From assembly GCF_010974825.1 (NCBI RefSeq), contig NZ_JAAILA010000012.1, positions 1 to 64,000 of the forward strand: a stretch of DNA of 64,000 bases, read 5' to 3'. Under the pieces are notes generated by a model. It had not been told where the DNA came from. It did not search any database and worked only from the letters and a program-made list of their open reading frames with translations. The position numbers were made by a program, and so were the translations under genes. How positions within the stretch are numbered: the first letter of the stretch is position 1; each line of letters begins with the position of its first letter. This document shows positions 1 through 64,000 of this stretch, piece by piece. The stretch comes from Aeromonas rivipollensis (GTDB taxonomy: Bacteria > Pseudomonadota > Gammaproteobacteria > Enterobacterales > Aeromonadaceae).

Positions 1-1533
1 GGTCAGGGTGCCTGTCTTGTCCATCACTATGCGGTTGGCCCGGGTCAGCACGTCCAGCACGTGGCCGCGGCGCAGCAGTATGCCGCTGCGGGTCAGGTGG
101 GCGGTGGCCGAGGTGAGCGCCGTCGGGGTCGCCAGCGACAGGGCGCAGGGGCAGGTGGCCACCAGCACCGACAGGGTGACCCAGAAGGCCCGCTCCGGGT
201 CATGGAAGTGCCAGAAGGTCCAGACCCCGGCGGCGATAAGCAGCAGCACCAGGATGAAATGGCGGGAGAGCACATCCGCCAGCTGGGCGATGGCGGGTTT
301 GTCATCCAGCGCATGATCCTGCAGCCGCATGATCTGGGCGAGGCGCGACTCTTCGATGGGGTGGCTGACCCGGATCTCCAGCGGCGCATCCGTGTTGATG
401 GTGCCGGCGAAGACGGGATCCCCCGCCAGCTTGAGAAGGGGCAGTTGCTCGCCGGTCAGCATGGCTTCGTTGAGGCTGGCCTGCCCTAAAGTGATGATGC
501 CGTCTGCCGGCAGGGTGGCGCCGGCCAGCACCCGGACCCTGTCCCCCACCCGCAGCGTCTTGGCGGCCACCTCGTGCTCGCCATCTGCATCGATGCGGGT
601 GGCCATGATGGGCACCAGGCGCGCCAGGTTGGAGCTTGACTCGGATGCCTTTCGCCTCGCCCTCAGCTCGAGCAGGCGCCCCAGCAGCAGGAAGAAGACG
701 AACATGGTGATGGAGTCGTAATAGACCTCACCCGTGTTGAAGACGGTGGCCCAGATGGAGGCGACGAAGGCGCCGATGAGGGCCAGCGACACAGAGACAT
801 CCATGGAGAGGTGACCCTGTCTCAGGCTGCGCCAGGCGCCTGCGTAAAACGGCTGGGCCGAGTAGATCATGATGGGGGTGGAGAGCAGCAGGCTTATCCA
901 CTTGAAGTAGATCATGAACTCCTCTTCCACGCTGATGAAGAGATCCATGTAGAGCGCCACGGCGCACATCATCACCTGCATGGAGCCGAGGCCGGCCAGC
1001 GCCATGCGGAACATGTAGCTGCGCACCTCGCGGGCGTAGAGGGCTTCCTGGCTGTGGGTCTGGAAGGGGTAGGCGCGGTAGCCTATCTTGGCGAACCCCT
1101 TGAGGATGTCGCTTAACGAGAGCCTGTCCGGATCCCACTTGATGCGGGCGCGGTGGGTGGTGGTGTTGACGTTGACATAGTGCAGGCCCGGCAACCCCAT
1201 CAGGTGGCGTTCGATAAGCCAGGCGCAGGCGGCGCAGGTCAACCCCTCCACACTGAGCTGGATCTCTCGCAGGGTGCCCGTCTCGGTGACGAACTCCTGC
1301 TGCACCTCGGCCAGATCGTAGTGAGTGAGGGCGGCCAGCTCGCTGGGTACCAGCTCCCCCTTGATGCCGGGGGCGGTGCGGTGCTCGTAGTAACTAGCAA
1401 GGCCGCATTCGAGAATGGTCTGTGCCACGGCCTGGCAACCAGGGCAGCACATGGGTTGCACTATACCCTTGATCTCCAGGGTAAAGTCACTGCCAGTGGA
1501 AACCGGTTCACCACAGTGAAAACAGCCGGTCAT
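1..1533 (-). CDS. ccoI: Copper-translocating P-type ATPase CcoI/FixI (C-terminus cut by window edge)
   Basis: Pumps copper across the inner membrane for assembly of the cbb3 oxidase. The 511 visible residues run in family order: an N-terminal CxxC...CCxxC metal-binding segment (CFHCGEPV, MCCPGC), a heavy-metal-associated domain with GLTCAACAW near residue 100, paired membrane segments, the actuator region with LTGEQLP, the transmembrane CPC motif (ATCPCALSLATP), and the phosphorylation motif DKTGTLT as the very last residues. The ATP-binding half lies outside the window. An in-frame ATG at 1539 is the alternative start; the AGAGGG ribosome site spaces better for 1533. It follows ccoH in the cco assembly cluster, and ccoS would be expected next. 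Confidence 0.93.
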   Translation of the reverse strand, partial: MTGCFHCGEPVSTGSDFTLEIKGIVQPMCCPGCQAVAQTILECGLASYYEHRTAPGIKGELVPSELAALTHYDLAEVQQEFVTETGTLREIQLSVEGLTCAACAWLIERHLMGLPGLHYVNVNTTTHRARIKWDPDRLSLSDILKGFAKIGYRAYPFQTHSQEALYAREVRSYMFRMALAGLGSMQVMMCAVALYMDLFISVEEEFMIYFKWISLLLSTPIMIYSAQPFYAGAWRSLRQGHLSMDVSVSLALIGAFVASIWATVFNTGEVYYDSITMFVFFLLLGRLLELRARRKASESSSNLARLVPIMATRIDADGEHEVAAKTLRVGDRVRVLAGATLPADGIITLGQASLNEAMLTGEQLPLLKLAGDPVFAGTINTDAPLEIRVSHPIEESRLAQIMRLQDHALDDKPAIAQLADVLSRHFILVLLLIAAGVWTFWHFHDPERAFWVTLSVLVATCPCALSLATPTALTSATAHLTRSGILLRRGHVLDVLTRANRIVMDKTGTLT

Positions 1534-1622
1534 GGTCATTATCCCTCTTGGAAGCTGCCCGTGTGGGCGAGATAAGGGAGGACGCCGTCATGTCTGGATG
1601 AACGCAGCCGCTCATCCAGAGC

Positions 1623-2111
1623 TCAGCGTCCCTTGGGATCGAGTTCCACCGGGGCCTTGGTCGGCAACTGCGCCGTCTCTTGCAGGCGCCACTCGTGGTT
1701 GAAGGCATCGACCCGGATGTGCCACTTGCCGGTGAGGGGCTTGTCCAGCATCAGGCGATAGACCCCCTTGCCATCGGCAGTGAGCAGATGATCGCTGTCC
1801 AGGCCCGCCAGGGTCGGGTGGAACAGGGAGAGGTGCAGCGCCTGACCGGCGGGGATCTCCCCCGACAGGGGCTTCAGGGTCAGCTCCTTGTCGCTGACCG
1901 AGAGCTCGACGCGGATGCCGAGGGCCTCGGCGCGATCGAACTTGCTGAGATCCTGATTAATCTCCTTGCCTTGCTTGTAATAGTCTTCCGCCACCAGGTT
2001 GACCCCATCCTGGCTGGCGATGATGGCGGTGGCGATGCTGCCTATCACGGCGGCGCAGGGGAGGGCGATGATGAACCAGGGCCAGAATTGGCGATACCAG
2101 GGTTGAGTCAT
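1623..2111 (-). CDS. ccoH: Cytochrome c oxidase assembly protein CcoH (FixH family)
   Basis: 162-residue membrane-anchored protein. There is one N-terminal transmembrane helix (about residues 12-33), then DYYKQGKEIN, typical of FixH, and a periplasmic immunoglobulin-like domain. FixH proteins act with the FixI copper pump during maturation or stabilisation of cbb3 oxidase. The gene lies between ccoP and ccoI, separated from ccoP by a bidirectional terminator. ccoHI may therefore have its own promoter or depend on read-through. Family assignment is firm from context and the N-terminal motif; the molecular role is inferred from the family. Confidence 0.9.
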   Translation of the reverse strand: MTQPWYRQFWPWFIIALPCAAVIGSIATAIIASQDGVNLVAEDYYKQGKEINQDLSKFDRAEALGIRVELSVSDKELTLKPLSGEIPAGQALHLSLFHPTLAGLDSDHLLTADGKGVYRLMLDKPLTGKWHIRVDAFNHEWRLQETAQLPTKAPVELDPKGR

Positions 2112-2169
2112 GGTGCTACCGAAACATATGGTTAACGAAATGGAGGGATTTTAGCCAACACAAGATAAC

Positions 2170-2197
2170 AAAAAGCCTCGAAGAGTCGAGGCTTTTT
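2170..2197. terminator. Bidirectional intrinsic terminator after ccoP
   Basis: Perfect 11-bp stem, AAAAAGCCTCG paired with CGAGGCTTTTT around a 6-base loop, with T-runs on both strands. It ends the ccoNOQP transcript and separates it from ccoHI. Confidence 0.85.
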
Positions 2198-2236
2198 GCT
2201 GCGTAATCACGTGCTTATCACATGTTACTGCTTATT

Positions 2237-3214
2237 TTACTGTGCCTGGTGGGACAAACTATAGACATAGGACGCCAGCAGGTGGACCTTGTCTTCTCCC
2301 AGGATATCCTTCCAGGCCGGCATCACGCCGTGACGACCGTGGGTGATGGTCTGCTCGACCACCTGACGGGAGCCACCATACAACCAGGTGTTGTTGGTGA
2401 GATCCGGCGCGCCGAAGGCGATGCCGCCCTTGGCATCCGGGCCGTGACAGGCGGCGCACATGGCGAAACGGGCTTCCCCCTTCTTGGCCTCAACCAAGTC
2501 GACCTTGCGGCCGGACAGGCTCAGCACATAGGAGGCCACTTCCTTGACTCCGTCCTGACCCAGGATCTCGCCCCAGGCGGCCATGATACCCTGGCGACCG
2601 CCCATGATGGTGGTCTTGATCTGGGAAGGCTCTCCGCCCCATTGCCACTCGCTGTCGGTCAGGTTCGGGAAGCCGCGACCACCGCGGGCATCGGAGCCGT
2701 GGCACTGGGAGCAGTTCTGCAGGAACAGACGCTGACCCACTTTCAGGGCTTCCGGGTCCTTGGCGATCTCGGTGATCTCCTTGTAGCTCTTGCCGTCGGC
2801 CTGGTAGGTCAGCTCGCGGAACTTGGCGCCATAGACCTCGTCGGCCTTGGCCAGTTCCCTATCGTATTCCACCGCGCGCCCTTCATCCTTGGCGGAGGCT
2901 GCCGCCGCCTTGGATTCTGCCAGGGAGCGAACGTCCTGGTTGGAGCTCTGCCAGCCCAGCAGACCCTTCCAGTTGCCCAGACCCGGGAAGGCGAGCAGGT
3001 AGATGAGACCGGTGACGATGAAGAAGAGGAACATATAGGACCACCACTTCGGCAGCGGGTTGTTGATCTCCTCTATGCCGTCGAAGGTGTGCCCCATGGG
3101 CTTGCCCTCTTCGGTCCCCATCTTGTCTTTCATGCACCACATCAGCAGCAGGAAGCAGCCGAGTATGGTGCCCAGACTTATGACGGTCACAAAAATGCTA
3201 AACAAAGTGCTCAT
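2237..3214 (-). CDS. ccoP: cbb3-type cytochrome c oxidase subunit III (dihaem CcoP)
   Basis: 325-residue membrane-anchored dihaem cytochrome c that passes electrons to the CcoN active site. Two N-terminal hydrophobic segments (about residues 5-27 and 60-80) precede two cytochrome c domains with CxxCH haem motifs, CSQCHGSDARGG and CAACHGPDAKGG. Each domain is followed by a methionine-containing segment (GIMAAWG, GVMPAWK) that supplies the distal ligand. Its ATG overlaps the ccoQ stop by one base (TAATG), so the two are translationally coupled. Length and layout match the family. Confidence 0.96.
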   Translation of the reverse strand: MSTLFSIFVTVISLGTILGCFLLLMWCMKDKMGTEEGKPMGHTFDGIEEINNPLPKWWSYMFLFFIVTGLIYLLAFPGLGNWKGLLGWQSSNQDVRSLAESKAAAASAKDEGRAVEYDRELAKADEVYGAKFRELTYQADGKSYKEITEIAKDPEALKVGQRLFLQNCSQCHGSDARGGRGFPNLTDSEWQWGGEPSQIKTTIMGGRQGIMAAWGEILGQDGVKEVASYVLSLSGRKVDLVEAKKGEARFAMCAACHGPDAKGGIAFGAPDLTNNTWLYGGSRQVVEQTITHGRHGVMPAWKDILGEDKVHLLASYVYSLSHQAQ

Positions 3215-3393
3215 TATTGCTTCGCTCCTGCGTTCTTGTTATCAGCACTGGGTTGCTCGTCATCGGCAAAAACCAGGTTGGCAGCCTCATCGAAGGAGGC
3301 CTTGCGGCGCTTGCTGTATGCCCAGACGATGATGCCGATCATGATGATCATCAGCAGCAGGGTGTACAGGCCGCGAAATGTGCCGTAATCCAT
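3214..3393 (-). CDS. ccoQ: cbb3-type oxidase small subunit CcoQ
   Basis: 59-residue protein beginning MDYGTFRGLYTLLLM, with one transmembrane helix and then a positively charged YSKRRKASFDEAA segment, the classic CcoQ pattern. CcoQ stabilises the assembled cbb3 complex. It sits between ccoO and ccoP with 11 bases to ccoO and a one-base overlap into ccoP. Identification rests on position and on the helix plus YSKRR motif. Confidence 0.92.
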   Translation of the reverse strand: MDYGTFRGLYTLLLMIIMIGIIVWAYSKRRKASFDEAANLVFADDEQPSADNKNAGAKQ

Positions 3394-3404
3394 ATCCCGA
3401 CTCC

Positions 3405-4019
3405 TTATTTCAGGGCATGACCCAGTGATTGCAGATAGGCCACCAGGGCATCCAGCTCGGTCTTGCCCTTGACTGCCTCGGCCGCACCTTCGATGTCGGC
3501 ATCGGTATAGGGCACCCCGAAGTGATCCCGGAACAGCGCCAGTTTCTTGCCGGTCAGCTCACCGGTCAGGACATTGGTCTCGAGCCAGGGGAAGGCGGGC
3601 ATGTTGGACTCGGGCACCACGTCGCGCGGATTGATGAGGTGGGCGCGATGCCAATCATCGGAGTAGCGGCCGCCGACCCGGGCCAGATCCGGACCCGTAC
3701 GCTTGGAGCCCCACAGGAAGGGGTGCTCCCACACGCTCTCGCCGGCGACCGAGTAGTGACCGTAACGCTCGGTCTCGGCGCGGAACGGACGGATCATCTG
3801 GCTGTGACAGACGGTGCAGCCCTCGCGGATGTAGATGTCGCGTCCTTCCATCTGCAGGGCTGTGTAGGCCTTGAGGCCCTCCACCGGCTCGTTGGTCTGC
3901 TTCTGGAAGAACAGCGGCGTGATCTCGACCAGGCCCCCCAGGCTGATGGCAAAGATGATGCCTATCACCAGCATGGGGACGCTCTTTTCAAAAATTTCGT
4001 GACGGTTGTTGTTGCTCAT
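3405..4019 (-). CDS. ccoO: cbb3-type cytochrome c oxidase subunit II (monohaem CcoO)
   Basis: 204-residue membrane-anchored monohaem cytochrome c. One N-terminal helix (about residues 15-35) is followed by [20 protein letters not shown] with the CxxCH haem site near residue 68, then [16 protein letters not shown], diagnostic of CcoO/FixO. A distal methionine lies in SNMPAFPW. It passes electrons from CcoP to CcoN. The gene begins 18 bases after ccoN and matches the usual length of about 200 residues. Confidence 0.96.
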
Positions 4020-4037
4020 GCTTTAAACCCCTTCAGA

Positions 4038-5462
4038 TCAGGCTGGCTGTGCGACGGGTTCCAGGGAACCCTTGGGCGCAGTGACGGTGCGATAGGCGTT
4101 GTAGGCCATCAGCAACATGCCGGTGACGAAGAAGCAGCCACCCAGGAAGCGCACGAAATAGAAGGGATAGGAAGCTTGCAGCGCCTCCACGAAGCTGTAG
4201 GTCAGGGTGCCGTCATCGTTGACCGCACGCCACATCAGACCCTGCATCACCCCGGAAATCCACATGGAGACGATGTAGAGCACAGTGCCCACGGTCGCCA
4301 GCCAGAAGTGAACGTTGATCAGGCGGATGCTGTACATGCGGCCCTGATCGAACAGGTTCGGGATCAGGTGATACACGGCGCCGATAGAGACCATAGCAAC
4401 CCAGCCCAGGGCACCGGAGTGAACGTGACCTATGGTCCAGTCGGTGTAGTGGGAGAGGGCGTTGACCGTCTTGATCGCCATCATGGGGCCTTCGAAAGTG
4501 GACATGCCGTAGAACGACAGGGACACGATCAGGAAGCGCAGTATGGGGTCATAGCGCAGCTTGTGCCAGGCACCGGACAGGGTCATGATGCCGTTGATCA
4601 TGCCGCCCCAGGAGGGGACGAACAGGATGAGGGACATCACCATGCCAAGGGACTGGGCCCAGTCGGGCAGGGCGGTGTAGTGCAGATGGTGCGGACCGGC
4701 CCAGATATAGAGGGAGATCAGCGCCCAGAAGTGCACTATGGAGAGGCGGTAGGAGTAGACCGGGCGACCCGCCTGCTTGGGCACGAAGTAGTACATCATC
4801 CCCAGGAAGCCGGCGGTGAGCAGGAAGCCGACCGCGTTGTGGCCATACCACCACTGCACCATGGCATCCATGGCGCCTGAGTACATGGAGTAGGACTTCA
4901 TGCCGGAGAGCGGCACTTCCATGTTGTTGACGATGTGCAGCACGGCCACAGTGATGATGAAGGCACCGAAGAACCAGTTCGCCACATAGATGTGGGAGGT
5001 GGTGCGCTTGACCAGGGTGCCGAAGAAGACGATGGCATAGCTCACCCAGACCACGGCGATGGCGATGTCAATGGGCCACTCCAGCTCGGCATACTCCTTG
5101 GAAGTGGTGTATCCCAGCGGCAGTGTGATGGCGGCGGCGAGTATGATCGCCTGCCAGCCCCAGAACACGAAGGAGGCGAGCGGGCCGCCAAACAGCCTGA
5201 CCTGGCAGGTACGTTGTACCACGTAGAAGGAGGTGGCCATCAGCGCACTGCAGCCAAATGCAAAGATGACCGCATTGGTGTGCAGGGGACGCAGGCGGCT
5301 GTAGGTCAGCCAGGGGGTATCAAAGTTGAGGGCAGGCCAGATTAACTGGGCTGCGATCAGTACACCAACCGACATACCGACAATTCCCCAGACAATCGTC
5401 ATGACGGTGAACTGGCGCACAACGGTGTAGTTGTACTCAGGGTGGTTTGTTGTATGGCTCAT
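4038..5462 (-). CDS. ccoN: cbb3-type cytochrome c oxidase catalytic subunit I (CcoN)
   Basis: 474-residue polytopic haem-copper oxidase subunit that reduces oxygen to water with high affinity and pumps protons. Histidine ligands for the haems and CuB are visible in [31 protein letters not shown] and [10 protein letters not shown]. The start at [13 protein letters not shown] was chosen because it gives the family length. The reading frame is open 80 codons further upstream, but that stretch is low-complexity and unlike CcoN. First gene of ccoNOQP. Oxygen-dependent control by Fnr is common for this operon, but I could not find a good Fnr palindrome in the 281 bases upstream. Confidence 0.96.
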
Positions 5463-5743
5463 CGTTGTATTCCGCTTCCGATGCTGTTGTTTGTTTTTCG
5501 CCCGGTAATCGGGGCCATTTTCACCCCTGATTTGCAAAATCCTCTCGTTAACATCTGTTAATAAAAGGAAAAGCAAAAGGTGGTTAAATGAAAATTCATT
5601 GAGAATGATACTGAACTGACCGGTAAAATAACAGTACAAACAGTGATATATTTGGCTCCAGCGGGTCTCGTGCCCGCCAGTTTTTACCTTGCGCAAGATC
5701 ACGAAAATCGCATTTTTAAAGTACCTTACAGGGCTGTTTTTTC

Positions 5744-6202
5744 ATGAAAGAGAGACTCACTTCACGCAAAATCGTGCACTTGACCATAGTGCTGGCTATT
5801 TTGCTCTCCCTGATGGCCTATCGGACCTGGTTTTCGGGCCCGCCGAGGGGGGAGGCGACAGGAACAAATGATCAGATTTGTGATCTGTCCCACAGCAGTT
5901 GCTCCCTTCTGGTCGGTGACATGCCCCTGACGGCCAGCATAGAGGGCTTGCCGATCCGCCCTGAACATGACTTTGTGTTGCGCCTTCAGGGGGGATCCCC
6001 CGCCATCACCCCCACCAAGGCCTGGCTGGAGGGCAAGACCATGTTCATGGGGGTCATCCCGGTGCAACTCGAGGCGAAGGACGGGGGCTGGCAGGGGGCC
6101 GCTCAGGTAGGAAGTTGCACCACTGAGGCCATGGAGTGGCTGCTCAATATCGAGTGGAGCAATGGCCAGCGCCAGCAACTGGCGCTGGGGGTTTCCCCCT
6201 GA
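5744..6202 (+). CDS. Conserved membrane-anchored protein of unknown function, divergent from ccoN
   Basis: 152 residues. A basic N-terminus (MKERLTSRKI) leads into one hydrophobic helix (about residues 11-26). The remaining extracytoplasmic-looking domain contains CDLSHSSC and a third cysteine in VGSCTTEAMEW. The pattern resembles a single-span protein with a small beta-rich domain, and the two or three cysteines could form a disulphide or bind metal. I do not recognise a named family. Divergent placement from the cbb3 oxidase operon suggests, but does not show, a link to oxidase function or copper handling. The ribosome site is weak (AGGG, about 11 bases from the ATG). Confidence 0.75.
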   Translation: MKERLTSRKIVHLTIVLAILLSLMAYRTWFSGPPRGEATGTNDQICDLSHSSCSLLVGDMPLTASIEGLPIRPEHDFVLRLQGGSPAITPTKAWLEGKTMFMGVIPVQLEAKDGGWQGAAQVGSCTTEAMEWLLNIEWSNGQRQQLALGVSP

Positions 6203-6313
6203 CAGGGGGCCGTTGTTTATGGCCCAGGAGGGGGGAGAAGTGAAATTTGATTTGAATTTTTCAGGCAGGTCGGTACCTTGCATTCATTATCAAGGAGTGA
6301 AGTTCATTTAATC

Positions 6314-6772
6314 ATGATTGAAAAACAAGCATTTTATCGCACCCTCAACCAACAGGCCCAGGCTCTGCTGGAGGGTGAACCCGACCTGATTGCCAACCTG
6401 GCGAACCTGTCTGCCCTGCTCAATCAGGAGCTGGCCGACATCAACTGGGTCGGTTTTTATCTGTTGCAAGGGGAGACCCTGGTGCTCGGCCCCTTCCAGG
6501 GCAAGCCGGCCTGCGTGCGCATTCCGGTGGGCCGCGGCGTCTGCGGCACTGCGGTGGCCGAGGGCAAGACCCAGCTGGTGGACGACGTACATCAGTTCAC
6601 GGGTCACATCGCCTGCGACGGCGCCAGCAATTCTGAAATCGTGATTCCGCTGCGTCGCGGTGGTGAGATCATCGGGGTGCTGGACGTGGATAGTCCGATT
6701 TTTAACCGTTTCGACCAGGAGGACCGAATTGGCCTCGAAGAAACGGTGCAAATTTTGGAAAGCATGCTCTAA
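6314..6772 (+). CDS. msrC: Free methionine-(R)-sulfoxide reductase MsrC (GAF domain)
   Basis: 152-residue single GAF-domain enzyme that reduces free methionine R-sulfoxide. It aligns closely with E. coli YebR: DINWVGFYLL, LVLGPFQGKPACVRIPVGRG, VCGTAVAEGKTQ, DGHIACDGASNSEIV-like and IGVLDVDSP. The catalytic cysteines of the family are present (PACVRI, RGVCGTA, HIACDGA). The start at MIEKQAF matches homologues; the frame is open 12 codons upstream. A good AAGGAG lies 16 bases before this ATG, which is long, so the start is slightly uncertain. Placement before proQ and prc repeats the E. coli order. Confidence 0.93.
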   Translation: MIEKQAFYRTLNQQAQALLEGEPDLIANLANLSALLNQELADINWVGFYLLQGETLVLGPFQGKPACVRIPVGRGVCGTAVAEGKTQLVDDVHQFTGHIACDGASNSEIVIPLRRGGEIIGVLDVDSPIFNRFDQEDRIGLEETVQILESML

Positions 6773-6787
6773 GTCATTGCTAGATGG

Positions 6788-6816
6788 TTCGCAAAAGGTC
6801 CCAAGCTCTCTATAAT
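6788..6816 (+). promoter_or_regulatory. Sigma-70 promoter for proQ
   Basis: A perfect TATAAT at 6811-6816 lies 17 bases after TTCGCA at 6788-6793. It is 57 bases upstream of the proQ ATG and downstream of the msrC stop. Confidence 0.75.
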
Positions 6817-6873
6817 AGGGCCTTTGTTGTGTTCGGGCATGCCCGTGCGTCTATATGAAAGCCAAGGTTATAC

Positions 6874-7512
6874 ATGGAAAACACTGAAAAGCTGAAGAAC
6901 AGTAAAGAGATCGTTGCCTACCTGGTCGAGAAATTCCCGGCCTGCTTCATCGCTGAAGGAGAGGCCAAGCCACTCAAGATTGGCATCTTCCAGGATCTGG
7001 CCGCGCGTCTTGCTGATGACGAGAGAGTCTCCAAGACCATGCTGCGCTCTGCTCTGCGTCAATACACCTCCAGCTGGCGTTACCTGCATGGCCTCAAGGC
7101 TGGCCAGGCCCGTGTCGATCTGGATGGCAACCCCGGTGAGCTGCTGACCGAAGAGCACATCGAACATGCCAAACAGGCCCTCAAGGAGAGCAAAGAGCGT
7201 GTCTTTGCCAGCCGCCGCACCAACACCAAGGAGAAGGAAGACAAGCCCAAGCAGCCGCGCCGCAACGCGCCGCGCAAGGCCGATGCTCCCCGCTCCGACA
7301 AGCCCAAGTCTGCCCCCAAGGCCGCGCCTGTAGCCGATGCTCCCCTGGTCAAGGTGGATGCCGCCTCCCTGAAAGTGGATCAAGGCGTGCGCGTCATGCT
7401 GGGCAAGTCTCCCCTGCCTGCGACCATCAAGGAAGTGACCAAGGATGACGTACAGGTTCAATTGCAGACCGGCATGATGTTGCGGGTCAAGTTCGAGCAT
7501 CTGGTTCTCTAA
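6874..7512 (+). CDS. proQ: RNA chaperone ProQ (FinO/ProQ domain)
   Basis: 212-residue RNA-binding protein that binds structured 3' ends of small RNAs and mRNAs and influences osmoregulation through ProP. The N-terminal FinO-like domain is about residues 1-120 ([46 protein letters not shown]). A basic, lysine- and proline-rich linker is about residues 125-165. The C-terminal Tudor-like domain ([18 protein letters not shown]) closes the protein. Eight bases separate it from prc, so the two are probably co-transcribed, as in E. coli. Confidence 0.97.
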
Positions 7513-7520
7513 GGAGACGA

Positions 7521-9533
7521 ATGTTGAAGCATGGCGTGATTCGTTTTTCCCTCGTTGCCTGTAGCCTGGCGCTTGCCGGGCTCGCGCAGGCCATCGAGCC
7601 GGTGCTCAAGGAAAGTGATTTGCCTGTGTTGGCTCAGGAGAGCCAACATGCTACGGCCAGCAAGCGAATTGCCAATCTGTTTACCCGCTCTCACTACAAA
7701 CAGTTCAAGTTGGACGATGCCTTTTCCTCCGTGATATTTGACAAGTATCTGGAGAATCTGGACTACAGCCGCAACCTGTTTCTGGCCTCTGACATCAGCC
7801 GTTTTGAAAAGTACCGTACCGGTTTTGACACCGACCTCGAGAGAGGGCGTCTGGCTCCGGCCTACGAGATGTTCAACCTGAGTCAGCAGCGGCGTTACGA
7901 GCGGTTCGAATACGCCCTCAAACTGCTCGACACTCCCCTGGATTTCACCCAGCCTGACAATTACATCTTCGATCGGGAAGGGGCTCCCTGGCCCAAAGAC
8001 GAGGCCGAGCTCAACGAGCTGTGGCGTCAACGGGTCAAGTTCGATGCCCTGAGCCTCAAGCTCAGCGGCAAGGAGTGGCCCGAGATCAAGGAGCTGCTTG
8101 GCAAGCGTTACAACAACGCCATCAAGCGGATGTCCCAGAACGAGAGCGAGGATGTGTTCCAGCTCTTCATGAACTCCTTCGCCCGTGCCATCGAGCCCCA
8201 CACCAGCTACCTCTCGCCGCGCAGCGCCGATCGCTTCAACACCGAGATGAACCTCTCGCTGGAGGGTATAGGTGCCGTGCTGCAGGCGGAAGATGACTTC
8301 ACCGTCATCCGCTCCCTGGTGCCCGGCGGCCCGGCGGCCAAGTCCAACCACCTCAAACCCGATGACAAGATCACCGGGGTGGGGCAGGACGACGGCAAGA
8401 TTGTCGATGTGATCGGCTGGCGTCTCGACGACGTGGTCGAACTCATCAAGGGGCCCAAGGGCAGCAAGGTGAAGCTGGAGATCCAGCGCGGCAAGGGCGC
8501 CACCGCCAAGACCGAGCTGGTGGAGCTGACCCGCGACAAGGTGCGCCTGGAAGACAGGGCCGCCAAGTCCAAGGTGATCAACGCCGAAGGCAAGAAGATA
8601 GGGGTACTCGAGATCCCGAGCTTCTACGTCAATCTCCATGACGACGTCATCAAGGAGCTCTCCAGCCTCAACAAGCAGAAGATAGATGGTCTCATCGTCG
8701 ACCTGCGCGGCAACGGCGGCGGCGCCCTGACGGAAGCCTCGGCCCTGAGCGGTCTCTTCTTCGCCAGCGGTCCCGTGGTGCAGATCCGGGATCATATGGG
8801 TCGTATCACCGTCAATGGCGACGATGATGGCAACGTCTACTACGGCGGCCCCATGTCGGTGATGATCGACCGCTACAGCGCCTCGGCCTCCGAGATCTTC
8901 GCTGCCGCCATGCAGGATTACGGCCGCGCCCTGATCCTCGGTGAAAACTCGTTCGGCAAGGGCACTGTGCAGCAGCATCGCAGCCTGGCCAAGGTCTACG
9001 ACTTCTACGAGCAGCCGCTGGGTCACGTGCAGTACACCATCGCCAAGTTCTACCGGATCGATGGCGGCAGCACCCAGAACAAGGGGGTGGCGCCGGACAT
9101 CAACTTCCCGACCGCCGTCTCGCCGGACGAGACCGGGGAGAGCCGGGAGTTCAACGCTCTGCCCTGGGACAAGATAGCCTCGGCCAGTTACGACAAGCTG
9201 GGGGACTTCTCCGGTCTGCTGTCCAAGTTGAAGTCGGCTCACGAGGCGCGGATCGCCAAGGATCCTGAATTTGCCTACGTGATGCAGGACATCAAGGAGT
9301 ATCAGGCGGACAAGGACAAGAAGTCGGTCTCCCTGAACGAAGCCGAGCGACTGGCGGATCAGGCCAAGCAGGACGAGAAGGCGCTGGCGCGAGCCAACGA
9401 GCGACTGACCCGCCTTGGCAAGCCGACGGTGAAGAGCCTGGATGAACTGCCTGCCGATTTCGAGGCCCCTGACGAGTATCAGATCGAAGCCGCGAACATC
9501 ACGGCGGATCTGGCGAAGCTCAGCAAGGGCTGA
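7521..9533 (+). CDS. prc: Tail-specific periplasmic protease Prc (Tsp)
   Basis: 670-residue S41-family protease that degrades proteins with nonpolar C-termini and trims penicillin-binding protein 3 and cell-wall hydrolases in the periplasm. A signal peptide (FSLVACSLALAGLAQA) ends near residue 25. There follow an N-terminal helical domain, a PDZ domain (LEGIGAVLQAEDDFTVIRSL onward), and the protease core with the catalytic serine in RYSASASEIFA and lysine in GENSFGKGTVQQ. A strong AAGGAGA site precedes the ATG. Slightly shorter than the E. coli enzyme (682). Confidence 0.96.
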   Translation: MLKHGVIRFSLVACSLALAGLAQAIEPVLKESDLPVLAQESQHATASKRIANLFTRSHYKQFKLDDAFSSVIFDKYLENLDYSRNLFLASDISRFEKYRTGFDTDLERGRLAPAYEMFNLSQQRRYERFEYALKLLDTPLDFTQPDNYIFDREGAPWPKDEAELNELWRQRVKFDALSLKLSGKEWPEIKELLGKRYNNAIKRMSQNESEDVFQLFMNSFARAIEPHTSYLSPRSADRFNTEMNLSLEGIGAVLQAEDDFTVIRSLVPGGPAAKSNHLKPDDKITGVGQDDGKIVDVIGWRLDDVVELIKGPKGSKVKLEIQRGKGATAKTELVELTRDKVRLEDRAAKSKVINAEGKKIGVLEIPSFYVNLHDDVIKELSSLNKQKIDGLIVDLRGNGGGALTEASALSGLFFASGPVVQIRDHMGRITVNGDDDGNVYYGGPMSVMIDRYSASASEIFAAAMQDYGRALILGENSFGKGTVQQHRSLAKVYDFYEQPLGHVQYTIAKFYRIDGGSTQNKGVAPDINFPTAVSPDETGESREFNALPWDKIASASYDKLGDFSGLLSKLKSAHEARIAKDPEFAYVMQDIKEYQADKDKKSVSLNEAERLADQAKQDEKALARANERLTRLGKPTVKSLDELPADFEAPDEYQIEAANITADLAKLSKG

Positions 9534-9562
9534 GTGTCCTGGGTGACATCCGCATGAATACA

Positions 9563-9588
9563 AGGGCGACTCAGGTCGCCCTCTCTTT
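9563..9588 (+). terminator. Intrinsic terminator after prc
   Basis: An 8-bp stem, AGGGCGAC with GTCGCCCT around TCAG, is followed by CTCTTTT. Confidence 0.75.
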
Positions 9589-9672
9589 TGGCTGAATGCA
9601 AACTATTTGACCCTGCGGGACCGTTGTGACAGCCTCTGACACGTTGATAACAACGCGTGGAAGCACACAATA

Positions 9673-12297
9673 ATGACCGATCACTCCCAGGCCATGACGG
9701 CCAAGTATCGCCAGGATTACCAGGCGCCCCTCTACTGGATCGACAGCATCGATCTCGATTTTCAGCTGCAGGAGCCCCTGACCCGGGTGACCGCCATCTC
9801 CCGGCTGCGCCGCAGCGGCGAGCACAACGAGCCCCTGGTGCTGGATGGGGAAGGATTGGTCTTGCACAGCGTCAGCGTGGACGGTGTCCCCTACACCCGG
9901 TTCGAGCAGGGGGAGAGCAGCCTGACACTGTTCAACCTGCCCGCCGAGTGCGTGCTGACCATAGTCACGGATCTGGATCCCGCCGCCAACACGGCGCTGG
10001 AGGGGCTATACAAGTCCGGCGATGCCTACTGCACCCAGTGTGAAGCTGAAGGGTTCCGCCGCATCACCTATTACCTGGACAGGCCCGACATCCTGGCCCG
10101 TTACAGTACCCGGATCACCGCCGACAAGGCCAAATACCCTTATCTGCTCTCCAACGGCAACAAGGTCGACAGCGGCGAGCTGGACGGCGGTCGCCACTTC
10201 GTGCAGTGGCAGGATCCCTTCCCCAAGCCGAGCTACCTGTTTGCCCTGGTGGCCGGTGACTTCGATGTGGAGCGCAGCCACTACGACACCAAAAGCGGCC
10301 GCAAGGTGGCCCTCGAGATCTTTGTCGACAAGGGCAACCTGGACCGCGCCGGTTTCGCCATGGAGAGCCTCATCAACGCCATGCGCTGGGACGAGCAGCG
10401 CTTCGGTCTCGAGTACGACCTCGACATCTACATGATCGTCGCGGTGGACTTCTTCAACATGGGCGCCATGGAGAACAAGGGGCTCAACATCTTCAACTCC
10501 AAGTTCGTGCTGGCCAACCCGGCCACCGCCACCGACGGCGACTACCACGGCATAGAGCGGGTCATCGCCCACGAATACTTCCACAACTGGACCGGCAACC
10601 GGGTCACCTGCCGCGACTGGTTCCAGCTCAGCCTCAAAGAGGGGCTGACGGTGTTCCGGGATCAGGAGTTCTCCTCGGATCTGGGCTCGCGCGGGGTCAA
10701 CCGCATCAACAACGTGCGCACAGTGCGGGGTCCACAGTTTGCCGAAGACGCCGGCCCCATGGCCCACCCCATCCGCCCGGATGTGGTGATCGAGATGAAC
10801 AACTTCTACACCCTGACCGTCTACGAGAAGGGGTCGGAAGTGATCCGCATGCTGCACACCCTGCTGGGTGAGGATAAGTTCCAGGCCGGCATGCGCCTCT
10901 ACTTCGAGCGTCACGACGGCTCGGCCGCCACCTGCGATGACTTCGTGCAGGCGATGGAAGATGCTTCCGGGGTGGATCTCGGCCGTTTCCGTCGCTGGTA
11001 CAGCCAGTCCGGCACCCCCGAGCTGACCGTGACCGACGACTACGATGCCGCCAGCGGCGTCTATCGCCTCCACGTGCGCCAGCACACCCCGCCGACCCAG
11101 GATCAGCCGCAAAAACTGCCGCTGCATATCCCCCTCGACATCGAACTCTATGACGAGCAGGGTGCTGCCATTGCGCTGCAATACCAGGGCAAGGCCATCG
11201 GCAACGTGCTCGACGTGCTGGAAGCGGAGCAGACCTTCGTCTTCGATCGGGTGCCGGTCAAGCCGGTTCCCTCCCTGCTGCGGGACTTCTCCGCCCCGGT
11301 CAAGCTGCACTATGACTACAGCGACGAGGCGCTGGCCTTCCTGATGCGCTTTGCCCGCAACGAGTTTGCCCGCTGGGATGCGGCCCAGATGCTGATCAAC
11401 AAGGCGGTCATCGATGGGGTGGCACGGGTGCAGCAAGGGCAGGGGGTTGAGCTCTCCCCAACCTTGCTGGCCGCCTTCGTCGCCATTCTGGACGAAGCCG
11501 AGCTGGACTCGGCCCTCAAGGCGGAGATCCTGGCACTGCCCGGTGAGGCGACCCTGGCCGAGCTGTTCGAGGTGGCCGATATCGATGCCATCCATCGGGT
11601 GCGCAACGAGATCCACACCTCGCTGGCCCACGCCTTTGGTGCCCGGCTGGCCAGCACCTATGAGGGTCTGCGCCTGACGGGCTATAGGGTTATCCATGCT
11701 GACACCGCCAAGCGCGCCCTCAAGGCCGTGGTGCTCGGTTATCTGGCGGCCCAGGATGCGGAGCAGGCCGATGTGCTGGTGCGAGAGCAATACGCGGCGG
11801 CCGACAACATGACCGACACCCTGGCGGCGCTGCAGGTGGCAAACGGCTATCTGCTGCCATGTCGCGCCGCACTGCTGGCCGATTTTGAGGGCAAGTGGGC
11901 CCATGACGGCCTGGTGCTGGACAACTGGCTGCGCCTGGTGGGCTGCAAGCCTGCCGCCGATGTGCTGGATGAGGTGAAGCAGGCGATGGCCCATCCTACC
12001 TTCAGCATCCGCAACCCGAACCGGCTGCGGGCCCTGATCGGCAGCTTTGCCATGAACAACCAGGTGCAGTTCCACGCGGTGGATGGCAGCGGCTATCGCT
12101 TCCTGACCGATCTCTTGATCGCGCTCAACGAGGTCAATCCCCAGGTGGCGTCCCGCCTCATTACGCCCCTCATCCAGTTCAAGCGACTGGATGAGGGGCG
12201 CAAGACGCTGATCCGGGCCGAGCTGACCCGTCTGGCCAACCTCGAGGGGCTGGCACGGGATCTGTTCGAGAAGGTAAGCAAGGCACTGGCGCAGTAA
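9673..12297 (+). CDS. pepN: Aminopeptidase N
   Basis: 874-residue M1-family zinc aminopeptidase of the cytoplasm, the main broad-specificity aminopeptidase. The exopeptidase motif GAMENKGLNIF near residue 261 and the zinc motif HEYFHNW with the second glutamate in LKEGLTVFRDQEFS near residue 320 are intact. C-terminal helical domains follow. Length equals the E. coli enzyme (870). It has its own transcription unit, with terminators before and after. Confidence 0.97.
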   Translation: MTDHSQAMTAKYRQDYQAPLYWIDSIDLDFQLQEPLTRVTAISRLRRSGEHNEPLVLDGEGLVLHSVSVDGVPYTRFEQGESSLTLFNLPAECVLTIVTDLDPAANTALEGLYKSGDAYCTQCEAEGFRRITYYLDRPDILARYSTRITADKAKYPYLLSNGNKVDSGELDGGRHFVQWQDPFPKPSYLFALVAGDFDVERSHYDTKSGRKVALEIFVDKGNLDRAGFAMESLINAMRWDEQRFGLEYDLDIYMIVAVDFFNMGAMENKGLNIFNSKFVLANPATATDGDYHGIERVIAHEYFHNWTGNRVTCRDWFQLSLKEGLTVFRDQEFSSDLGSRGVNRINNVRTVRGPQFAEDAGPMAHPIRPDVVIEMNNFYTLTVYEKGSEVIRMLHTLLGEDKFQAGMRLYFERHDGSAATCDDFVQAMEDASGVDLGRFRRWYSQSGTPELTVTDDYDAASGVYRLHVRQHTPPTQDQPQKLPLHIPLDIELYDEQGAAIALQYQGKAIGNVLDVLEAEQTFVFDRVPVKPVPSLLRDFSAPVKLHYDYSDEALAFLMRFARNEFARWDAAQMLINKAVIDGVARVQQGQGVELSPTLLAAFVAILDEAELDSALKAEILALPGEATLAELFEVADIDAIHRVRNEIHTSLAHAFGARLASTYEGLRLTGYRVIHADTAKRALKAVVLGYLAAQDAEQADVLVREQYAAADNMTDTLAALQVANGYLLPCRAALLADFEGKWAHDGLVLDNWLRLVGCKPAADVLDEVKQAMAHPTFSIRNPNRLRALIGSFAMNNQVQFHAVDGSGYRFLTDLLIALNEVNPQVASRLITPLIQFKRLDEGRKTLIRAELTRLANLEGLARDLFEKVSKALAQ

Positions 12298-12309
12298 GCG
12301 TGCTGGTCA

Positions 12310-12345
12310 CGGGCAGGGGAGCCAGGCTCTCCTGCCCGTTTTTTA
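12310..12345 (+). terminator. Intrinsic terminator after pepN
   Basis: CGGGCAGG pairs with CCTGCCCG around an inner GAGCC/GGCTC extension, followed by a run of six T. Confidence 0.85.
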
Positions 12346-12360
12346 TCAAGAGGAGGGGGA

Positions 12361-12582
12361 ATGAGGCAGTACACCTTTCGGCTGGCCCTTGGCCGCGACG
12401 AGATCATGCTGATGTACCAGGGCCAGGCCAGACGCCTGGTGGTGCGCACCGAACAGGGGTTGACCATAGAGCTGGGCCTGGAAAAGATCCGCTCCTTTGT
12501 CAGCGTCAACGGGGTGCACGGCCACTTTCGGCTGGTGACCCAGGAGGATCACCGCTTTGTTCGCCTGGAGAGGATCTCCTGA
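12361..12582 (+). CDS. DUF2835 family protein
   Basis: 73 residues with the DUF2835 pattern: a YTFRLALGRDEIMLMYQGQA-like opening, RLVVRTEQGL, the arginine-flanked core KIRSFVSVNGVHG, and RFRLV-like HFRLVTQEDHRFVRLERI at the end. Function of the family is unknown. A very strong ribosome site (AGGAGGGGGA) precedes the ATG, implying efficient translation. It lies just after the pepN terminator, so it may be expressed by read-through or from a promoter overlapping that hairpin. Confidence 0.85.
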   Translation: MRQYTFRLALGRDEIMLMYQGQARRLVVRTEQGLTIELGLEKIRSFVSVNGVHGHFRLVTQEDHRFVRLERIS

Positions 12583-13029
12583 GGGTTGCTCACCATCCAA
12601 GAGCGCGCCGTTCATCCCGGTGGCCTTTGCCTCGAAAGGGTAACTTGCCGTAGTCGAACCGCTCGTGTGAGCGTCCTACTAGAGGGGAATACGCCTGCTT
12701 GCGGTGTCAAATGCAGGACGATGAGCGCCCCGATAGCCCAAAACGCATAAATTAACAAAACATGAACATTATTCCGGGTAAATATCTGCTTTAAGTCACT
12801 ATCTATCCGGTAAATCGACTGACAACCAGTGCGATTTTCTAAATTTTAGCGACTTGGCAAAATTTATCACAACCCAAGCCGTGATCTGCCCCTTGTTTTT
12901 AACATCCCGTTATCACCTTTGCTCGCCTTCCTCGATCCAAGTCATTACACTTCGCAGCAACTCTGTACCGGCGCGCATCCTGGGTGGATGTCGCCGTGTC
13001 TGTGATGTCGTCCGATAAGGAAACTAGCA
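12583..13029 (+). other. 447-base leader/intergenic region upstream of gdhB
   Basis: No gene is visible. The first 140 bases can form several short hairpins: CCTTT/AAAGG near 12624-12639, CGCTC/GAGCG near 12660-12672, and CCTGC/GCAGG at 12694-12717. The next 200 bases (about 12740-12940) are AT-rich, unlike the surrounding coding DNA, and are the likely promoter and regulator zone for gdhB. I could not identify a specific riboswitch or operator. Confidence 0.5.
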
Positions 13030-16000
13030 ATGGCATTGAAAGACGCCCCTACCTCAGTTCTGCTCGAAAACGTTCTCAGCCTGATCCATCAGAAATTGCC
13101 CAAGAACAGCGCCTCCCTGGTCGAATGCTTCGTCGCCAAGTTCTACGGCAACATGGCGAGCACCGACCTGCACGATCGCAATGACAGCGATCTCTACGGG
13201 GCGGCGCTCAGCCTGTGGAATGCGCTCAACCAGCGTACCAGCACAGAGCCCTATATCCGGGTCTACAACCCCGAGCTGACCCGCCATGGATGGCAGTCTC
13301 CCCATACCATCGTCGAGATCATCCTGCAGGACTCTCCCTTCCTGGTGGACTCCATCCGCATGGCCCTCAAGCGCCGGGGTATCACGGCCCACATGATGCT
13401 GCACCAGCCGCTGCACCTGATTCGCGGCAGCGAGGGCAAGATAGGCGCCATTCTGGATCTGGACAACACGGCCTCCCAGACCTCGGTCGAGACCGCTTTC
13501 CTCATCGAGATCGATCATCTTACGGATGAGGAACAGATGGATGCCCTGACCGCCGAGCTCAACTCGGTGGCAAGGGAAGTGGCCCTGGCGGTGGGGGACT
13601 GGCAGCCCATGCTGGGTCGCCTCAACGAGATCATCGAGGAGCTGCCCAAGCGCAAGAACCCGGTCAGCCAGGCAGAGGTCGACTCCTGCGTCGCCTTCTT
13701 GAAATGGGTCGCCGCCCACAACTTCACCCTGATGGGTTATCGCCGTTATGACGTGAAAGCGGTGGAGGGGGATCACGAGATCCTGCCGCTGCCGGAGTCC
13801 AGCCTCGGCCTGATGAAGAACTCCATCAAGGACGAGGGGCAGCGTCTTGGCAACATGCCTGCCAGCGCCCGTCACGCGGCCCTGAGCTCTGATTTGCTGA
13901 TCCTCACCAAGTCCAACTCCAAGTCCCGGGTACACCGCCCGGCCTATGTGGACTACATCGGCATCAAGCGCTTCGACGAACACGGCAAGGTGGTGGGGGA
14001 AGATCGCTTCATCGGTCTCTACGCTTCCTCCATCTACAACACCAGCGCCACCCAGATCCCCCTCATCAGCCATCGCCTCGAGCGCATCATGGCCGCCTCC
14101 GGCCACGAGAAGGGTTCCCACGCCTACAAGGCGCTGCTGAACGTGCTGGAAACCTATCCCCGCGACGAGCTGATCCAGGCCCGGGAAGAGGAGCTGCTGG
14201 CCACAGGTCTTGGCGTGCTGGAGATGCAGGAGCGCGACATGCTGCGCCTGTTCGTGCGCCGGGATGTCTACGGCCGCTTCTTCTCCTGCATGGTCTATGT
14301 CACCAAGGAGCGCTACAACACGGCGCTGCGAGTCAAGACCCAACAGATTTTGCAGAAGTATTTTGGCAGCAGCGAGGAGGTGGAGTTCAACGTCTACTTC
14401 ACCGAGGGCGTGCTGGCACGGACCCACTACATAGTGCGGGTCAACAACAACAACGTGGATGTGGATGTGAACGAAGTACAGAACAACCTGATTGAAGCGG
14501 CCCGCAGCTGGGACGACCGCCTGGATTCCGTGCTGCTCTCCCATTACGGGGAGGCCCGTGGCAACGAGCTGCGCCGCCGTTTCAGCACCGCCTTCCCCCG
14601 CGCCTATAAAGAGGACGTGCTGCCGGGCTCTGCGGTCGCCGACATCATGGCCCTCGATGGCCTGAGTGAAGCCGAGCCGCTGGGCATGCTGTTCTACCGC
14701 GCCCAGGAAGAAGAGAACGATCGCCGGGTGCGCCTCAAGCTGTTCCACCGCACCGAGCCCATCCATCTCTCCGACGTGCTGCCCATGCTGGAAAACATGG
14801 GGCTGCGCGTCATCGGCGAGACCCCGTACCAGGTACGCACTCCGAGCGGCGAGATCTTCTGGATCCTCGACTTCTCCATGCTGCTGCGCGGCACCCAGCC
14901 CTTCGATCTGGCCCAGAGCCAGCAGCGCTTCCAGCAGGCCTTCGCCGCCATCTGGAACAAGACCCTGGAAGATGACGGCTTCAACCGTCTGGTGCTGGGG
15001 GCCGGCCTCACCGGTCGTCAGGTCTCTGTGCTGCGCGCCTATGCGAAATACATGCGCCAGACCGGCGTCTCCTTCAGCCAGTCCTATATCGAGGAGACCC
15101 TGACCCGTTACCCCGACATCGCAGAGCTGCTGTTCACCCTGTTCGAACAGCGCCTCAATCCCGCCATCAAGCAGGATGCCAAGGTGCAGGTCAAGCTGCA
15201 CGAGCAGCTCGCCGCCAAGCTGGATCAGGTGGCGAACCTGGACGACGATCGCATCATCCGCCGCTACATGGAGATGATCGACGCCACCCTGCGCACCAAC
15301 TACTATCAGCCGGATCAGGAGGGTCAAGCCAAGCCCTACATCTCCTTCAAGCTGGCCCCGGCCAGCATCACCGACATGCCGCTGCCGCTGCCGAAATTCG
15401 AGATCTTCGTCTACTCGCCGCGGGTGGAAGGGGTGCATCTGCGCTGGGGCAAGGTGGCCCGTGGCGGCCTGCGCTGGTCCGATCGCAAGGAGGACTTCCG
15501 TACCGAGGTGCTGGGTCTGGTCAAGGCGCAGCAGGTGAAGAACACCGTCATAGTGCCGGTCGGCGCCAAGGGTGGCTTCTATTGCAAGCAGATGCCGGTG
15601 GGGGCGCCCCGCACCGTCATCCAGGAAGAGGGCAAGGCCTGCTATCGCCTCTTCATTCGCGGCCTGCTCGATGTCACCGACAACATCATCAAGGGGGAGG
15701 TGATCCCGCCGAAATCCGTGGTACGCCACGACGAGGATGACTACTACCTGGTCGTGGCCGCCGACAAGGGCACCGCCACCTTCTCCGACATCGCCAACGA
15801 GATAAGCCAGGAGTATGGCCACTGGCTCGGCGATGCCTTCGCCTCCGGCGGCTCGGTCGGTTATGACCACAAGAAGATGGGCATCACGGCGCGCGGCGCC
15901 TGGGAGTCGGTCAAGCGTCACTTCCGCGAGATCGGCGTCAACTGCCAGACCACCGACTTCACCTGCGTGGGAATAGGTGACATGGCCGGCGACGTGTTCG

Positions 16001-17871
16001 GCAACGGCATGCTGCTCTCCGAGCACACCCAGCTGGTGGGCGCCTTCAACCACATGCACATCTTCATCGACCCGGCTCCCGATGCGGCCAAGAGCTTCGT
16101 CGAGCGGCAGCGGCTGTTCGAGCTGCCGGGCTCGAGCTGGGATGACTACAACCGGGAGCTCATCTCCGTAGGGGGCGGCATCTTCCTGCGCTCCGCCAAG
16201 TCCATCAAGTTGAGCCCGCAAATTCAGACCCTGCTTGGCACCGACAAGGCCAGCATGGCCCCGAACGAGCTGATCAAGGCGCTGCTCTGCCTCAACGTGG
16301 ATCTGCTCTGGAACGGCGGCATAGGCACCTACGTGAAGAGCGCCCGCGAGAGCGACGCCGACGTGGGGGATCGCAGCAACGACGTGCTGCGGGTCAATGG
16401 CCGTGATCTGCGTGCCCGCATCGTGGGCGAGGGTGGCAACCTTGGCTTCACCCAGCTTGGCCGGGTGGAGTACGCCAGCCAGGGCGGTCATATCAACACC
16501 GACTTTACCGACAACGTGGGCGGGGTGGATTGCTCCGACAACGAGGTCAACATCAAGATACTGCTGAACCAGCTGGTGGCCGCAGGTGACATGACTCTCA
16601 AGCAGCGCAACCAGATGCTGTACGAGATGACCGATGATGTGGCGCAGATCGTCATCACCAACGCCTATCGCCAGTCCCAGTCCATCTCGGTCACCGCCTT
16701 CCGCGGCGCCGAACAGCTGAAAGAGCAGCAGCGTTTCATCCAGGGGTTGGAGCGTGAAGGCAAGCTGGACCGTGCGCTGGAGTTCCTGCCCTCCGACGAG
16801 GAGCTCTCCGAGCGGATGGCGGCAGGGCAGGGGCTGACCCGTCCCGAGCTCGCCGTGCTAGTGGCCTACGGCAAGATGGTACTGAAAGAGCAGCTCAACT
16901 GCCCGGAAGTGACCGAGGAGCCCTTCCTCGCCAACATGCTGGTCACCAGCTTCCCGGCCCAGTTGCAGCAGCAGTTCGGTGCCGAGCTGGCCCAGCACCC
17001 GCTGCGCGGCGAAATCATCGCGACCCGGGTGGCCAACATGCTGGTCAACGACATGGGGCTCAACTTCGCCAGCCGGATGAAGGACGAAACCGGTGCCTCT
17101 GTGGCCGAAGTGGCTTGCTGCTTCGCCATGGCCCGTGAGGTGTTCGGTCTGGGGACCCTGTGGCGCGACATCGAGGGTTGTGACAACCTGGTGGATGCCA
17201 ACACCCAGCTCGAGCTGATGTTCTACAGCCGCCGCATAGTGCGTCGTGCCACCCGCTGGTTCCTGCGTGCCCGCAACCGCAGCTGGAGCATAGGGGAGAA
17301 CATCGCCTTCTTCCGTCCGGCCTTCGAGACCCTGGGGGAGCACCTTTACGAGGTGATGGACGAGAGCGAAGTGGCTGAGCATCAGCAGAAGGTCGCGGAG
17401 CTGGTGGCCAAACAGGTGCCGGAAGCCATCGCCCGTCAGGTCGCCCACATGAGCAGCCTGTTCTCCAGCCTGGATCTGGCGCAGATTGCCGCGGAGCACA
17501 AGACCGACATAGTGCGCGCCGCCAACGTCTACTACCGCCTCGGCGCCAAGCTGGATCTGCACTGGTTCCTCGAGCAGATCAACCATCAGCCAGTGGGCAA
17601 CCATTGGCAGGCGATGGCCAGGGCCTCCTTCCGCGAGGATCTGGACTGGCAGCAACGCAGCCTCACCTCAGTGGTACTGGAAGGGTGCAAAGAGCAGGGG
17701 GAATGCGCTACCATACTGGCCGACTGGATTTCGGAGCATGAGCAACTCTTGTCCCGTTGGACCCATATGTTGGCCGACTTCAAGACCACGAGTACTCACG
17801 AGTTCGCCAAGTTCTCGGTGGCCTTGCGAGAGTTGAACCTGCTCCAGTTGAATTGCCGAACCTCGGCATAA
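13030..17871 (+). CDS. gdhB: NAD-specific glutamate dehydrogenase (large, 180-kDa class)
   Basis: 1613-residue enzyme of the L180 class that oxidatively deaminates glutamate to 2-oxoglutarate with NAD, mainly catabolic. ACT-like regulatory segments fill the N-terminal third. The catalytic region begins near residue 790 with VHLRWGKVARGGLRWSDR and contains the substrate-lysine motif VGAKGGFYCKQMP. The nucleotide-binding region (CVGIGDMAGDVFGNGML) is near residue 980. The C-terminal third is helical. Length matches the class. GATAAGGAAA precedes the ATG. Single-gene unit with a strong terminator. The symbol follows Pseudomonas usage. Confidence 0.94.
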   Translation: MALKDAPTSVLLENVLSLIHQKLPKNSASLVECFVAKFYGNMASTDLHDRNDSDLYGAALSLWNALNQRTSTEPYIRVYNPELTRHGWQSPHTIVEIILQDSPFLVDSIRMALKRRGITAHMMLHQPLHLIRGSEGKIGAILDLDNTASQTSVETAFLIEIDHLTDEEQMDALTAELNSVAREVALAVGDWQPMLGRLNEIIEELPKRKNPVSQAEVDSCVAFLKWVAAHNFTLMGYRRYDVKAVEGDHEILPLPESSLGLMKNSIKDEGQRLGNMPASARHAALSSDLLILTKSNSKSRVHRPAYVDYIGIKRFDEHGKVVGEDRFIGLYASSIYNTSATQIPLISHRLERIMAASGHEKGSHAYKALLNVLETYPRDELIQAREEELLATGLGVLEMQERDMLRLFVRRDVYGRFFSCMVYVTKERYNTALRVKTQQILQKYFGSSEEVEFNVYFTEGVLARTHYIVRVNNNNVDVDVNEVQNNLIEAARSWDDRLDSVLLSHYGEARGNELRRRFSTAFPRAYKEDVLPGSAVADIMALDGLSEAEPLGMLFYRAQEEENDRRVRLKLFHRTEPIHLSDVLPMLENMGLRVIGETPYQVRTPSGEIFWILDFSMLLRGTQPFDLAQSQQRFQQAFAAIWNKTLEDDGFNRLVLGAGLTGRQVSVLRAYAKYMRQTGVSFSQSYIEETLTRYPDIAELLFTLFEQRLNPAIKQDAKVQVKLHEQLAAKLDQVANLDDDRIIRRYMEMIDATLRTNYYQPDQEGQAKPYISFKLAPASITDMPLPLPKFEIFVYSPRVEGVHLRWGKVARGGLRWSDRKEDFRTEVLGLVKAQQVKNTVIVPVGAKGGFYCKQMPVGAPRTVIQEEGKACYRLFIRGLLDVTDNIIKGEVIPPKSVVRHDEDDYYLVVAADKGTATFSDIANEISQEYGHWLGDAFASGGSVGYDHKKMGITARGAWESVKRHFREIGVNCQTTDFTCVGIGDMAGDVFGNGMLLSEHTQLVGAFNHMHIFIDPAPDAAKSFVERQRLFELPGSSWDDYNRELISVGGGIFLRSAKSIKLSPQIQTLLGTDKASMAPNELIKALLCLNVDLLWNGGIGTYVKSARESDADVGDRSNDVLRVNGRDLRARIVGEGGNLGFTQLGRVEYASQGGHINTDFTDNVGGVDCSDNEVNIKILLNQLVAAGDMTLKQRNQMLYEMTDDVAQIVITNAYRQSQSISVTAFRGAEQLKEQQRFIQGLEREGKLDRALEFLPSDEELSERMAAGQGLTRPELAVLVAYGKMVLKEQLNCPEVTEEPFLANMLVTSFPAQLQQQFGAELAQHPLRGEIIATRVANMLVNDMGLNFASRMKDETGASVAEVACCFAMAREVFGLGTLWRDIEGCDNLVDANTQLELMFYSRRIVRRATRWFLRARNRSWSIGENIAFFRPAFETLGEHLYEVMDESEVAEHQQKVAELVAKQVPEAIARQVAHMSSLFSSLDLAQIAAEHKTDIVRAANVYYRLGAKLDLHWFLEQINHQPVGNHWQAMARASFREDLDWQQRSLTSVVLEGCKEQGECATILADWISEHEQLLSRWTHMLADFKTTSTHEFAKFSVALRELNLLQLNCRTSA

Positions 17872-17875
17872 CCCC

Positions 17876-17906
17876 AAAAGCCCCGGCCAGTTGCCGGGGC
17901 TTTTTT
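17876..17906 (+). terminator. Intrinsic terminator between gdhB and pyrD
   Basis: AAAAGCCCCGGC pairs with GCCGGGGC plus six T. The T-run is followed directly by the pyrD ribosome site AAGGAG, so any pyrD promoter must lie upstream of or within the hairpin. Confidence 0.88.
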
Positions 17907-17917
17907 AAGGAGCAAAC

Positions 17918-18928
17918 ATGCTGTACCCCCTCGCCAGGCATTTTCTGTTCAAACTCAATCCGGAACAGGCACACGATCTCTCCATCAAGTATTTGCCCCG
18001 CCTTCTCGGTACACCGCTCGATTGTTTCTTCCGTCATTTACTCCCCCAACGCCCCGTCACTGTCATGGGGCTTAATTTTGCCAATCCGGTGGGACTGGCT
18101 GCCGGCCTCGATAAAGACGGGGAGTGTATCGACGCATTTGGTGCCATGGGGTTCGGTTTTATTGAAGTAGGCACTGTGACCCCCAAGCCCCAGAGCGGTA
18201 ATGACAAGCCGCGGTTGTTCCGGGTAATTCCGGCGGAAGGGATCATCAACCGGATGGGTTTCAACAACAAGGGTGTCGATCATCTGGTGGCCAAGGTGAA
18301 AGAGGCCAAATATCAGGGAGTGATCGGCATCAATATCGGCAAGAACAAGGACACTCCCATAGAGCAGGGCAAGGACGATTATCTGATCTGCATGGACAAG
18401 GTTTATGATCATGCCGGTTATATCGCCGTCAATATCTCCTCTCCCAACACCCCGGGGTTGCGTTCGCTGCAATATGGCGAGGCGCTCGATGAGTTGCTGG
18501 CTGCCCTCAAGGTTCGGCAGCAGGAGCTGGCCTTGCAATATAAGAAGTACGTCCCCCTTGCCGTTAAAATTGCCCCCGACCTCAGCCTGGATGAAATTAA
18601 TCAGGTTGCCGCCTCCTTGATCAAAAACGGGATCGATGGCGTCATCGCCACCAATACCACCCTGGAGCGTGACATGATTTATGACATGCCCCATGCCGGT
18701 GAAGCCGGTGGTCTCAGCGGCCGTCCGCTCCAGCATAAGAGCACAGAGGTGATCCGCCAGCTGGCCAAGGCCCTCAATGGGGCCCTGCCTATCATTGGGG
18801 TGGGCGGTATTGACAGCGCCATGGCTGCCCGGGAGAAATTGGCGGCGGGTGCCAGTCTGGTCCAGATTTACAGTGGCTTTATTTATAAGGGCCCGAGTCT
18901 GGTCAAAGAGATAGTTACCCATATTTAA
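17918..18928 (+). CDS. pyrD: Dihydroorotate dehydrogenase (quinone), class 2
   Basis: 336-residue membrane-associated FMN enzyme of pyrimidine synthesis that transfers electrons to quinone. The N-terminal membrane-binding helices ([18 protein letters not shown]) mark class 2. The core shows [29 protein letters not shown], the catalytic serine region [17 protein letters not shown] and the phosphate site [26 protein letters not shown]. Position before zapC copies E. coli. Its ATG follows AAGGAGCAAAC immediately after the gdhB terminator. Confidence 0.97.
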
Positions 18929-19013
18929 AAGATAACCGCTTGCCCTTATTTAAAGTTGCTCAAATTCTCGACATGGAATAAAGTCGAGGGACGGCTTAAG
19001 TAAGGGCAACTCC

Positions 19014-19550
19014 ATGTGTATCCAACCCAATGACAATTGGCAGTGGCATTATGATGCTCAGGATGATCGTCTGATGCTGGATTTATCCGATCGCATGATA
19101 TTCGCCACCGAATATAAGGGACGACAACTCGTCCCCAGCTCCTTCACGACCCAGCCCTTTTGTGTCGACGATGCCGCCCTCTATTATCAGTTGATGGACA
19201 AGGCCGCCGAACTCGATTGGAGTGTTCCCCATCAGGTTCAGCTGGTACTCAATGCCATCGCCGTCAGCCGCTTTTATAAACCCCTGATGCCACAAAGCTG
19301 GTTCTTTCATGAACAGCAGACTCATTGCTCGCCGGAAATGGGCTCCCTGGTGTCGATGCAGACATCCCATGGCAGGGGAGAGTTCATGGTCATCGAGGCC
19401 GGGGAACAGGCGAGCGTCTGCCTGAACCTGACCGAGGAATTGGTGCTGACCGCCAGCAAGATCCTGCCAAGGTTCGCGGTGATCAAGGTGATGAATAACC
19501 GGATGCAGACCAGGACCCGTGCCCAGGCACAATATCGACAGGTCAGCTGA
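19014..19550 (+). CDS. zapC: Cell division protein ZapC
   Basis: 178-residue cytoplasmic FtsZ-bundling protein. It aligns with E. coli ZapC through the opening PNDNWQWHYDAQDDRLMLDL, then FCVDDAALYYQL, LVLNAIAVSRFYKPLMPQSWFF, and a C-terminal IKVMNNRMQ. The gene follows pyrD as in E. coli. It supports Z-ring assembly at midcell and is not essential in E. coli. Confidence 0.9.
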   Translation: MCIQPNDNWQWHYDAQDDRLMLDLSDRMIFATEYKGRQLVPSSFTTQPFCVDDAALYYQLMDKAAELDWSVPHQVQLVLNAIAVSRFYKPLMPQSWFFHEQQTHCSPEMGSLVSMQTSHGRGEFMVIEAGEQASVCLNLTEELVLTASKILPRFAVIKVMNNRMQTRTRAQAQYRQVS

Positions 19551-19871
19551 TGCTGCCTCTGCACGTTATTTTTGATTGATATTCATACGCCCTCGGAATA
19601 ACCGACGTCGGTTATTTATCGCTCGTTTCTCCCATGCCATTGCGGCACCTTTCTTGAGTCAATTCGTCGCCGTTCGGCGCACGCCCTTCTGCACTGGATA
19701 TTGAGTTGCCTCATCGAGCCCGCGCCCTCTGTGCCGGTGACAAGAGCAAAAAATGGTAGCCATTGCGTCGGCCAGCCCCTTTATATTCGCGCGAACCCCA
19801 AGGTTCGGATGCCGAGTGCGGGCCGATAAGGTATAATGCGGCACTATTTTTATGGCATCCCCGTGAGCGTG
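19551..19871. other. Intergenic region between zapC and rlmKL
   Basis: No gene is visible. It holds a perfect 20-bp palindrome (19597-19616, AATAACCGAC with its complement, no loop) that may serve as the zapC terminator stem, and a TATAAT element at 19832-19837. Confidence 0.6.
19832..19837 (+). promoter_or_regulatory. Probable -10 element for rlmKL
   Basis: TATAAT in the context AAGGTATAATGCGGCAC, 35 bases before the rlmKL start. No clear -35 hexamer is visible at 16-18 bases. Confidence 0.5.
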
Positions 19872-22007
19872 ATGAAAGAATTTTTTGCAACCTGCCCCAA
19901 GGGGCTGGAAAACCTGCTGGCCGTCGAGCTGACCACCCTGGGCGCGGAGCAGGTCCGTGAGACCGTGGCCGGCGTCCACTTCAAAGGCGAACTGGCCATC
20001 GGCTACAAGGCCTGCCTGTGGAGCCGTTTTGCCTCCCGCATCGTGCTGGTGCTCTCCGAATTCCAGATGAACGACGATCTGGATCTCTATCTCGGTGCCC
20101 ACACCATTCCCTGGGAAGAGCATTTCCCCGGTACCGCCACCATAGCCGTGGACTTCACCGGTACCAACCCGGCCATTCGCAACACCCAGTACGGCGCGCT
20201 GAAGATCAAGGATGCCATAGTTGACCGCTTCACCAAGCGCGGCCATGTGCGCCCGGACGTCGACAAGAAGTCGCCGGACATTCGCATCATGGCGCACCTG
20301 GGCAAGGGCAAGGCCAACATCACCCTGGACCTGTCCGGCCCGGCGCTGCATCAGCGCTTCTACCGTCAGGGCACAGGCGAGGCGCCCCTTAAAGAGAACC
20401 TGGCCTGCGCCATGATTGCGCGCAGCGGCTGGGCCGGCGAGCCCATGATGGACCCCATGTGCGGCTCAGGTACCTTGCTGATTGAAGCGGCCTTCATCGC
20501 CGCCGACATGGCGCCGGCCCTGCGCCGGGAGCGCTTCGGTTTCGATCGCTGGCTGCAACACGATGGCGATCTGTGGCAGAGCCTGATGATGGAAGCCCAG
20601 GTACGCGCCAAGCGTGGCATGCAGCGCTGCGAAGTGAAGCTGTATGGCTGCGATGCCGACCCTCGTGTGCTGATGAAGGCACGCGACAATGCCAAGGCGG
20701 CCGGCGTGGCCCACCTCATCACCTTCAAGCAGGCCGACGTGACCGCGCTTGAGAACCCGTTGCCGATGCCGGCTGTGGAAGGGGAGGCCCGCGAGATCGG
20801 CATGCTGATCTCCAACCCGCCCTATGGCGAGCGTCTGGGGGAGTTCCCGGCCCTGCTGGAAGTGCACCAGGCCCTGGGCGATGCCCTGCGCCGCAGCTTC
20901 CAGGGCTGGAAGGTCACTATTCTGTCTGCCTCGCCTGAGCTGCTGAGCTGCCTGCGCCTGCGGGCCGACAAGCAATATCGCCTGTTCAACGGGGCGCTGG
21001 AGTGTCAGCTGCGCAACTACCAGATTGCGCTCGACTCCGTGGCCTCCCAGAAAGAGGTGGCCCAAGACTTCGCGAACCGTCTGCGCAAGAATCTGAAGAC
21101 CCTCGAGAAGTGGGCCAGCAAGGAGGGGATCGACTGCTATCGCCTCTATGACGCCGACTTGCCGGAATACAACGCCGCCATCGACCGCTATCGGGATTAC
21201 CTGGTGGTGCAGGAGTACGCCGCGCCCAAGGACATTCCCGCCCAGAAGACCCGTCAGCGTCTGCTCGACATGGTGCAGGCCGCCATCAAGGTGACCGGCA
21301 TGGACGGCGAGAAGGTGATCCTGAAGGTGCGCGAGCGTCAGGAAGGCAAGCAGCAGTACCAGAAGCTCTCCGAAGAGCAGCACCGGATGGAGGTGCAGGA
21401 GTACGGCGCCCGTCTGTGGGTCAACCTCTACGACTACCTGGATACCGGCCTCTTCCTCGACCATCGTCAGACCCGTCGCATGCTGGGTCAGATGGCCAAG
21501 GGCAAGCGCTTCCTGAACCTGTTCGCCTACACCGGCAGTGCCACCGTGCACGCGGGCCTTGGCGGGGCGAGCGAAACCACGACTGTGGATATGTCCCACA
21601 CCTACCTCAACTGGGCGCAGGACAACATGCGGCTCAACTCGCTGGTGGGCCGTCAGCACAAGTTCGTCCAGGCCGATTGCCTGAAGTGGCTCTCCGAGGC
21701 CGAAGATCAGTACGATCTCATCTTCATCGATCCGCCCACCTTCTCCAACTCCAAGCGGATGGACGAGAGCTTCGACGTGCAGCGGGATCACCTGCTGCTG
21801 ATGCAGCACCTCAAACGCCTGCTGGCGGCGGACGGCACCCTGGTGTTCTCCAACAACAAGCGCCACTTCAAGATGGATCTGGCCGGTCTCGAGGCCGCTG
21901 GCCTCAAGGCCCAGAACATCACCGGCAAGACCCGGCCCAAGGATTTTGAGCGCAACCAGCATATCCACAACTGCTGGATCATCACCCACGCCGAGACGCA
22001 GGCCTGA
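19872..22007 (+). CDS. rlmL: Bifunctional 23S rRNA methyltransferase RlmKL (m7G2069/m2G2445)
   Basis: 711-residue fused enzyme. The N-terminal half has a THUMP domain followed by the RlmL methyltransferase with the SAM motif [15 protein letters not shown] and catalytic NPPY in [10 protein letters not shown]. The C-terminal half is the RlmK methyltransferase with [15 protein letters not shown] and [13 protein letters not shown]. The start at MKEFFATC was chosen by alignment with the E. coli protein; a 12-codon upstream extension would overlap the promoter. The stop overlaps the next gene by one base (TGATG). Confidence 0.96.
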
Positions 22008-22237
22008 TGCTGACCCTGTTTCACACCGACGGCTGCCACCTGTGCGAACAGGCCTGGGCGCTGGTGGAGGAGGCTGGCCTTGCCGCCAGTACTCGCCAGT
22101 GTGACATCATGGAGGACGAGCAGTGGCTTGCGGCCTACCGGGTGCGTATCCCTGTGCTGCGGGATGACGCCGGCCGCGAACTGGGCTGGCCCTTCACCCT
22201 GGCACAGCTCAAGGGCTGGCTTGCCCGTCAGGGGTGA
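22007..22237 (+). CDS. Glutaredoxin-like thioredoxin-fold protein (DUF836 type)
   Basis: 76-residue protein with the redox-type motif GCHLCEQ near residue 10 and the cis-proline loop RIPVLRDDAG, the hallmarks of a short glutaredoxin-like fold. Substrate is unknown. Its ATG overlaps the rlmKL stop codon, so translation is coupled. The same neighbour order (rlmKL, this gene, uup) occurs in related gammaproteobacteria (from memory). A terminator follows. Confidence 0.85.
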   Translation: MLTLFHTDGCHLCEQAWALVEEAGLAASTRQCDIMEDEQWLAAYRVRIPVLRDDAGRELGWPFTLAQLKGWLARQG

Positions 22238-22255
22238 GGCTGATTTGACGATGAA

Positions 22256-22284
22256 ACGGGGGCAGAGTCTGCCGCCCGTTTTTT
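22256..22284 (+). terminator. Intrinsic terminator before uup
   Basis: ACGGG pairs with CCCGT and GGCA with TGCC (one bulged base), followed by six T. Confidence 0.8.
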
Positions 22285-22305
22285 CATAAGTAACAAGGAA
22301 CAAAC

Positions 22306-24216
22306 ATGGCACTTTTGACATTGCACGGCGCTTGTCTGTCGTTCAGTGATTTCCCGCTGCTCGACAATGCCGAGCTGACCATAGAGCGCGGCGAGCGCCT
22401 CTGTCTGGTGGGGCGCAACGGGGCGGGCAAGTCCACCCTGATGAAGGTCATCGCCGGTGAGCTCTCCCTGGATGACGGCCGTCTGGTGTTGCAGCAGGAC
22501 TTGAAGGTGACCCGTCTCGAGCAAGATCCTCCCGCCTCGAGCGAGCTGACCGTGTTCGACTATGCCGCCGAAGGGCTGGCCGGAGTGGGGGAGCTGCTCA
22601 AGCAGTATCACCACATCTCCCTGGAGCTGGGCCACGATCCTTCCGACGCCAACATCCGCAAGATGAGCGAGTTGCAGGAGCAGCTCGATTATCAGAACGG
22701 CTGGCAGCTCGAGACTCGCATCAGCCAGGTGCTGACCCTGCTGGGGCTGGATCCCGACGTGACCCTCGACAGTTTGTCCGGTGGCTGGCTGCGCAAGGTG
22801 GCCCTGGCCCGTGCGCTCGCCTGTGACCCGGATCTGCTGCTGCTGGACGAGCCGACCAACCACCTGGACATAGACGCCATCAACTGGCTGGAAGAGTTCC
22901 TCAAGGATTTTCGCGGCGCCATCGTCTTCATCTCCCACGATCGGGAGTTCATTCACAAGCTGGCGACCCGGATCATCGATCTCGATCGGGGCGCCATCAC
23001 CTCCTGGCCCGGCAATTACGATCAGTACCTGCAAGGGAAGGAGGAGTGGCTGCGGGTCGAGGAGCTGAAAAACGCCGAGTTCGACCGCAAGCTGGCCCAG
23101 GAAGAGGTGTGGGTACGTCAGGGCATCAAGGCCCGCCGTACCCGCAACGAAGGCCGGGTGCGCGCCCTCGAGGCGATGCGCATGGAGCGCAGCCAGCGCC
23201 GTGAGCTGCAGGGCAAGGCCAAGCTGCAGATGGACGACGTCAACCGCTCCGGCAAGCTGGTGTTCGAGACCGAAGGGCTCGGCCTGGACTTTGGCGATCG
23301 TACCCTGTTCCAGGGGCTGGATCTGCAGGTGCTGCGGGGCGACAAGATTGCCCTGGTCGGCCCCAACGGCTGCGGCAAATCGACTCTCATCAAGCTCTTG
23401 CTGGGCCAGCTCGAGCCGAGCCGCGGGCTGGTCAAGGGCGGCACCAACCTGGAAGTGGCCTATTTCGATCAGTACCGCGAACAGCTCGATCCCGAGCAGA
23501 CTGTGGTGGACAACGTGGGGGAGGGCAAGCAGGAAGTGATGGTGCGCGGCCGCTCCCGCCATATCCTCGGCTACCTGCAGGACTTCCTGTTTGAACCCAA
23601 ACGGGCGCGGACCCCGGTCAAGGCCTTGTCAGGGGGCGAGAAAAACCGTCTACTGTTGGCCAAGCTGTTCCTCAAACCCAGTAACTTGTTGATTTTGGAT
23701 GAACCAACCAACGACCTGGATGTCGAAACGCTGGAACTTTTGGAAGAGCTGCTGACCGATTATCCCGGCACCCTGCTGCTGGTCAGCCACGATCGTCGCT
23801 TCATCGACAATACGGTGACCGGCTGCTGGCTGTTTGAAGGGGATGGGCGGATCAGCGATTATGTGGGCGGTTATGCCGACATGATGGCCACCCGGGCCCA
23901 GCAGAGTCAGCAACAGGCGATCAAGGCGGCCGCGGCCAAGGTGGCAGAGCCTGTCGCGTTGGCGGCTGAGCCAGCGAAAAAAACACGCAAACTCTCTTAC
24001 AAGTTGCAACTGGAGCTGGATAATCTGCCAGCCCGGCTGGAGCAGCTGGAAACGGAACTCGATGCCCTGCAGGCGGAGATCAACCATCCCGGCTTCTTCT
24101 CCCTGCCGGCGGAGCAGACCCAGTCCAAACTGGATGCATTGCATGCGGCAGAGGCCGCATTGGAACACGCCTTCTCCCGTTGGGAGGAGTTGGAAGCGTT
24201 GAAACATCAAGACTAA
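22306..24216 (+). CDS. uup: ABC-F family ATPase Uup
   Basis: 636-residue cytosolic ABC-F protein without membrane domains. It associates with ribosomes and affects precise excision of transposons in E. coli. The first ATPase domain has Walker A GRNGAGKSTL and signature LSGGWLRKVALARAL. The linker is about residues 240-310. The second ATPase domain has GPNGCGKSTL and LSGGEKNRLLLAKL, with LLLDEPTNHLDI and LILDEPTNDLDV as Walker B. The C-terminal coiled coil (about 560-636) binds DNA in homologues. The next gene starts 8 bases later, implying co-transcription. Confidence 0.96.
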   Translation: MALLTLHGACLSFSDFPLLDNAELTIERGERLCLVGRNGAGKSTLMKVIAGELSLDDGRLVLQQDLKVTRLEQDPPASSELTVFDYAAEGLAGVGELLKQYHHISLELGHDPSDANIRKMSELQEQLDYQNGWQLETRISQVLTLLGLDPDVTLDSLSGGWLRKVALARALACDPDLLLLDEPTNHLDIDAINWLEEFLKDFRGAIVFISHDREFIHKLATRIIDLDRGAITSWPGNYDQYLQGKEEWLRVEELKNAEFDRKLAQEEVWVRQGIKARRTRNEGRVRALEAMRMERSQRRELQGKAKLQMDDVNRSGKLVFETEGLGLDFGDRTLFQGLDLQVLRGDKIALVGPNGCGKSTLIKLLLGQLEPSRGLVKGGTNLEVAYFDQYREQLDPEQTVVDNVGEGKQEVMVRGRSRHILGYLQDFLFEPKRARTPVKALSGGEKNRLLLAKLFLKPSNLLILDEPTNDLDVETLELLEELLTDYPGTLLLVSHDRRFIDNTVTGCWLFEGDGRISDYVGGYADMMATRAQQSQQQAIKAAAAKVAEPVALAAEPAKKTRKLSYKLQLELDNLPARLEQLETELDALQAEINHPGFFSLPAEQTQSKLDALHAAEAALEHAFSRWEELEALKHQD

Positions 24217-24224
24217 GGAAGTAG

Positions 24225-25871
24225 ATGAAAAAGCAATTATCCATGCTGGCCATCCTGGTCGGCGCCAGCCTCAACGCGCAGGCGGCACAAAGCTCCTTCT
24301 TCACCATTGTCGATGACGAAGTCAAAGGATATGCCAGCGGGATCAGTACCGATGGCAGCGGACTCATCGGGATCAATACCAAGAACAACATGGCCGAGTA
24401 CTTCTCGACCGTGCGTTCTGCCGACTTCCAGGTCGATCGTTTCCGCTTCGAGCAGGGTTGCTTCCTTTCAAGCTCCGTCTGTGACTCCTTCTGGGACGAG
24501 AATCCGGGCTTTGCCTACCAGTGGCGCCGCGATTTCCTCGATGGTGTCGATCAGCGCAGCGGCATCGGCTATGTTGCCACCACTCAGACCGATGGCCTGG
24601 TAACGGCCCTGGGGGATGCCCCGACCGATCGCGCGGGTTACAAGATGGACGGCAAGCTGCGCACCGCCTTTGCCATCGTCAATGACGGCAACCCGGTCGA
24701 GCTGAAAGATGCCGCCGGCACCCACAGCCTGAGCGTCCCGACCAGCATCAAGAAGCTGGACAACGGTCAGTACCTGGTGACAGGGACAGCCGCCAGTGGC
24801 AAGTACCGCCACAATGTGGGTGGTGACTTCTATAACTGGTGTTTCGCCGGCAATGACGATGAATATGGTGACTTCCGTTACTGCCCCGGGGTCGATACCC
24901 AGGCCAGCTTCTGGCTGCTCGATAGCTCGGGCGGTTTCAACAAGCTGATACAGGCCAGCGACTATGGTCGTCAGCGCGACGAAGTGCTGCAGACCGCGTC
25001 TGCATTTGGTGCGGCGACATTCAACGGCACCCTGTACGGCGTGGGCTACAGCTCCACCGGTGAGGTAGGGTCGGGGGATCTCGACGGCCGCAACCTGGCC
25101 AGCTACTGGACCCTGGATCTCGATGCCGCCACAGTGGGGGCCACCAAGATCATCCCGCTGCCCGATGGTGAGCCGGGCAAGGATGACAGCGTGCTGCAAA
25201 ATAGCTGGGCTGTGTCTGTCAACGAGAATGGCTATGTGATTGGTAACCAGCGTTACAGCATCAACAAGGGTCAGAACCGACCGACCGAGATGTTCCTGTT
25301 CAATCTGAACAATCCGAGCTCTGCGGCCAGCATCCCCCTGCAGGACAAGCCGCTCTCTGGCTCCGGCTCCGAGGGCGCGGCCATCAACGATCACAACATG
25401 GTGGTTGGCTGGCGTGACTCCCGTCATCAGACCCAGCCTGTGGCCAACGGCACCAACCGCATGCAGGAAGCCTTCCTGCTCAATGCGGCGTCCCCGAGCA
25501 ACAACTGGTACCTGAACGACCTGATCTGTGGTCTGGATGATGCCGGTGCCAAGCAGTGTGCCCAGAATGGCAAGTATTACCACATCGCCTACGCCAGCGG
25601 CATCAGCAGTGATGGCACCATAGCCGCCACCGCTTATCGCTACAATAGCGAGAGCGATCTGAACCTGCGCACCAACGCGACCGTGGTCGCCGTCAAGCTG
25701 ACACCGGCCGTGGCGGACTATCAGGGCAACAAGCCCGCTGAATATGTGGTGAGCAATGCCCCGGTCAACAACCAGACCGGTCAGGATGGTGAAGATGGTG
25801 GTGGTGGCAGCCTGTTCTGGTTGACTCTGCTGGCCTTGCCCTTCGCCTGGCTGCGCCGTTACCAGCGATAA
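24225..25871 (+). CDS. DUF3466 family secreted protein with GlyGly-CTERM tail
   Basis: 548 residues. A signal peptide (MKKQLSMLAILVGASLNAQA) is followed by a repeat-like DUF3466 domain with HAF-type motifs (AINDHNMVVGW, GISSDGTIAATAY, SVNENGYVIGN). The C-terminus has a glycine run (DGEDGGGGS), a hydrophobic helix (LFWLTLLALPFAW) and a basic end (LRRYQR). That three-part tail is a GlyGly-CTERM signal, processed by rhombosortase and tied to type II secretion in Vibrio, Shewanella and Aeromonas. Function unknown. It shares an operon with uup and precedes rmf. Confidence 0.85.
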   Translation: MKKQLSMLAILVGASLNAQAAQSSFFTIVDDEVKGYASGISTDGSGLIGINTKNNMAEYFSTVRSADFQVDRFRFEQGCFLSSSVCDSFWDENPGFAYQWRRDFLDGVDQRSGIGYVATTQTDGLVTALGDAPTDRAGYKMDGKLRTAFAIVNDGNPVELKDAAGTHSLSVPTSIKKLDNGQYLVTGTAASGKYRHNVGGDFYNWCFAGNDDEYGDFRYCPGVDTQASFWLLDSSGGFNKLIQASDYGRQRDEVLQTASAFGAATFNGTLYGVGYSSTGEVGSGDLDGRNLASYWTLDLDAATVGATKIIPLPDGEPGKDDSVLQNSWAVSVNENGYVIGNQRYSINKGQNRPTEMFLFNLNNPSSAASIPLQDKPLSGSGSEGAAINDHNMVVGWRDSRHQTQPVANGTNRMQEAFLLNAASPSNNWYLNDLICGLDDAGAKQCAQNGKYYHIAYASGISSDGTIAATAYRYNSESDLNLRTNATVVAVKLTPAVADYQGNKPAEYVVSNAPVNNQTGQDGEDGGGGSLFWLTLLALPFAWLRRYQR

Positions 25872-25944
25872 AAAATGTGTCATCAAAAATTAATGCAGTT
25901 CAGTATCTTGTGTCACAACGTCTGAATAGCATGGAATTTTTTGT

Positions 25945-25973
25945 TTGACCCTGCTTCCCCCCTGGGGTAAAGA
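25945..25973 (+). promoter_or_regulatory. Candidate rmf promoter
   Basis: TTGACC at 25945-25950 and TAAAGA at 25968-25973, 17 bases apart. Transcription would begin at about 25980, at the foot of the hairpin in the rmf leader. It is the best promoter-like pair between the DUF3466 gene and rmf. Confidence 0.4.
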
Positions 25974-25976
25974 TGA

Positions 25977-26008
25977 AAGCGACCCGGTGAAAACTTGGTC
26001 GCTTTTTT
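25977..26008 (+). terminator. Terminator-like hairpin directly upstream of rmf
   Basis: AAGCGACC pairs with GGTCGCTT around a 12-base loop, ending in six T. It looks like the terminator of the uup-DUF3466 operon, but only 24 bases separate its T-run from the rmf ATG. Either rmf mRNA starts within or before it and carries it as a 5' structure, or it attenuates rmf. Confidence 0.7.
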
Positions 26009-26032
26009 GTTCCACGAAGAGGGTCGTAGATG

Positions 26033-26209
26033 ATGAAGAGACAGAAACGGGACCGTCTGGAAAGAGCACGCGCTCGTGGTTATCAGGCTGGCGTAGTCGG
26101 CAAACAGAAAGAAGCGTGTCCGTACCAATGCCTGGATGCCAGAGGGCACTGGCTTGGTGGTTGGCGCGACGCCATGGAGGGGCGAGGCTCAGGCCTCTTC
26201 ATGAAGTAA
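26033..26209 (+). CDS. rmf: Ribosome modulation factor
   Basis: 58-residue basic protein that dimerises 70S ribosomes into inactive 100S particles in stationary phase. The opening MKRQKRDRLERARARGYQAG, the CPYQCLDARGHWLGGWRDAM core and the length match E. coli RMF (55). An additional ATG lies one codon upstream. Between uup/DUF3466 and fabA it keeps the order seen in relatives. In E. coli it is induced by ppGpp and slow growth; the local sequence offers only a weak promoter candidate and the leader hairpin. Confidence 0.96.
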   Translation: MKRQKRDRLERARARGYQAGVVGKQKEACPYQCLDARGHWLGGWRDAMEGRGSGLFMK

Positions 26210-26232
26210 CCGAGACTTCATCACTCATTGCA

Positions 26233-26261
26233 AAAAGGAAAGGGGCCATGGCGGCCCCTTT
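26233..26261 (-). terminator. Terminator between rmf and fabA
   Basis: AAAGGGGCC pairs with GGCCCCTTT. The T-rich tail (CCTTTTTG) is on the minus strand, so it mainly ends the fabA transcript. The plus strand lacks a T-run. Confidence 0.75.
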
Positions 26262-26293
26262 ACGTTGTCACTCTCTGACCGGGTCAGAGCAGA

Positions 26294-26854
26294 TCAGAAT
26301 GCGGTGGTGTCTTTGAACAGGCCCACTTTCAGGTCGGTCGCGCTGTAGATGGGACGACCATCCACCTCGACCACGCCGTCGGCAATGCCCATCACCAGCT
26401 TGCGGTTGATGACGCGCTTGAAGGTGATCTTGTAGGTCACTTTCTTGGCGGTCGGCAGGATCTGGCCGGTGAATTTCACCTCGCCCACGCCCAGAGCGCG
26501 TCCCTTGCCCGGACCGCCTTTCCAGCCCAGGAAGAAACCGACCAGCTGCCACATGGCATCCAGACCCAGACAGCCCGGCATGACGGGATCGCCAGGGAAA
26601 TGGCAGTCGAAGAACCAGAGATCCGGAGTGATATCGAGTTCGGCCAGGATTTCGCCTTTGCCGTGTTCGCCACCGTTGTCAGTGATCTTGACGATGCGAT
26701 CCATCATCAGCATGTTGGGGGCGGGCAGTTGGCTGTTACCCTCACCAAATAATTCGCCACGGCTGCAGGCAAGCAGCTCTTCGCGGGTAAACGACTCTTT
26801 ACCTTGTTCACACAGGGAGAGGTGGGTATTAGTGGTGTCGTTATCTAGGGTCAC
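26294..26854 (-). CDS. fabA: 3-hydroxydecanoyl-[ACP] dehydratase/isomerase FabA
   Basis: 186-residue cytoplasmic enzyme that introduces the double bond of unsaturated fatty acids by dehydrating 3-hydroxydecanoyl-ACP and isomerising the product. The catalytic histidine lies in [20 protein letters not shown], with the aspartate in the same motif. The start is GTG, with AAGGA eight bases upstream and a stop codon just before, so no longer form is possible. The N-terminus is about 14 residues longer than E. coli FabA. A FabR-like palindrome sits upstream. Confidence 0.96.
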
Positions 26855-26893
26855 GCTGTTTATCCTTCATATGGGTCAAAGCCGGGCCAATTT

Positions 26894-26911
26894 AGCTTAC
26901 AGTTGTTCGCT
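26894..26911 (-). promoter_or_regulatory. FabR-like operator upstream of fabA
   Basis: An 18-bp imperfect palindrome, AGCTTACA-GT-TGTTCGCT, resembles the FabR consensus AGCGTACA-N2-TGTACGCT as I recall it. It lies 40 bases upstream of the fabA start, where a repressor of unsaturated fatty acid synthesis would act. Confidence 0.55.
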
Positions 26912-26932
26912 AAACAACTCCGATCACTTTAT

Positions 26933-28909
26933 TTAGAGGCCGAATAGACGGCCCAGGAGGTTGCGCAGCACGCCACTCTTGGGGGCCGTGCCATTGAGTT
27001 CATCCAGTCTGTCCTGGATCCGGCCAAACAGGGTGTCCGGCATGTCAGGCTCGCCGGCCACACAGCCGGTCAGCAATTCGATGGCCTCTTCCACGTGATC
27101 CACCGGGTGGATATGGAACTGGCCCGCTTCGACGGCGGCAATCACCTCATCGGAGAGGTTGAGCTGCTGGGCGTTGGTACCGGGCAAAATGATGCCTTGC
27201 TTGCCGGTGATGCCATGGATCTTGCACACCCGGAAGAAGCCTTCGATCTTCTCGTTCACGCCACCCACAGCCTGCACGTTGCCGAACTGATCGACCGCAC
27301 CGGTCACCGCGAAGCGCTGGGAGATGGGTTGGCGGGCGAGGGCAGAGAGCAGGGCGCACAGACCGGTCAGGGAGGCGCTGTCGCCGTCAATCTCGTGATA
27401 GGACTGCTCGAACACCAGGTTTGCCGAGAGCGGCGAGGGGTTCTCGGCGCCGAACTTGTTGGAGAGATAGCCGTGGATGATCATCATCGCCTTGGCATGA
27501 ATGTGGCCGGCGAGCTCTGCCTTGCGCTCGATATCGGCCACGTCGCCATCCCCCAGATGCACTGTGGCGGTCAATCGCACCGGTTCACCAAAGTCATAAG
27601 GATGACCGGCCACCTGAATGACGGAGAGGCCGTTGATCTGACCGACCTCTTCACCGTCGGTCTGTAGCAGGATCTGGCCATCGATGACCCCCTGATCGGA
27701 TTGCTCCACCAGGTAGTTGAGGCGGTAATCCTGCTCCTCCAGGGCGAGCAGTATGTGCTCGTCGGTCACCTTCTCGGCCTCCAGCTCGCGGGCCAGGCTG
27801 TCGGCCATGCGCATGATGGCGCTGAGTTGCACCTCCGAGAGGGAGAGCCATTCCTGATGGTCACAGAGACGACTGGCATGGCGACACAGGGCGAGGAGGG
27901 CACCCGGAGTGAAGTCCAGCAGGTTCCAGCGCAGCCGCAGCCAGGCCAGGTATTGCAAGAACTCGGGTAAGTCCTCTTCGATGTTCACCTCGGACACCAG
28001 ATCGGCGCGCAGGAAGATGCGCTCGGACATGTCTCTGTCCAGCATCTGGAACTCGGCCACTTCCAGCCGGTCGCCCACCAGGATCAGTTTGAACCGGATA
28101 GGCGTGGCCTCGGGGGTGAAGAAGGGGGTCAGGGTCTTGCCTTCCTGATAGGCATTCCAGTCCAGCTCGCCTTTTTGCATGGCGTTCTTGAGCTTGAACC
28201 AGAGATGGGGCTGATCGAGCAGCTCGTCGAGCTGCAGGATGAGATAGCCGCCGTTGGCTTCCCGCAGCAGGCCCGGCTCCAGCAGATGCTGGTTGGCATA
28301 GACCGAGCCTTGTTCCGTCTGGTAGTTGATGGAGCCAAACAGGGTGTCCCAGTTCAGGTCCCGACCATAGATGATGGGGGCTTGCTGCTCTTCGTGATGG
28401 ATCAGCAGGTTGATGAGCACCGGGTGCTGGAATTCGAGCCCCTGAGCCACGTGCGCCGCCAGATCGGAGAGAAAGTCCACGATCTTGGGGTCATTTTCCT
28501 GCTTGCGGATGATCCGGGTGACCAGGCGCTCGGCATCCAGGTGATGGCTCATCAGCTTGAGCAGCTCGCCAACCATCTCGCAGAATTCGAACCCGGTACC
28601 GGGTTGCAGGCGCAGCCAGATAGGCTTGAACGGGTTGTTGAGGTTTTCGGTGTAACAGAGATCGAAAAGGTCGCCATCCTTGCCATTGGAAGAGGCGATC
28701 AAGGTCTGGCAGACACTCTCATAATCCGCACCCGGGAAGCCGTTGAGCAGCATGACCGGGCAGTCACCATCAAAACTGGCCAGTCGCTTGATGCCAGAAA
28801 TGGCTCTGGGTTGCAGGGCGGCAAAAGGGATGGGTTCGAGCTCGCTGAGCGTGGGGAACTGCTCAATCGTGAAAGCGGGTTTTAATTGTTCTGATGTTAA
28901 TTCAGCCAC
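26933..28909 (-). CDS. lonH: Lon-family protease LonH (YcbZ type)
   Basis: 658-residue Lon-related ATP-dependent protease. The N-terminal ATPase-like region is degenerate: DGDCPVMLLNGFPGADYES stands where a Walker A would be. The C-terminal protease domain has the catalytic serine in YHEIDGDSASLTGL and lysine in GGVNEKIEGFFRVC, with HAKAMMIIHGYL before it. Start is GTG directly after a stop codon. It corresponds to E. coli ycbZ, next to fabA in both genomes. Substrates are unknown. Confidence 0.92.
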   Translation of the reverse strand: MAELTSEQLKPAFTIEQFPTLSELEPIPFAALQPRAISGIKRLASFDGDCPVMLLNGFPGADYESVCQTLIASSNGKDGDLFDLCYTENLNNPFKPIWLRLQPGTGFEFCEMVGELLKLMSHHLDAERLVTRIIRKQENDPKIVDFLSDLAAHVAQGLEFQHPVLINLLIHHEEQQAPIIYGRDLNWDTLFGSINYQTEQGSVYANQHLLEPGLLREANGGYLILQLDELLDQPHLWFKLKNAMQKGELDWNAYQEGKTLTPFFTPEATPIRFKLILVGDRLEVAEFQMLDRDMSERIFLRADLVSEVNIEEDLPEFLQYLAWLRLRWNLLDFTPGALLALCRHASRLCDHQEWLSLSEVQLSAIMRMADSLARELEAEKVTDEHILLALEEQDYRLNYLVEQSDQGVIDGQILLQTDGEEVGQINGLSVIQVAGHPYDFGEPVRLTATVHLGDGDVADIERKAELAGHIHAKAMMIIHGYLSNKFGAENPSPLSANLVFEQSYHEIDGDSASLTGLCALLSALARQPISQRFAVTGAVDQFGNVQAVGGVNEKIEGFFRVCKIHGITGKQGIILPGTNAQQLNLSDEVIAAVEAGQFHIHPVDHVEEAIELLTGCVAGEPDMPDTLFGRIQDRLDELNGTAPKSGVLRNLLGRLFGL

Positions 28910-28991
28910 TTAAGACATCCGGTCGGGGATAGGATCAATTGTTTCCATTATACACAGTTCAATTGGCGGTAACAGGAAACAAGCACACATC

Positions 28992-29019
28992 ATTTAACAT
29001 AATATACATTATGCGCGGT
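28992..29019 (-). other. Chromosome dimer resolution site dif
   Basis: Read on the minus strand, this 28-bp site is identical to E. coli dif in 25 positions. The XerD arm TTATGTTAAAT and the 6-bp centre TGTATA are perfect. The XerC arm is ACCGCGCATAA against GGTGCGCATAA. XerC and XerD recombine here to resolve chromosome dimers at the septum under FtsK control. FtsK polar motifs on both sides point to it. Confidence 0.95.
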
Positions 29020-29112
29020 TATATATGAAGGCGACTGGCGGGCATATTTTCCCGCCATATAACGTTTGGCATATACGCTGGGTAGCACTTTGCGCAGTCT
29101 GCGTACAGGCAC

Positions 29113-30390
29113 TCATTCATGCAGGCGATCCAGCGGCTTATGGTTGGCACTCTCGTGGCGTTCGCTGTTGCCGGTGTGCAGGTATTTGGAGGTGGTGTCT
29201 ATGCTGTCGTGTCCCGCGTCTGCCTGTACGTGTGACAGTGGCCGGCCATGCAGGTTGATGTCGTGGGTGATGCCGGTATGGCGGATGGAGTGCGGCGTCA
29301 GGGTACGCATCTCGGCGGCATCCTGGGCAAAGCCATCTTGCTCGGCCAGGCTGGCCGCTTGCTCGAAGACCGCCATCACCAGATCCCGCAGTTGGCGGAT
29401 GCCGAGATTGGCATTGAGCTCGCCTTGCTCCCGGCCATGGGCCGCCGCCCTGTGGCGCACGAAGAGCGGCGTCTGTTCGCCCGGGGCTGGCAGCGGCGAG
29501 AGCCCAAGAAAGGTACGATAACGTGCCAAGGCATCCAGCAGCGCCTGGGAGACGGCCACGGTACGGCGTTTGCCGCCCTTGCTGCGTGGAATGTCATAGC
29601 CCCAGACCCCAGTCTTGCTGTCGCGGCGAAACTGGCTCATGACGGGGCTGAAGCCCGGTCTGGCCGCCACCTCGGAGATACGCAGATAACAGGCGTACAT
29701 GAGGCAGATGAGAAAACGGCTGCGCTCATGCTGGGCCGGGCATTCGGTTGCCAGCCGCTCGGCAGCCTGCATCACATAGGACCATTGCAATTCGGTAAAG
29801 GACTGGGCCTCTTCACCGACATCCTGGCTGTCTGGCCGTTTCACCCGTTGCAGCAGGAGTGCCGGATTGCGGTCCATGTACTCCTCCTGGATCAGGAACT
29901 GGAAGAAGGCCGACAGTATGGCGAGCTTGGTCTTCATCGCCTGCTCGCTCAGACGGTATGGCAGCTCGCGGCCCAGTTCCCGCTTGCCGAGAAACGGTCG
30001 CCACAAGGGGTTGGGCAACCGCTCTCCCCACTCCTTGTCGAGCACGAACTGGGCCACGTTTCGGTATGCGATAAGCCCTTGTGGCGGAGCCTGGCAGTAG
30101 TCGAGGTAGCGCATCATGATGCGCCTGGTGAGATCCTTGGGGCTGATGGCCACCTCGCAGAAACACCAATGCAGGAAGGTGGTCAGCTCGCTGCGGTAGG
30201 TCTTGTAGTTGTTCTCGCTGTGGCGTTGCTCCAGCAGCCAGTCGACGGCCAGCTCATAGACGAGGCCGGCATCGGGTACATTGCCCAGGCTGAGAGTGGC
30301 CAGATACTGGTTGACCTGGGGATTGCCCGCCTCCAGATGGAGCAGATTATCGAACAACGGCATGGCGGGTGGCAGTGACGGATGAGTCAT
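29113..30390 (-). CDS. Tyrosine recombinase (integrase), dif-adjacent
   Basis: 425 residues from MTHPSLPP. A core-binding helical domain is about residues 35-175 and the catalytic domain about 195-410. All active-site residues are present: R237 (YLRISEV), K271 or K274 (SKGGKRR), H367 and R370 (HSIRH), H394 (AGHDSID) and nucleophile Y403 (TSKYLH). The frame is open 47 codons further upstream, but that would place an upstream inverted repeat inside the gene, so the later start is preferred; no strong ribosome site is seen. It ends 94 bases from dif. It is not obviously XerC or XerD, and its site is unknown. Confidence 0.88.
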   Translation of the reverse strand: MTHPSLPPAMPLFDNLLHLEAGNPQVNQYLATLSLGNVPDAGLVYELAVDWLLEQRHSENNYKTYRSELTTFLHWCFCEVAISPKDLTRRIMMRYLDYCQAPPQGLIAYRNVAQFVLDKEWGERLPNPLWRPFLGKRELGRELPYRLSEQAMKTKLAILSAFFQFLIQEEYMDRNPALLLQRVKRPDSQDVGEEAQSFTELQWSYVMQAAERLATECPAQHERSRFLICLMYACYLRISEVAARPGFSPVMSQFRRDSKTGVWGYDIPRSKGGKRRTVAVSQALLDALARYRTFLGLSPLPAPGEQTPLFVRHRAAAHGREQGELNANLGIRQLRDLVMAVFEQAASLAEQDGFAQDAAEMRTLTPHSIRHTGITHDINLHGRPLSHVQADAGHDSIDTTSKYLHTGNSERHESANHKPLDRLHE

Positions 30391-30440
30391 GATGGTGCTT
30401 GTGAGTCTTGTTGAGTGAAGCTGGCTCGGCGCCGCGCAAT

Positions 30441-30474
30441 CCTGATGCCGATAAATGGGGTTATCGGCATCAGG
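30441..30474. repeat. Perfect inverted repeat upstream of the first recombinase gene
   Basis: 14-bp arms, CCTGATGCCGATAA and its complement, flank the 6-base centre ATGGGG. The inner CGATAA-N6-TTATCG matches the repeat upstream of the second recombinase gene. Geometry is that of a Xer-type core site; it could equally be an operator. Confidence 0.85.
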
Positions 30475-30678
30475 GGATGCCAGATGGCCCGGGGATGAGT
30501 CGTCAAGGCTTCCCTGGCGGACCGCGGACACTATGGTATATGGTGTTTATTCAATGACTATGCAGTCTTGTTGGAAATTTCTCGGGGTAAATAGCGACAA
30601 AAATGACTGAAAATGGACTCTTATTGAATATTGTGGGGCGGAAGCCAGGGTTGGACGCCCTGCCCCGCCCTTATTCTG

Positions 30679-30984
30679 TCAGGCCACGCTCTTGAGGGAT
30701 TTTCCCTTGGGCTTCTCGGTATCCACCTTCTCTTCCTTGGGGCTGATCCCCTGCCCCTTGCCACCGCGCAGCACGTTTTGCAGCAGATCCCGCTGCTCGG
30801 CCAGGTAAAAGGCGAGGCTCTCCTGCTGCTCGGGTGCCAGCTGAACCGGTGCCCCGGCCAGCAGCGTCATCAGTTCATCGGCGGTATCCAGCAGCTTGTC
30901 ATAGGCATCCGCCTCTTTCTTGCTGGTAAAGGTCATCTTCTCCACTCCCCCACGCACGACAACATACTTGATCTCAACGGCCAT
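30679..30984 (-). CDS. yebG: SOS-induced protein YebG
   Basis: 101-residue protein matching E. coli YebG through MAVEIKYVVVRGGVEKMTFT, SKKEADAYDKLLDTADEL and a LAEQRDLLQNVL segment, then a variable lysine-rich tail. Its function is unknown, but it is a LexA-regulated gene in E. coli. The start has a strong AAGGAGGA ribosome site. A LexA-like box lies 36 bases upstream. Here it sits between a recombinase gene and letA, whereas in E. coli it is near purT. Confidence 0.93.
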   Translation of the reverse strand: MAVEIKYVVVRGGVEKMTFTSKKEADAYDKLLDTADELMTLLAGAPVQLAPEQQESLAFYLAEQRDLLQNVLRGGKGQGISPKEEKVDTEKPKGKSLKSVA

Positions 30985-31019
30985 AGTGGCGTCCTCCTTA
31001 TGATAGTGACTGCAAGTAT

Positions 31020-31035
31020 ATGTATGAATATACAG
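31020..31035 (-). promoter_or_regulatory. LexA box of yebG
   Basis: Minus strand reads CTGTATATTCATACAT, close to the SOS consensus CTG-N10-CAG with the usual alternating TA core; only the last triplet departs (CAT). Confidence 0.75.
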
Positions 31036-31240
31036 TGTTGCAAATAACACTCGGGATCCGCCACCGCGCCCATCACTGCATCATCTCCCCCTGGTCCGGC
31101 AACCGTGTTCAGTGTTTCTCTCTATGGCCCAGCGGGTTGCCCGGCCAGGCTATCTTTTCTTGGTCAGAGGTTTCGCTCCGGCAAGACAGCGAGGGCGTTT
31201 TAGGGTAAATTTTATCAATTCCTTCAACAGGTTGAATCGT

Positions 31241-31885
31241 ATGTCGGATCCCCACTCCGTGATCGTCTGCCCGGCGTGTGACTTGCTGATCGAACGCAAG
31301 CTGCTGCCCCTGCGTCGTCACGCCCATTGTCCGCGCTGTCACCAGCATCTCTATGGGCGCTATGCTTTTCGTCCTTCCCAGCTGATGGCCCTCACCATCA
31401 CCGGCTTCCTGCTGCTCCCTTCCGCCTTCTTCGAACCCCTGCTCTACCTGCGCCTGGCCGGGGTCAACTCCGATGCCAACCTGCTCAAAGGCATCCTGAT
31501 GCTGTTTGAGGAGGGGGAACTCTGGGTGGCGAGCCTGGTGCTCTGGTGCGCCGTGCTGGCGCCGGCGGGGTTGCTGCTCGGCATCTTTGCGCTTGCCTCC
31601 GGCCTTGCCAAGCGCTGGCACATGCTGGCCCCGACGCTCAAGGCCGTGGAGGTGTTCCGGCACTGGGCCATGCTGGAGGTCTACATCGTCAGCCTGATGG
31701 TCGCCCTGTTCAAGCTCATCGACATCGCCGACGTGCGTCTGGGGGGCGGTCTGCTTAGCCTGGGGATATTGATGCTGCTCAACATGACGCTGCTCATTCT
31801 CTTCGACCCCGCCCCCTACTGGGAGCGGATACCGCTGCACAACGCCTCGCAGGAGCCGGATCATGATACCGACCAGCGCCCGTGA
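31241..31885 (+). CDS. letA: PqiA-domain membrane protein, LetA N-terminal half
   Basis: 214-residue inner-membrane protein. The zinc-ribbon-like motif CPACD...CPRCHQ at the N-terminus precedes about four transmembrane helices. It corresponds to the first half of E. coli LetA (YebS), the inner-membrane partner of the LetB lipid-transport bridge. Unlike E. coli, the second half is a separate gene that overlaps this one by 23 bases. Start at MSDPHSVIV. Neighbours letB and rsmF confirm the locus. Confidence 0.88.
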   Translation: MSDPHSVIVCPACDLLIERKLLPLRRHAHCPRCHQHLYGRYAFRPSQLMALTITGFLLLPSAFFEPLLYLRLAGVNSDANLLKGILMLFEEGELWVASLVLWCAVLAPAGLLLGIFALASGLAKRWHMLAPTLKAVEVFRHWAMLEVYIVSLMVALFKLIDIADVRLGGGLLSLGILMLLNMTLLILFDPAPYWERIPLHNASQEPDHDTDQRP

Positions 31886-32471
31886 ACTCGGGCTCTGCCG
31901 CTGCCACACCTGCGGCCTGCTGGTGCGCTACCAAAGTGCCATGAGCTGCCCTCGCTGCCACAGCCCCCTGCAGATGCGGATACCCCGTTCGCTCGCCTGG
32001 TCATGGGGCCTGCTGGCGCTCGCCACCTTCATGCTGCTGCCCGCCAATCTGCTGCCCATCACCCACTTCTACAACAAGGGATTACTGCAGTCCGATACCA
32101 TTTTCAGCGGTATCATGGCGCTCTATCGCAGCAAGATGTCGGGCATCGCCACCATAGTGCTGACCGCGAGCATCATAGTCCCCATCGGCAAGATACTGGG
32201 GCTGGGCTGGATCTGCTGGCAGTTGCAGCGCAGCAAGCCGGTGCGGCGCAAGCGTCAGCTCATCATGTATCGCATCATCGATTTCATCGGTCGCTGGTCC
32301 ATGCTGGACCTGTTCGTGATCTCGCTGATGGTGGCCCTGGTGGATCGCGGTGTCTTGCTCAACGTGCGGGCCGGGCCAGGGGCAACCGCCTTCGCCGGCG
32401 TGGTGATCCTCACCATGATGTCGGCCCGGATGCTCGACACCCGTCTGCTGTGGGACAAGGCGGCCCGTTAA
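31863..32471 (+). CDS. PqiA-domain membrane protein, LetA C-terminal half
   Basis: 202-residue inner-membrane protein with its own zinc-ribbon motif (CRCHTC...CPRCHS) and about four helices. The conserved LLPANLLPITHF segment and DFIGRWSMLDLFVISLMVALV are typical of PqiA domains. It starts inside the end of the preceding gene with a good AGGAG site seven bases upstream. The two polypeptides together equal E. coli LetA and probably form one unit with LetB. Split forms are common in Vibrio relatives (from memory). Confidence 0.88.
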   Translation: MIPTSARELGLCRCHTCGLLVRYQSAMSCPRCHSPLQMRIPRSLAWSWGLLALATFMLLPANLLPITHFYNKGLLQSDTIFSGIMALYRSKMSGIATIVLTASIIVPIGKILGLGWICWQLQRSKPVRRKRQLIMYRIIDFIGRWSMLDLFVISLMVALVDRGVLLNVRAGPGATAFAGVVILTMMSARMLDTRLLWDKAAR

Positions 32472-32526
32472 TGCATTTTTTCTGTATCGGATGTGCTGTG
32501 CATCACAGCCAATTTAAGGAGTCGCT

Positions 32527-35079
32527 ATGATCGGGGCTGAACCCGTCATTGAGAAACATCGCTGGTTATCCCCAGTCTGGTTGTTGCCCTTCATCGCCCT
32601 CTTGCTGGCGGGTGGTTTCATCTACCAGCAGTGGACGAGCAGCGGTCAACTCATTCGCATCAACTTTGCCCAGGGCAACGGCATCTTGCCGGGCAAGACC
32701 CAACTGCGTTATCAGGGGGTGGCCATAGGGGTGGTCCAGGATCTGGAGCTGGCACAGGACGGTCGCAAGATAGCCGTGCTCGCCAAGGTCGACAGCCGCG
32801 CCCGCCCGCTCATTCGCAAGGGCTCAGACTTCTGGCTGGTGAGCCCCAAGGCCTCCCTCACCGAGATCTCGGGTCTAGATACCCTGGTCTCCGGCAACTA
32901 CATCAATCTGCAACCCGGTCGGGACAACAACCCACTGGAGGACGAGTTCGATGCCCTGGACGGTCCTCCCCCCGGCTACCAGGCCCAGGGGCGCACCCTG
33001 CACCTGACCGCCGACTCTCTGGGGTCGGTCGGCATAGGTGCCAGGATCTACTTCCGCGGGCTCGAGGTCGGCAGCGTCATCAATACCCGCCTGGGAGAGG
33101 ATAACCAGAATGTGATCCTGGATCTGGTGATAGAGCCGCGCTTCGAGCACCTGGTCAAGGTGGATACCCGCTTCTGGAATATCAGCGGCATCAAGGGCTC
33201 CTTCAGCCTGGCCGGTGTCAGCGTGGAGGCTGGCAGCCTCACCTCAATATTGAGCGGCGGCATAGCGTTCGACTCCCCCAAGGAGTCGCCCGTCGCGCAG
33301 AAGGGGCTCAATTTCACCCTCTATAAAGGGCTGGCCGAGGCGGCCCGGGGCGAGCGCATCAGCATCCAGGCGGGAGATCTGCCAGTCAAGGAAGGCATGC
33401 CCATCCTCTATGAAGGGATAGAGATTGGCAGGATAGACCCCATTCGCCTGACCGAGCAAGGCCGGGTCGTCACGGCGCTGATCAACCCCGAGCAGGCATT
33501 TCGAATGACCGGCAAGAGTCGTCTGGTCTGGGAGACTGTCTCCCTCTCCCCCACCGGGGTCAAGCACGCGGATCGCCTGCTGGCCGGACCGGCCATTCGT
33601 CTCGACTATGTGGCAGGTGAAAAGGTCAGCACCATGGCGCTGGCGAGCCAGGAGCAGCGCGATGGCATCAAGCTGACCCTGCAGGCGGACGATCTGGCCG
33701 GCTTGAACGAGGGCGCCCCGCTCTGGTTCAAGGGGTTGCAGATAGGCCAGCTGGGGGCGCTGACCCTGGATGGCAGCGGCAATGCCAGCGTCAGTCTGGT
33801 GGTGAACGAGGGTTATCAGCACCTGCTGAAGCGGGCCCGTTTCTATCGCGCCTCCCCCTTGCAGGTGCAGGCCGATCTGAGCGGCCTCAAGGTGGAGACC
33901 AGCCCGGCGAGTGCCTGGCTGGCAGGTGGGGTCAAGCTGGTCCAGGCCACCGGGGGGGAGCGTATCGACCGCCTCTACCCCAGCCAGGAGCTGGCCCTGC
34001 TCGGCAGCCGTGATGCAAGACCCGAGCACTGGACACTGCGCGCCGAGCAAGCGGATGGGATAGGCGTAGGCTCCCCCGTCCTCTATCTGGGGCTGGAAGC
34101 GGGCAAGGTCAAGGCGTTGAAAGCCGAGGAGCGCGGGGTGGCCATCACCCTGGAGATAGACGCCGTCTACGCCCCCCTGCTCAAGCAGCAGCCCCAGTTC
34201 TGGAAGAAGGCGGCCATCGACGGCAAGATCCGGCTCGACGGGGTGCAGGTCAAGATGGGCAACCTCGCCACCCTGCTTCGCGGCGCCATCGAATTTGACC
34301 GGCTCGGCACCGGCCGCAGCAGTCATCAGCTGTTTGACAGCAAGGAGCAGGCCAGCACCCAGGTGCGCACCCTGACCCTGACCGCCGACAGCAACCCCGG
34401 GCTCGGGGTGGGCAGCCCCATCCGTTATCGCGGGGTGGACATCGGCAAGGTGGAGCAGATTGAACTGGATCCCACCCTGGGTCAGGTGAGCTTCAGGGCC
34501 GAGCTGGATGGGCAGTACGCCGCCCGTTTCCTGCAGAGCGGAGCGCGCTACACCCTGGTGCAGGCCAAGCTCGGGCTGGGGGGCGTCTCCCACCTCGACA
34601 CCCTGATCAAGGGCGCCTTCGTGGAGGCAAGCCCGGGCCAGGGCGCGGGCAAGGAGCGCTTCCCCCTGAGCCAGAGCACCCCCATCGGATTGGCCCTGAC
34701 CCTCAAGAGCCCCTCCGTCAGCGGCATCAGCGTCGGCAGCCCCCTGCTGTTTCGCAAGATGGTGGTGGGTAGCGTCAGCGGGGTGGCGCTGGCCCGGGAT
34801 GGCAGCGAGGTGCTGATCGAGGTGAACGTCGCTCAGGAATACGCCCACCTGGTGCGCGCCAACAGCCGCTTCTGGAACGTGTCCGGGGTCAAGGCCGACA
34901 TCGGCCTGACCGGCGGCACCATAGAGGTGGAAACCGTGCAGAGTCTGCTGACCGGCGGCATCGCCTTCAACACCCCGGATCGGGAGATGGGGCCGACCGT
35001 CAAGGCCGGCCACCACTACCCGCTCTATGGCAAGGCGGAGAAGGAGTGGCTGGAGTGGAGCCCCCGCATCCAGCCCTGA
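32527..35079 (+). CDS. letB: Intermembrane lipid transport protein LetB (seven MCE domains)
   Basis: 850-residue protein with an N-terminal transmembrane anchor (WLLPFIALLLAGGFIY) and seven MCE repeats, each with a G.P(V/I).Y(R)G...G type motif: LPGKTQLRYQGVAIG, IGARIYFRGLEVG, KEGMPILYEGIEIG, NEGAPLWFKGLQIG, GVGSPVLYLGLEAG, GVGSPIRYRGVDIG and SVGSPLLFRKMVVG. In E. coli, LetB (YebT, 877 residues) forms a seven-ring tube across the periplasm that carries phospholipids. A strong AAGGAG site precedes the ATG. Confidence 0.96.
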   Translation: MIGAEPVIEKHRWLSPVWLLPFIALLLAGGFIYQQWTSSGQLIRINFAQGNGILPGKTQLRYQGVAIGVVQDLELAQDGRKIAVLAKVDSRARPLIRKGSDFWLVSPKASLTEISGLDTLVSGNYINLQPGRDNNPLEDEFDALDGPPPGYQAQGRTLHLTADSLGSVGIGARIYFRGLEVGSVINTRLGEDNQNVILDLVIEPRFEHLVKVDTRFWNISGIKGSFSLAGVSVEAGSLTSILSGGIAFDSPKESPVAQKGLNFTLYKGLAEAARGERISIQAGDLPVKEGMPILYEGIEIGRIDPIRLTEQGRVVTALINPEQAFRMTGKSRLVWETVSLSPTGVKHADRLLAGPAIRLDYVAGEKVSTMALASQEQRDGIKLTLQADDLAGLNEGAPLWFKGLQIGQLGALTLDGSGNASVSLVVNEGYQHLLKRARFYRASPLQVQADLSGLKVETSPASAWLAGGVKLVQATGGERIDRLYPSQELALLGSRDARPEHWTLRAEQADGIGVGSPVLYLGLEAGKVKALKAEERGVAITLEIDAVYAPLLKQQPQFWKKAAIDGKIRLDGVQVKMGNLATLLRGAIEFDRLGTGRSSHQLFDSKEQASTQVRTLTLTADSNPGLGVGSPIRYRGVDIGKVEQIELDPTLGQVSFRAELDGQYAARFLQSGARYTLVQAKLGLGGVSHLDTLIKGAFVEASPGQGAGKERFPLSQSTPIGLALTLKSPSVSGISVGSPLLFRKMVVGSVSGVALARDGSEVLIEVNVAQEYAHLVRANSRFWNVSGVKADIGLTGGTIEVETVQSLLTGGIAFNTPDREMGPTVKAGHHYPLYGKAEKEWLEWSPRIQP

Positions 35080-35101
35080 TGTTCCCCTGACCCTTTGACC
35101 C

Positions 35102-35133
35102 AAGCCCGGCCCAGCGCCGGGCTTGTTCGTTTT
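35102..35133 (+). terminator. Intrinsic terminator after letB
   Basis: AAGCCCGGC pairs with GCCGGGCTT around CCAG, with tail GTTCGTTTT. It lies in the frame open ahead of rsmF, supporting a later rsmF start. Confidence 0.75.
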
Positions 35134-35208
35134 GCCCATCGCCCATTCAGAATATTCCGACCCCTGTGGTACTATGTCGCCCCTCTTTTGGGTCAGCGAG
35201 ACGGCACT

Positions 35209-36639
35209 GTGCACGACAATACCTACCTTCCCGAACACTTCCTGCGTCATATCGCGGACATGATGCCGGCCCATCTCTCCATGGATGCGTTCGTGGCGAG
35301 CTGTCGGCGGCCGCTGCGGCGCAGCATCCGGGTCAACACCCTCAAGATCTCTGTGCCCGACTTCGTGACACGCATGGCGCCACTGGGCTGGCAGCTGGAT
35401 CCCGTGCCCTGGTGCGAGACCGGCTTCTGGCTGACCCGTGCCGACGAGAGCGTGCCCCTTGGCAACAGCGCCGAGCACTTGTGCGGCCTCTTCTACATCC
35501 AGGAAGCGAGCTCCATGCTGCCGGTGACGGCGCTCTTTGCCAGCGAGCGGATAAAGCACGATGGCATGCTGCTGGATGCGGCGGCGGCGCCCGGCTCAAA
35601 GACCACCCAGGTAGCGGCCCTGATGGACAACCAGGGCATGCTGGTCGCCAATGAGTTTTCCAGCAGCCGGCTCAAGGTGCTGAGCGCCAATATCCAGCGC
35701 TGTGGCGTGACCAATGTGGGCATGACCCATTTCGATGCCAAGGTATTTGGCCAGTGGTTGCCGGAAACCTTCGATGCCATCCTGCTCGATGCCCCCTGCT
35801 CGGGGGAAGGCACAGTACGCAAGGATGAAGATGCCCTGCGCAACTGGAGTCTCGAGAGCATCGAGGAGATTGCCGCTGTGCAACAAGGCCTGCTGGAGAG
35901 TGCCTTCCACGCCCTCAAACCCGGCGGCGTGCTGGTCTACTCCACCTGCACCCTGAGCCTGCAGGAGAACCAGACGGTCTGTCAGTCCCTGCGAGACAAG
36001 TTCGGCGACGCCCTGAGTGTCGACTCCCTGGCCGACCTCTTCCCCGGTGCCGAGCAGGCCTGTACCCCAGAGGGTTACCTGCATGTCTGGCCCCAGATCT
36101 TCGACAGCGAGGGCTTCTTCGTCGCCAGGATCAGCAAGCATCACTCAGTACCGAACACCATGTTCAAGCCGGGCAAGCTCGGCAAATTCCCCTTCTCCCC
36201 GCTGCCGGCGAAAGAAGCCGAGCCCATGTTGCACGAGATTGAGGCGAGCTTCGGGATAGTTCCGCGCGGCCAGCTGTGTGGCCGTAATGACGAGATCTGG
36301 CTCTTCCCTCACGCCTTTGAGCAGGTGCAGGGCAAGCTGCGCTTCGATCGCATCGGCATCAAGCTGGCGGAAACCTTCAAGAAGGGTTATCGCCTCACCC
36401 ATGAATGGGCGCTGGCTTACGGAAGTCTGGCCACCCGGGGATGTGTCGAGCTGGATGCCGCCAACGGGCGTGAATTCATGATGGGACGGGATGTCTGGCC
36501 CGAGCTGGCTCCGGGAACGGGGGAAGTGATCGTCCGCTATCAGGGACATCCGCTTGGAATGGGGAAATGGGTGGGGAGTCGCATCAAGAATGCCCTGCCC
36601 CGTGAGCTGGTGCGGGACAACAACTTGTTCAATGAGTGA
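35209..36639 (+). CDS. rsmF: 16S rRNA m5C1407 methyltransferase RsmF
   Basis: 476-residue SAM-dependent enzyme that methylates C1407 of 16S rRNA. The catalytic core shows CRRPLRRSIRVNTLKIS, AAAAPGSKTTQ and the two cysteines of m5C methyltransferases in DAPCSGEGTVRKD and STCTLS. The C-terminal region carries a PUA-like segment (VGSRIKNALPRELVRD). The GTG start (VHDNTYLPEHFL) was chosen to match homologues; the frame is open 38 codons upstream across a terminator hairpin. Follows letB as in E. coli. Confidence 0.95.
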   Translation: MHDNTYLPEHFLRHIADMMPAHLSMDAFVASCRRPLRRSIRVNTLKISVPDFVTRMAPLGWQLDPVPWCETGFWLTRADESVPLGNSAEHLCGLFYIQEASSMLPVTALFASERIKHDGMLLDAAAAPGSKTTQVAALMDNQGMLVANEFSSSRLKVLSANIQRCGVTNVGMTHFDAKVFGQWLPETFDAILLDAPCSGEGTVRKDEDALRNWSLESIEEIAAVQQGLLESAFHALKPGGVLVYSTCTLSLQENQTVCQSLRDKFGDALSVDSLADLFPGAEQACTPEGYLHVWPQIFDSEGFFVARISKHHSVPNTMFKPGKLGKFPFSPLPAKEAEPMLHEIEASFGIVPRGQLCGRNDEIWLFPHAFEQVQGKLRFDRIGIKLAETFKKGYRLTHEWALAYGSLATRGCVELDAANGREFMMGRDVWPELAPGTGEVIVRYQGHPLGMGKWVGSRIKNALPRELVRDNNLFNE

Positions 36640-36738
36640 GATGTCGGCGGCCATTTCAAGGACTGACACCTGTTCGAGTCTGGAAAACCCACACTCTGGT
36701 TGAACTTTTAGTCACTTCTTGAAATGCCTCGCGCCTTG

Positions 36739-36749
36739 TCTAAGCTTAA
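36739..36749 (+). promoter_or_regulatory. Sigma-S type extended -10 for sdsR
   Basis: TCTAAGCTTAA matches the sigma-S consensus KCTAYRCTTAA in 10 of 11 positions, just before the predicted 5' end of the SdsR RNA. Confidence 0.75.
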
Positions 36750-36836
36750 GGCAATCCGCATATCAATTAGCGCACGGCTCTGCAAGGAGCCAATTCCCCT
36801 ATGCCAGGTACAAGGAATTCGTACCTGGCTTTTTTT
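36750..36836 (+). ncRNA. sdsR: Small regulatory RNA SdsR (RyeB/SraC)
   Basis: About 87 nucleotides. The conserved core TTAGCGCACGGCTCT, the stem closing with GGAGCC, and AATTCCC match E. coli SdsR (TTTAGCGCACGGCTCT...AGAGCCATTTCCC). A terminator stem, GCCAGGTAC with GTACCTGGC and seven T, ends it. SdsR is an Hfq-dependent, sigma-S controlled RNA abundant in stationary phase. It lies just downstream of rsmF; in E. coli it is also in the letAB-rsmF neighbourhood. Confidence 0.88.
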
Positions 36837-36851
36837 ATGTCCCCTCGCCGG

Positions 36852-37109
36852 CTATTCGCCGATCTCTACGAGCGCTTTCTCCGGGTGCCCCTGGGGTACC
36901 AGCTCGTGCTGATAGAGCAAGTCGATCGCCTGCTCGATGAGGGAGGCCTGGTTGTCTTCCAGATGCTGACCGAGCTCCTGCAACCGCTCGGCGTGGCGAT
37001 TGCTGATCCAGCATTGCAGCCTGCTGTGGGTTTCCTGCTTGCGTTTCACGTGTTGGCGTTGCCGCTCGGCATTGTCTTGCACCACATTCATCTTCATTTC
37101 CTGGCTCAT
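36852..37109 (-). CDS. Small protein with possible ribbon-helix-helix fold
   Basis: 85 residues. Very polar N-terminus (NAERQRQHVKRKQETHSRL), then CWISNRHAERLQELGQHL and EDNQASLIEQAIDLLYQHEL, a strand-helix-helix pattern like small ribbon-helix-helix DNA-binding proteins; the tail is acidic. AAGG lies five bases before the ATG. It lies between sdsR (convergent, 15 bases away) and a dif-like site and recombinase gene. No terminator follows on its strand, so its transcript would run antisense through sdsR. A regulator role is inference from fold pattern only. Confidence 0.65.
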   Translation of the reverse strand: MSQEMKMNVVQDNAERQRQHVKRKQETHSRLQCWISNRHAERLQELGQHLEDNQASLIEQAIDLLYQHELVPQGHPEKALVEIGE

Positions 37110-37144
37110 ACGACCTTGCTAACTAAGAGAGTGGAACTTGTTAT

Positions 37145-37202
37145 CTCTCACCCTCTGCTAGACCAGGGGCGCCGGAATGACACTCCCCTGTAGGGGTGAG
37201 AG
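37145..37202 (-). promoter_or_regulatory. Structured leader upstream of the small ribbon-helix-helix gene
   Basis: Nested inverted repeats: outer CTCTCACCC with GGGTGAGAG, inner CAGGGG with CCCCTG. It starts 36 bases upstream of the gene start and could fold in either strand's RNA. No known RNA class recognised. Confidence 0.5.
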
Positions 37203-37300
37203 CCGCCGTCTGTGCCAGGCTCTTTTCCCTTCATGGTACTGACGCTTCACCGGCACTGCTTCGGAGGGCGATAAATATATCATCAAATCAATCAGATGGT

Positions 37301-37330
37301 ATTTAACATAAAAAACAACGTGGCGCGGTT
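37301..37330 (-). other. Degenerate dif-like site next to the second recombinase gene
   Basis: ATTTAACATAA (perfect XerD arm complement) followed by a diverged centre and GCGCGGTT, the same outer sequences and orientation as dif at 28992-29019. The spacing is one base longer and the inner XerC-arm bases TTAT are lost (now CGTG). It ends four bases from the recombinase stop codon. Confidence 0.7.
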
Positions 37331-37333
37331 ATC

Positions 37334-38362
37334 TTACAGCAAGCCTGCGAGGGCATGATCGGAGAACTTGTGCGCATCGTCGAAATACTCCTGCAGGGTA
37401 CGCATGTCCTTGTGCCGTGTCACCTCGATGATCTTGTTCATGGGCTTGCCTGCGGTCACCGCCGAGGTGATGAAGCCTCGGCGCAGACTGTGGCCACTGA
37501 CATAGAGATCGTCGATGACCTGGCCGGTTCGCCGCTTGATCATCAGGTTGATGCCTTGGGGCCCGAGTGGCTCAGCGGTGAGCTGCCCCCAGCGGGTCAT
37601 GCGGCGAAACAGCGGTCCCTGGCTTATGCGGCTTGCATTCAACCAGCGGCTGAGGGCGGTTACCGGGCAATACTGCTTGCCGGGAATGAGTGCTATCTCG
37701 GTTTCATGGAGCTGATGTTTGCTCGGCTTGAGCCGAAGCCTTATCCCCTGCCCCACGAAGTCGAGATCGCCCACCTCGATGCGAGCCGCCTCCGAACGGC
37801 GCAGGGCGCCGCTGAACATCAAGAGCAGCAAGGTGTGATCCCGCAGCCCCGCCAGGGTGGAGGTGTCTATCTCGTCGAGCACCCGGGTCAGGGGTTGCAG
37901 GGTCAGGGCTCCCGTCTTGCGTTTGCGATTATCACCGAGGCGCACTATGCCCCGCATCATCTCCTTTATTTCCGCATGCTCGGTCGGCATGGGATGAATC
38001 CCCTTCTGCTTGAAGGCATAGCGGATACCGGCGAGCCGCCTCACCAGGGTAGCCGGTTTTCGTGGCTCCCCGTTACGCAGCTCCCCCTTCCCCTCCTCTT
38101 TATCCAGCCATACCCAGTCCGCCAATATGCCGTCGGCCTGATCCGCCAGAAAGTTCATGATGTCGTGATGGCTAGTCTGCAGCGGATCCAGCCCATGCAA
38201 CTGGCACCAGAATACGAAGATACGGGTATCGGCCTGATAGGCATTGAGGGTGGAATCCGCTTTCGCGCTGCGCAGGAAATGCCGCGCCCGATTATTGAGC
38301 GCAGGATCGAATACAGTCTGCAATGACTGATGAGCGGGTGGTGAAATGGTTGGATAGGCCAC
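37334..38362 (-). CDS. Tyrosine recombinase (integrase), dif-like-site adjacent
   Basis: 342 residues from a GTG start; a stop codon lies three codons upstream, so it cannot be longer. N-terminal core-binding domain is about residues 20-140, catalytic domain about 150-335. Catalytic set: R188 (GALRRSEAAR), K215, H291 and R294 (GHSLRRGF), H317 (TRHKDM), nucleophile Y326 (LQEYFDDA). The short C-terminus after the tyrosine recalls Cre-like enzymes. No ribosome site is obvious, suggesting low expression. Unrelated in length and sequence to the recombinase near dif. Its target site is unknown. Confidence 0.88.
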   Translation of the reverse strand: MAYPTISPPAHQSLQTVFDPALNNRARHFLRSAKADSTLNAYQADTRIFVFWCQLHGLDPLQTSHHDIMNFLADQADGILADWVWLDKEEGKGELRNGEPRKPATLVRRLAGIRYAFKQKGIHPMPTEHAEIKEMMRGIVRLGDNRKRKTGALTLQPLTRVLDEIDTSTLAGLRDHTLLLLMFSGALRRSEAARIEVGDLDFVGQGIRLRLKPSKHQLHETEIALIPGKQYCPVTALSRWLNASRISQGPLFRRMTRWGQLTAEPLGPQGINLMIKRRTGQVIDDLYVSGHSLRRGFITSAVTAGKPMNKIIEVTRHKDMRTLQEYFDDAHKFSDHALAGLL

Positions 38363-38421
38363 GTAAGTCTATGATTCTATATGAAGTTTAGCAGGATCTT
38401 ACAGGATCTTTCAGATCCATC

Positions 38422-38451
38422 AAGTATCGATAATGAATATTATCGATACTT
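38422..38451. repeat. Perfect inverted repeat upstream of the second recombinase gene
   Basis: 12-bp arms, AAGTATCGATAA and its complement, flank TGAATA (or 13-bp arms around GAAT). It shares CGATAA-N6-TTATCG with the repeat upstream of the first recombinase gene. Two direct copies of CAGGATCTT (38392-38400, 38402-38410) lie between it and the gene. Confidence 0.85.
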
Positions 38452-38616
38452 ATAGGGTATTGATTTAATACCTCCAGCCTCCCGGGATAGTGAGTCGGAA
38501 CACTCAATATCCGTAACCTGCGTTTTCCAGAAGATGAGTCCGAACCTGATATTTCGGTGAGAGATAACGATGTAGGTAATTTATATTGGCGTGGGTAATC
38601 AGGTTTATTATTTTAA

Positions 38617-38647
38617 ATAAAGAGCCCCGTCTGGTGGGGCTCTTTAT
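38617..38647 (-). terminator. Intrinsic terminator of the fab-holB-tatD cluster
   Basis: AAAGAGCCCC pairs with GGGGCTCTTT, with a T/A-rich tail on the minus strand. It ends the transcript that comes through tatD. Confidence 0.8.
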
Positions 38648-38649
38648 GG

Positions 38650-39429
38650 TTATTTCTTCGCCAACTTGAATAGCTCAAAGAAATTGTGGCTGGTGGCCTC
38701 TGCCAATTCGGCCAAGGGTATCTGCCGCAGATCCGCAATAAATTGCGCGACGTCTCGCACGAAGGCGGGTTCGTTCTCCCTCCCCCGGTGAGGAACAGGG
38801 GCAAGATAAGGGGAGTCCGTTTCGATCAGCAATCGCTCCAGTGGCAATGCCTTGACCACAGCCTGCAGGGCCGAGGCATTCTTGAAGGTGGCTATCCCCG
38901 AGATGGAGATATAAAACCCCATCTCCATGGCGGCCTGAGCCATCTCGAGAGACTCGGTGAAACAGTGCAGCACGCCCCCCACCTGATCGGCCCCCTCTTC
39001 ACGCATGATCTGCAAGGTGTCTTGCTGGGCATCCCGGGTGTGAATGATCAGGGGCTTGTTCAGGGCCCGGGCCACCCGGATGTGTTCCCGGAAGGAGGCT
39101 TGCTGTACCTCCTTGTTTTCCGGCGAATAGAAGTAGTCGAGCCCGGTTTCGCCTATGGCCACCACTCTTTCATCCGCCGCCTGGGTCAGCAGCAAGGGGG
39201 CGTCCACACCGGGATCCTGATTGAGGGGATGAACGCCACAGGAGGCAAACACCTGGGGATAAGGGGCGATCGCCGCCAGCATGGTCGGGAACTGTGCCTG
39301 GGTCACGCTGACGCAGAGAAAATATCCCACATCCAGTTTCGCGGCCTTGGCCAGGACATCGGCCATGTCGGTCTGCTTGCTGCCATAGCTTAGACGGTCG
39401 AGATGGCAATGGGAATCAACGAGTAACAT
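38650..39429 (-). CDS. ycfH: TatD-family metal-dependent hydrolase (YcfH)
   Basis: 259-residue TatD-type DNase-like enzyme. Metal-binding motifs are DSHCHLDRL at the N-terminus, the glutamate in GETGLDYFYS, a histidine in IIHTRDA, LHCFTES, and the aspartate in IETDSPYLAPVPHRG. Members have 3'-5' exonuclease or D-aminoacyl-tRNA deacylase activity in some species. It closes the pabC-mltG-tmk-holB-ycfH run as in E. coli, 18 bases after holB. Confidence 0.93.
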   Translation of the reverse strand: MLLVDSHCHLDRLSYGSKQTDMADVLAKAAKLDVGYFLCVSVTQAQFPTMLAAIAPYPQVFASCGVHPLNQDPGVDAPLLLTQAADERVVAIGETGLDYFYSPENKEVQQASFREHIRVARALNKPLIIHTRDAQQDTLQIMREEGADQVGGVLHCFTESLEMAQAAMEMGFYISISGIATFKNASALQAVVKALPLERLLIETDSPYLAPVPHRGRENEPAFVRDVAQFIADLRQIPLAELAEATSHNFFELFKLAKK

Positions 39430-39447
39430 AGACGACCTTGTAACTTG

Positions 39448-40395
39448 TCATAACCAGCGATTGAGCCAGTTCATCAGATGGATGGTGGGATTGGAAAGTT
39501 GACCCGGCTGGCAGGCGGCCTTGAGCGTCACCAGCTGCTGCTCTGCCTCCAGCAATCTTTCGCTGGAGTGGCGCTCGGCCAGTTGTTCGCTGAGGGCAGC
39601 CAAGTCCGGCATCGCCAGCTGGTGATGGCCACAGCCCGCCTGGGTCTTGAGGGCATCGCACAGAAAGAGTTGCAACCAGTGCAACCTGATCTGACTCTCC
39701 TCCGCCAGCTGGGAACAGACACTCGCCGCCCGGGTCGGCGTCTGCGACAGGGAGACGAAACTCTCGAGCAGCATGCGTCTGGCCCCATCCTGCTGCTCTT
39801 CGATGTAACTGAGCACCCGAAGCGGCGCCCCCTGACAGATCCGTACCTGGGCCTGAGTTGCCTGATGACCCTGTTCACTCAGCCAGCGCAGTGTCTCCCC
39901 CTCTGTCGGCAGCTGACAGACATGCTTGTGACAACGGCTGAGGATGGTGGGCAGCAGGCGGGAAACCCTGGAGGCGATCAGCAGCAGCAGACTGTCGCCG
40001 GCCGGCTCTTCCAGGGTTTTCAGCAGGGCATTGGCGGCGGACTCCGTCATCCGCTCGGCGTCCGGAATGATCACCACCTTGCCGCGCCCCAGCTGGGAGG
40101 TGCTCTGCAGGCGGCCGCAGATCTCTCGGATGACCTCGACCCCTATGCTCTTGCTGTCGGCACCTATGGTGCCGAGATCCGGGTGATGACCCTTGTCCAG
40201 CAGCTGACAGGCGTGGCAGTGACCGCAGGGTTCACCGCATTCCGGTTGCTGGCAGAGGTGCAGGCGCGCCAATCGTTCTGCCAGCTGCTCCTTGCCAAGG
40301 CCGGGATCCCCGAGCAGCAGCCAGGCATGACCCAGGCGACCGGCCTGGGCGGTCTGGCTTAGGGCCTGCCAATCCGGGATCAGCCAGGGATACAT
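39448..40395 (-). CDS. holB: DNA polymerase III delta-prime subunit
   Basis: 315-residue clamp-loader subunit. A degenerate Walker A (GDPGLGKEQ), the four-cysteine zinc module [12 protein letters not shown] after LHLCQQPE, and the SRC motif in ILSRCHKH are visible, as expected of an AAA+ delta-prime that lacks ATPase activity of its own. Its start overlaps the end of tmk by 16 bases, so the two are translationally coupled. The operon order equals E. coli. Confidence 0.95.
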
Positions 40396-41021
40396 AGGCG
40401 CTCGTTCGACAGGTAATGGTCCAGTGCAGCTTCGATGGCGGCCTTGACCCTATCCGGCGTCTGGCTCGCATCGATCACCAGTATGCTGTCATCCTTGGCC
40501 GCGAGTTCCAGGTAGCGGGCGCGGGTGCGCTCGAAGAAGCTGAGCTGTTCCAGCTCGATGCGATCCAGCTCGCCGCGATGGCGGGCCCGCTGCAGACCGA
40601 GGGCGGGATCGATATCGAGGTAGAGGGTCAGATCCGGCTTGAAGTCGCCGAGCACCGCCTGCTTGATGGCGCCGATGAGCTGGGCATCGATGCCACGACC
40701 GCCCCCCTGATAGGCCTGGGAGGAGAGATCATGGCGATCTCCGACCACCCAGATGCCCTCGGCCAGTGCCGGCTTGATCCGGGTTTCCACGAGTTGCACC
40801 CGGGAGGCATACATCAGCAGCAACTCGGCTTCGATGGTGAGGCGCTCGTCGTGCACCTCCTTGACGATGGCGCGCATCCGCTCCGCCAGGGGGGTGCCGC
40901 CCGGCTCACGGGTACACTCAATCCTGTCGATGCCATGGGCATGCAGATAGTCGGTCACATAGCGCACCGCGGAGCTCTTCCCTGCCCCTTCCAGTCCTTC
41001 AATCACGATAAATTTAGACAT
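40380..41021 (-). CDS. tmk: Thymidylate kinase
   Basis: 213-residue kinase that converts dTMP to dTDP. P-loop [10 protein letters not shown], the DR motif in [18 protein letters not shown], and the lid region ([11 protein letters not shown]) are present. The LID-type arginine placement matches the E. coli class. Its ATG overlaps the mltG stop by one base, and its end overlaps holB. Confidence 0.97.
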
Positions 41022-42022
41022 TAGGGTTTCTTCAATATGAATTCGCGAACCGCTCTATTGTGTTCATCGAGGGTCCTGGAGAAATAGTGGGCCCCGCCCC
41101 CCTTGGCGACGAAATAGAGATAGTCGGTCGACTTGGGGTTGAGCGCCGCCTCGATGGAGGCCTTGCCCGGCATGGCGATGGGGGTGGGCGGCAAACCATC
41201 GATCACATAGGTGTTGTAGGGATTCACATCGGTGAGATCGCTGCGGCGAATGTTGCCATCGTACCTGTCCTTCACCCCGTAGATGACGGTGGGATCTGTC
41301 TGCAGCTTCATGCCAAGGCGTAGCCGATTGACGAACACGGAGGCGATCTGCGCCCGTTCGTCCGGCTGGCCCGTCTCTTTCTCGATGATAGAGGCCATGA
41401 TGAGCGCCTCATAAGGCGTCTTGTAGGGCAGATTGGCCTGCCGCTTCTCCCAGCGCTCCTGCAGGAAGGCCTTCATGTCCTGATAGGCGCGGCGCAGAAT
41501 GGAGATGTCGCTGGCATGGGTGGTGTAGGCGTAGGTTTCCGGCAGGAACCAACCTTCCAGCTTGCCGTTGTCGATGCCAAGCTCCTGCGCCAACTCAGTC
41601 TCGCTCTGCTCCACGGTCAGCCGCTCAAGGTAAGGGGCGCTCGAGAGCTGCTTCAACCAGTCCTCGAAACGGGAACCCTCGACAAAGGTAAGGCTGAAGT
41701 GAAACTCCTTGCCGGAGGCAAACAGGGAGAGGGTCTCCTTGAGCGGGGCCCCTTCCTTGATCTCATAGGTACCCGACTTGATGGCAACCAGTTCGGGGTG
41801 GCCACGCAGCCAGAGGCGCACCGCCCAGGGGCTGGTTTCCCCCTCCCCCAGTTCGGCAATCAGGCGCGCCGCATGGGCGCCTTTTTCGACGGTAAAGAGG
41901 CGCGTCGGCCCCTTGTTGGTGAGCGTCTCCACCTGCTGCCATTTGTAATACACATAACCCCCGGCGACGGCAACGGTCAGGGCTGCCCCCGCGAGCAGGG
42001 TGTAGAGCCGATTAAACTTCAA
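41021..42022 (-). CDS. mltG: Endolytic murein transglycosylase MltG
   Basis: 333-residue inner-membrane enzyme with one N-terminal helix ([18 protein letters not shown]) and a YceG-type periplasmic domain. The catalytic glutamate is in [15 protein letters not shown]. It cleaves nascent glycan strands and is proposed to terminate their growth. TTG start inside the last codons of pabC; the 11-base overlap indicates coupling. Confidence 0.95.
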
Positions 42023-42818
42023 TGACCAAACGCTCCTGTAAACGGCGGATCAATACCGGGCTGGGATAATGCACATCCCCAATGCTGGTGACCGGCACTA
42101 TGCCCATCAGGGTATTGGTCAACCAGACTTCTTCGGCCTGCCACAGTGACTCCAGCGGAGCCTCCACGACACGCAGTTCAATGCCCATCTGTTTAAGCAT
42201 CATGATCACCCGCTTGCGCATGATCCCATCTATCCCTGCGCGGGAGAGATCCGGTGTGAACACCGTCTTGCCACGACGCCAAAACAGATTCGCGCTGACT
42301 CCTTCTACCAGAAATCCACGGCTGTTCAATACTATACCTTCGACTCCGCCCCGCGCGGCAAGTTCGCTTTTGAGCAGAACTTGTTCCAGACGACCCAGGG
42401 TCTTGAGCCCTGCCAGCATGGGAGCATCGCCGAGCTGCTGCTGGCAGACCAAGGCGGCGATGCCGTTTTGCTGCCAGCCAAGGTAGTGGGCCGGGTATGG
42501 TGCCAGGGAGACGATGCGGGTGGGAGTATTGCATCCCGCGCCATCATAGCCATGTCCCCCACTGCCACGGGTCAGCACTATCTTGGCGACAGCCTGCGTC
42601 TGCCCTGCTGCCAATTGCGCCACCTCGGCGGCCAGGCTATCCCAGGGAAATTCCGCAAATCCGAGTCTGGCGCAGGCATGTTGCAACCTGGCCAGGTGCG
42701 CCGGCCACCAGATCACCTGCCCCTGCTTCACCAGCATGGTGGTGAAATGGCCGTCCCCGTATGCCAGCCCTCTATCCCTGGCGGACACTGCTTCTGTCGG
42801 TATTCCATTAATCAGCAA
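42012..42818 (-). CDS. pabC: Aminodeoxychorismate lyase
   Basis: 268-residue fold-type IV PLP enzyme that releases pyruvate from aminodeoxychorismate to give 4-aminobenzoate for folate. Motifs GLAYGDGHFTT, KIVLTRGSGG and the serine/threonine-rich phosphate-binding loop near VSANLFWRRG are present. TTG start with GGAGG seven bases upstream. A terminator of fabF lies just upstream, so expression needs read-through or a local promoter. Confidence 0.93.
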   Translation of the reverse strand: MLINGIPTEAVSARDRGLAYGDGHFTTMLVKQGQVIWWPAHLARLQHACARLGFAEFPWDSLAAEVAQLAAGQTQAVAKIVLTRGSGGHGYDGAGCNTPTRIVSLAPYPAHYLGWQQNGIAALVCQQQLGDAPMLAGLKTLGRLEQVLLKSELAARGGVEGIVLNSRGFLVEGVSANLFWRRGKTVFTPDLSRAGIDGIMRKRVIMMLKQMGIELRVVEAPLESLWQAEEVWLTNTLMGIVPVTSIGDVHYPSPVLIRRLQERLVIEV

Positions 42819-42833
42819 GGGAATCCCTCCGAT

Positions 42834-42865
42834 AAAAAAGGCCCGATACGGTCGTATCGGGCCTT
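42834..42865 (-). terminator. Intrinsic terminator after fabF
   Basis: AAGGCCCGATACG/GTATCGGGCC stem with six T on the minus strand, 16 bases before the pabC start. It separates the fab genes from pabC-mltG-tmk-holB-tatD. Confidence 0.88.
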
Positions 42866-42885
42866 ATCATTTCGCCCAAAGCGAA

Positions 42886-44127
42886 TTATACGCGTTTGAA
42901 GATCAGGGAGCCATTGGTGCCGCCGAAACCAAACGAATTGGAGAGGGCATATTCAAACTGGCCGGGTTTGGCCACATGAGGCACCAGATCCAGATCGCAC
43001 TCCTCATCCGGGTTGTCCAGGTTGATGGTGGGCGGTGCCACCTGATCGCGCAGGGCCAACACAGTGATGATCGCCTCGATGGCCCCCGCCGCACCCAGCA
43101 GGTGACCGGTCATGGACTTGGTGGAGCTGATCATCAGGGCGCTGGCATGTTCGCCAAACACCTCTTTCATGCCACGCAGTTCGGCCACATCACCCAGCGG
43201 GGTGGAGGTGCCGTGGGCATTGATGTAACCGATCGCCTGCGGCGCTATGCCGGCATCCTTGATGGCATTCTTCATGGCGCGAGCGCCACCGTTGCCATCA
43301 GAGGGAGGCGCCGTCATGTGGTAGGCGTCGCCGCTCATGCCAAAGCCAACCAGCTCGGCATAGATCTTGGCGCCACGGGCCTTGGCGTGTTCGTACTCTT
43401 CCAGCACCAGTACCCCGGCGCCATCACCCAGCACGAAACCGTCGCGATCCTTGTCCCAGGGACGGCTCGCCTTCTGCGGTTCGTCGTTGCGGGTAGAGAG
43501 CGCCTTGGCCGCCGCAAAACCACCCATACCCATGGGGGTGGAGGCTTTCTCGGTGCCGCCGGCGACCATCACATCCGCATCACCGTAGGCGATCATCCGG
43601 CCAGCCATGCCGATGGCGTGGGTGCCCGTGGTGCAGGCCGTGGTCACGGCGATGTTCGGGCCTTGCAGCCCCTTCATGATAGAGAGATGACCGGACACCA
43701 TATTGATGATGGTGGACGGCACGAAGAAGGGGCTCAGCTTGCGCGGGCCGCCGTTGATCAGGCTGCTGTGGTTCTGCTCGATGAGACCCAGACCGCCGAT
43801 GCCGGAACCGATGGCCACGCCGACCCGCTCCGCATTCTCTTCGTTGATGACGAGGCCGGAATCATCCAGTGCCTGCACCCCCGCCGCCACGCCGTACTGG
43901 ATGAAAAGATCCATCTTGCGGGCTTCTTTGCGGTTGATGCCGTATTGTTCTGGATCGAACTCTTTGACCAGGCCTGCGAAACGGGTCGCAAACTCGCTGG
44001 CATCAAAGTGATCGATGAGAGAAATGCCGCTCTGCCCGTTGAGCAGGGCTTGCCAGCTGGATTCGGCAGTGTTGCCCACAGGGGAAAGCATCCCCAGGCC
44101 GGTTACCACGACTCTGCGTTTTGACAC
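42886..44127 (-). CDS. fabF: 3-oxoacyl-[ACP] synthase II
   Basis: 413-residue condensing enzyme that elongates acyl-ACP and converts palmitoleate to cis-vaccenate. The Cys-His-His triad is visible in [22 protein letters not shown] and [13 protein letters not shown]. The start is GTG with GGAG upstream. It follows acpP after a hairpin that may reduce read-through, giving more acyl carrier protein than FabF. Confidence 0.97.
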
Positions 44128-44169
44128 TGAGCTAGTCTCCGAGAGGTATTTTGAAAGGGAGTAAACATA

Positions 44170-44197
44170 AAAGAAGCGGCCCTTGGGCCGCTTCTTT
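44170..44197 (-). terminator. Hairpin between acpP and fabF
   Basis: Perfect 13-bp stem, AAAGAAGCGGCCC and its complement with a 2-base centre. The minus-strand tail has only four T. Probably a partial terminator after acpP. Confidence 0.7.
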
Positions 44198-44209
44198 CAG
44201 AACAGGAAC

Positions 44210-44446
44210 TTATTCCTGATTAGCGGTGATGTAGTCGATAGCCGCTTGAACAGTGGTGATCTTCTCGGCTTCTTCATCAGGAATTTCGGTATCGAATTCT
44301 TCTTCCAGCGCCATTACCAGTTCAACGGTATCCAAAGAGTCAGCGCCCAGGTCGTCGACGAAGGAGGCAGCGTTCTTGACGTCTTCCTCTTTAACACCCA
44401 GTTGTTCGATGATGATTTTCTTTACGCGTTCTTCGATGTTGCTCAT
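44210..44446 (-). CDS. acpP: Acyl carrier protein
   Basis: 78-residue acidic protein carrying the growing acyl chain on phosphopantetheine. Ser in the DSL motif ([19 protein letters not shown]) is the attachment site. Nearly identical to E. coli AcpP in helix II. AAAGGAA precedes the ATG. A promoter-like pair lies upstream, so acpP can be made independently of fabG. Confidence 0.98.
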
Positions 44447-44492
44447 GACCTGAATTTTCCTTTAAAAATACGCTATTGCGTCTGGTTGGGGT

Positions 44493-44520
44493 AGTGTATT
44501 CAATTGACGTGAGTTTGCAA
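44493..44520 (-). promoter_or_regulatory. Candidate acpP promoter
   Basis: On the minus strand TTGCAA (44515-44520) and TACACT (44493-44498) are 16 bases apart in an AT-rich gap of 157 bases between fabG and acpP. Confidence 0.55.
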
Positions 44521-44603
44521 GTGACTTGCCGCTGGTCAAACCACGAAATTCGCCAAACTTCGGCGTACTATCGCAAATTTGAACAGATCTCACGACAAAT
44601 TGA

Positions 44604-45338
44604 TTACACCATGTACATCCCGCCATTAACATGCAGGGTTTCGCCGGTGATATAGGCAGCGTCGTCAGACGCCAAGAATACCACAGCGGCAGCAATTTCT
44701 TTCGGATCACCCAAACGGGCGGCAGGCACCTGATTCATGATGCCGGCACGCTGTTCTTCATTGAGCGCCTTGGTCATGTCGGTTTCGATGAAACCGGGGG
44801 CCACCGCATTCACCGTGATGCCACGGGAAGCCACTTCACGGGCCAATGACTTGGTAAAGCCCACCAGACCCGCCTTGGCGGCGGCATAGTTGACCTGACC
44901 GGCATTGCCCATGGTGCCGACCACGGAACCTATGCTGATGATGCGACCATGGCGCTTCTTCATCATGGCACGCAACACCGGCTTGCTCAGACGGTACAGG
45001 GAGGTGAGATTGGTGTCGATGATCTCGTTCCACTCGTCATCCTTCATCCGCATCAACAGGTTATCGCGGGTGATACCGGCGTTGTTGATCAGGATGTCGA
45101 TGTCGCCAAAGCGTTCCTTGATGGCGGCAAAGACGGTTTCGATGGATTCCTGGCTGGTCACGTTCAGTGCCATGCCGCAGCCCTGCTCGCCCAGATAGGC
45201 GCTGATGGCCTCGGCACCGCTCTCGCTGGTCGCGGTTCCCACCACTTTCGCGCCACGGGCCGCAAAAGTTTCGGCAATCGCACGGCCTATGCCACGGCTG
45301 GCGCCGGTGACGAGCACAACTTTATCGGTAAAACTCAT
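44604..45338 (-). CDS. fabG: 3-oxoacyl-[ACP] reductase
   Basis: 244-residue short-chain dehydrogenase that reduces 3-oxoacyl-ACP with NADPH. Cofactor loop TGASRGIGRAIA, NNAG in LINNAGITRDNLLMRM, catalytic Ser in SIGSVVG, and YxxxK in NYAAAKAG are intact. Start MSFTDKV has AGGAG seven bases upstream; the frame is open 18 codons earlier but this is the homologous start. Lies 13 bases after fabD. Confidence 0.98.
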   Translation of the reverse strand: MSFTDKVVLVTGASRGIGRAIAETFAARGAKVVGTATSESGAEAISAYLGEQGCGMALNVTSQESIETVFAAIKERFGDIDILINNAGITRDNLLMRMKDDEWNEIIDTNLTSLYRLSKPVLRAMMKKRHGRIISIGSVVGTMGNAGQVNYAAAKAGLVGFTKSLAREVASRGITVNAVAPGFIETDMTKALNEEQRAGIMNQVPAARLGDPKEIAAAVVFLASDDAAYITGETLHVNGGMYMV

Positions 45339-45351
45339 GACTTGCTCCTGT

Positions 45352-46287
45352 TTATTTGACTTGGGCCAGCGCCTGCTCGAAAGAGGCGGCATCGTTGGCG
45401 TGAATGCCTTCCACGCGCGGGTCGATGCGCTTGGCCAGCCCGGTCAACACCTTGCCCGGTCCCATCTCGATCTCGAGGGTGACGCCGTCGTTTGCCATCC
45501 GCTCTACCGTCTCGGTCCAACGGACCGGGCTGAACAGCTGGCGCACCAGGGCTTGCTTGATGGCGGCCGGATCCTGTTCACAGGACACGTCGACATTATT
45601 GATGACTGCGATGGTTGGAACCTTGATCTCGATCCCATCCAGCGCGGCGGCCAGCTTTTCGGCGGAGGGTTTCATCAGGGCGCAGTGGGACGGCACTGAG
45701 ACCGGCAGCGGCAGTGCACGCTTGGCGCCGGACTCTTTCATCAGCACGTTGGCGCGCTCGACCGCTTCCTTGTGACCGGCGATGACCACCTGGCCCGGGG
45801 AGTTGAAGTTGACCGGAGAGACCACCTGGCCTTGCGCCGCTTTCTCGCAGTTGGCGGCGATGGAGTCGTTGTCCAGACCGATGATGGCGGCCATGGCACC
45901 TGTGCCTTCCGGCACGGCTTCCTGCATGGCCAGACCACGCAGTTCAACCAGCTTGACCGCATCGGCAAACGCCAGGGCGCCGCTGCATACCAGGGCGGAA
46001 TACTCGCCCAGGCTGTGACCGGCCATGACGGCGGGGGTTGCCCCGCCCTGCTGTTGCCACAGGCGCCACAGGGCAACAGATGCGGTCAGCAGTGCCGGCT
46101 GGGTGCGCCAGGTCTTGTTCAGATCCTCGGCGGGACCGTTCAGCACCAGGGCACAGAGGTCATAACCCAGCACCTGGCTCGCCTCGGCGAAGGTCTCTTT
46201 AATCACGGCGTGTTGCTCGGCGAGTTCCGCCAGCATGCCGACGCTCTGGGAGCCTTGTCCCGGGAAGGCAATGGCAAATCGGGTCAT
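45352..46287 (-). CDS. fabD: Malonyl-CoA:ACP transacylase
   Basis: 311-residue enzyme transferring malonyl to acyl carrier protein. Catalytic serine in AGHSLGEYSAL and histidine in VPSHCALM are present, with FPGQGSQ at the start. The start MTRFAIAFPG matches E. coli; another ATG lies one codon upstream. The frame is open into the end of fabH, but translation from there is unlikely. Confidence 0.97.
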   Translation of the reverse strand: MTRFAIAFPGQGSQSVGMLAELAEQHAVIKETFAEASQVLGYDLCALVLNGPAEDLNKTWRTQPALLTASVALWRLWQQQGGATPAVMAGHSLGEYSALVCSGALAFADAVKLVELRGLAMQEAVPEGTGAMAAIIGLDNDSIAANCEKAAQGQVVSPVNFNSPGQVVIAGHKEAVERANVLMKESGAKRALPLPVSVPSHCALMKPSAEKLAAALDGIEIKVPTIAVINNVDVSCEQDPAAIKQALVRQLFSPVRWTETVERMANDGVTLEIEMGPGKVLTGLAKRIDPRVEGIHANDAASFEQALAQVK

Positions 46288-46354
46288 CATTGATTCCTTT
46301 AAGGTAAGACGAAATCGGTAAGCGGGCGCCCGAGACTCGCGGCGCCGCTTGGTA

Positions 46355-47314
46355 TCAGAGGCGAACCAGCGCCGAGCCCCAGGCAAAACCGCCGCCAAAG
46401 GCTTCCAGCAATACTAGCTGGCCCGGTTTGATACGGCCGTCACGTACCCCTTCATCGAAGGCGATGGGCACGGAGGCGGCGGAGGTGTTGCCGTGACGAT
46501 CCAGGGTCAGGATCACCTTGTCGAGCCCCATGCCAAGTTTCTTGGCGGTGGCGTTGATGATACGGAAGTTGGCTTGATGCGGGACCAGCCAGTCCAGCTC
46601 GCTCGGATCTATGTTGGCGGCAGCCAGGGTCTCGGTCACTATCTCGCTCAGGCGCGTCACCGCAACCTTGAAGACATCGTTGCCCTTCATATACATGTAG
46701 GCTTCGAGCTCGGCACCCGGCATGCCACGACGAGGCTGCGGCAACTTGAGCAGTTCGCCATAACGGCCGTCGGCATGGAGGTGGGTGGAGAGGATACCCG
46801 GCGTCTCGCTTGCTCCGATCACCACGGCACCGGCCCCATCCCCGAACAGTATGATGGTGCCCCTGTCTTCCGGATCACACATGCGGGAGAGCACGTCGGC
46901 ACCGACTACCAGGACATGGCGAGCGGCGCCGGACTTGACGAACTGATCGGCAATTGAGAGCGCATAGGTGAAACCGGCGCAGGCAGCCGCCACGTCAAAG
47001 GCCGGGATCCCCGGTACCTCGAGCAGCCCCTGCAGTTCGCAGGCAGCGGCAGGGAAGGCGTTCTCGGCGCTGGTGGTCGCCAGCACTATCATGTCCAGAT
47101 CGGCAGCGGTCAGGCCCGCGGCATCCAGCGCCCGCAAGGCCGCCTGATGAGACAGGGTCGCGACGCTCTCGTCGCTCCCGGCAATGCGGCGTTCACGGAT
47201 CCCGGTACGTTCCACGATCCACTCGTCACTGGTTTCAACCATCTGCTCAAGATCGGCGTTGGTACGAACCGAACTCGGCAGATAACTGCCAGTACCCAGA
47301 ATTTTGCTATGCAT
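46355..47314 (-). CDS. fabH: 3-oxoacyl-[ACP] synthase III
   Basis: 319-residue initiating condensing enzyme, joining acetyl-CoA and malonyl-ACP. Cys in [11 protein letters not shown], His in VPHQANFRI and Asn in [10 protein letters not shown] form the triad. Starts 6 bases after plsX, tightly coupled. Confidence 0.98.
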
Positions 47315-47320
47315 AGAGTT

Positions 47321-48340
47321 TTATAAATCCCTGTCGGAAAAGACAGATTCAAGGCGATCTGCAATTTGCAATGGAAGTTGGTGTTTGGCTTCTTGTGCGG
47401 CCAGCAGAATCGCATGACACAGAGCGCGGCGCTCGGCCCGCCCATGGCTTTTTACCACAATGCCGCGCAATCCTAACAGACTCGCGCCATTATACTGGTC
47501 GGGGTTCAAGTAAGAAAAACGCCGTTTGAACATAAATCCGGCGAGTCGACCAAGAAAACTGCGTTTTTTGCGAGGATATCCGGCCAGTTCGGCCATCATC
47601 CGCACCACGCCCTCGGCGGTCTTGAGCGCCACATTGCCGACGAAACCGTCACAGACGATGACGTCGCTGTCACCGCTGAAGATCCTGTCCCCCTCGATGA
47701 AACCGACAAAATTGAGCGCGGCGCACTGGCGCAACAACTCGGCGCTGTGGCGTACCAGGTCGTTGCCCTTGATCTCCTCCTCCCCCACGTTGAGCAGCGC
47801 CACCCGGGGGGACGCTATCCCCTCGACCTGCTCGGCCACCACTGAGCCCATCACCGCAAATTGCAGCAAGGTGTCCGCATCGCAGCTCACGTTCGCCCCC
47901 AGATCCAGCATCACGGTACGCTTGCCGCTCAGTGTCGGCAGCGCCTTGATGAGGGCGGGTCTGTCGACCCCCGGCAGGGATTTGAGCACGCATTTGGCCA
48001 TGGCCATCAGGGCACCGGTATTGCCGGCACTGACGCAGGCATCGGCCTCACCGGCTTTCACCAGATTGAGCACAACCCGCATGGAGGAATCTTTCAGGGT
48101 ACGCAGCGCCACGATCGGCTTTTCGCCCATGCCCACGACCTGGGATGCATGTACGAGACGAACGCGGGGATGAGTCAGCAAGCCATGTTGCTGCAACAGA
48201 GGGGCGATCAGGTGTTGGTCACCGACCAGAACAAGATTTAGTTGAGGCAGAAGAGACAGTGCCTGCACGGCGGCAGGCACTGTTTCAGAGGGGCCAAAAT
48301 CTCCCCCCATTATGTCTAGCGCGACAGTTTGCGTAGACAA
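47321..48340 (-). CDS. plsX: Phosphate acyltransferase PlsX
   Basis: 339-residue peripheral membrane enzyme making acyl-phosphate from acyl-ACP for phospholipid synthesis. [46 protein letters not shown] and [16 protein letters not shown] are diagnostic. Start chosen as the TTG at 48340, six bases after AAGGA. A TTG two codons earlier touches that site and is unlikely. Confidence 0.95.
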
Positions 48341-48349
48341 AGGCAATCC

Positions 48350-48517
48350 TTAAGCGATTACCTTTTTACCGCGGTAGAAACCATCGGCAGTCACGTGGTG
48401 ACGACGATGAATTTCGCCACTGGTCTGATCAACAGTCAGGGCTGCAGTGGTCAGCGCATCGTGGGAACGACGCATGCCACGCTTGGCGCGGGTTTTACGG
48501 TTCTGTTGTACGGCCAT
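48350..48517 (-). CDS. rpmF: 50S ribosomal protein L32
   Basis: 55-residue protein beginning [20 protein letters not shown], with a C-terminal [15 protein letters not shown]. It matches E. coli L32 (57) and lacks zinc-binding cysteines, as usual in this class. Its stop codon overlaps the plsX ribosome site. Co-transcribed with yceD and plsX, linking ribosome and lipid synthesis. Confidence 0.98.
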
Positions 48518-48537
48518 GGTAGGCTAACTCCTAAAAT

Positions 48538-49059
48538 TCACTTACGTTTGAGCTCTTCAAGAACTGCAAAGGGATTCGGCCGCTCATCAGCAGGCTCGAT
48601 GTCACCCCAAGTCATTTCCATGTTTCCTCTGGGGCAGACATCCATGGGATGCATGGCCACCTGAGGCAACGAGAGGATGAGTTCATCCTCCAGGATTTGA
48701 TGAAGATCTATCTCGCCGTTTTCGTCCAACTCAATGGGCTCATAAGCTTCCGGCAGCTCTTCCTCGTTTGTTCTCTCGAACAGCGGAGTGTAAATAAAAC
48801 TAGCTTCACAAAGGTGCTCGAAAGCCTCTCCACAACGCTGGCAAACCAGGTCAACCTTGGCATGGGCAGTGCCTTTCATAACGGTCAACTTCTGGACATC
48901 TTTGCCAAACTGCAGAGTGACGTCCACATCACTTCGCAAGCCTTCGGTTGATGCTTCCAGTCTGGGCATCTGCGACTTTTCCACTATCCCGACATAATCG
49001 AGTAGCTTCAAGGCATTACGGACTGGATCAACCTTAACGGGCAACTTCACCTTTTGCAT
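48538..49059 (-). CDS. yceD: DUF177 protein YceD
   Basis: 173-residue conserved protein first in the rpmF-fab operon. Contains DVTLQFGKDVQKLTVMKGTA, CQRCGEAFEHLCEA (two of the cysteines as CxxC) and the acidic ELDENGEIDLHQILEDELILSLP region followed by MHPMDVCP. In plants and bacteria DUF177 members are linked to 23S rRNA accumulation. Function in this family is otherwise unproved. Confidence 0.93.
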   Translation of the reverse strand: MQKVKLPVKVDPVRNALKLLDYVGIVEKSQMPRLEASTEGLRSDVDVTLQFGKDVQKLTVMKGTAHAKVDLVCQRCGEAFEHLCEASFIYTPLFERTNEEELPEAYEPIELDENGEIDLHQILEDELILSLPQVAMHPMDVCPRGNMEMTWGDIEPADERPNPFAVLEELKRK

Positions 49060-49070
49060 AGGGCGCGAAT

Positions 49071-49097
49071 ATTATAGGTCCAACAAGGGATAGTCAA
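49071..49097 (-). promoter_or_regulatory. Promoter of the yceD-rpmF-fab operon
   Basis: On the minus strand TTGACT (49092-49097) and a perfect TATAAT (49071-49076) are 15 bases apart, 12 bases before the yceD ATG. The spacer is short and the leader minimal. Confidence 0.6.
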
Positions 49098-49196
49098 AGG
49101 AAAAAGTCCTTACCGCCGATGATTTTACCTGCACAAGCCCCTGCATGCAGTAACTTGTGTTCATCGGTGGCCGATTATGCCATAAACCGCGGGATC

Positions 49197-49216
49197 CCGC
49201 ACAGGATCCTGTGCGG
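49197..49216. repeat. Perfect 20-bp palindrome between yceD and the START-domain gene
   Basis: CCGCACAGGA and its complement, no loop, upstream of yceD. Possible operator or hairpin; no regulator recognised. Confidence 0.6.
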
Positions 49217-49346
49217 ACATCCCCCTTGGCCAGGATCTCGGGGTCAGTGAGCCCTTTATGCCGTTGCACGCCCCTTCCCCATCAAGCGTCCCGCTCACCA
49301 GGCACCCGGCTTGGCTGTCCGTTCCCGAGAGCCACCATTATCGGAT

Positions 49347-50000
49347 TCAGGGCGCGGCAGGACAGCCCCCACCACCGAGCAACAGCTGTCGAGGCGCGGC
49401 TCCGGGTTGGGCCTCCATCAGCCGGCGTATGGCCTGAAAGCTGCCCAGCGCCGCCTTGATGGTCATCGGATTGACCAGCCAGCCCGGCAAATGGCTGCCC
49501 GGGTTGGTATAGCTTTCGAGCCTGATCAGGGTGCTGCCATCGGGTTGTGGCAACGCCTCCCAGCGACCGGCACTCTCCCGGATCCGGTACAGACCCGGGC
49601 GGGGTGCCAGGGCGTCCGGCTCGGCCCATACCTCCAGCACCAGCGCGCAGTCGGCCCGCCTGATCAGATGCGAACGTGTGATGAGCTCCCTGTCCTGCAC
49701 CGGCCAAGGGGACGCCAATCGGGTGTAAACCAGATCGTCATCCGGGCCGGATTTTGCCAGCAGCCGCACCTCGTGACTGGATGGCAACCACTCCCGATGG
49801 CGCGCCGTGTCTCGCAGCACGGTAAGCAACGCCATGGGATCCGCCTTGACCCGCATCTCCAGGCGCAAGGCCAGGAAGGGGGATGGTGGGCGTGCCTGGG
49901 TCCAGAGCTGCACGCCACCCTCCCCCTTCTCTGGCTGCCACTCCTGCCCCCAGCTCGAAAGGGAGAGCAGCATCAGGACCAGCACTCCGTATCTTGTCAT
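49347..50000 (-). CDS. Secreted START-domain protein
   Basis: 217 residues. Signal peptide (YGVLVLMLLSLSSWGQ) then a START-like lipid-binding fold with LRLEMRVKADPMALLTVLRD, HREWLPSSHEVRLL, DLVYTRLASPWPVQDRELITRS and LIRLESYTNPGSHLPGWLVN. The PWP-x-x-DRE motif is typical of bacterial START proteins. Ligand unknown. GGAG lies six bases before the ATG. It lies between yceD and yceF, adjacent divergent genes in E. coli. Confidence 0.88.
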   Translation of the reverse strand: MTRYGVLVLMLLSLSSWGQEWQPEKGEGGVQLWTQARPPSPFLALRLEMRVKADPMALLTVLRDTARHREWLPSSHEVRLLAKSGPDDDLVYTRLASPWPVQDRELITRSHLIRRADCALVLEVWAEPDALAPRPGLYRIRESAGRWEALPQPDGSTLIRLESYTNPGSHLPGWLVNPMTIKAALGSFQAIRRLMEAQPGAAPRQLLLGGGGCPAAP

Positions 50001-50164
50001 GTCGCACTCCTGCCTCATCACGCGGTATCTATCGCCGTCCTCGGGCCGCCAGCCTGCATGTTGCTGTAAACCAAAGCCGGCGTGCTGGTGTTCAGGTAGT
50101 TTGCGTGGGCCTTCTGCCACAGTTAGAATCAACCAATTGATTTATAAATGGATATCATCAACAT

Positions 50165-50746
50165 ATGCACACGCCCCTGATCCTCGCCTCCACTTCCCGT
50201 TATCGCAAGGCGCTGCTGGAAAAACTCGGCCTGCCGTTCCAATGTGCCTCTCCCGAGGTTGATGAAGCCCCGCTGTCCGGGGAGTCGGCCGAGGCACTGG
50301 TCAGCCGCCTGGCCCATGCCAAGGCGAGCGCCATCGCCCGCCAACATGATCAGGGGTTGATCATAGGCTCGGATCAGGTGTGTGTCTGTGACGGCCGCAT
50401 CCTCGGCAAGCCGGGCACTGTGGATAACGCGGTGGCGCAGCTGATGATGGCCCAGGGCAAGAGCGTCACCTTTTATACCGGTCTGTGCGTACTCAATGCC
50501 GCAAACGGCCGGGCCGAGCAGCTCGTGGAGCCCTTCACCGTGCATTTTCGCTCCCTGGATGAGGCAGCCCTGCGCCGTTATGTGACGGCTGAACTGCCCC
50601 TCGATTGCGCTGGCAGCTTCAAATGTGAGGGCATGGGGATCATGTTGTTCAAGGGGCTGGAAGGGCGGGATCCCAACGCCCTGATCGGCCTGCCCCTCAT
50701 CGGCCTGATCGAGCTGCTGGCGCACCACGGCCTCAATCTGCCTTGA
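50165..50746 (+). CDS. yceF: Maf-family nucleotide pyrophosphatase YceF
   Basis: 193-residue house-cleaning enzyme of the YceF subclass, active on 7-methyl-GTP in E. coli. Motifs [59 protein letters not shown] and [15 protein letters not shown] match E. coli YceF closely and distinguish it from YhdE. A long inverted repeat follows. Confidence 0.95.
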
Positions 50747-50763
50747 GCCTGAACAGGAAACAG

Positions 50764-50799
50764 AGACAACAATGGGAGCCTTGGCTCCCATTGTTGTCT
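50764..50799. repeat. Long inverted repeat after yceF
   Basis: 17-bp perfect arms (AGACAACAATGGGAGCC and its complement) with a 2-base centre. No T-run on either strand, so it is an inefficient terminator at best; it lies between converging yceF and rluC. Confidence 0.8.
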
Positions 50800-50813
50800 T
50801 GGTGTTCATCAAC

Positions 50814-50888
50814 TCAGGCGACGATCCGCCCCACCGAATCCATCAGGGTACAGTCCCAATCGAAAATGGCGAGTCGGATGCGCTGCAT
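50814..50888 (-). pseudogene. Remnant of a HAD-family phosphatase gene (24 codons)
   Basis: The ATG overlaps the rluC stop (TGATG). The encoded MQRIRLAIFDWDCTLMDSV is the start of a HAD phosphatase, with the nucleophile loop DxD-x-T where the usual glycine is cysteine (DWDCTL). A stop follows after GRIVA. No continuation is visible before the inverted repeat. HAD genes follow rluC in several relatives (from memory), so this is probably a decayed or deleted gene rather than a peptide. Confidence 0.7.
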
Positions 50889-51832
50889 CAGCGTGCCAGC
50901 TTGTTCAGGAAGGCATCGAGCTCGGGGGCGAGCGGCGCTTCCACCTGCATCTCGCGATCATCCGCCGGATGGGTGAAGCTCAGCTTCCAGGCGTGCAAGA
51001 AGAGGCGCTTGAGCCCCAGGGTCCGCATCTTCTCATCAAAGGCCGCCTCACCGTATTTGTCATCACAGGCGATGGGGTGACCGGCGTGCTGGGTATGAAC
51101 CCGGATCTGGTGGGTGCGACCTGTGATCGGGCTGCACTCTACCAGGGTGGCTTCGGCAAATTGACGGGCAATCCGGAAACGGGTCTCGGAAGGCTTGCCA
51201 TCACTGCTGACCCGCACCACACGCTCGCCGGATTGCAGATCGTTCTTGCGCAGCGGCGCATTGACCACCTTGACGTGGGACTGCCACTGACCGCGCACCA
51301 ACGCCAGGTATTGCTTGCGCATTGTCTTGACCCGCAGCTGCTCGTGCAGGCTGCGCAGGGCACTGCGCTTCTTGGCGACCAGCAGCACGCCGGAAGTGTC
51401 GCGGTCGAGTCGGTGCACCAGCTCCAGGAAACGGGCTTCCGGGCGCAGGGCGCGCAGCCCCTCGATGACGCCAAAGCTCAAGCCGCTGCCGCCGTGCACC
51501 GCCATGCCGGACGGCTTGTTCAGCACTATCATGGCCTCGTCTTCAAACAGGATCTGGCTCTCCAGACGCTGGATGCTGCCGAGGTTGGCAGAGGGCAATT
51601 CGTTCTTCTCGGCCACGCGTACGGGGGGCACCCGCACCTCGTCGCCTGCGCAGAGTTTGTATTCCGGTTTGATGCGTTTCTTGTTGACGCGCACCTCTCC
51701 TTTGCGAAGGATGCGATAGATCAGGCTCTTGGGGACGCCCTTTAACTGAGTCTTGAGAAAATTGTCGATGCGCTGCCCTTCATGCTCAGCTTCGATGGTG
51801 AGCAGCTGCACTTGTTGATGTATCTGTGTCAT
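50888..51832 (-). CDS. rluC: 23S rRNA pseudouridine synthase RluC
   Basis: 314-residue RluA-family enzyme making pseudouridine at 955, 2504 and 2580 of 23S rRNA. An S4 domain (RIDNFLKTQLKGVPKSLIYR) is followed by the catalytic aspartate in HRLDRDTSGVLLVAK and the RTHQIRVH motif. Start MTQIHQ matches homologues. Divergent from rne as in E. coli. Confidence 0.97.
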   Translation of the reverse strand: MTQIHQQVQLLTIEAEHEGQRIDNFLKTQLKGVPKSLIYRILRKGEVRVNKKRIKPEYKLCAGDEVRVPPVRVAEKNELPSANLGSIQRLESQILFEDEAMIVLNKPSGMAVHGGSGLSFGVIEGLRALRPEARFLELVHRLDRDTSGVLLVAKKRSALRSLHEQLRVKTMRKQYLALVRGQWQSHVKVVNAPLRKNDLQSGERVVRVSSDGKPSETRFRIARQFAEATLVECSPITGRTHQIRVHTQHAGHPIACDDKYGEAAFDEKMRTLGLKRLFLHAWKLSFTHPADDREMQVEAPLAPELDAFLNKLAR

Positions 51833-51874
51833 GGCGCGGATTTTAACACCGCCGGCAGCCCTTGGCTGCATGCT

Positions 51875-51902
51875 TTGTTAAAAAATGGCGTCTTGCTATA
51901 AA
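51875..51902 (+). promoter_or_regulatory. rne promoter
   Basis: TTGTTA (51875-51880), 16-base spacer, TATAAA (51897-51902). It would give a leader of about 335 nucleotides, close to the long autoregulatory leader of E. coli rne. Confidence 0.65.
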
Positions 51903-52245
51903 AGTGGTTTAAATGGGATAATAAACAAGGTTTTGTCATTGTGTTCAAGCCTTGTACTAAGTGGCCAAAAAGTATGCCACCCAATCCCGAAACACCGTGT
52001 ATACAAGAACATGACGGTTCCCGGGTGCGAGGTACAACGCATGGAGAACGCAAACAGAACCGATTTAATTGTCTCCACACCGGTATCCTTAATTCATGCC
52101 TTCTCGAGAAGGCTGAACCAGAGTGCCCTTAGTTTGCGCCTCATGCATGTCCCAACCGGGAGGTTGCCCAAGCATGCTGAAGACCCGAGGCCGGCACCGG
52201 CAGGATCCTGTGGAGGAATCAAAATGACAAAATAATGAGAACTCA
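51903..52245 (+). other. Long 5' leader of rne
   Basis: About 335 nucleotides without a gene. AT-rich at first, then GC-rich with potential stems (GAGGCCGGCACCGGCAGG around 52188-52203). In E. coli the rne leader is a sensor through which RNase E represses its own mRNA. The same role is inferred here from length and position. Confidence 0.5.
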
Positions 52246-55200
52246 ATGAAAAGAATGCTAATCAACGCGACTCAGGAAGAGGAGTTGCGCGTAGCGCTGG
52301 TTGACGGACAACAGCTCTACGATTTGGATATTGAAAGTCCGGGACACGAGCAGAAGAAAGCGAACATTTACAAGGGTAAAATCACCCGCGTAGAACCCAG
52401 TCTTGAAGCTGCTTTTGTTGACTATGGCGCCGAGCGCCACGGTTTCCTGCCGTTAAAGGAAATCGCCCGCAATTACTTCCCCTCCGGTTACTCCTATCAG
52501 GGTCGTCCCAACATCAAAGAAGTGGTCCGCGAAGGCCAGGAAGTGATCGTCCAGATTGACAAGGAAGAGCGTGGCACCAAGGGTGCGGCCCTCACCACCT
52601 TCATCAGTCTGGCCGGCAGCTACCTGGTGCTGATGCCGAACAACCCCCGTGCTGGCGGTATTTCCCGTCGTATCGAGGGTGACGAGCGGACCGAGTTGAA
52701 AGAAGCCCTGAGCGGACTGACAGTGCCAGACGGCATGGGCCTCATCGTGCGTACCGCCGGTGTGGGCAAATCCCCGGAAGAGCTGGAATGGGATCTGAAC
52801 GTCCTGCTCAACCACTGGGACTCCATCCACAAGGCATCACAGAATCGCTCCGCGCCAGTGCTCATCCACCAGGAGAGTAACGTCATAGTGCGCGCGATTC
52901 GTGACTATCTGCGTCGCGATGTAGGCGAGATCCTGATCGACAATCCGGTCATCTTCGAGCGTGCCAAGTCGCACATCGAGCTGGTTCGTCCCGATTTCCT
53001 CAATCGTGTGAAGCTGTACAAGGGTGATGTCGCCCTGTTCAACCACTTCCAGATCGAGAGCCAAATCGAGTCGGCCTTCCAGCGTGAAGTGCGTCTGCCC
53101 TCCGGCGGCAGCATCGTCATCGATCCGACCGAAGCGCTGACCTCCATCGATATCAACTCCTCCCGCGCCACCAAGGGCGGCGATATCGAAGAGACGGCGC
53201 TGCAGACCAACCTGGAAGCGGCCGACGAAATTGCCCGTCAATTGCGTCTGCGCGATCTGGGTGGCCTGATTGTCATCGACTTCATCGACATGACGCCGGT
53301 TCGCCATCAGCGCGAAGTGGAAAACCGTCTGCGTGAAGCCGTCCACCAGGACAGAGCCCGCATCCAGCTGGGCCGGATCTCCCGTTTCGGTCTGCTGGAG
53401 ATGTCTCGCCAGCGTCTGCGTCCCTCCCTCAACGAGTCCAGCAGCCACATCTGCCCCCGTTGCCAGGGCCAGGGTGTCATCCGTGACAATGAATCTCTCG
53501 CCCTGTCCATCCTGCGTCTCATCGAAGAAGAGGCCATGAAGGACAACACAGAGCAGGTTCACGGCCAGGTGCCGGTCGATGTTGCCGCCTATCTGCTTAA
53601 CGAGAAGCGTGCCTCCATCGCCAGTCTGGAACAGCGCAATGATGTCCGTGTTTACATCATTCCGAACCAGCATCTGGAAACCCCGCACTACGAAGTGACC
53701 CGCATCCGTCAGAACGAGATCCCGGAAGCGGCAAGCTACGAGCTGAAAACCGAGATTGCCAAGCCGGTCTACCAGCCCAAGCAAGCTCAGGTCATCGAGC
53801 GCGAGCAGCCGCTGCTGCAAGGCTTCGTCCAGGCGCCTCAACCGGCTGCCCCTGTTGCCGCCCCGGCCCCCGTCGCAGCACCGACACCGGTCGCCGCCGA
53901 AACGGGTCTGTTTGGCAAGCTGTTCAAGGCCATCTCCGGTCTGTTCGGCGCAGACGCAGCTCCGGCTGAAGCGAAAGCTGCTGCCGAGAAACCGGCCGCA
54001 CAACGGGAAGCGCGCAAGGATGAGGGTCACCGTCATCAACGTGACGAAACCCGCAGCCGTGGCCAGCGTGGTCGTCGCGACGACAACCGCAGCAACCGCA
54101 ACCCTGCCGACGCCGGCGAGAAGCGTGAAGGCGCCGCCAACCGCGAGGGTGGCGAGAGCCGCAACCGTCGTCCGCGTAAAGAGCGCGAGCCCCGTCAGGA
54201 GCGTGAACCCCGTGGTGAAGTGCGCAGCGAACAGCGCATGGAACGTGAGCCCCGCGAAGCACGCAACGAGCCTCGTGTGGATCGCGAACCCCGCGAACCC
54301 CGTGAGCCCCGTCAGGAACGTGAACCCCGCGCCCCGCGCCCGGCTCGCGAACCCCGTGCTCCGCGCGAGCCCCGTGCCGAGGTCGTGGTTGAAGCGGTAG
54401 AAACCGTCGAGACTGCCGCCGTCAGCGCCGAGCCGCGTCAGGAAAAAGAGCAGAAAGTGGCCGAGCGCCGCGAACGTCGCCAGCTGCGCAAGAAGGTTCG
54501 GGTCGATGTCGCCGCCACCGACACCCCTGCCCTGCCGGTAGACGAGCAGGCCCATGATCTGGTCGAGACTGCGGCCGTGGTCGGTGAGCAAGAGGAGCAG
54601 ACCGACGGTCAGCGCCGCTCTCGTCGTACTCCGCGCAGTCAGCGGATCGAAGGCCAGCGTCGCAAGCGCATCAACGAAGATGCCCGTGGCCAGCGTGATG
54701 ATGAACCTCAGGCCGAAGTGCAACTGACCACAGCCGCCCAGGCGGATGCTGATCAGGTGAAGGTGGAAGAGCCCGCCGTGCCTGTCATCACCATCCCGAG
54801 TGCCGAGGCCGTTGCCGCCGCGCTGCAAGCCTCTGCCGCCCTGACCGAGCACGTGGTCGCCGAAGCCGTGGCCGAAGAGGCCCATGAGCAGGCTCAAGCG
54901 GCTGTGACCGAGGTCGCCGCCCCAGTGGTCGCCGAGTTGGTTGAAGCACCCGTTACCGTCGAAGCGGCTCCTGCCGCCGTCGAGCCGGCCCCGGTAGCAA
55001 TCGAAGCAGCTCCTGTCGCTGCCGAGCCGGTGGCCGAGGTGGTTATCGAGGAAGCTCCTGTCGTGGTCGAGGCCAGCATCGCTGACCAGGCTGTGGTAGA
55101 AGCCGCCCCCGTTGTGGTGGAGCCGGCCCCTGCCCCGCAAGCCGAGGAAGTGATTCCTGCCGCCGAGCCTGTCACCCCTGTGGTTGCACAGCCCGAGCCT

Positions 55201-55425
55201 GTCGTCACCCCGGCCACCAAGCCGGTTGCCAAAGGTGCTGGCGTACTGGCCCGTGCTCGCAAGGCTTCTGCGCCCATGGCAACGCCGGCAGCAGTGCCCG
55301 CCCCGGCCCCCCGTGAGCCGGTTGAGCAGGCCCCGCTGGAGCGTAGCGAAGTCGCGAGCTCAGGCCGCCACGGTGGCAGCACAGCTGCCGTCAATGTAGC
55401 AACCAGCCCGGCGGGTCGTCCCTGA
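52246..55425 (+). CDS. rne: Ribonuclease E
   Basis: 1059-residue endoribonuclease and degradosome scaffold. N-terminal catalytic half: S1 domain (about 35-120), 5' sensor, DNase I-like domain with Mg-binding aspartates in [13 protein letters not shown] and VIDFIDM, and zinc link CPRCQGQG. The membrane-targeting helix is around residue 560 ([17 protein letters not shown]). The C-terminal half is disordered: an arginine-rich EPR-repeat region (residues 640-715), then alanine/valine/glutamate/proline repeats, then RKASAPM near the end, which resembles the PNPase-binding tail of E. coli. Confidence 0.97.
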
Positions 55426-55448
55426 TCCCCTAGCTTGTCTGGTCTGAT

Positions 55449-55480
55449 AAAAGAGCCACACCTTGTGTGGCTCTTTTTTT
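55449..55480 (+). terminator. Intrinsic terminator after rne
   Basis: AAAAGAGCCACAC pairs with GTGTGGCTCTTTT around CTT, with seven T. Confidence 0.9.
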
Positions 55481-56024
55481 GCCTGACAGTTGGGTCTGCC
55501 CCTCAATCCCCTGTCCGATCCCCTTCCTCTTCTTCCTCATCTGCAGGGACATAAACTGCATGCCCAAGGCAGACTAGAGAACTGGCACTCTCTGTCAGCC
55601 TCTCCTCTATCTTGCCTTGCCACAATTAGCCCCCAGGAACCATGCCTGGGAGCGTCGCCCTTGCTCACCCCCATGCAGGCCCTCTTGCTTATCGTGAAAA
55701 GCACAGCCCGTCACGGGACAAACAAGGCGTCCGTAACACGGCCAGGAATCATGGCCAGTCACACCGGTGCCGAGCGGTCACTAGCGGGGCTGGATTCAAG
55801 GAATGAAGGGCGGATAAGAGGATGAGACGATGGCTTAGTAGCCTCTGCCCCTGACAGGCGGGATGGGCTGCGGTCAGGCTTCTCTGCTGACAAGGGGGTT
55901 GAATGAGGAAGATGCAGGCTGGCGGGATCTATCAGTGAATAAACACCCTTGTTTGATGGCATATAAGGCATGTTTCTACCGGTTGCCGAGCATGACGGCT
56001 AGCAGCGGCCTGATCCCAGCCATG
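55481..56024. other. 544-base intergenic region between rne and pit
   Basis: No convincing gene. Short frames have no ribosome site and unlikely composition. Two small hairpins are visible (CCCAGG/CCTGGG near 55631-55650 and GGCCA/TGGCC near 55741-55759). No small RNA or repeat recognised. Confidence 0.5.
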
Positions 56025-56047
56025 AAAAAAGGGCCCGCAGGCCCTTT
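56025..56047 (-). terminator. Intrinsic terminator of pit
   Basis: AAAGGGCC/GGGCCCTTT hairpin with six T on the minus strand, 25 bases after the pit stop. Confidence 0.85.
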
Positions 56048-56071
56048 GTCATTGATGTTGTGTGTTAGCTG

Positions 56072-57544
56072 TCAGCCACCAAACAGATTGTTGCTGATCA
56101 GGAACAGTCCACCGGAGAGCAGCATGGTAAGCGGCAGGGTCAGAACCCAGGCCAGCAAGATGGTCTTGATGGTCTGACTCTGCAGGCCCGATTTGTTCGC
56201 CACCATGGTCCCCGCCACCGCGGAAGAGAGGATATGGGTGGTGGATACCGGCATGCCGGTCATGCTGGCTACCCCGATGGAGGCAGCAGCCGTGATCTGG
56301 GCGGCAATGCCCTGGCTGTAGGTCATGCCGGAAGAGCCTATCTTCTCGCCCACTGTGTAGACGATACGACGCCAGCCCACCATGGTGCCGCAACCCAGCG
56401 CCAGCGCGATGGAGACGATGACCCAGGTCGGCGCGTATTCGGCCGTGGCGGTCAGGTCCTTGCGCCATTTGGCGAGATCGGTCAGCTCCTTGGCCGGCAA
56501 CGGCAGCTTGGAGACCTTGCGGGCAGTGTCGTCGATACAGAGCAGCAGACGGCGCACCTCGCGGCGATCGGTCAGGCTCATCTGCTCGTAGGTACGCACC
56601 TGGCCCAGACGGTTGTCCAGGGTGGCCATGGCCTCGAGGGCCTCACCAGCCTCGCAATGAGTCATCAACTCTTCCTGGGCATGAGCAGGAACGCTGAAGT
56701 TCACGACAGTGGACACCTGCTCCTGATTGCGCTGGTAGATCTCCATGATGCGCTGGTTGGCATCCTGGGTTCTGTCCAGATCGTAGGAGCGGCTGTTCAT
56801 GTCCAGTGCGAAGTAGGCGGGCGCCATGCAGATCAGCACCAGCATCACCAGACCTATGCCCTTCTGACCATCGTTGGAGCCGTGCACGAAGCTCACCCCC
56901 ATGGCAGAACAAATCAAGGTCACACGGGCCCAGAACGGCGGATGCTTCTTGCCGTCCACCAGCAGTCGCTCTTCCGGGGTTTTGTGGATCTTGCTACCAA
57001 GCCAGACTCGCTTCATCGCGAACAGCAGCAAGGCGGCAATGATGAAGCCCACTGTGGGAGAGATGATGAGGGAGAGCATGATGTCGATGGCTTTGCCGAC
57101 GTTGATGCCCTCATTCAGAGGTTGATCGCTGATCAGGGCATAGGCACCGCCTACCCCCAGAATGGAGCCGATCAGCGTGTGAGAGCTGGACGCCGGGATG
57201 CCGAAGTACCAGGTTCCCAGGTTCCAGACAATGGCTGAAAACAGCAGGGAGAACACCATGATCAGACCCTGGGTCGAATCCATGCCGAGCAGCAGATCGA
57301 TGGGCAACAGATGGACAATGGCATAGGCCACCCCCAATCCCCCCATCATGACCCCGGCAAAGTTGAACAGGCCGGAAGCCACTACCGCAGTGTGCGCGGG
57401 CATGGCCTTGGTATAGATAACCGTTGCTACCGCGTTGGCGGTATCGTGAAAGCCATTGATGAACTCATAGGCCAGCACAAAAAAAACGGCCAATACCAAA
57501 CCTATTGACCACCACAAACCCAAACCACTAAACATTTCAAACAT
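56072..57544 (-). CDS. pit: Low-affinity inorganic phosphate transporter (Pit family)
   Basis: 490-residue inner-membrane symporter of metal-phosphate complexes with protons. Pit signatures EFINGFHDTANAVATVIYT in the N-terminal repeat and GIAAQITAAASIGVASMTGMPVSTTHILSS in the C-terminal repeat are clear, with about ten helices and a central cytoplasmic loop (residues about 220-360). SFVHGSNDGQKGIG is also conserved. Length fits E. coli PitA (499). ATG at 57544 has a weak AGG site; a second in-frame ATG is three codons later. Confidence 0.93.
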   Translation of the reverse strand: MFEMFSGLGLWWSIGLVLAVFFVLAYEFINGFHDTANAVATVIYTKAMPAHTAVVASGLFNFAGVMMGGLGVAYAIVHLLPIDLLLGMDSTQGLIMVFSLLFSAIVWNLGTWYFGIPASSSHTLIGSILGVGGAYALISDQPLNEGINVGKAIDIMLSLIISPTVGFIIAALLLFAMKRVWLGSKIHKTPEERLLVDGKKHPPFWARVTLICSAMGVSFVHGSNDGQKGIGLVMLVLICMAPAYFALDMNSRSYDLDRTQDANQRIMEIYQRNQEQVSTVVNFSVPAHAQEELMTHCEAGEALEAMATLDNRLGQVRTYEQMSLTDRREVRRLLLCIDDTARKVSKLPLPAKELTDLAKWRKDLTATAEYAPTWVIVSIALALGCGTMVGWRRIVYTVGEKIGSSGMTYSQGIAAQITAAASIGVASMTGMPVSTTHILSSAVAGTMVANKSGLQSQTIKTILLAWVLTLPLTMLLSGGLFLISNNLFGG

Positions 57545-57849
57545 AAAAACGAACCTGTTTATGAGTTGCGGCGGATTATGCCAGAAGGCTCGGTGCGCCA
57601 TACCCGTTGTTGAAATATTTCAGTAAGAAAAAAAAAGGGCTTTCCGTCAGAAAATGTCTTAGGCCCTGCTGGAATGGGACTTGTCATGGATTAATTAAAG
57701 CCCGTTTACACCTCATGGGTAGCTGTCAATCAACACCAAACATACCTCAACTCACCGCCAAGTTGGCGATTTTACACGCGTTTTACCATCAGGTTCCCAC
57801 CTCACTGGCCGCCTTACCGCACATCCCCTCCCCTTCGCAGAAAAGCAAA
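57545..57849 (-). other. Upstream region of pit
   Basis: 305 bases without a gene. An A9 tract lies near 57630. A Pho-box-like CTGTCAA occurs near 57724 but has no second good half, so phosphate control is not supported by sequence. Confidence 0.4.
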
Positions 57850-57867
57850 AGGGTGCCGAAGCACCCT
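57850..57867 (-). terminator. Terminator of dcd
   Basis: AGGGTGC with GCACCCT around a TTCG-type tetraloop (minus strand), tail TTTTGCTTTTC. Confidence 0.8.
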
Positions 57868-57893
57868 CTATATAAGCAGCATGAAGGCGGACA

Positions 57894-58475
57894 TCAGTCC
57901 TGGTTGATGCGGCTGGCCACCGCACCTTGCTGGCTCTTGTACTTGGCGTTTTCCCGCTTGTTGTAGGGGCGGGCCGCGGCGCCGGAGAGCATCTCGAAGT
58001 TCAGCGCCCCTATCTTCATCTTGGGACGCAACGCCAACGGCAGTTTGCCGCCGTTGTAGAACTCCAGCACGATGCGACCGGACCAGCCCGGATCGATGCG
58101 GTGCGCGGTCACGTGCACCATGAGGCCGAGCCGTGCCAGGGAGGAGCGCCCGTCCAGCCAGCCGACGATGTCCGCAGGCAGGGTCACGGACTCGTAGGTC
58201 ACCGCCAGCGCCAGTTGACCCGGGTGCAGATAGAAGGCTTCGCCGTCCGGGATGTGGATCTCGTCGCTCATCACCCGATCGATGGCATCGGCCATCTCGC
58301 TGCTCGGACCGCTCAGATCGATATAGGGGGCGGTATGATCGCGAAACACGCGAAACTCGTTGCCGAGCAGCACATCGACGCTGACGCCACTGATCCGCTC
58401 AACACCGGGCCTCGGCTCAATGACGATCTTGCCTTCATCCAGATGGCGTTCGATATCGGTATCACAAAGACGCAT
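57894..58475 (-). CDS. dcd: dCTP deaminase
   Basis: 193-residue trimeric enzyme that deaminates dCTP to dUTP, feeding thymidylate synthesis. Diagnostic motifs [21 protein letters not shown] with the catalytic glutamate in RIVLEFYN. Length equals E. coli (193). Located directly downstream of udk with a terminator between, as in E. coli. Confidence 0.97.
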
Positions 58476-58505
58476 TCGGCGACTCTCCTGACAAAAGTTT
58501 CATTT

Positions 58506-58530
58506 AAAAAAGCCGGGCATCACCCGGCTT
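58506..58530 (-). terminator. Terminator between udk and dcd
   Basis: AAGCCGGG/CCCGGCTT hairpin with six T on the minus strand. Confidence 0.85.
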
Positions 58531-58538
58531 GTTTCATA

Positions 58539-59183
58539 TCAACCAATCAACATGTGGCGGATGCGCGCCTTGAGCATGTCGATGGCGATGCGGTTCTTGC
58601 CGCCACGGGGCACTATCACGTCCGCATACTGCTTGGACGGGTCGATGAACTGCATGAACATGGGGCGGACCGTCTTCTGATACTGCTTGAGGACGGAGTC
58701 CATGGTGCGGCCACGCTCTTGCACATCACGCACCAGACGGCGCAGCAGACAGATGTCCAGCGGGGTATCCATGAAGATGGAGGCATCCATCAGCTCCCGC
58801 AGACGACTGTCGGTCAGCAGCAGTATGCCTTCCAGAATGATGACCCGGCGCGGCGCGAAGGCGGTGACCTCGCTCAAGCGCGTGTGTTCGGTATAGGAGT
58901 ACTGGGGGATATTGACGGCATCCCCTTGCACCAGCTGGGTCAGATGCTGCACCAGCAGATCGTGATCCAGGGCATTGGGATGGTCATAGTTGGTCTTGAC
59001 CCGCTCTTCCATGGTCAGGTGGGTCTGATCACGGTAGTAGCAATCCTCGGTGATCACACCAATCTGACCTGCGCCCAGCTCGGCCACCAGCTCTTCGTAG
59101 ATGGTTTGAGCGATAAGACTCTTGCCGGATGCGGACGCACCAGCAATACCGATGATCACACACGAATGTTGAGTATCAGACAT
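58539..59183 (-). CDS. udk: Uridine kinase
   Basis: 214-residue salvage enzyme phosphorylating uridine and cytidine with GTP. P-loop [35 protein letters not shown] and the segment [23 protein letters not shown] are typical. Follows mrp on the minus strand with a terminator between. Confidence 0.96.
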
Positions 59184-59237
59184 TGAAAATACCTAAAGAG
59201 AAGAGCACTGGGGATTGTTTAAACCGATCCATTATAT

Positions 59238-59263
59238 AAAAAAGGGTGGTTCATGCCCACCCC
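59238..59263 (-). terminator. Terminator of mrp
   Basis: GGGTGG/CCACCC hairpin with six T on the minus strand, 29 bases after the mrp stop. Confidence 0.8.
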
Positions 59264-59291
59264 AAATCCATTGCAACCGGCCGACAGCCGA

Positions 59292-60374
59292 TTATTCGTC
59301 CAGCGCCACCGTGTAGAGCGGGGTCGCAATCGGTTTACCACTGAAATAGAGCTCGGCCCCCACCCGACGGGCCAGTTTCAGATAGGCCTCAGCCAGTCCT
59401 CCCTCCGGTGATCCGAACACGGTAGGACAGCCATCGTCCATGTGCTGGCGGATGTCGATGTGCAGCGGCAGCTGACCAAGCAGTGCCACTTGATACTGCT
59501 CTGCCATCTTCTTGCCGCCACCGGTACCGAACAGCGCCTCGTGATGACCGCAGGCACTGCAGACGTGATAACTCATGTTCTCGACGATGCCGAGCACGGG
59601 TACATTGACCTTGTTGAACATGGCGATCCCCTTGCGGGCATCCGCCAGCGCCACATCCTGCGGTGTGGTGACGATCAGGGCGGCCGTGGTCGGCACCTGC
59701 TGGGCCAGGGTGAGCTGGATGTCCCCTGTGCCTGGCGGCATATCCACCACCAGGTAATCCACCTCTCCCCAGCGAGTCTCGTGGAGGATCTGCGCCAGCG
59801 CCTTGCTAGCCATGGGGCCGCGCCAGATGGTGGCATCCTGCTCCGCCACCAGGTAGCCGATGCTGTTGGTCTTGAGACCACAGGCCATGACAGGCTCCAT
59901 CAACTTGCCGTCCAGGCTGTGGGGGCGCTCCTTGAGAGTCCCCATCATGGTCGGAATGGAGGGGCCATAGATGTCCGCATCCAGAATGGCGACCCGTGCC
60001 CCCTCCTTTTGCAGGGCCAGCGCCAGGTTGACGGCGGTGGTGGACTTGCCCACCCCGCCCTTGCCGGAGGCCACCACCAGGATGTTGCGAATGCCCTGTA
60101 CCGCTGCCAGTTGCTGGGCGCGAGGCATGCTCGCCACCTCGATATCGCACTGCCAGTCGACGATGGCGGCGCCCGTGGCGGCCCTGATATGGGCATCGAA
60201 GGCTTCTTTCATCTGTTCAAACAGGGTCTGGCCGGCAAAGGGCAACACCAGCTTGATGGTCAGGGTCTGCCCATGCTGCTCGATGGCACGCACAAAACCG
60301 GCCGCCACCAGATCCTGGCCCCATCCAGCCGGCTTAAATTCGGCAAGGATCTGTTTTACTGAATCAATCACCAT
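59292..60374 (-). CDS. mrp: Iron-sulfur cluster carrier ATPase Mrp/ApbC
   Basis: 360-residue P-loop NTPase of the Mrp family that carries and transfers Fe-S clusters. N-terminal MIP18-like domain (residues 1-90), deviant Walker A SGKGGVGKSTTAVNLA, LDADIYGPSIPTMMG, and the cluster-binding CxxC (VCSACGHHEALFG) are intact. Divergent from metG, as in E. coli; the 185 bases between hold promoters for both. Confidence 0.96.
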   Translation of the reverse strand: MVIDSVKQILAEFKPAGWGQDLVAAGFVRAIEQHGQTLTIKLVLPFAGQTLFEQMKEAFDAHIRAATGAAIVDWQCDIEVASMPRAQQLAAVQGIRNILVVASGKGGVGKSTTAVNLALALQKEGARVAILDADIYGPSIPTMMGTLKERPHSLDGKLMEPVMACGLKTNSIGYLVAEQDATIWRGPMASKALAQILHETRWGEVDYLVVDMPPGTGDIQLTLAQQVPTTAALIVTTPQDVALADARKGIAMFNKVNVPVLGIVENMSYHVCSACGHHEALFGTGGGKKMAEQYQVALLGQLPLHIDIRQHMDDGCPTVFGSPEGGLAEAYLKLARRVGAELYFSGKPIATPLYTVALDE

Positions 60375-60559
60375 TAACTCCCCATTATGTTGTCGTTATC
60401 CTGAGGTGAAGGGTTACCGCACACAAATCAGTGGCTTGCCGACGTTCTCATGATGCCGTCCGCTGCGGGCCTGCGGGCCACAACCCTAGGCAGGCCGCCC
60501 CCAATTCGGGTAACATGCTCGGCACTGTATCATCCCAACAGGCACATCAAGAACGTATT

Positions 60560-62593
60560 ATGGCAACTGATCCTCGTAGAATGCTGGTAACCTGCGCCCT
60601 CCCCTATGCCAACGGCTCCATCCATCTTGGCCACATGCTGGAACACATCCAGGCCGATATCTGGGTTCGTTATCAGCGAATGCGTGGCCATCAGGTGCAT
60701 TTCGTCTGTGCCGATGACGCGCACGGTACCCCCATCATGCTCAAGGCGCAGCAGATGGGGATCACTCCCGAGGAAATGATCGCTGCCGTATCCCAGGAGC
60801 ATCAGGGGGATTTTGCCGGCTTCAACATCAGCTTCGACAACTATCACTCGACCCACAGCGACGAGAACCGCGAGCTGGCCGGGCTTATCTATGGCCGCCT
60901 CAAAGAGTCCGGCAAGATAAAAATCCGCACCATCTCCCAGCTGTTCGATCCGGAAAAGTCCATGTTCCTGCCGGACCGCTTCGTCAAGGGCACCTGCCCC
61001 AAGTGCAAGTCCCCGGAGCAATACGGTGACAACTGCGACGCTTGCGGCGCCACCTACAGCCCGACCGAGCTGATCGACCCGAAATCCGCCGTCTCCGGTG
61101 CTACCCCGGTGATGAAGGACTCCGAGCACTTCTTCTTCGATCTGCCCCAGTTCGAAACCTGGCTCGCCGACTGGGTGCGCGGCTCAGGTGCCATCCAGGA
61201 AGAGATGGCCAACAAGATGCAAGAGTGGTTCGAATCCGGCCTGCAGCAGTGGGACATCACCCGCGACGCCCCCTACTTCGGGTTCGAGATCCCGGGCGCC
61301 CCGGGCAAGTACTTCTACGTCTGGCTGGATGCCCCCATCGGCTATATGGCGTCGTTCAAGAACCTGTGCGACAAGCGCGGTGACATCGACTTCGACAGCT
61401 ACTGGAAGGCGGACTCCGAGGCCGAGCTCTATCACTTCATCGGCAAGGACATCGCCTACTTCCACTGCCTGTTCTGGCCGGCCATGCTGGAAGGGGCGGG
61501 TTTCCGCAAGCCGACCAAGGTCAACGTGCACGGTTATGTGACCGTCAACGGCGCCAAGATGTCCAAGTCCAAGGGCACCTTCATCAAGGCGTCCACCTAC
61601 TTGAAGCACCTGGATCCCGAGTGCCTGCGTTACTACTACGCCGCCAAGCTCAACAGCCGCATCGACGATCTGGACTTGAACCTCGAAGACTTCGTCTCCC
61701 GGGTCAATGCCGACGTGGTCAACAAGCTGGTCAATCTGGCCTCCCGCAATGCCGGCTTTATCGCCAAGCGTTTCGACGGCAAGCTGGCCGACAGCTGCAG
61801 CGAACCCGAGCTCTACGCCGAGTTCGCAAGCGCCCGCGCCTCCATCGCCGATGCCTACGAGGCCCGTGAGTTCAGCCGCGCCATCCGCGAGATAATGGCG
61901 CTCGCCGACAAGGCCAACCGCTATGTGGATGACAAGGCTCCCTGGGTCATCGCCAAGCAGGAAGGAGCGGATGCCCAGCTGCAGGACGTCTGCTCCGTGG
62001 GCATCAACCTGTTCCGGGTGCTGATGGCTTACTTGAAGCCCGTCATGCCGCACCTGGCCGAGCGCGCCGAAGCCTTCCTGGGTGAGACCCTCAGCTGGGA
62101 TGGCGTGGCCCAGCCGCTGACCCACCACCAGCTGGCCCCCTTCAAGGCGCTCTTCTCCCGCATCGAGCCCGCCAAGGTGGAAGCCATGGTGGAAGCCTCC
62201 AAGGAAGATCTGGCCAAGGAGCAGGCGCCAAAAGCGACTGGCCCGCTGGCAGACGACCCTATCAGCGAAACCATCAGCTACGAGGATTTTGCCAAGATTG
62301 ATCTGCGGGTGGCCCTCATCAAGAAGGCAGAAGCGGTACCGGAAGCCGAGAAGCTGCTGAAACTTCAGCTCGACATCGGCGGTGAGACCCGTCAGGTGTT
62401 TGCCGGCATCAAGTCCGCCTACAACCCGGAAGATCTGGAAGGCAAGCTGACCGTGATGGTGGCCAACCTGGCCCCACGCAAGATGCGCTTTGGCATGTCC
62501 GAAGGCATGGTGCTGGCCGCAGGCCCGGGCGGCAAGGATCTCTGGATCCTGGAGCCCCAGGAAGGCGCACAGCCAGGCATGCGCGTCAAATAA
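60560..62593 (+). CDS. metG: Methionyl-tRNA synthetase
   Basis: 677-residue class I aminoacyl-tRNA synthetase. HIGH motif as HLGH in [13 protein letters not shown], zinc cysteines CPKC...CDAC in the connective domain, KMSKS in [11 protein letters not shown], and a C-terminal tRNA-binding dimerisation domain ([20 protein letters not shown]). The start [13 protein letters not shown] gives the exact E. coli length. The frame is open 43 codons upstream with unrelated sequence. Confidence 0.98.
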
Positions 62594-62613
62594 GCGCAGC
62601 CGACACCCAAATG

Positions 62614-62643
62614 AAAAGAGAGGCCCAGCGCCTCTCTTTTTTT
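62614..62643 (+). terminator. Terminator of metG
   Basis: AAAAGAGAGGC/GCCTCTCTTTT hairpin with seven T. The converging CHAD gene ends 18 bases later. Confidence 0.88.
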
Positions 62644-62660
62644 ATCCCCTTTTCTTAGCG

Positions 62661-63401
62661 CTAATCTTGGCGCAGCAACGCCATCCGCAGACCAATCAGC
62701 TCCGCCTGCCGGCAGTCCAGCTGGTGCAACTGGCAGCATATCGCCTCCCGCAGGGCGCGCACTTGCTTGTTCCGCCCCGTCTGACGACGCAGCCGCCTGT
62801 GCCATTGCCGGGCGTCCTGCAACTGACCCAACCTGTCCTGCCACTCGATCAGCATGGAGAGCCAGGCCGGATCGCCCTCCCCCTGCCCCACCAGCAGCTC
62901 CACCCCATAACGGGTCTGCTTCAGGACCAGCCGCAACCTGTGCCAGTGACGCAGCCGCAGTCTGTTGCCGGCAGAGTGCTCCAGCCCGGGCTCGGCCAGA
63001 CAATCCGCCAGACCAAGCGCCAGATGCATCTGAAAAAGCGGCAGGGGATTGAAGTCGGCAGGGACCAGCAACAATCGATCCAGCCAGCGCGCCAGTCGCA
63101 CCGTCAGCATGGGCACCCGGGGGGCGGCCTCAGGGAGGGGCTTTCCGCCAAAGTGCGCCGCATAGACCTGGGCATCCCGCAGGGCGGAGAGTCGGCCCAC
63201 CGCGCGCATCAGTCGCCGCTCCAGCCCGGGTTCATGGATCAGGGGACGCCAGAGGGCGAGCAGGGCCAGCAGGCGACGGGTCGCAATCCGGTAGCCATGG
63301 ACCTCCTCCGATCCCGCCCGCTGGCGCAGGGCCAGGGTGGCGGCCCAGTATTGATCCATGAGACGGCGAGCCTGCTCTAGCCCCTTGCCCTGATCCATCA
63401 T
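62661..63401 (-). CDS. CHAD-domain protein
   Basis: 246-residue helical protein with the CHAD signature VHGYRIATRRLLALLALW near residue 35 and many conserved basic residues. CHAD domains bind inorganic polyphosphate in studied members and often accompany CYTH phosphatases; no CYTH gene is visible here. Polyphosphate binding is therefore inferred from the family. Twenty bases separate it from the upstream acylphosphatase gene. Confidence 0.85.
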   Translation of the reverse strand: MMDQGKGLEQARRLMDQYWAATLALRQRAGSEEVHGYRIATRRLLALLALWRPLIHEPGLERRLMRAVGRLSALRDAQVYAAHFGGKPLPEAAPRVPMLTVRLARWLDRLLLVPADFNPLPLFQMHLALGLADCLAEPGLEHSAGNRLRLRHWHRLRLVLKQTRYGVELLVGQGEGDPAWLSMLIEWQDRLGQLQDARQWHRRLRRQTGRNKQVRALREAICCQLHQLDCRQAELIGLRMALLRQD

Positions 63402-63420
63402 CTACCAGCCTCCTGCCTGC

Positions 63421-63693
63421 TCAGTTGGTATGAAAACCGGAGCCCGTGGGGGGCAATGCCCGGGTGCACTCCATTTTGGTCACCGTGGCCGTTCGGGGCC
63501 CGTGCTCCAGCCAGCCCAGCATCATCTGCACCTTCTGCTCAGGGCCAGCTATCAGGATCTCCACAGAGCCATCTTCCAGGTTGTAGGCATGCCCCCTCAG
63601 CCCCAGCTGCAGTGCCCGCTCCCGGGTGAAGTAACGAAACCCCACCCCCTGTACCTGACCCCATACCCGCACGACAAACGATTGCTCTCCCAT
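63421..63693 (-). CDS. yccX: Acylphosphatase
   Basis: 90-residue enzyme hydrolysing acyl phosphates. The phosphate-binding arginine and neighbouring residues lie in VWGQVQGVGFRYFTR; the catalytic asparagine is in GHAYNLEDGSVEI. Length is typical (92 in E. coli). Confidence 0.95.
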   Translation of the reverse strand: MGEQSFVVRVWGQVQGVGFRYFTRERALQLGLRGHAYNLEDGSVEILIAGPEQKVQMMLGWLEHGPRTATVTKMECTRALPPTGSGFHTN

Positions 63694-63778
63694 TTATCAC
63701 ACCTTCCCCTTAAGAAATTTTCCCCCAGGGCGATAATGAGCACGACACTCTCTCCCCCTTGCAGGACGCAATACCATT

Positions 63779-64000
63779 ATGAAAGAAGTTAAATTCCGGT
63801 GGGTTGACCGTTATCTCATTCACCTCACGATCAGCGAAAAATTTCTCATCACCTTCTGGTGCCCCTTGTTGTTCATCGCCTTTCTCACCTGGTACCTGCT
63901 GGCCGACGGTCATGATCAGCAGATGCAGATCCGGCTGGATCAACTCAAGCAACGGGTAGAGACCACGGCCCAACTGATCACCCAGCAGCCCACCCTCACC
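63779..64000 (+). CDS. N-terminus of a membrane sensor protein, possibly a chemotaxis receptor (cut by window edge)
   Basis: The 74 visible residues begin MKEVKFRWVDRYLIHLTISE, then a transmembrane helix (FLITFWCPLLFIAFLTWYLL), then a polar, helical segment (MQIRLDQLKQRVETTAQLI). This N-terminal layout (short cytoplasmic start, helix, helical periplasmic domain) is common in methyl-accepting chemotaxis proteins, but no signalling domain is visible, so a histidine kinase or diguanylate cyclase is equally possible. Confidence 0.55.
   Translation, partial: MKEVKFRWVDRYLIHLTISEKFLITFWCPLLFIAFLTWYLLADGHDQQMQIRLDQLKQRVETTAQLITQQPTLT

What the first reader, a model, noticed from the sequence alone, without database searches (positions are those of the whole stretch)
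28992..38451. Two recombinase modules of the same layout around the terminus
Each module has, in the same order and orientation, a dif or dif-like site at the gene's 3' side, a minus-strand tyrosine recombinase gene with a complete catalytic set, and a perfect inverted repeat CGATAA-N6-TTATCG upstream of the start. The two recombinases are otherwise unlike (425 and 342 residues). Different enzymes with matching flanking sites, 8.3 kb apart with core genes between, suggest that these are site-specific recombination units tied to the Xer/dif terminus system, or that dif repeatedly captures such units. I know of no described system with this layout.
Basis: partly seen in the sequence, partly recalled or inferred. 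Interest (0 to 1): 0.85.

Follow-up and report, generated by a model that had tools for sequence, protein, structure and literature searches.

The report
Dif-side recombinases with lox-like sites
Beside the place where Aeromonas untangles its chromosome lies a second DNA-recombining enzyme with its own lox-like target site, a pair found together in many related bacteria, and viruses that insert at that place carry copies of the same target site.

Summary
CGATAA-N6-TTATCG occurs twice in the whole genome, once upstream of each recombinase. The recombinases show no similarity to each other, and only A (29113-30390) stands beside true dif.

The A palindrome (PAL) tracks A. Of 295 genomes of the order, the 24-bp form is in 44 of 49 with an A ortholog and 0 of 246 without. 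In the 49 of these with dif in view, PAL-dif is 80-1589 bp. PAL's arms are constant, its 6-bp spacer varies by clade, and the catalytic hexad is invariant in 72 of 72 A-family proteins. Two different inovirus types integrated at dif carry their own PAL.

Best reading: A/PAL is a homotypic Xer/Cre-like recombinase and core site kept at dif, probably for dimer resolution, and exploited by dif-integrating phages. B and its palindrome are probably a second, Aeromonas-specific pair. No recombination was observed.

The parts
28992..29019 (-). chromosomal dif (XerC/XerD site)
29113..30390 (-). recombinase A, 425 aa, tyrosine recombinase; ortholog in 36 of 37 Aeromonas genomes (two pieces in G016)
30441..30474 (.). 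PAL, lox-like palindrome CCTGATGCCGATAA-ATGGGG-TTATCGGCATCAGG, proposed core site of A
37301..37329 (-). dif-like site 3' of B: exact XerD arm TTATGTTAAAT, degenerate XerC half; XerD arm exact in 30 of 35 Aeromonas B loci
37334..38362 (-). recombinase B, 342 aa, tyrosine recombinase; in 35 of 37 Aeromonas genomes (two pieces in G025)
38422..38451 (.). palindrome AAGTATCGATAAT-GAAT-ATTATCGATACTT upstream of B, proposed core site of B
30679..31050 (-). yebG (ORF with YebG domain; start uncertain), conserved neighbour on the far side of PAL/A

Best explanation
A is an active homotypic site-specific recombinase and PAL is its core site: two identical half-sites around a 6-bp crossover, built like dif or lox. 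The pair is a recombination system of its own, kept next to dif. One site with its recombinase at the terminus is the layout of a replicon-dimer resolution system, so the likeliest host role is auxiliary resolution of chromosome dimers. Filamentous phages that insert at dif carry their own PAL near their dif end; since these PALs are direct repeats, A could resolve phage multimers or cut phage units out of tandem arrays. Shown: co-occurrence and linkage of A, PAL and dif, constant arms with variable spacer, intact catalytic set, PAL in two phage types. Inferred: that A binds and recombines PAL, the host role, the phage benefit. B with its palindrome is probably a second, Aeromonas-specific pair, on weaker evidence. 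My confidence that A/PAL is a recombinase-site pair is about 0.8; the figure below is for the whole statement including dimer resolution.
For: PAL (24-bp form) in 44 of 49 genomes with an A ortholog and 0 of 246 others; within genus g7, 10 of 11 against 0 of 9. In 117 named-genome PAL loci, all 68 with A in view have PAL upstream (41) or 3' of A (27); PAL-dif 80-1589 bp in the 49 with dif in view. Clade-specific spacers between constant arms. Hexad invariant, 72 of 72. Distant A homologs (<45%): dif within 10 kb in 13 of 20 genomes where dif was found. Two inovirus types at dif carry PAL; a related phage group lacks a clean block of about 33 nt there. The lox-like site SloxP has the same CCGATAA-N6-TTATCGG core.
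Against: No recombined product or binding was seen. G010, G007, G032 and G036 keep direct PAL repeats with the same spacer around A, so the reaction must be rare or controlled. In the PAL-upstream layout PAL may overlap the promoter of A, so an operator role fits too. Palindromes of the same core occur without A in unrelated bacteria. Distant homologs: 3 of 20 unlinked to dif, 2 at 50-70 kb, 2 unresolved. G035 has A 64 kb from dif. Two A-bearing genomes, G027 and G258, have no PAL found.
Confidence: 0.45

Rival explanations
1. PAL is an operator: A itself, or a regulator, binds it to control A, and phages carry it to draw on the same regulator. No recombination takes place at PAL.
For: PAL is within 102 bp upstream of A in 41 of 68 loci; the B palindrome abuts a promoter-like sequence (read by eye). 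Same-core palindromes occur without A in Burkholderia, Cupriavidus, Agreia and Sulfurospirillum.
Against: PAL is 3' of A, up to several kb away, in 27 of 68 loci. The catalytic residues are invariant. The central 6 bp are constant within clades although arms alone would serve an operator.
Confidence: 0.2
2. A is the domesticated integrase of an old mobile element that lands at the terminus; PAL is its attachment site and has no present use for the host.
For: A relatives are on 1513 plasmid records, nearly all below 60% identity, including Tn4401-associated genes at 28%. A in Marinobacterium is 68-70% identical to that of Aeromonas. dif polarity relative to A flips among relatives.
Against: 36 of 37 Aeromonas genomes keep A, with no element bounded by PALs on the far side of A seen in the loci mapped. 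Hexad invariant.
Confidence: 0.2
3. One reading: A and B are variants of one Xer/dif-tied unit, each acting on dif or dif-like site and palindrome together.
For: Same local layout; B's 3' site keeps an exact XerD arm in 30 of 35 loci.
Against: No similarity between A and B. B is 8.3-51.2 kb from dif. dif polarity relative to A is not constant.
Confidence: 0.05

Closest known systems
XerCD/dif and the one-enzyme systems XerS/difSL and XerH/difH
   Same: Tyrosine recombinase with a palindromic core site of two arms and a 6-bp centre at the terminus; difSL and difH can lie next to their recombinase (PMC2731167, passages).
   Different: A is far below the XerC, XerD and XerS cut-offs, its site is a perfect palindrome distinct from dif, and it coexists with dif.
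Cre/loxP-type systems, notably SCre/SloxP of a Shewanella plasmid
   Same: Recombinase plus a lox-like palindrome nearby; SloxP shares the CCGATAA-N6-TTATCGG core with PAL. PMC4957104 (passages) says SCre recombines SloxP.
   Different: The Cre-like gene about 4 kb from SloxP, which I take to be SCre, is not similar to A or B. A/PAL is chromosomal and dif-linked.
dif-integrating inoviruses (CTXphi-like, IMEX)
   Same: The phages beside A have hybrid and intact dif ends and Rep and Zot-like genes.
   Different: They carry PAL, which I know from no described inovirus (recall; no paper found).
Integron integrase
   Same: Weak C-terminal similarity to IntI.
   Different: 26.3 bits against a cut-off of 265; no attC array was looked for.

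Membership tests
Tyrosine recombinase superfamily | PF00589 above cut-off and R-K-H-R-H-Y set | tested here: met
   A 48.2 and B 49.9 bits against 27.1; hexad
XerC/XerD/XerS orthologs | score above the curated family cut-off | tested here: not met
   A at most 63 bits, B at most 48.3, against 267-335
Chromosome dimer resolution system (functional kind) | single recombination site in the terminus with a linked recombinase | tested here: met
   A/PAL near dif; genomes with phages have several PALs
Chromosome dimer resolution system (functional kind) | recombination at the site resolves dimers | not testable with these tools
   needs bench work
Cre/lox-type system (functional kind) | lox-like inverted repeat with short asymmetric spacer close to the recombinase gene | tested here: met
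Cre family by sequence | sequence similarity to Cre | tested here: not met
   no Cre chain among PDB matches of A or B up to E 10; not similar to the Cre-like Shewanella protein
dif-integrating inovirus (for the phages beside A) | hybrid dif on one side, intact dif on the other, inovirus genes between | tested here: met
   G010, G036 and others; Rep and Zot-like families for members from G010 and G036
Integron | integrase above the family cut-off | tested here: not met
   attC not tested

The most novel reading that the evidence does not exclude
Many gammaproteobacteria keep two terminus recombination systems side by side, XerCD/dif and A/PAL. Inoviruses that insert at dif through XerCD carry PAL so that the host's second recombinase can cut single phage circles out of tandem prophages, in some lineages perhaps on DNA damage. 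A/PAL would give dif-integrated phages an exit and the host a way to trim arrays at its terminus.
Probability: 0.25. Interest if true: 0.88.

Novelty: new variant of a known kind. Interest (0 to 1): 0.7.

Why it matters
If true, chromosome terminus upkeep in Aeromonas, Shewanella and relatives involves a second recombinase besides XerCD, and work on dif in these genera misses a partner. It would offer a way out for phages integrated at dif, and a family of recombinase-site pairs with clade-specific spacers. A two-site reporter can settle the core claim.

Tried and rejected
Rejected: chance palindrome (0 expected); general repeat (2 copies in the genome); PAL purely as an operator at A's promoter (27 of 68 loci have it 3' of A); A as a gene of known phages (5 GenBank phage records match, all under 60%, one over at least 80% of A); a strict match of host and phage spacers (same in G010, G007, G032, G036 for the first phage, different for others). 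The 24-bp form of the B palindrome is in 12 viral contigs, not inspected further.

Led nowhere or weak: LexA-like boxes (at least 15 of 20 matches) precede 8 A genes of at least 52% identity and 3 of 9 distant ones, against 0 of 3800 shuffles, but none in the Aeromonas rows or in rows named Shewanella; the script mis-sliced about a dozen loci whose A start is off the contig (mostly viral), its printed totals include one such artefact (L213), and I left that one out. Synonymous identity in the phage rep gene is 0.98-1.00 in six of the seven PAL codons and 0.77 in the seventh, but is also high upstream, where another frame is open, so the presence or absence of the block is better evidence (38 of 53 loci used, the rest lacked the N terminus). 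The S. baltica record pSbal01 has A and PAL but otherwise holds chromosome-type genes and no dif, so it does not argue for a plasmid role. Whether G013 lost A by recombination between PALs could not be judged, as the contig ends about 3 kb beyond PAL.
Full report
WHAT IS IN THE WINDOW. Recombinase A follows (29113-30390, minus), then a palindrome at 30441-30474 with 14-bp arms and a 6-bp spacer. Recombinase B (37334-38362, minus) has a dif-like site just 3' (37301-37329) and a palindrome at 38422-38451. CGATAA-N6-TTATCG is expected 0.00 times in a shuffled window. It occurs at two places in the 4.53-Mb genome, both here, with 0 for the control pattern. Both proteins match PF00589 above cut-off, stay far below the XerC, XerD, XerS and integron cut-offs, and show no significant similarity to each other.

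WITHIN AEROMONAS. 36 of 37 genomes have an A ortholog; G013 gives only a weak cross-match, and A is in two pieces in G016. B is in 35 of 37, in two pieces in G025. I mapped yebG, A, PAL, dif and a Lon-like protease gene (name from recall) in 31 of 37 genomes. In 22 of the 31, yebG, A and dif lie in that order on one stretch; the protease gene was seen beyond dif in 19 of these 22. G035 and G030 (a metagenome assembly) depart from the order, and the other 7 are split over contigs, cut at a contig end or lack A. The B palindrome is upstream of B in 33 of 35 loci; L067 is masked by N, and L071 is decayed but keeps the spacer. The spacer reads TATTCA along B, reversed in L054. The site 3' of B has an exact XerD arm in 30 of 35 loci. 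The A palindrome is upstream of A in 16 of 36 loci, each with spacer CCCCAT.

WHERE THE OTHER A PALINDROMES ARE. Of the 20 loci without one upstream of A, 15 have one between A and dif, 2 are split over contigs, 1 has it beyond dif and 2 have none found. Many of these belong to filamentous phages or remnants at dif: a hybrid dif on the left, phage genes, an intact dif on the right. Rep and Zot-like families were confirmed for members in G010 and G036. Type 1 phages have PAL in the first codons of rep, about 740-830 bp from dif. Type 2 phages in G036, G032 and G007 have it about 45-57 bp from dif. G036 holds one type 1 and three tandem type 2 prophages, each with its own PAL. G010, G007, G032, G036 and G026 have both an A-side PAL and phage PALs. 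A scan of viral contigs for the 24-bp form gave 65 stretches, many of them short and with dif arms. Of 35 distinct phage rep starts examined, 31 have PAL; the 4 others form a related group that lacks a block of about 33 nt there while both sides align.

BEYOND AEROMONAS. Of 295 genomes drawn from the order, 49 have an A ortholog (55% identity or more) and 30 only weaker homologs. PAL (TGCCGATAA-N6-TTATCGGCA) is in 44 of the 49 and in 0 of the other 246; Fisher p about 3e-47, not corrected for relatedness. Of the five misses, G002, G012 and G024 have a shorter form and G027 and G258 none. A is in view in 68, in the named rows from Aeromonas, Shewanella, Parashewanella, Oceanisphaera, Oceanimonas, Zobellella, Marinobacterium and Neptunomonas. 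PAL is within 102 bp upstream of A in 41 and 3' of A in 27. dif is in view in 49 of the 68: PAL-dif is 1381-1589 bp in 28 with A in between, and 80-1262 bp in 21. The 49 loci without A in view include short loci, phage-like loci and unrelated bacteria. dif polarity relative to A differs among relatives.

DISTANT HOMOLOGS. Of the 30 genomes with homologs below 45%, dif was found in 20: within 10 kb in 13, 50-70 kb away in 2, on another contig with the homolog near a contig end in 2, unlinked in 3. Three homologs in family f7 share another upstream palindrome, TCCGATATT-TGTG-AATATCGGA, and three B homologs (L099, L101, L106) of ten have their own palindromes upstream. The catalytic hexad is invariant in 72 of 72 A-family proteins.

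WHAT IT MOST LIKELY IS. Constant symmetric arms, a short variable spacer, an intact recombinase nearby and near-strict co-occurrence are what a recombinase and its core site would show. SloxP, a lox-like site, has the same CCGATAA-N6-TTATCGG core. I recalled its letters; they match a Shewanella sp. ANA-3 plasmid 34 of 34. PMC4957104 (passages) says that SCre of a Shewanella plasmid recombines SloxP; the original paper is not held. The Cre-like gene about 4 kb away, which I take to be SCre, is not similar to A or B, so the shared core is convergent or very old. One site with its recombinase at the terminus fits dimer resolution, by analogy with difSL and difH (PMC2731167, passages). In G010, G007, G032 and G036 the first phage PAL is a direct repeat of the A-side PAL with the same spacer, so A could excise between them; that these repeats persist means the reaction is rare, controlled or absent.

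B. Outside Aeromonas only homologs of about 38% or less were seen. B lies 8.3-51.2 kb from dif in the 26 genomes with both on one contig. Its palindrome and spacer are conserved in the genus, but no co-occurrence test like that for A was possible.

LITERATURE. Nine searches of the open-access library listed no paper whose title or abstract start described a dif-adjacent recombinase with its own palindrome, or inoviruses carrying one. I read passages of PMC2731167 and PMC4957104 only. [quoted passage not shown] Most subscription papers are not held, so the pair may be in print elsewhere.

Noticed in passing
L428, L438, L439, L440 (Shewanella baltica OS155 pSbal01): A 117-kb circular record listed as a plasmid holds recBCD, zwf, pyk, uvrB and similar chromosome-type genes plus A and PAL, but no dif at up to 5 mismatches in the stretches fetched.
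   Followed up: partly
L275, L280; Burkholderia plasmids: The same palindrome with another spacer occurs in Burkholderia without A in view; weak matches in 37 Burkholderia plasmid records (E 0.5 or worse). Probably another role.
   Followed up: no
L241, L244, L248, L261, L289 (Shewanella): About 1 kb between PAL and dif with no ORF above 75 aa in these five loci.
   Followed up: no
L054 (G031), upstream of B: The spacer of the B palindrome is reversed relative to the other Aeromonas loci.
   Followed up: no
G016 3095081, G026 37641, G032 200512 and 212777, G033 133980: dif-like sites with an exact XerD arm inside phage regions resemble the site 3' of B.
   Followed up: no
G036 2216777-2239979 (L157, L158): Three tandem copies of a 7.7-kb inovirus at dif.
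   Followed up: partly
G035 2028307-2104543 (L450, L452): A rearrangement puts A 64 kb from dif and reverses dif relative to yebG.
   Followed up: partly
L430 and L442; L429 and L443: Two Vibrio plasmids of 293 and 354 kb carry both an A homolog (52-54%) and a B homolog (about 38%), without these palindromes nearby.
   Followed up: partly
G036 2189563-2200257 (L156): Genes that look like a fimbrial operon (by eye) lie between B and its dif-like site.
   Followed up: no
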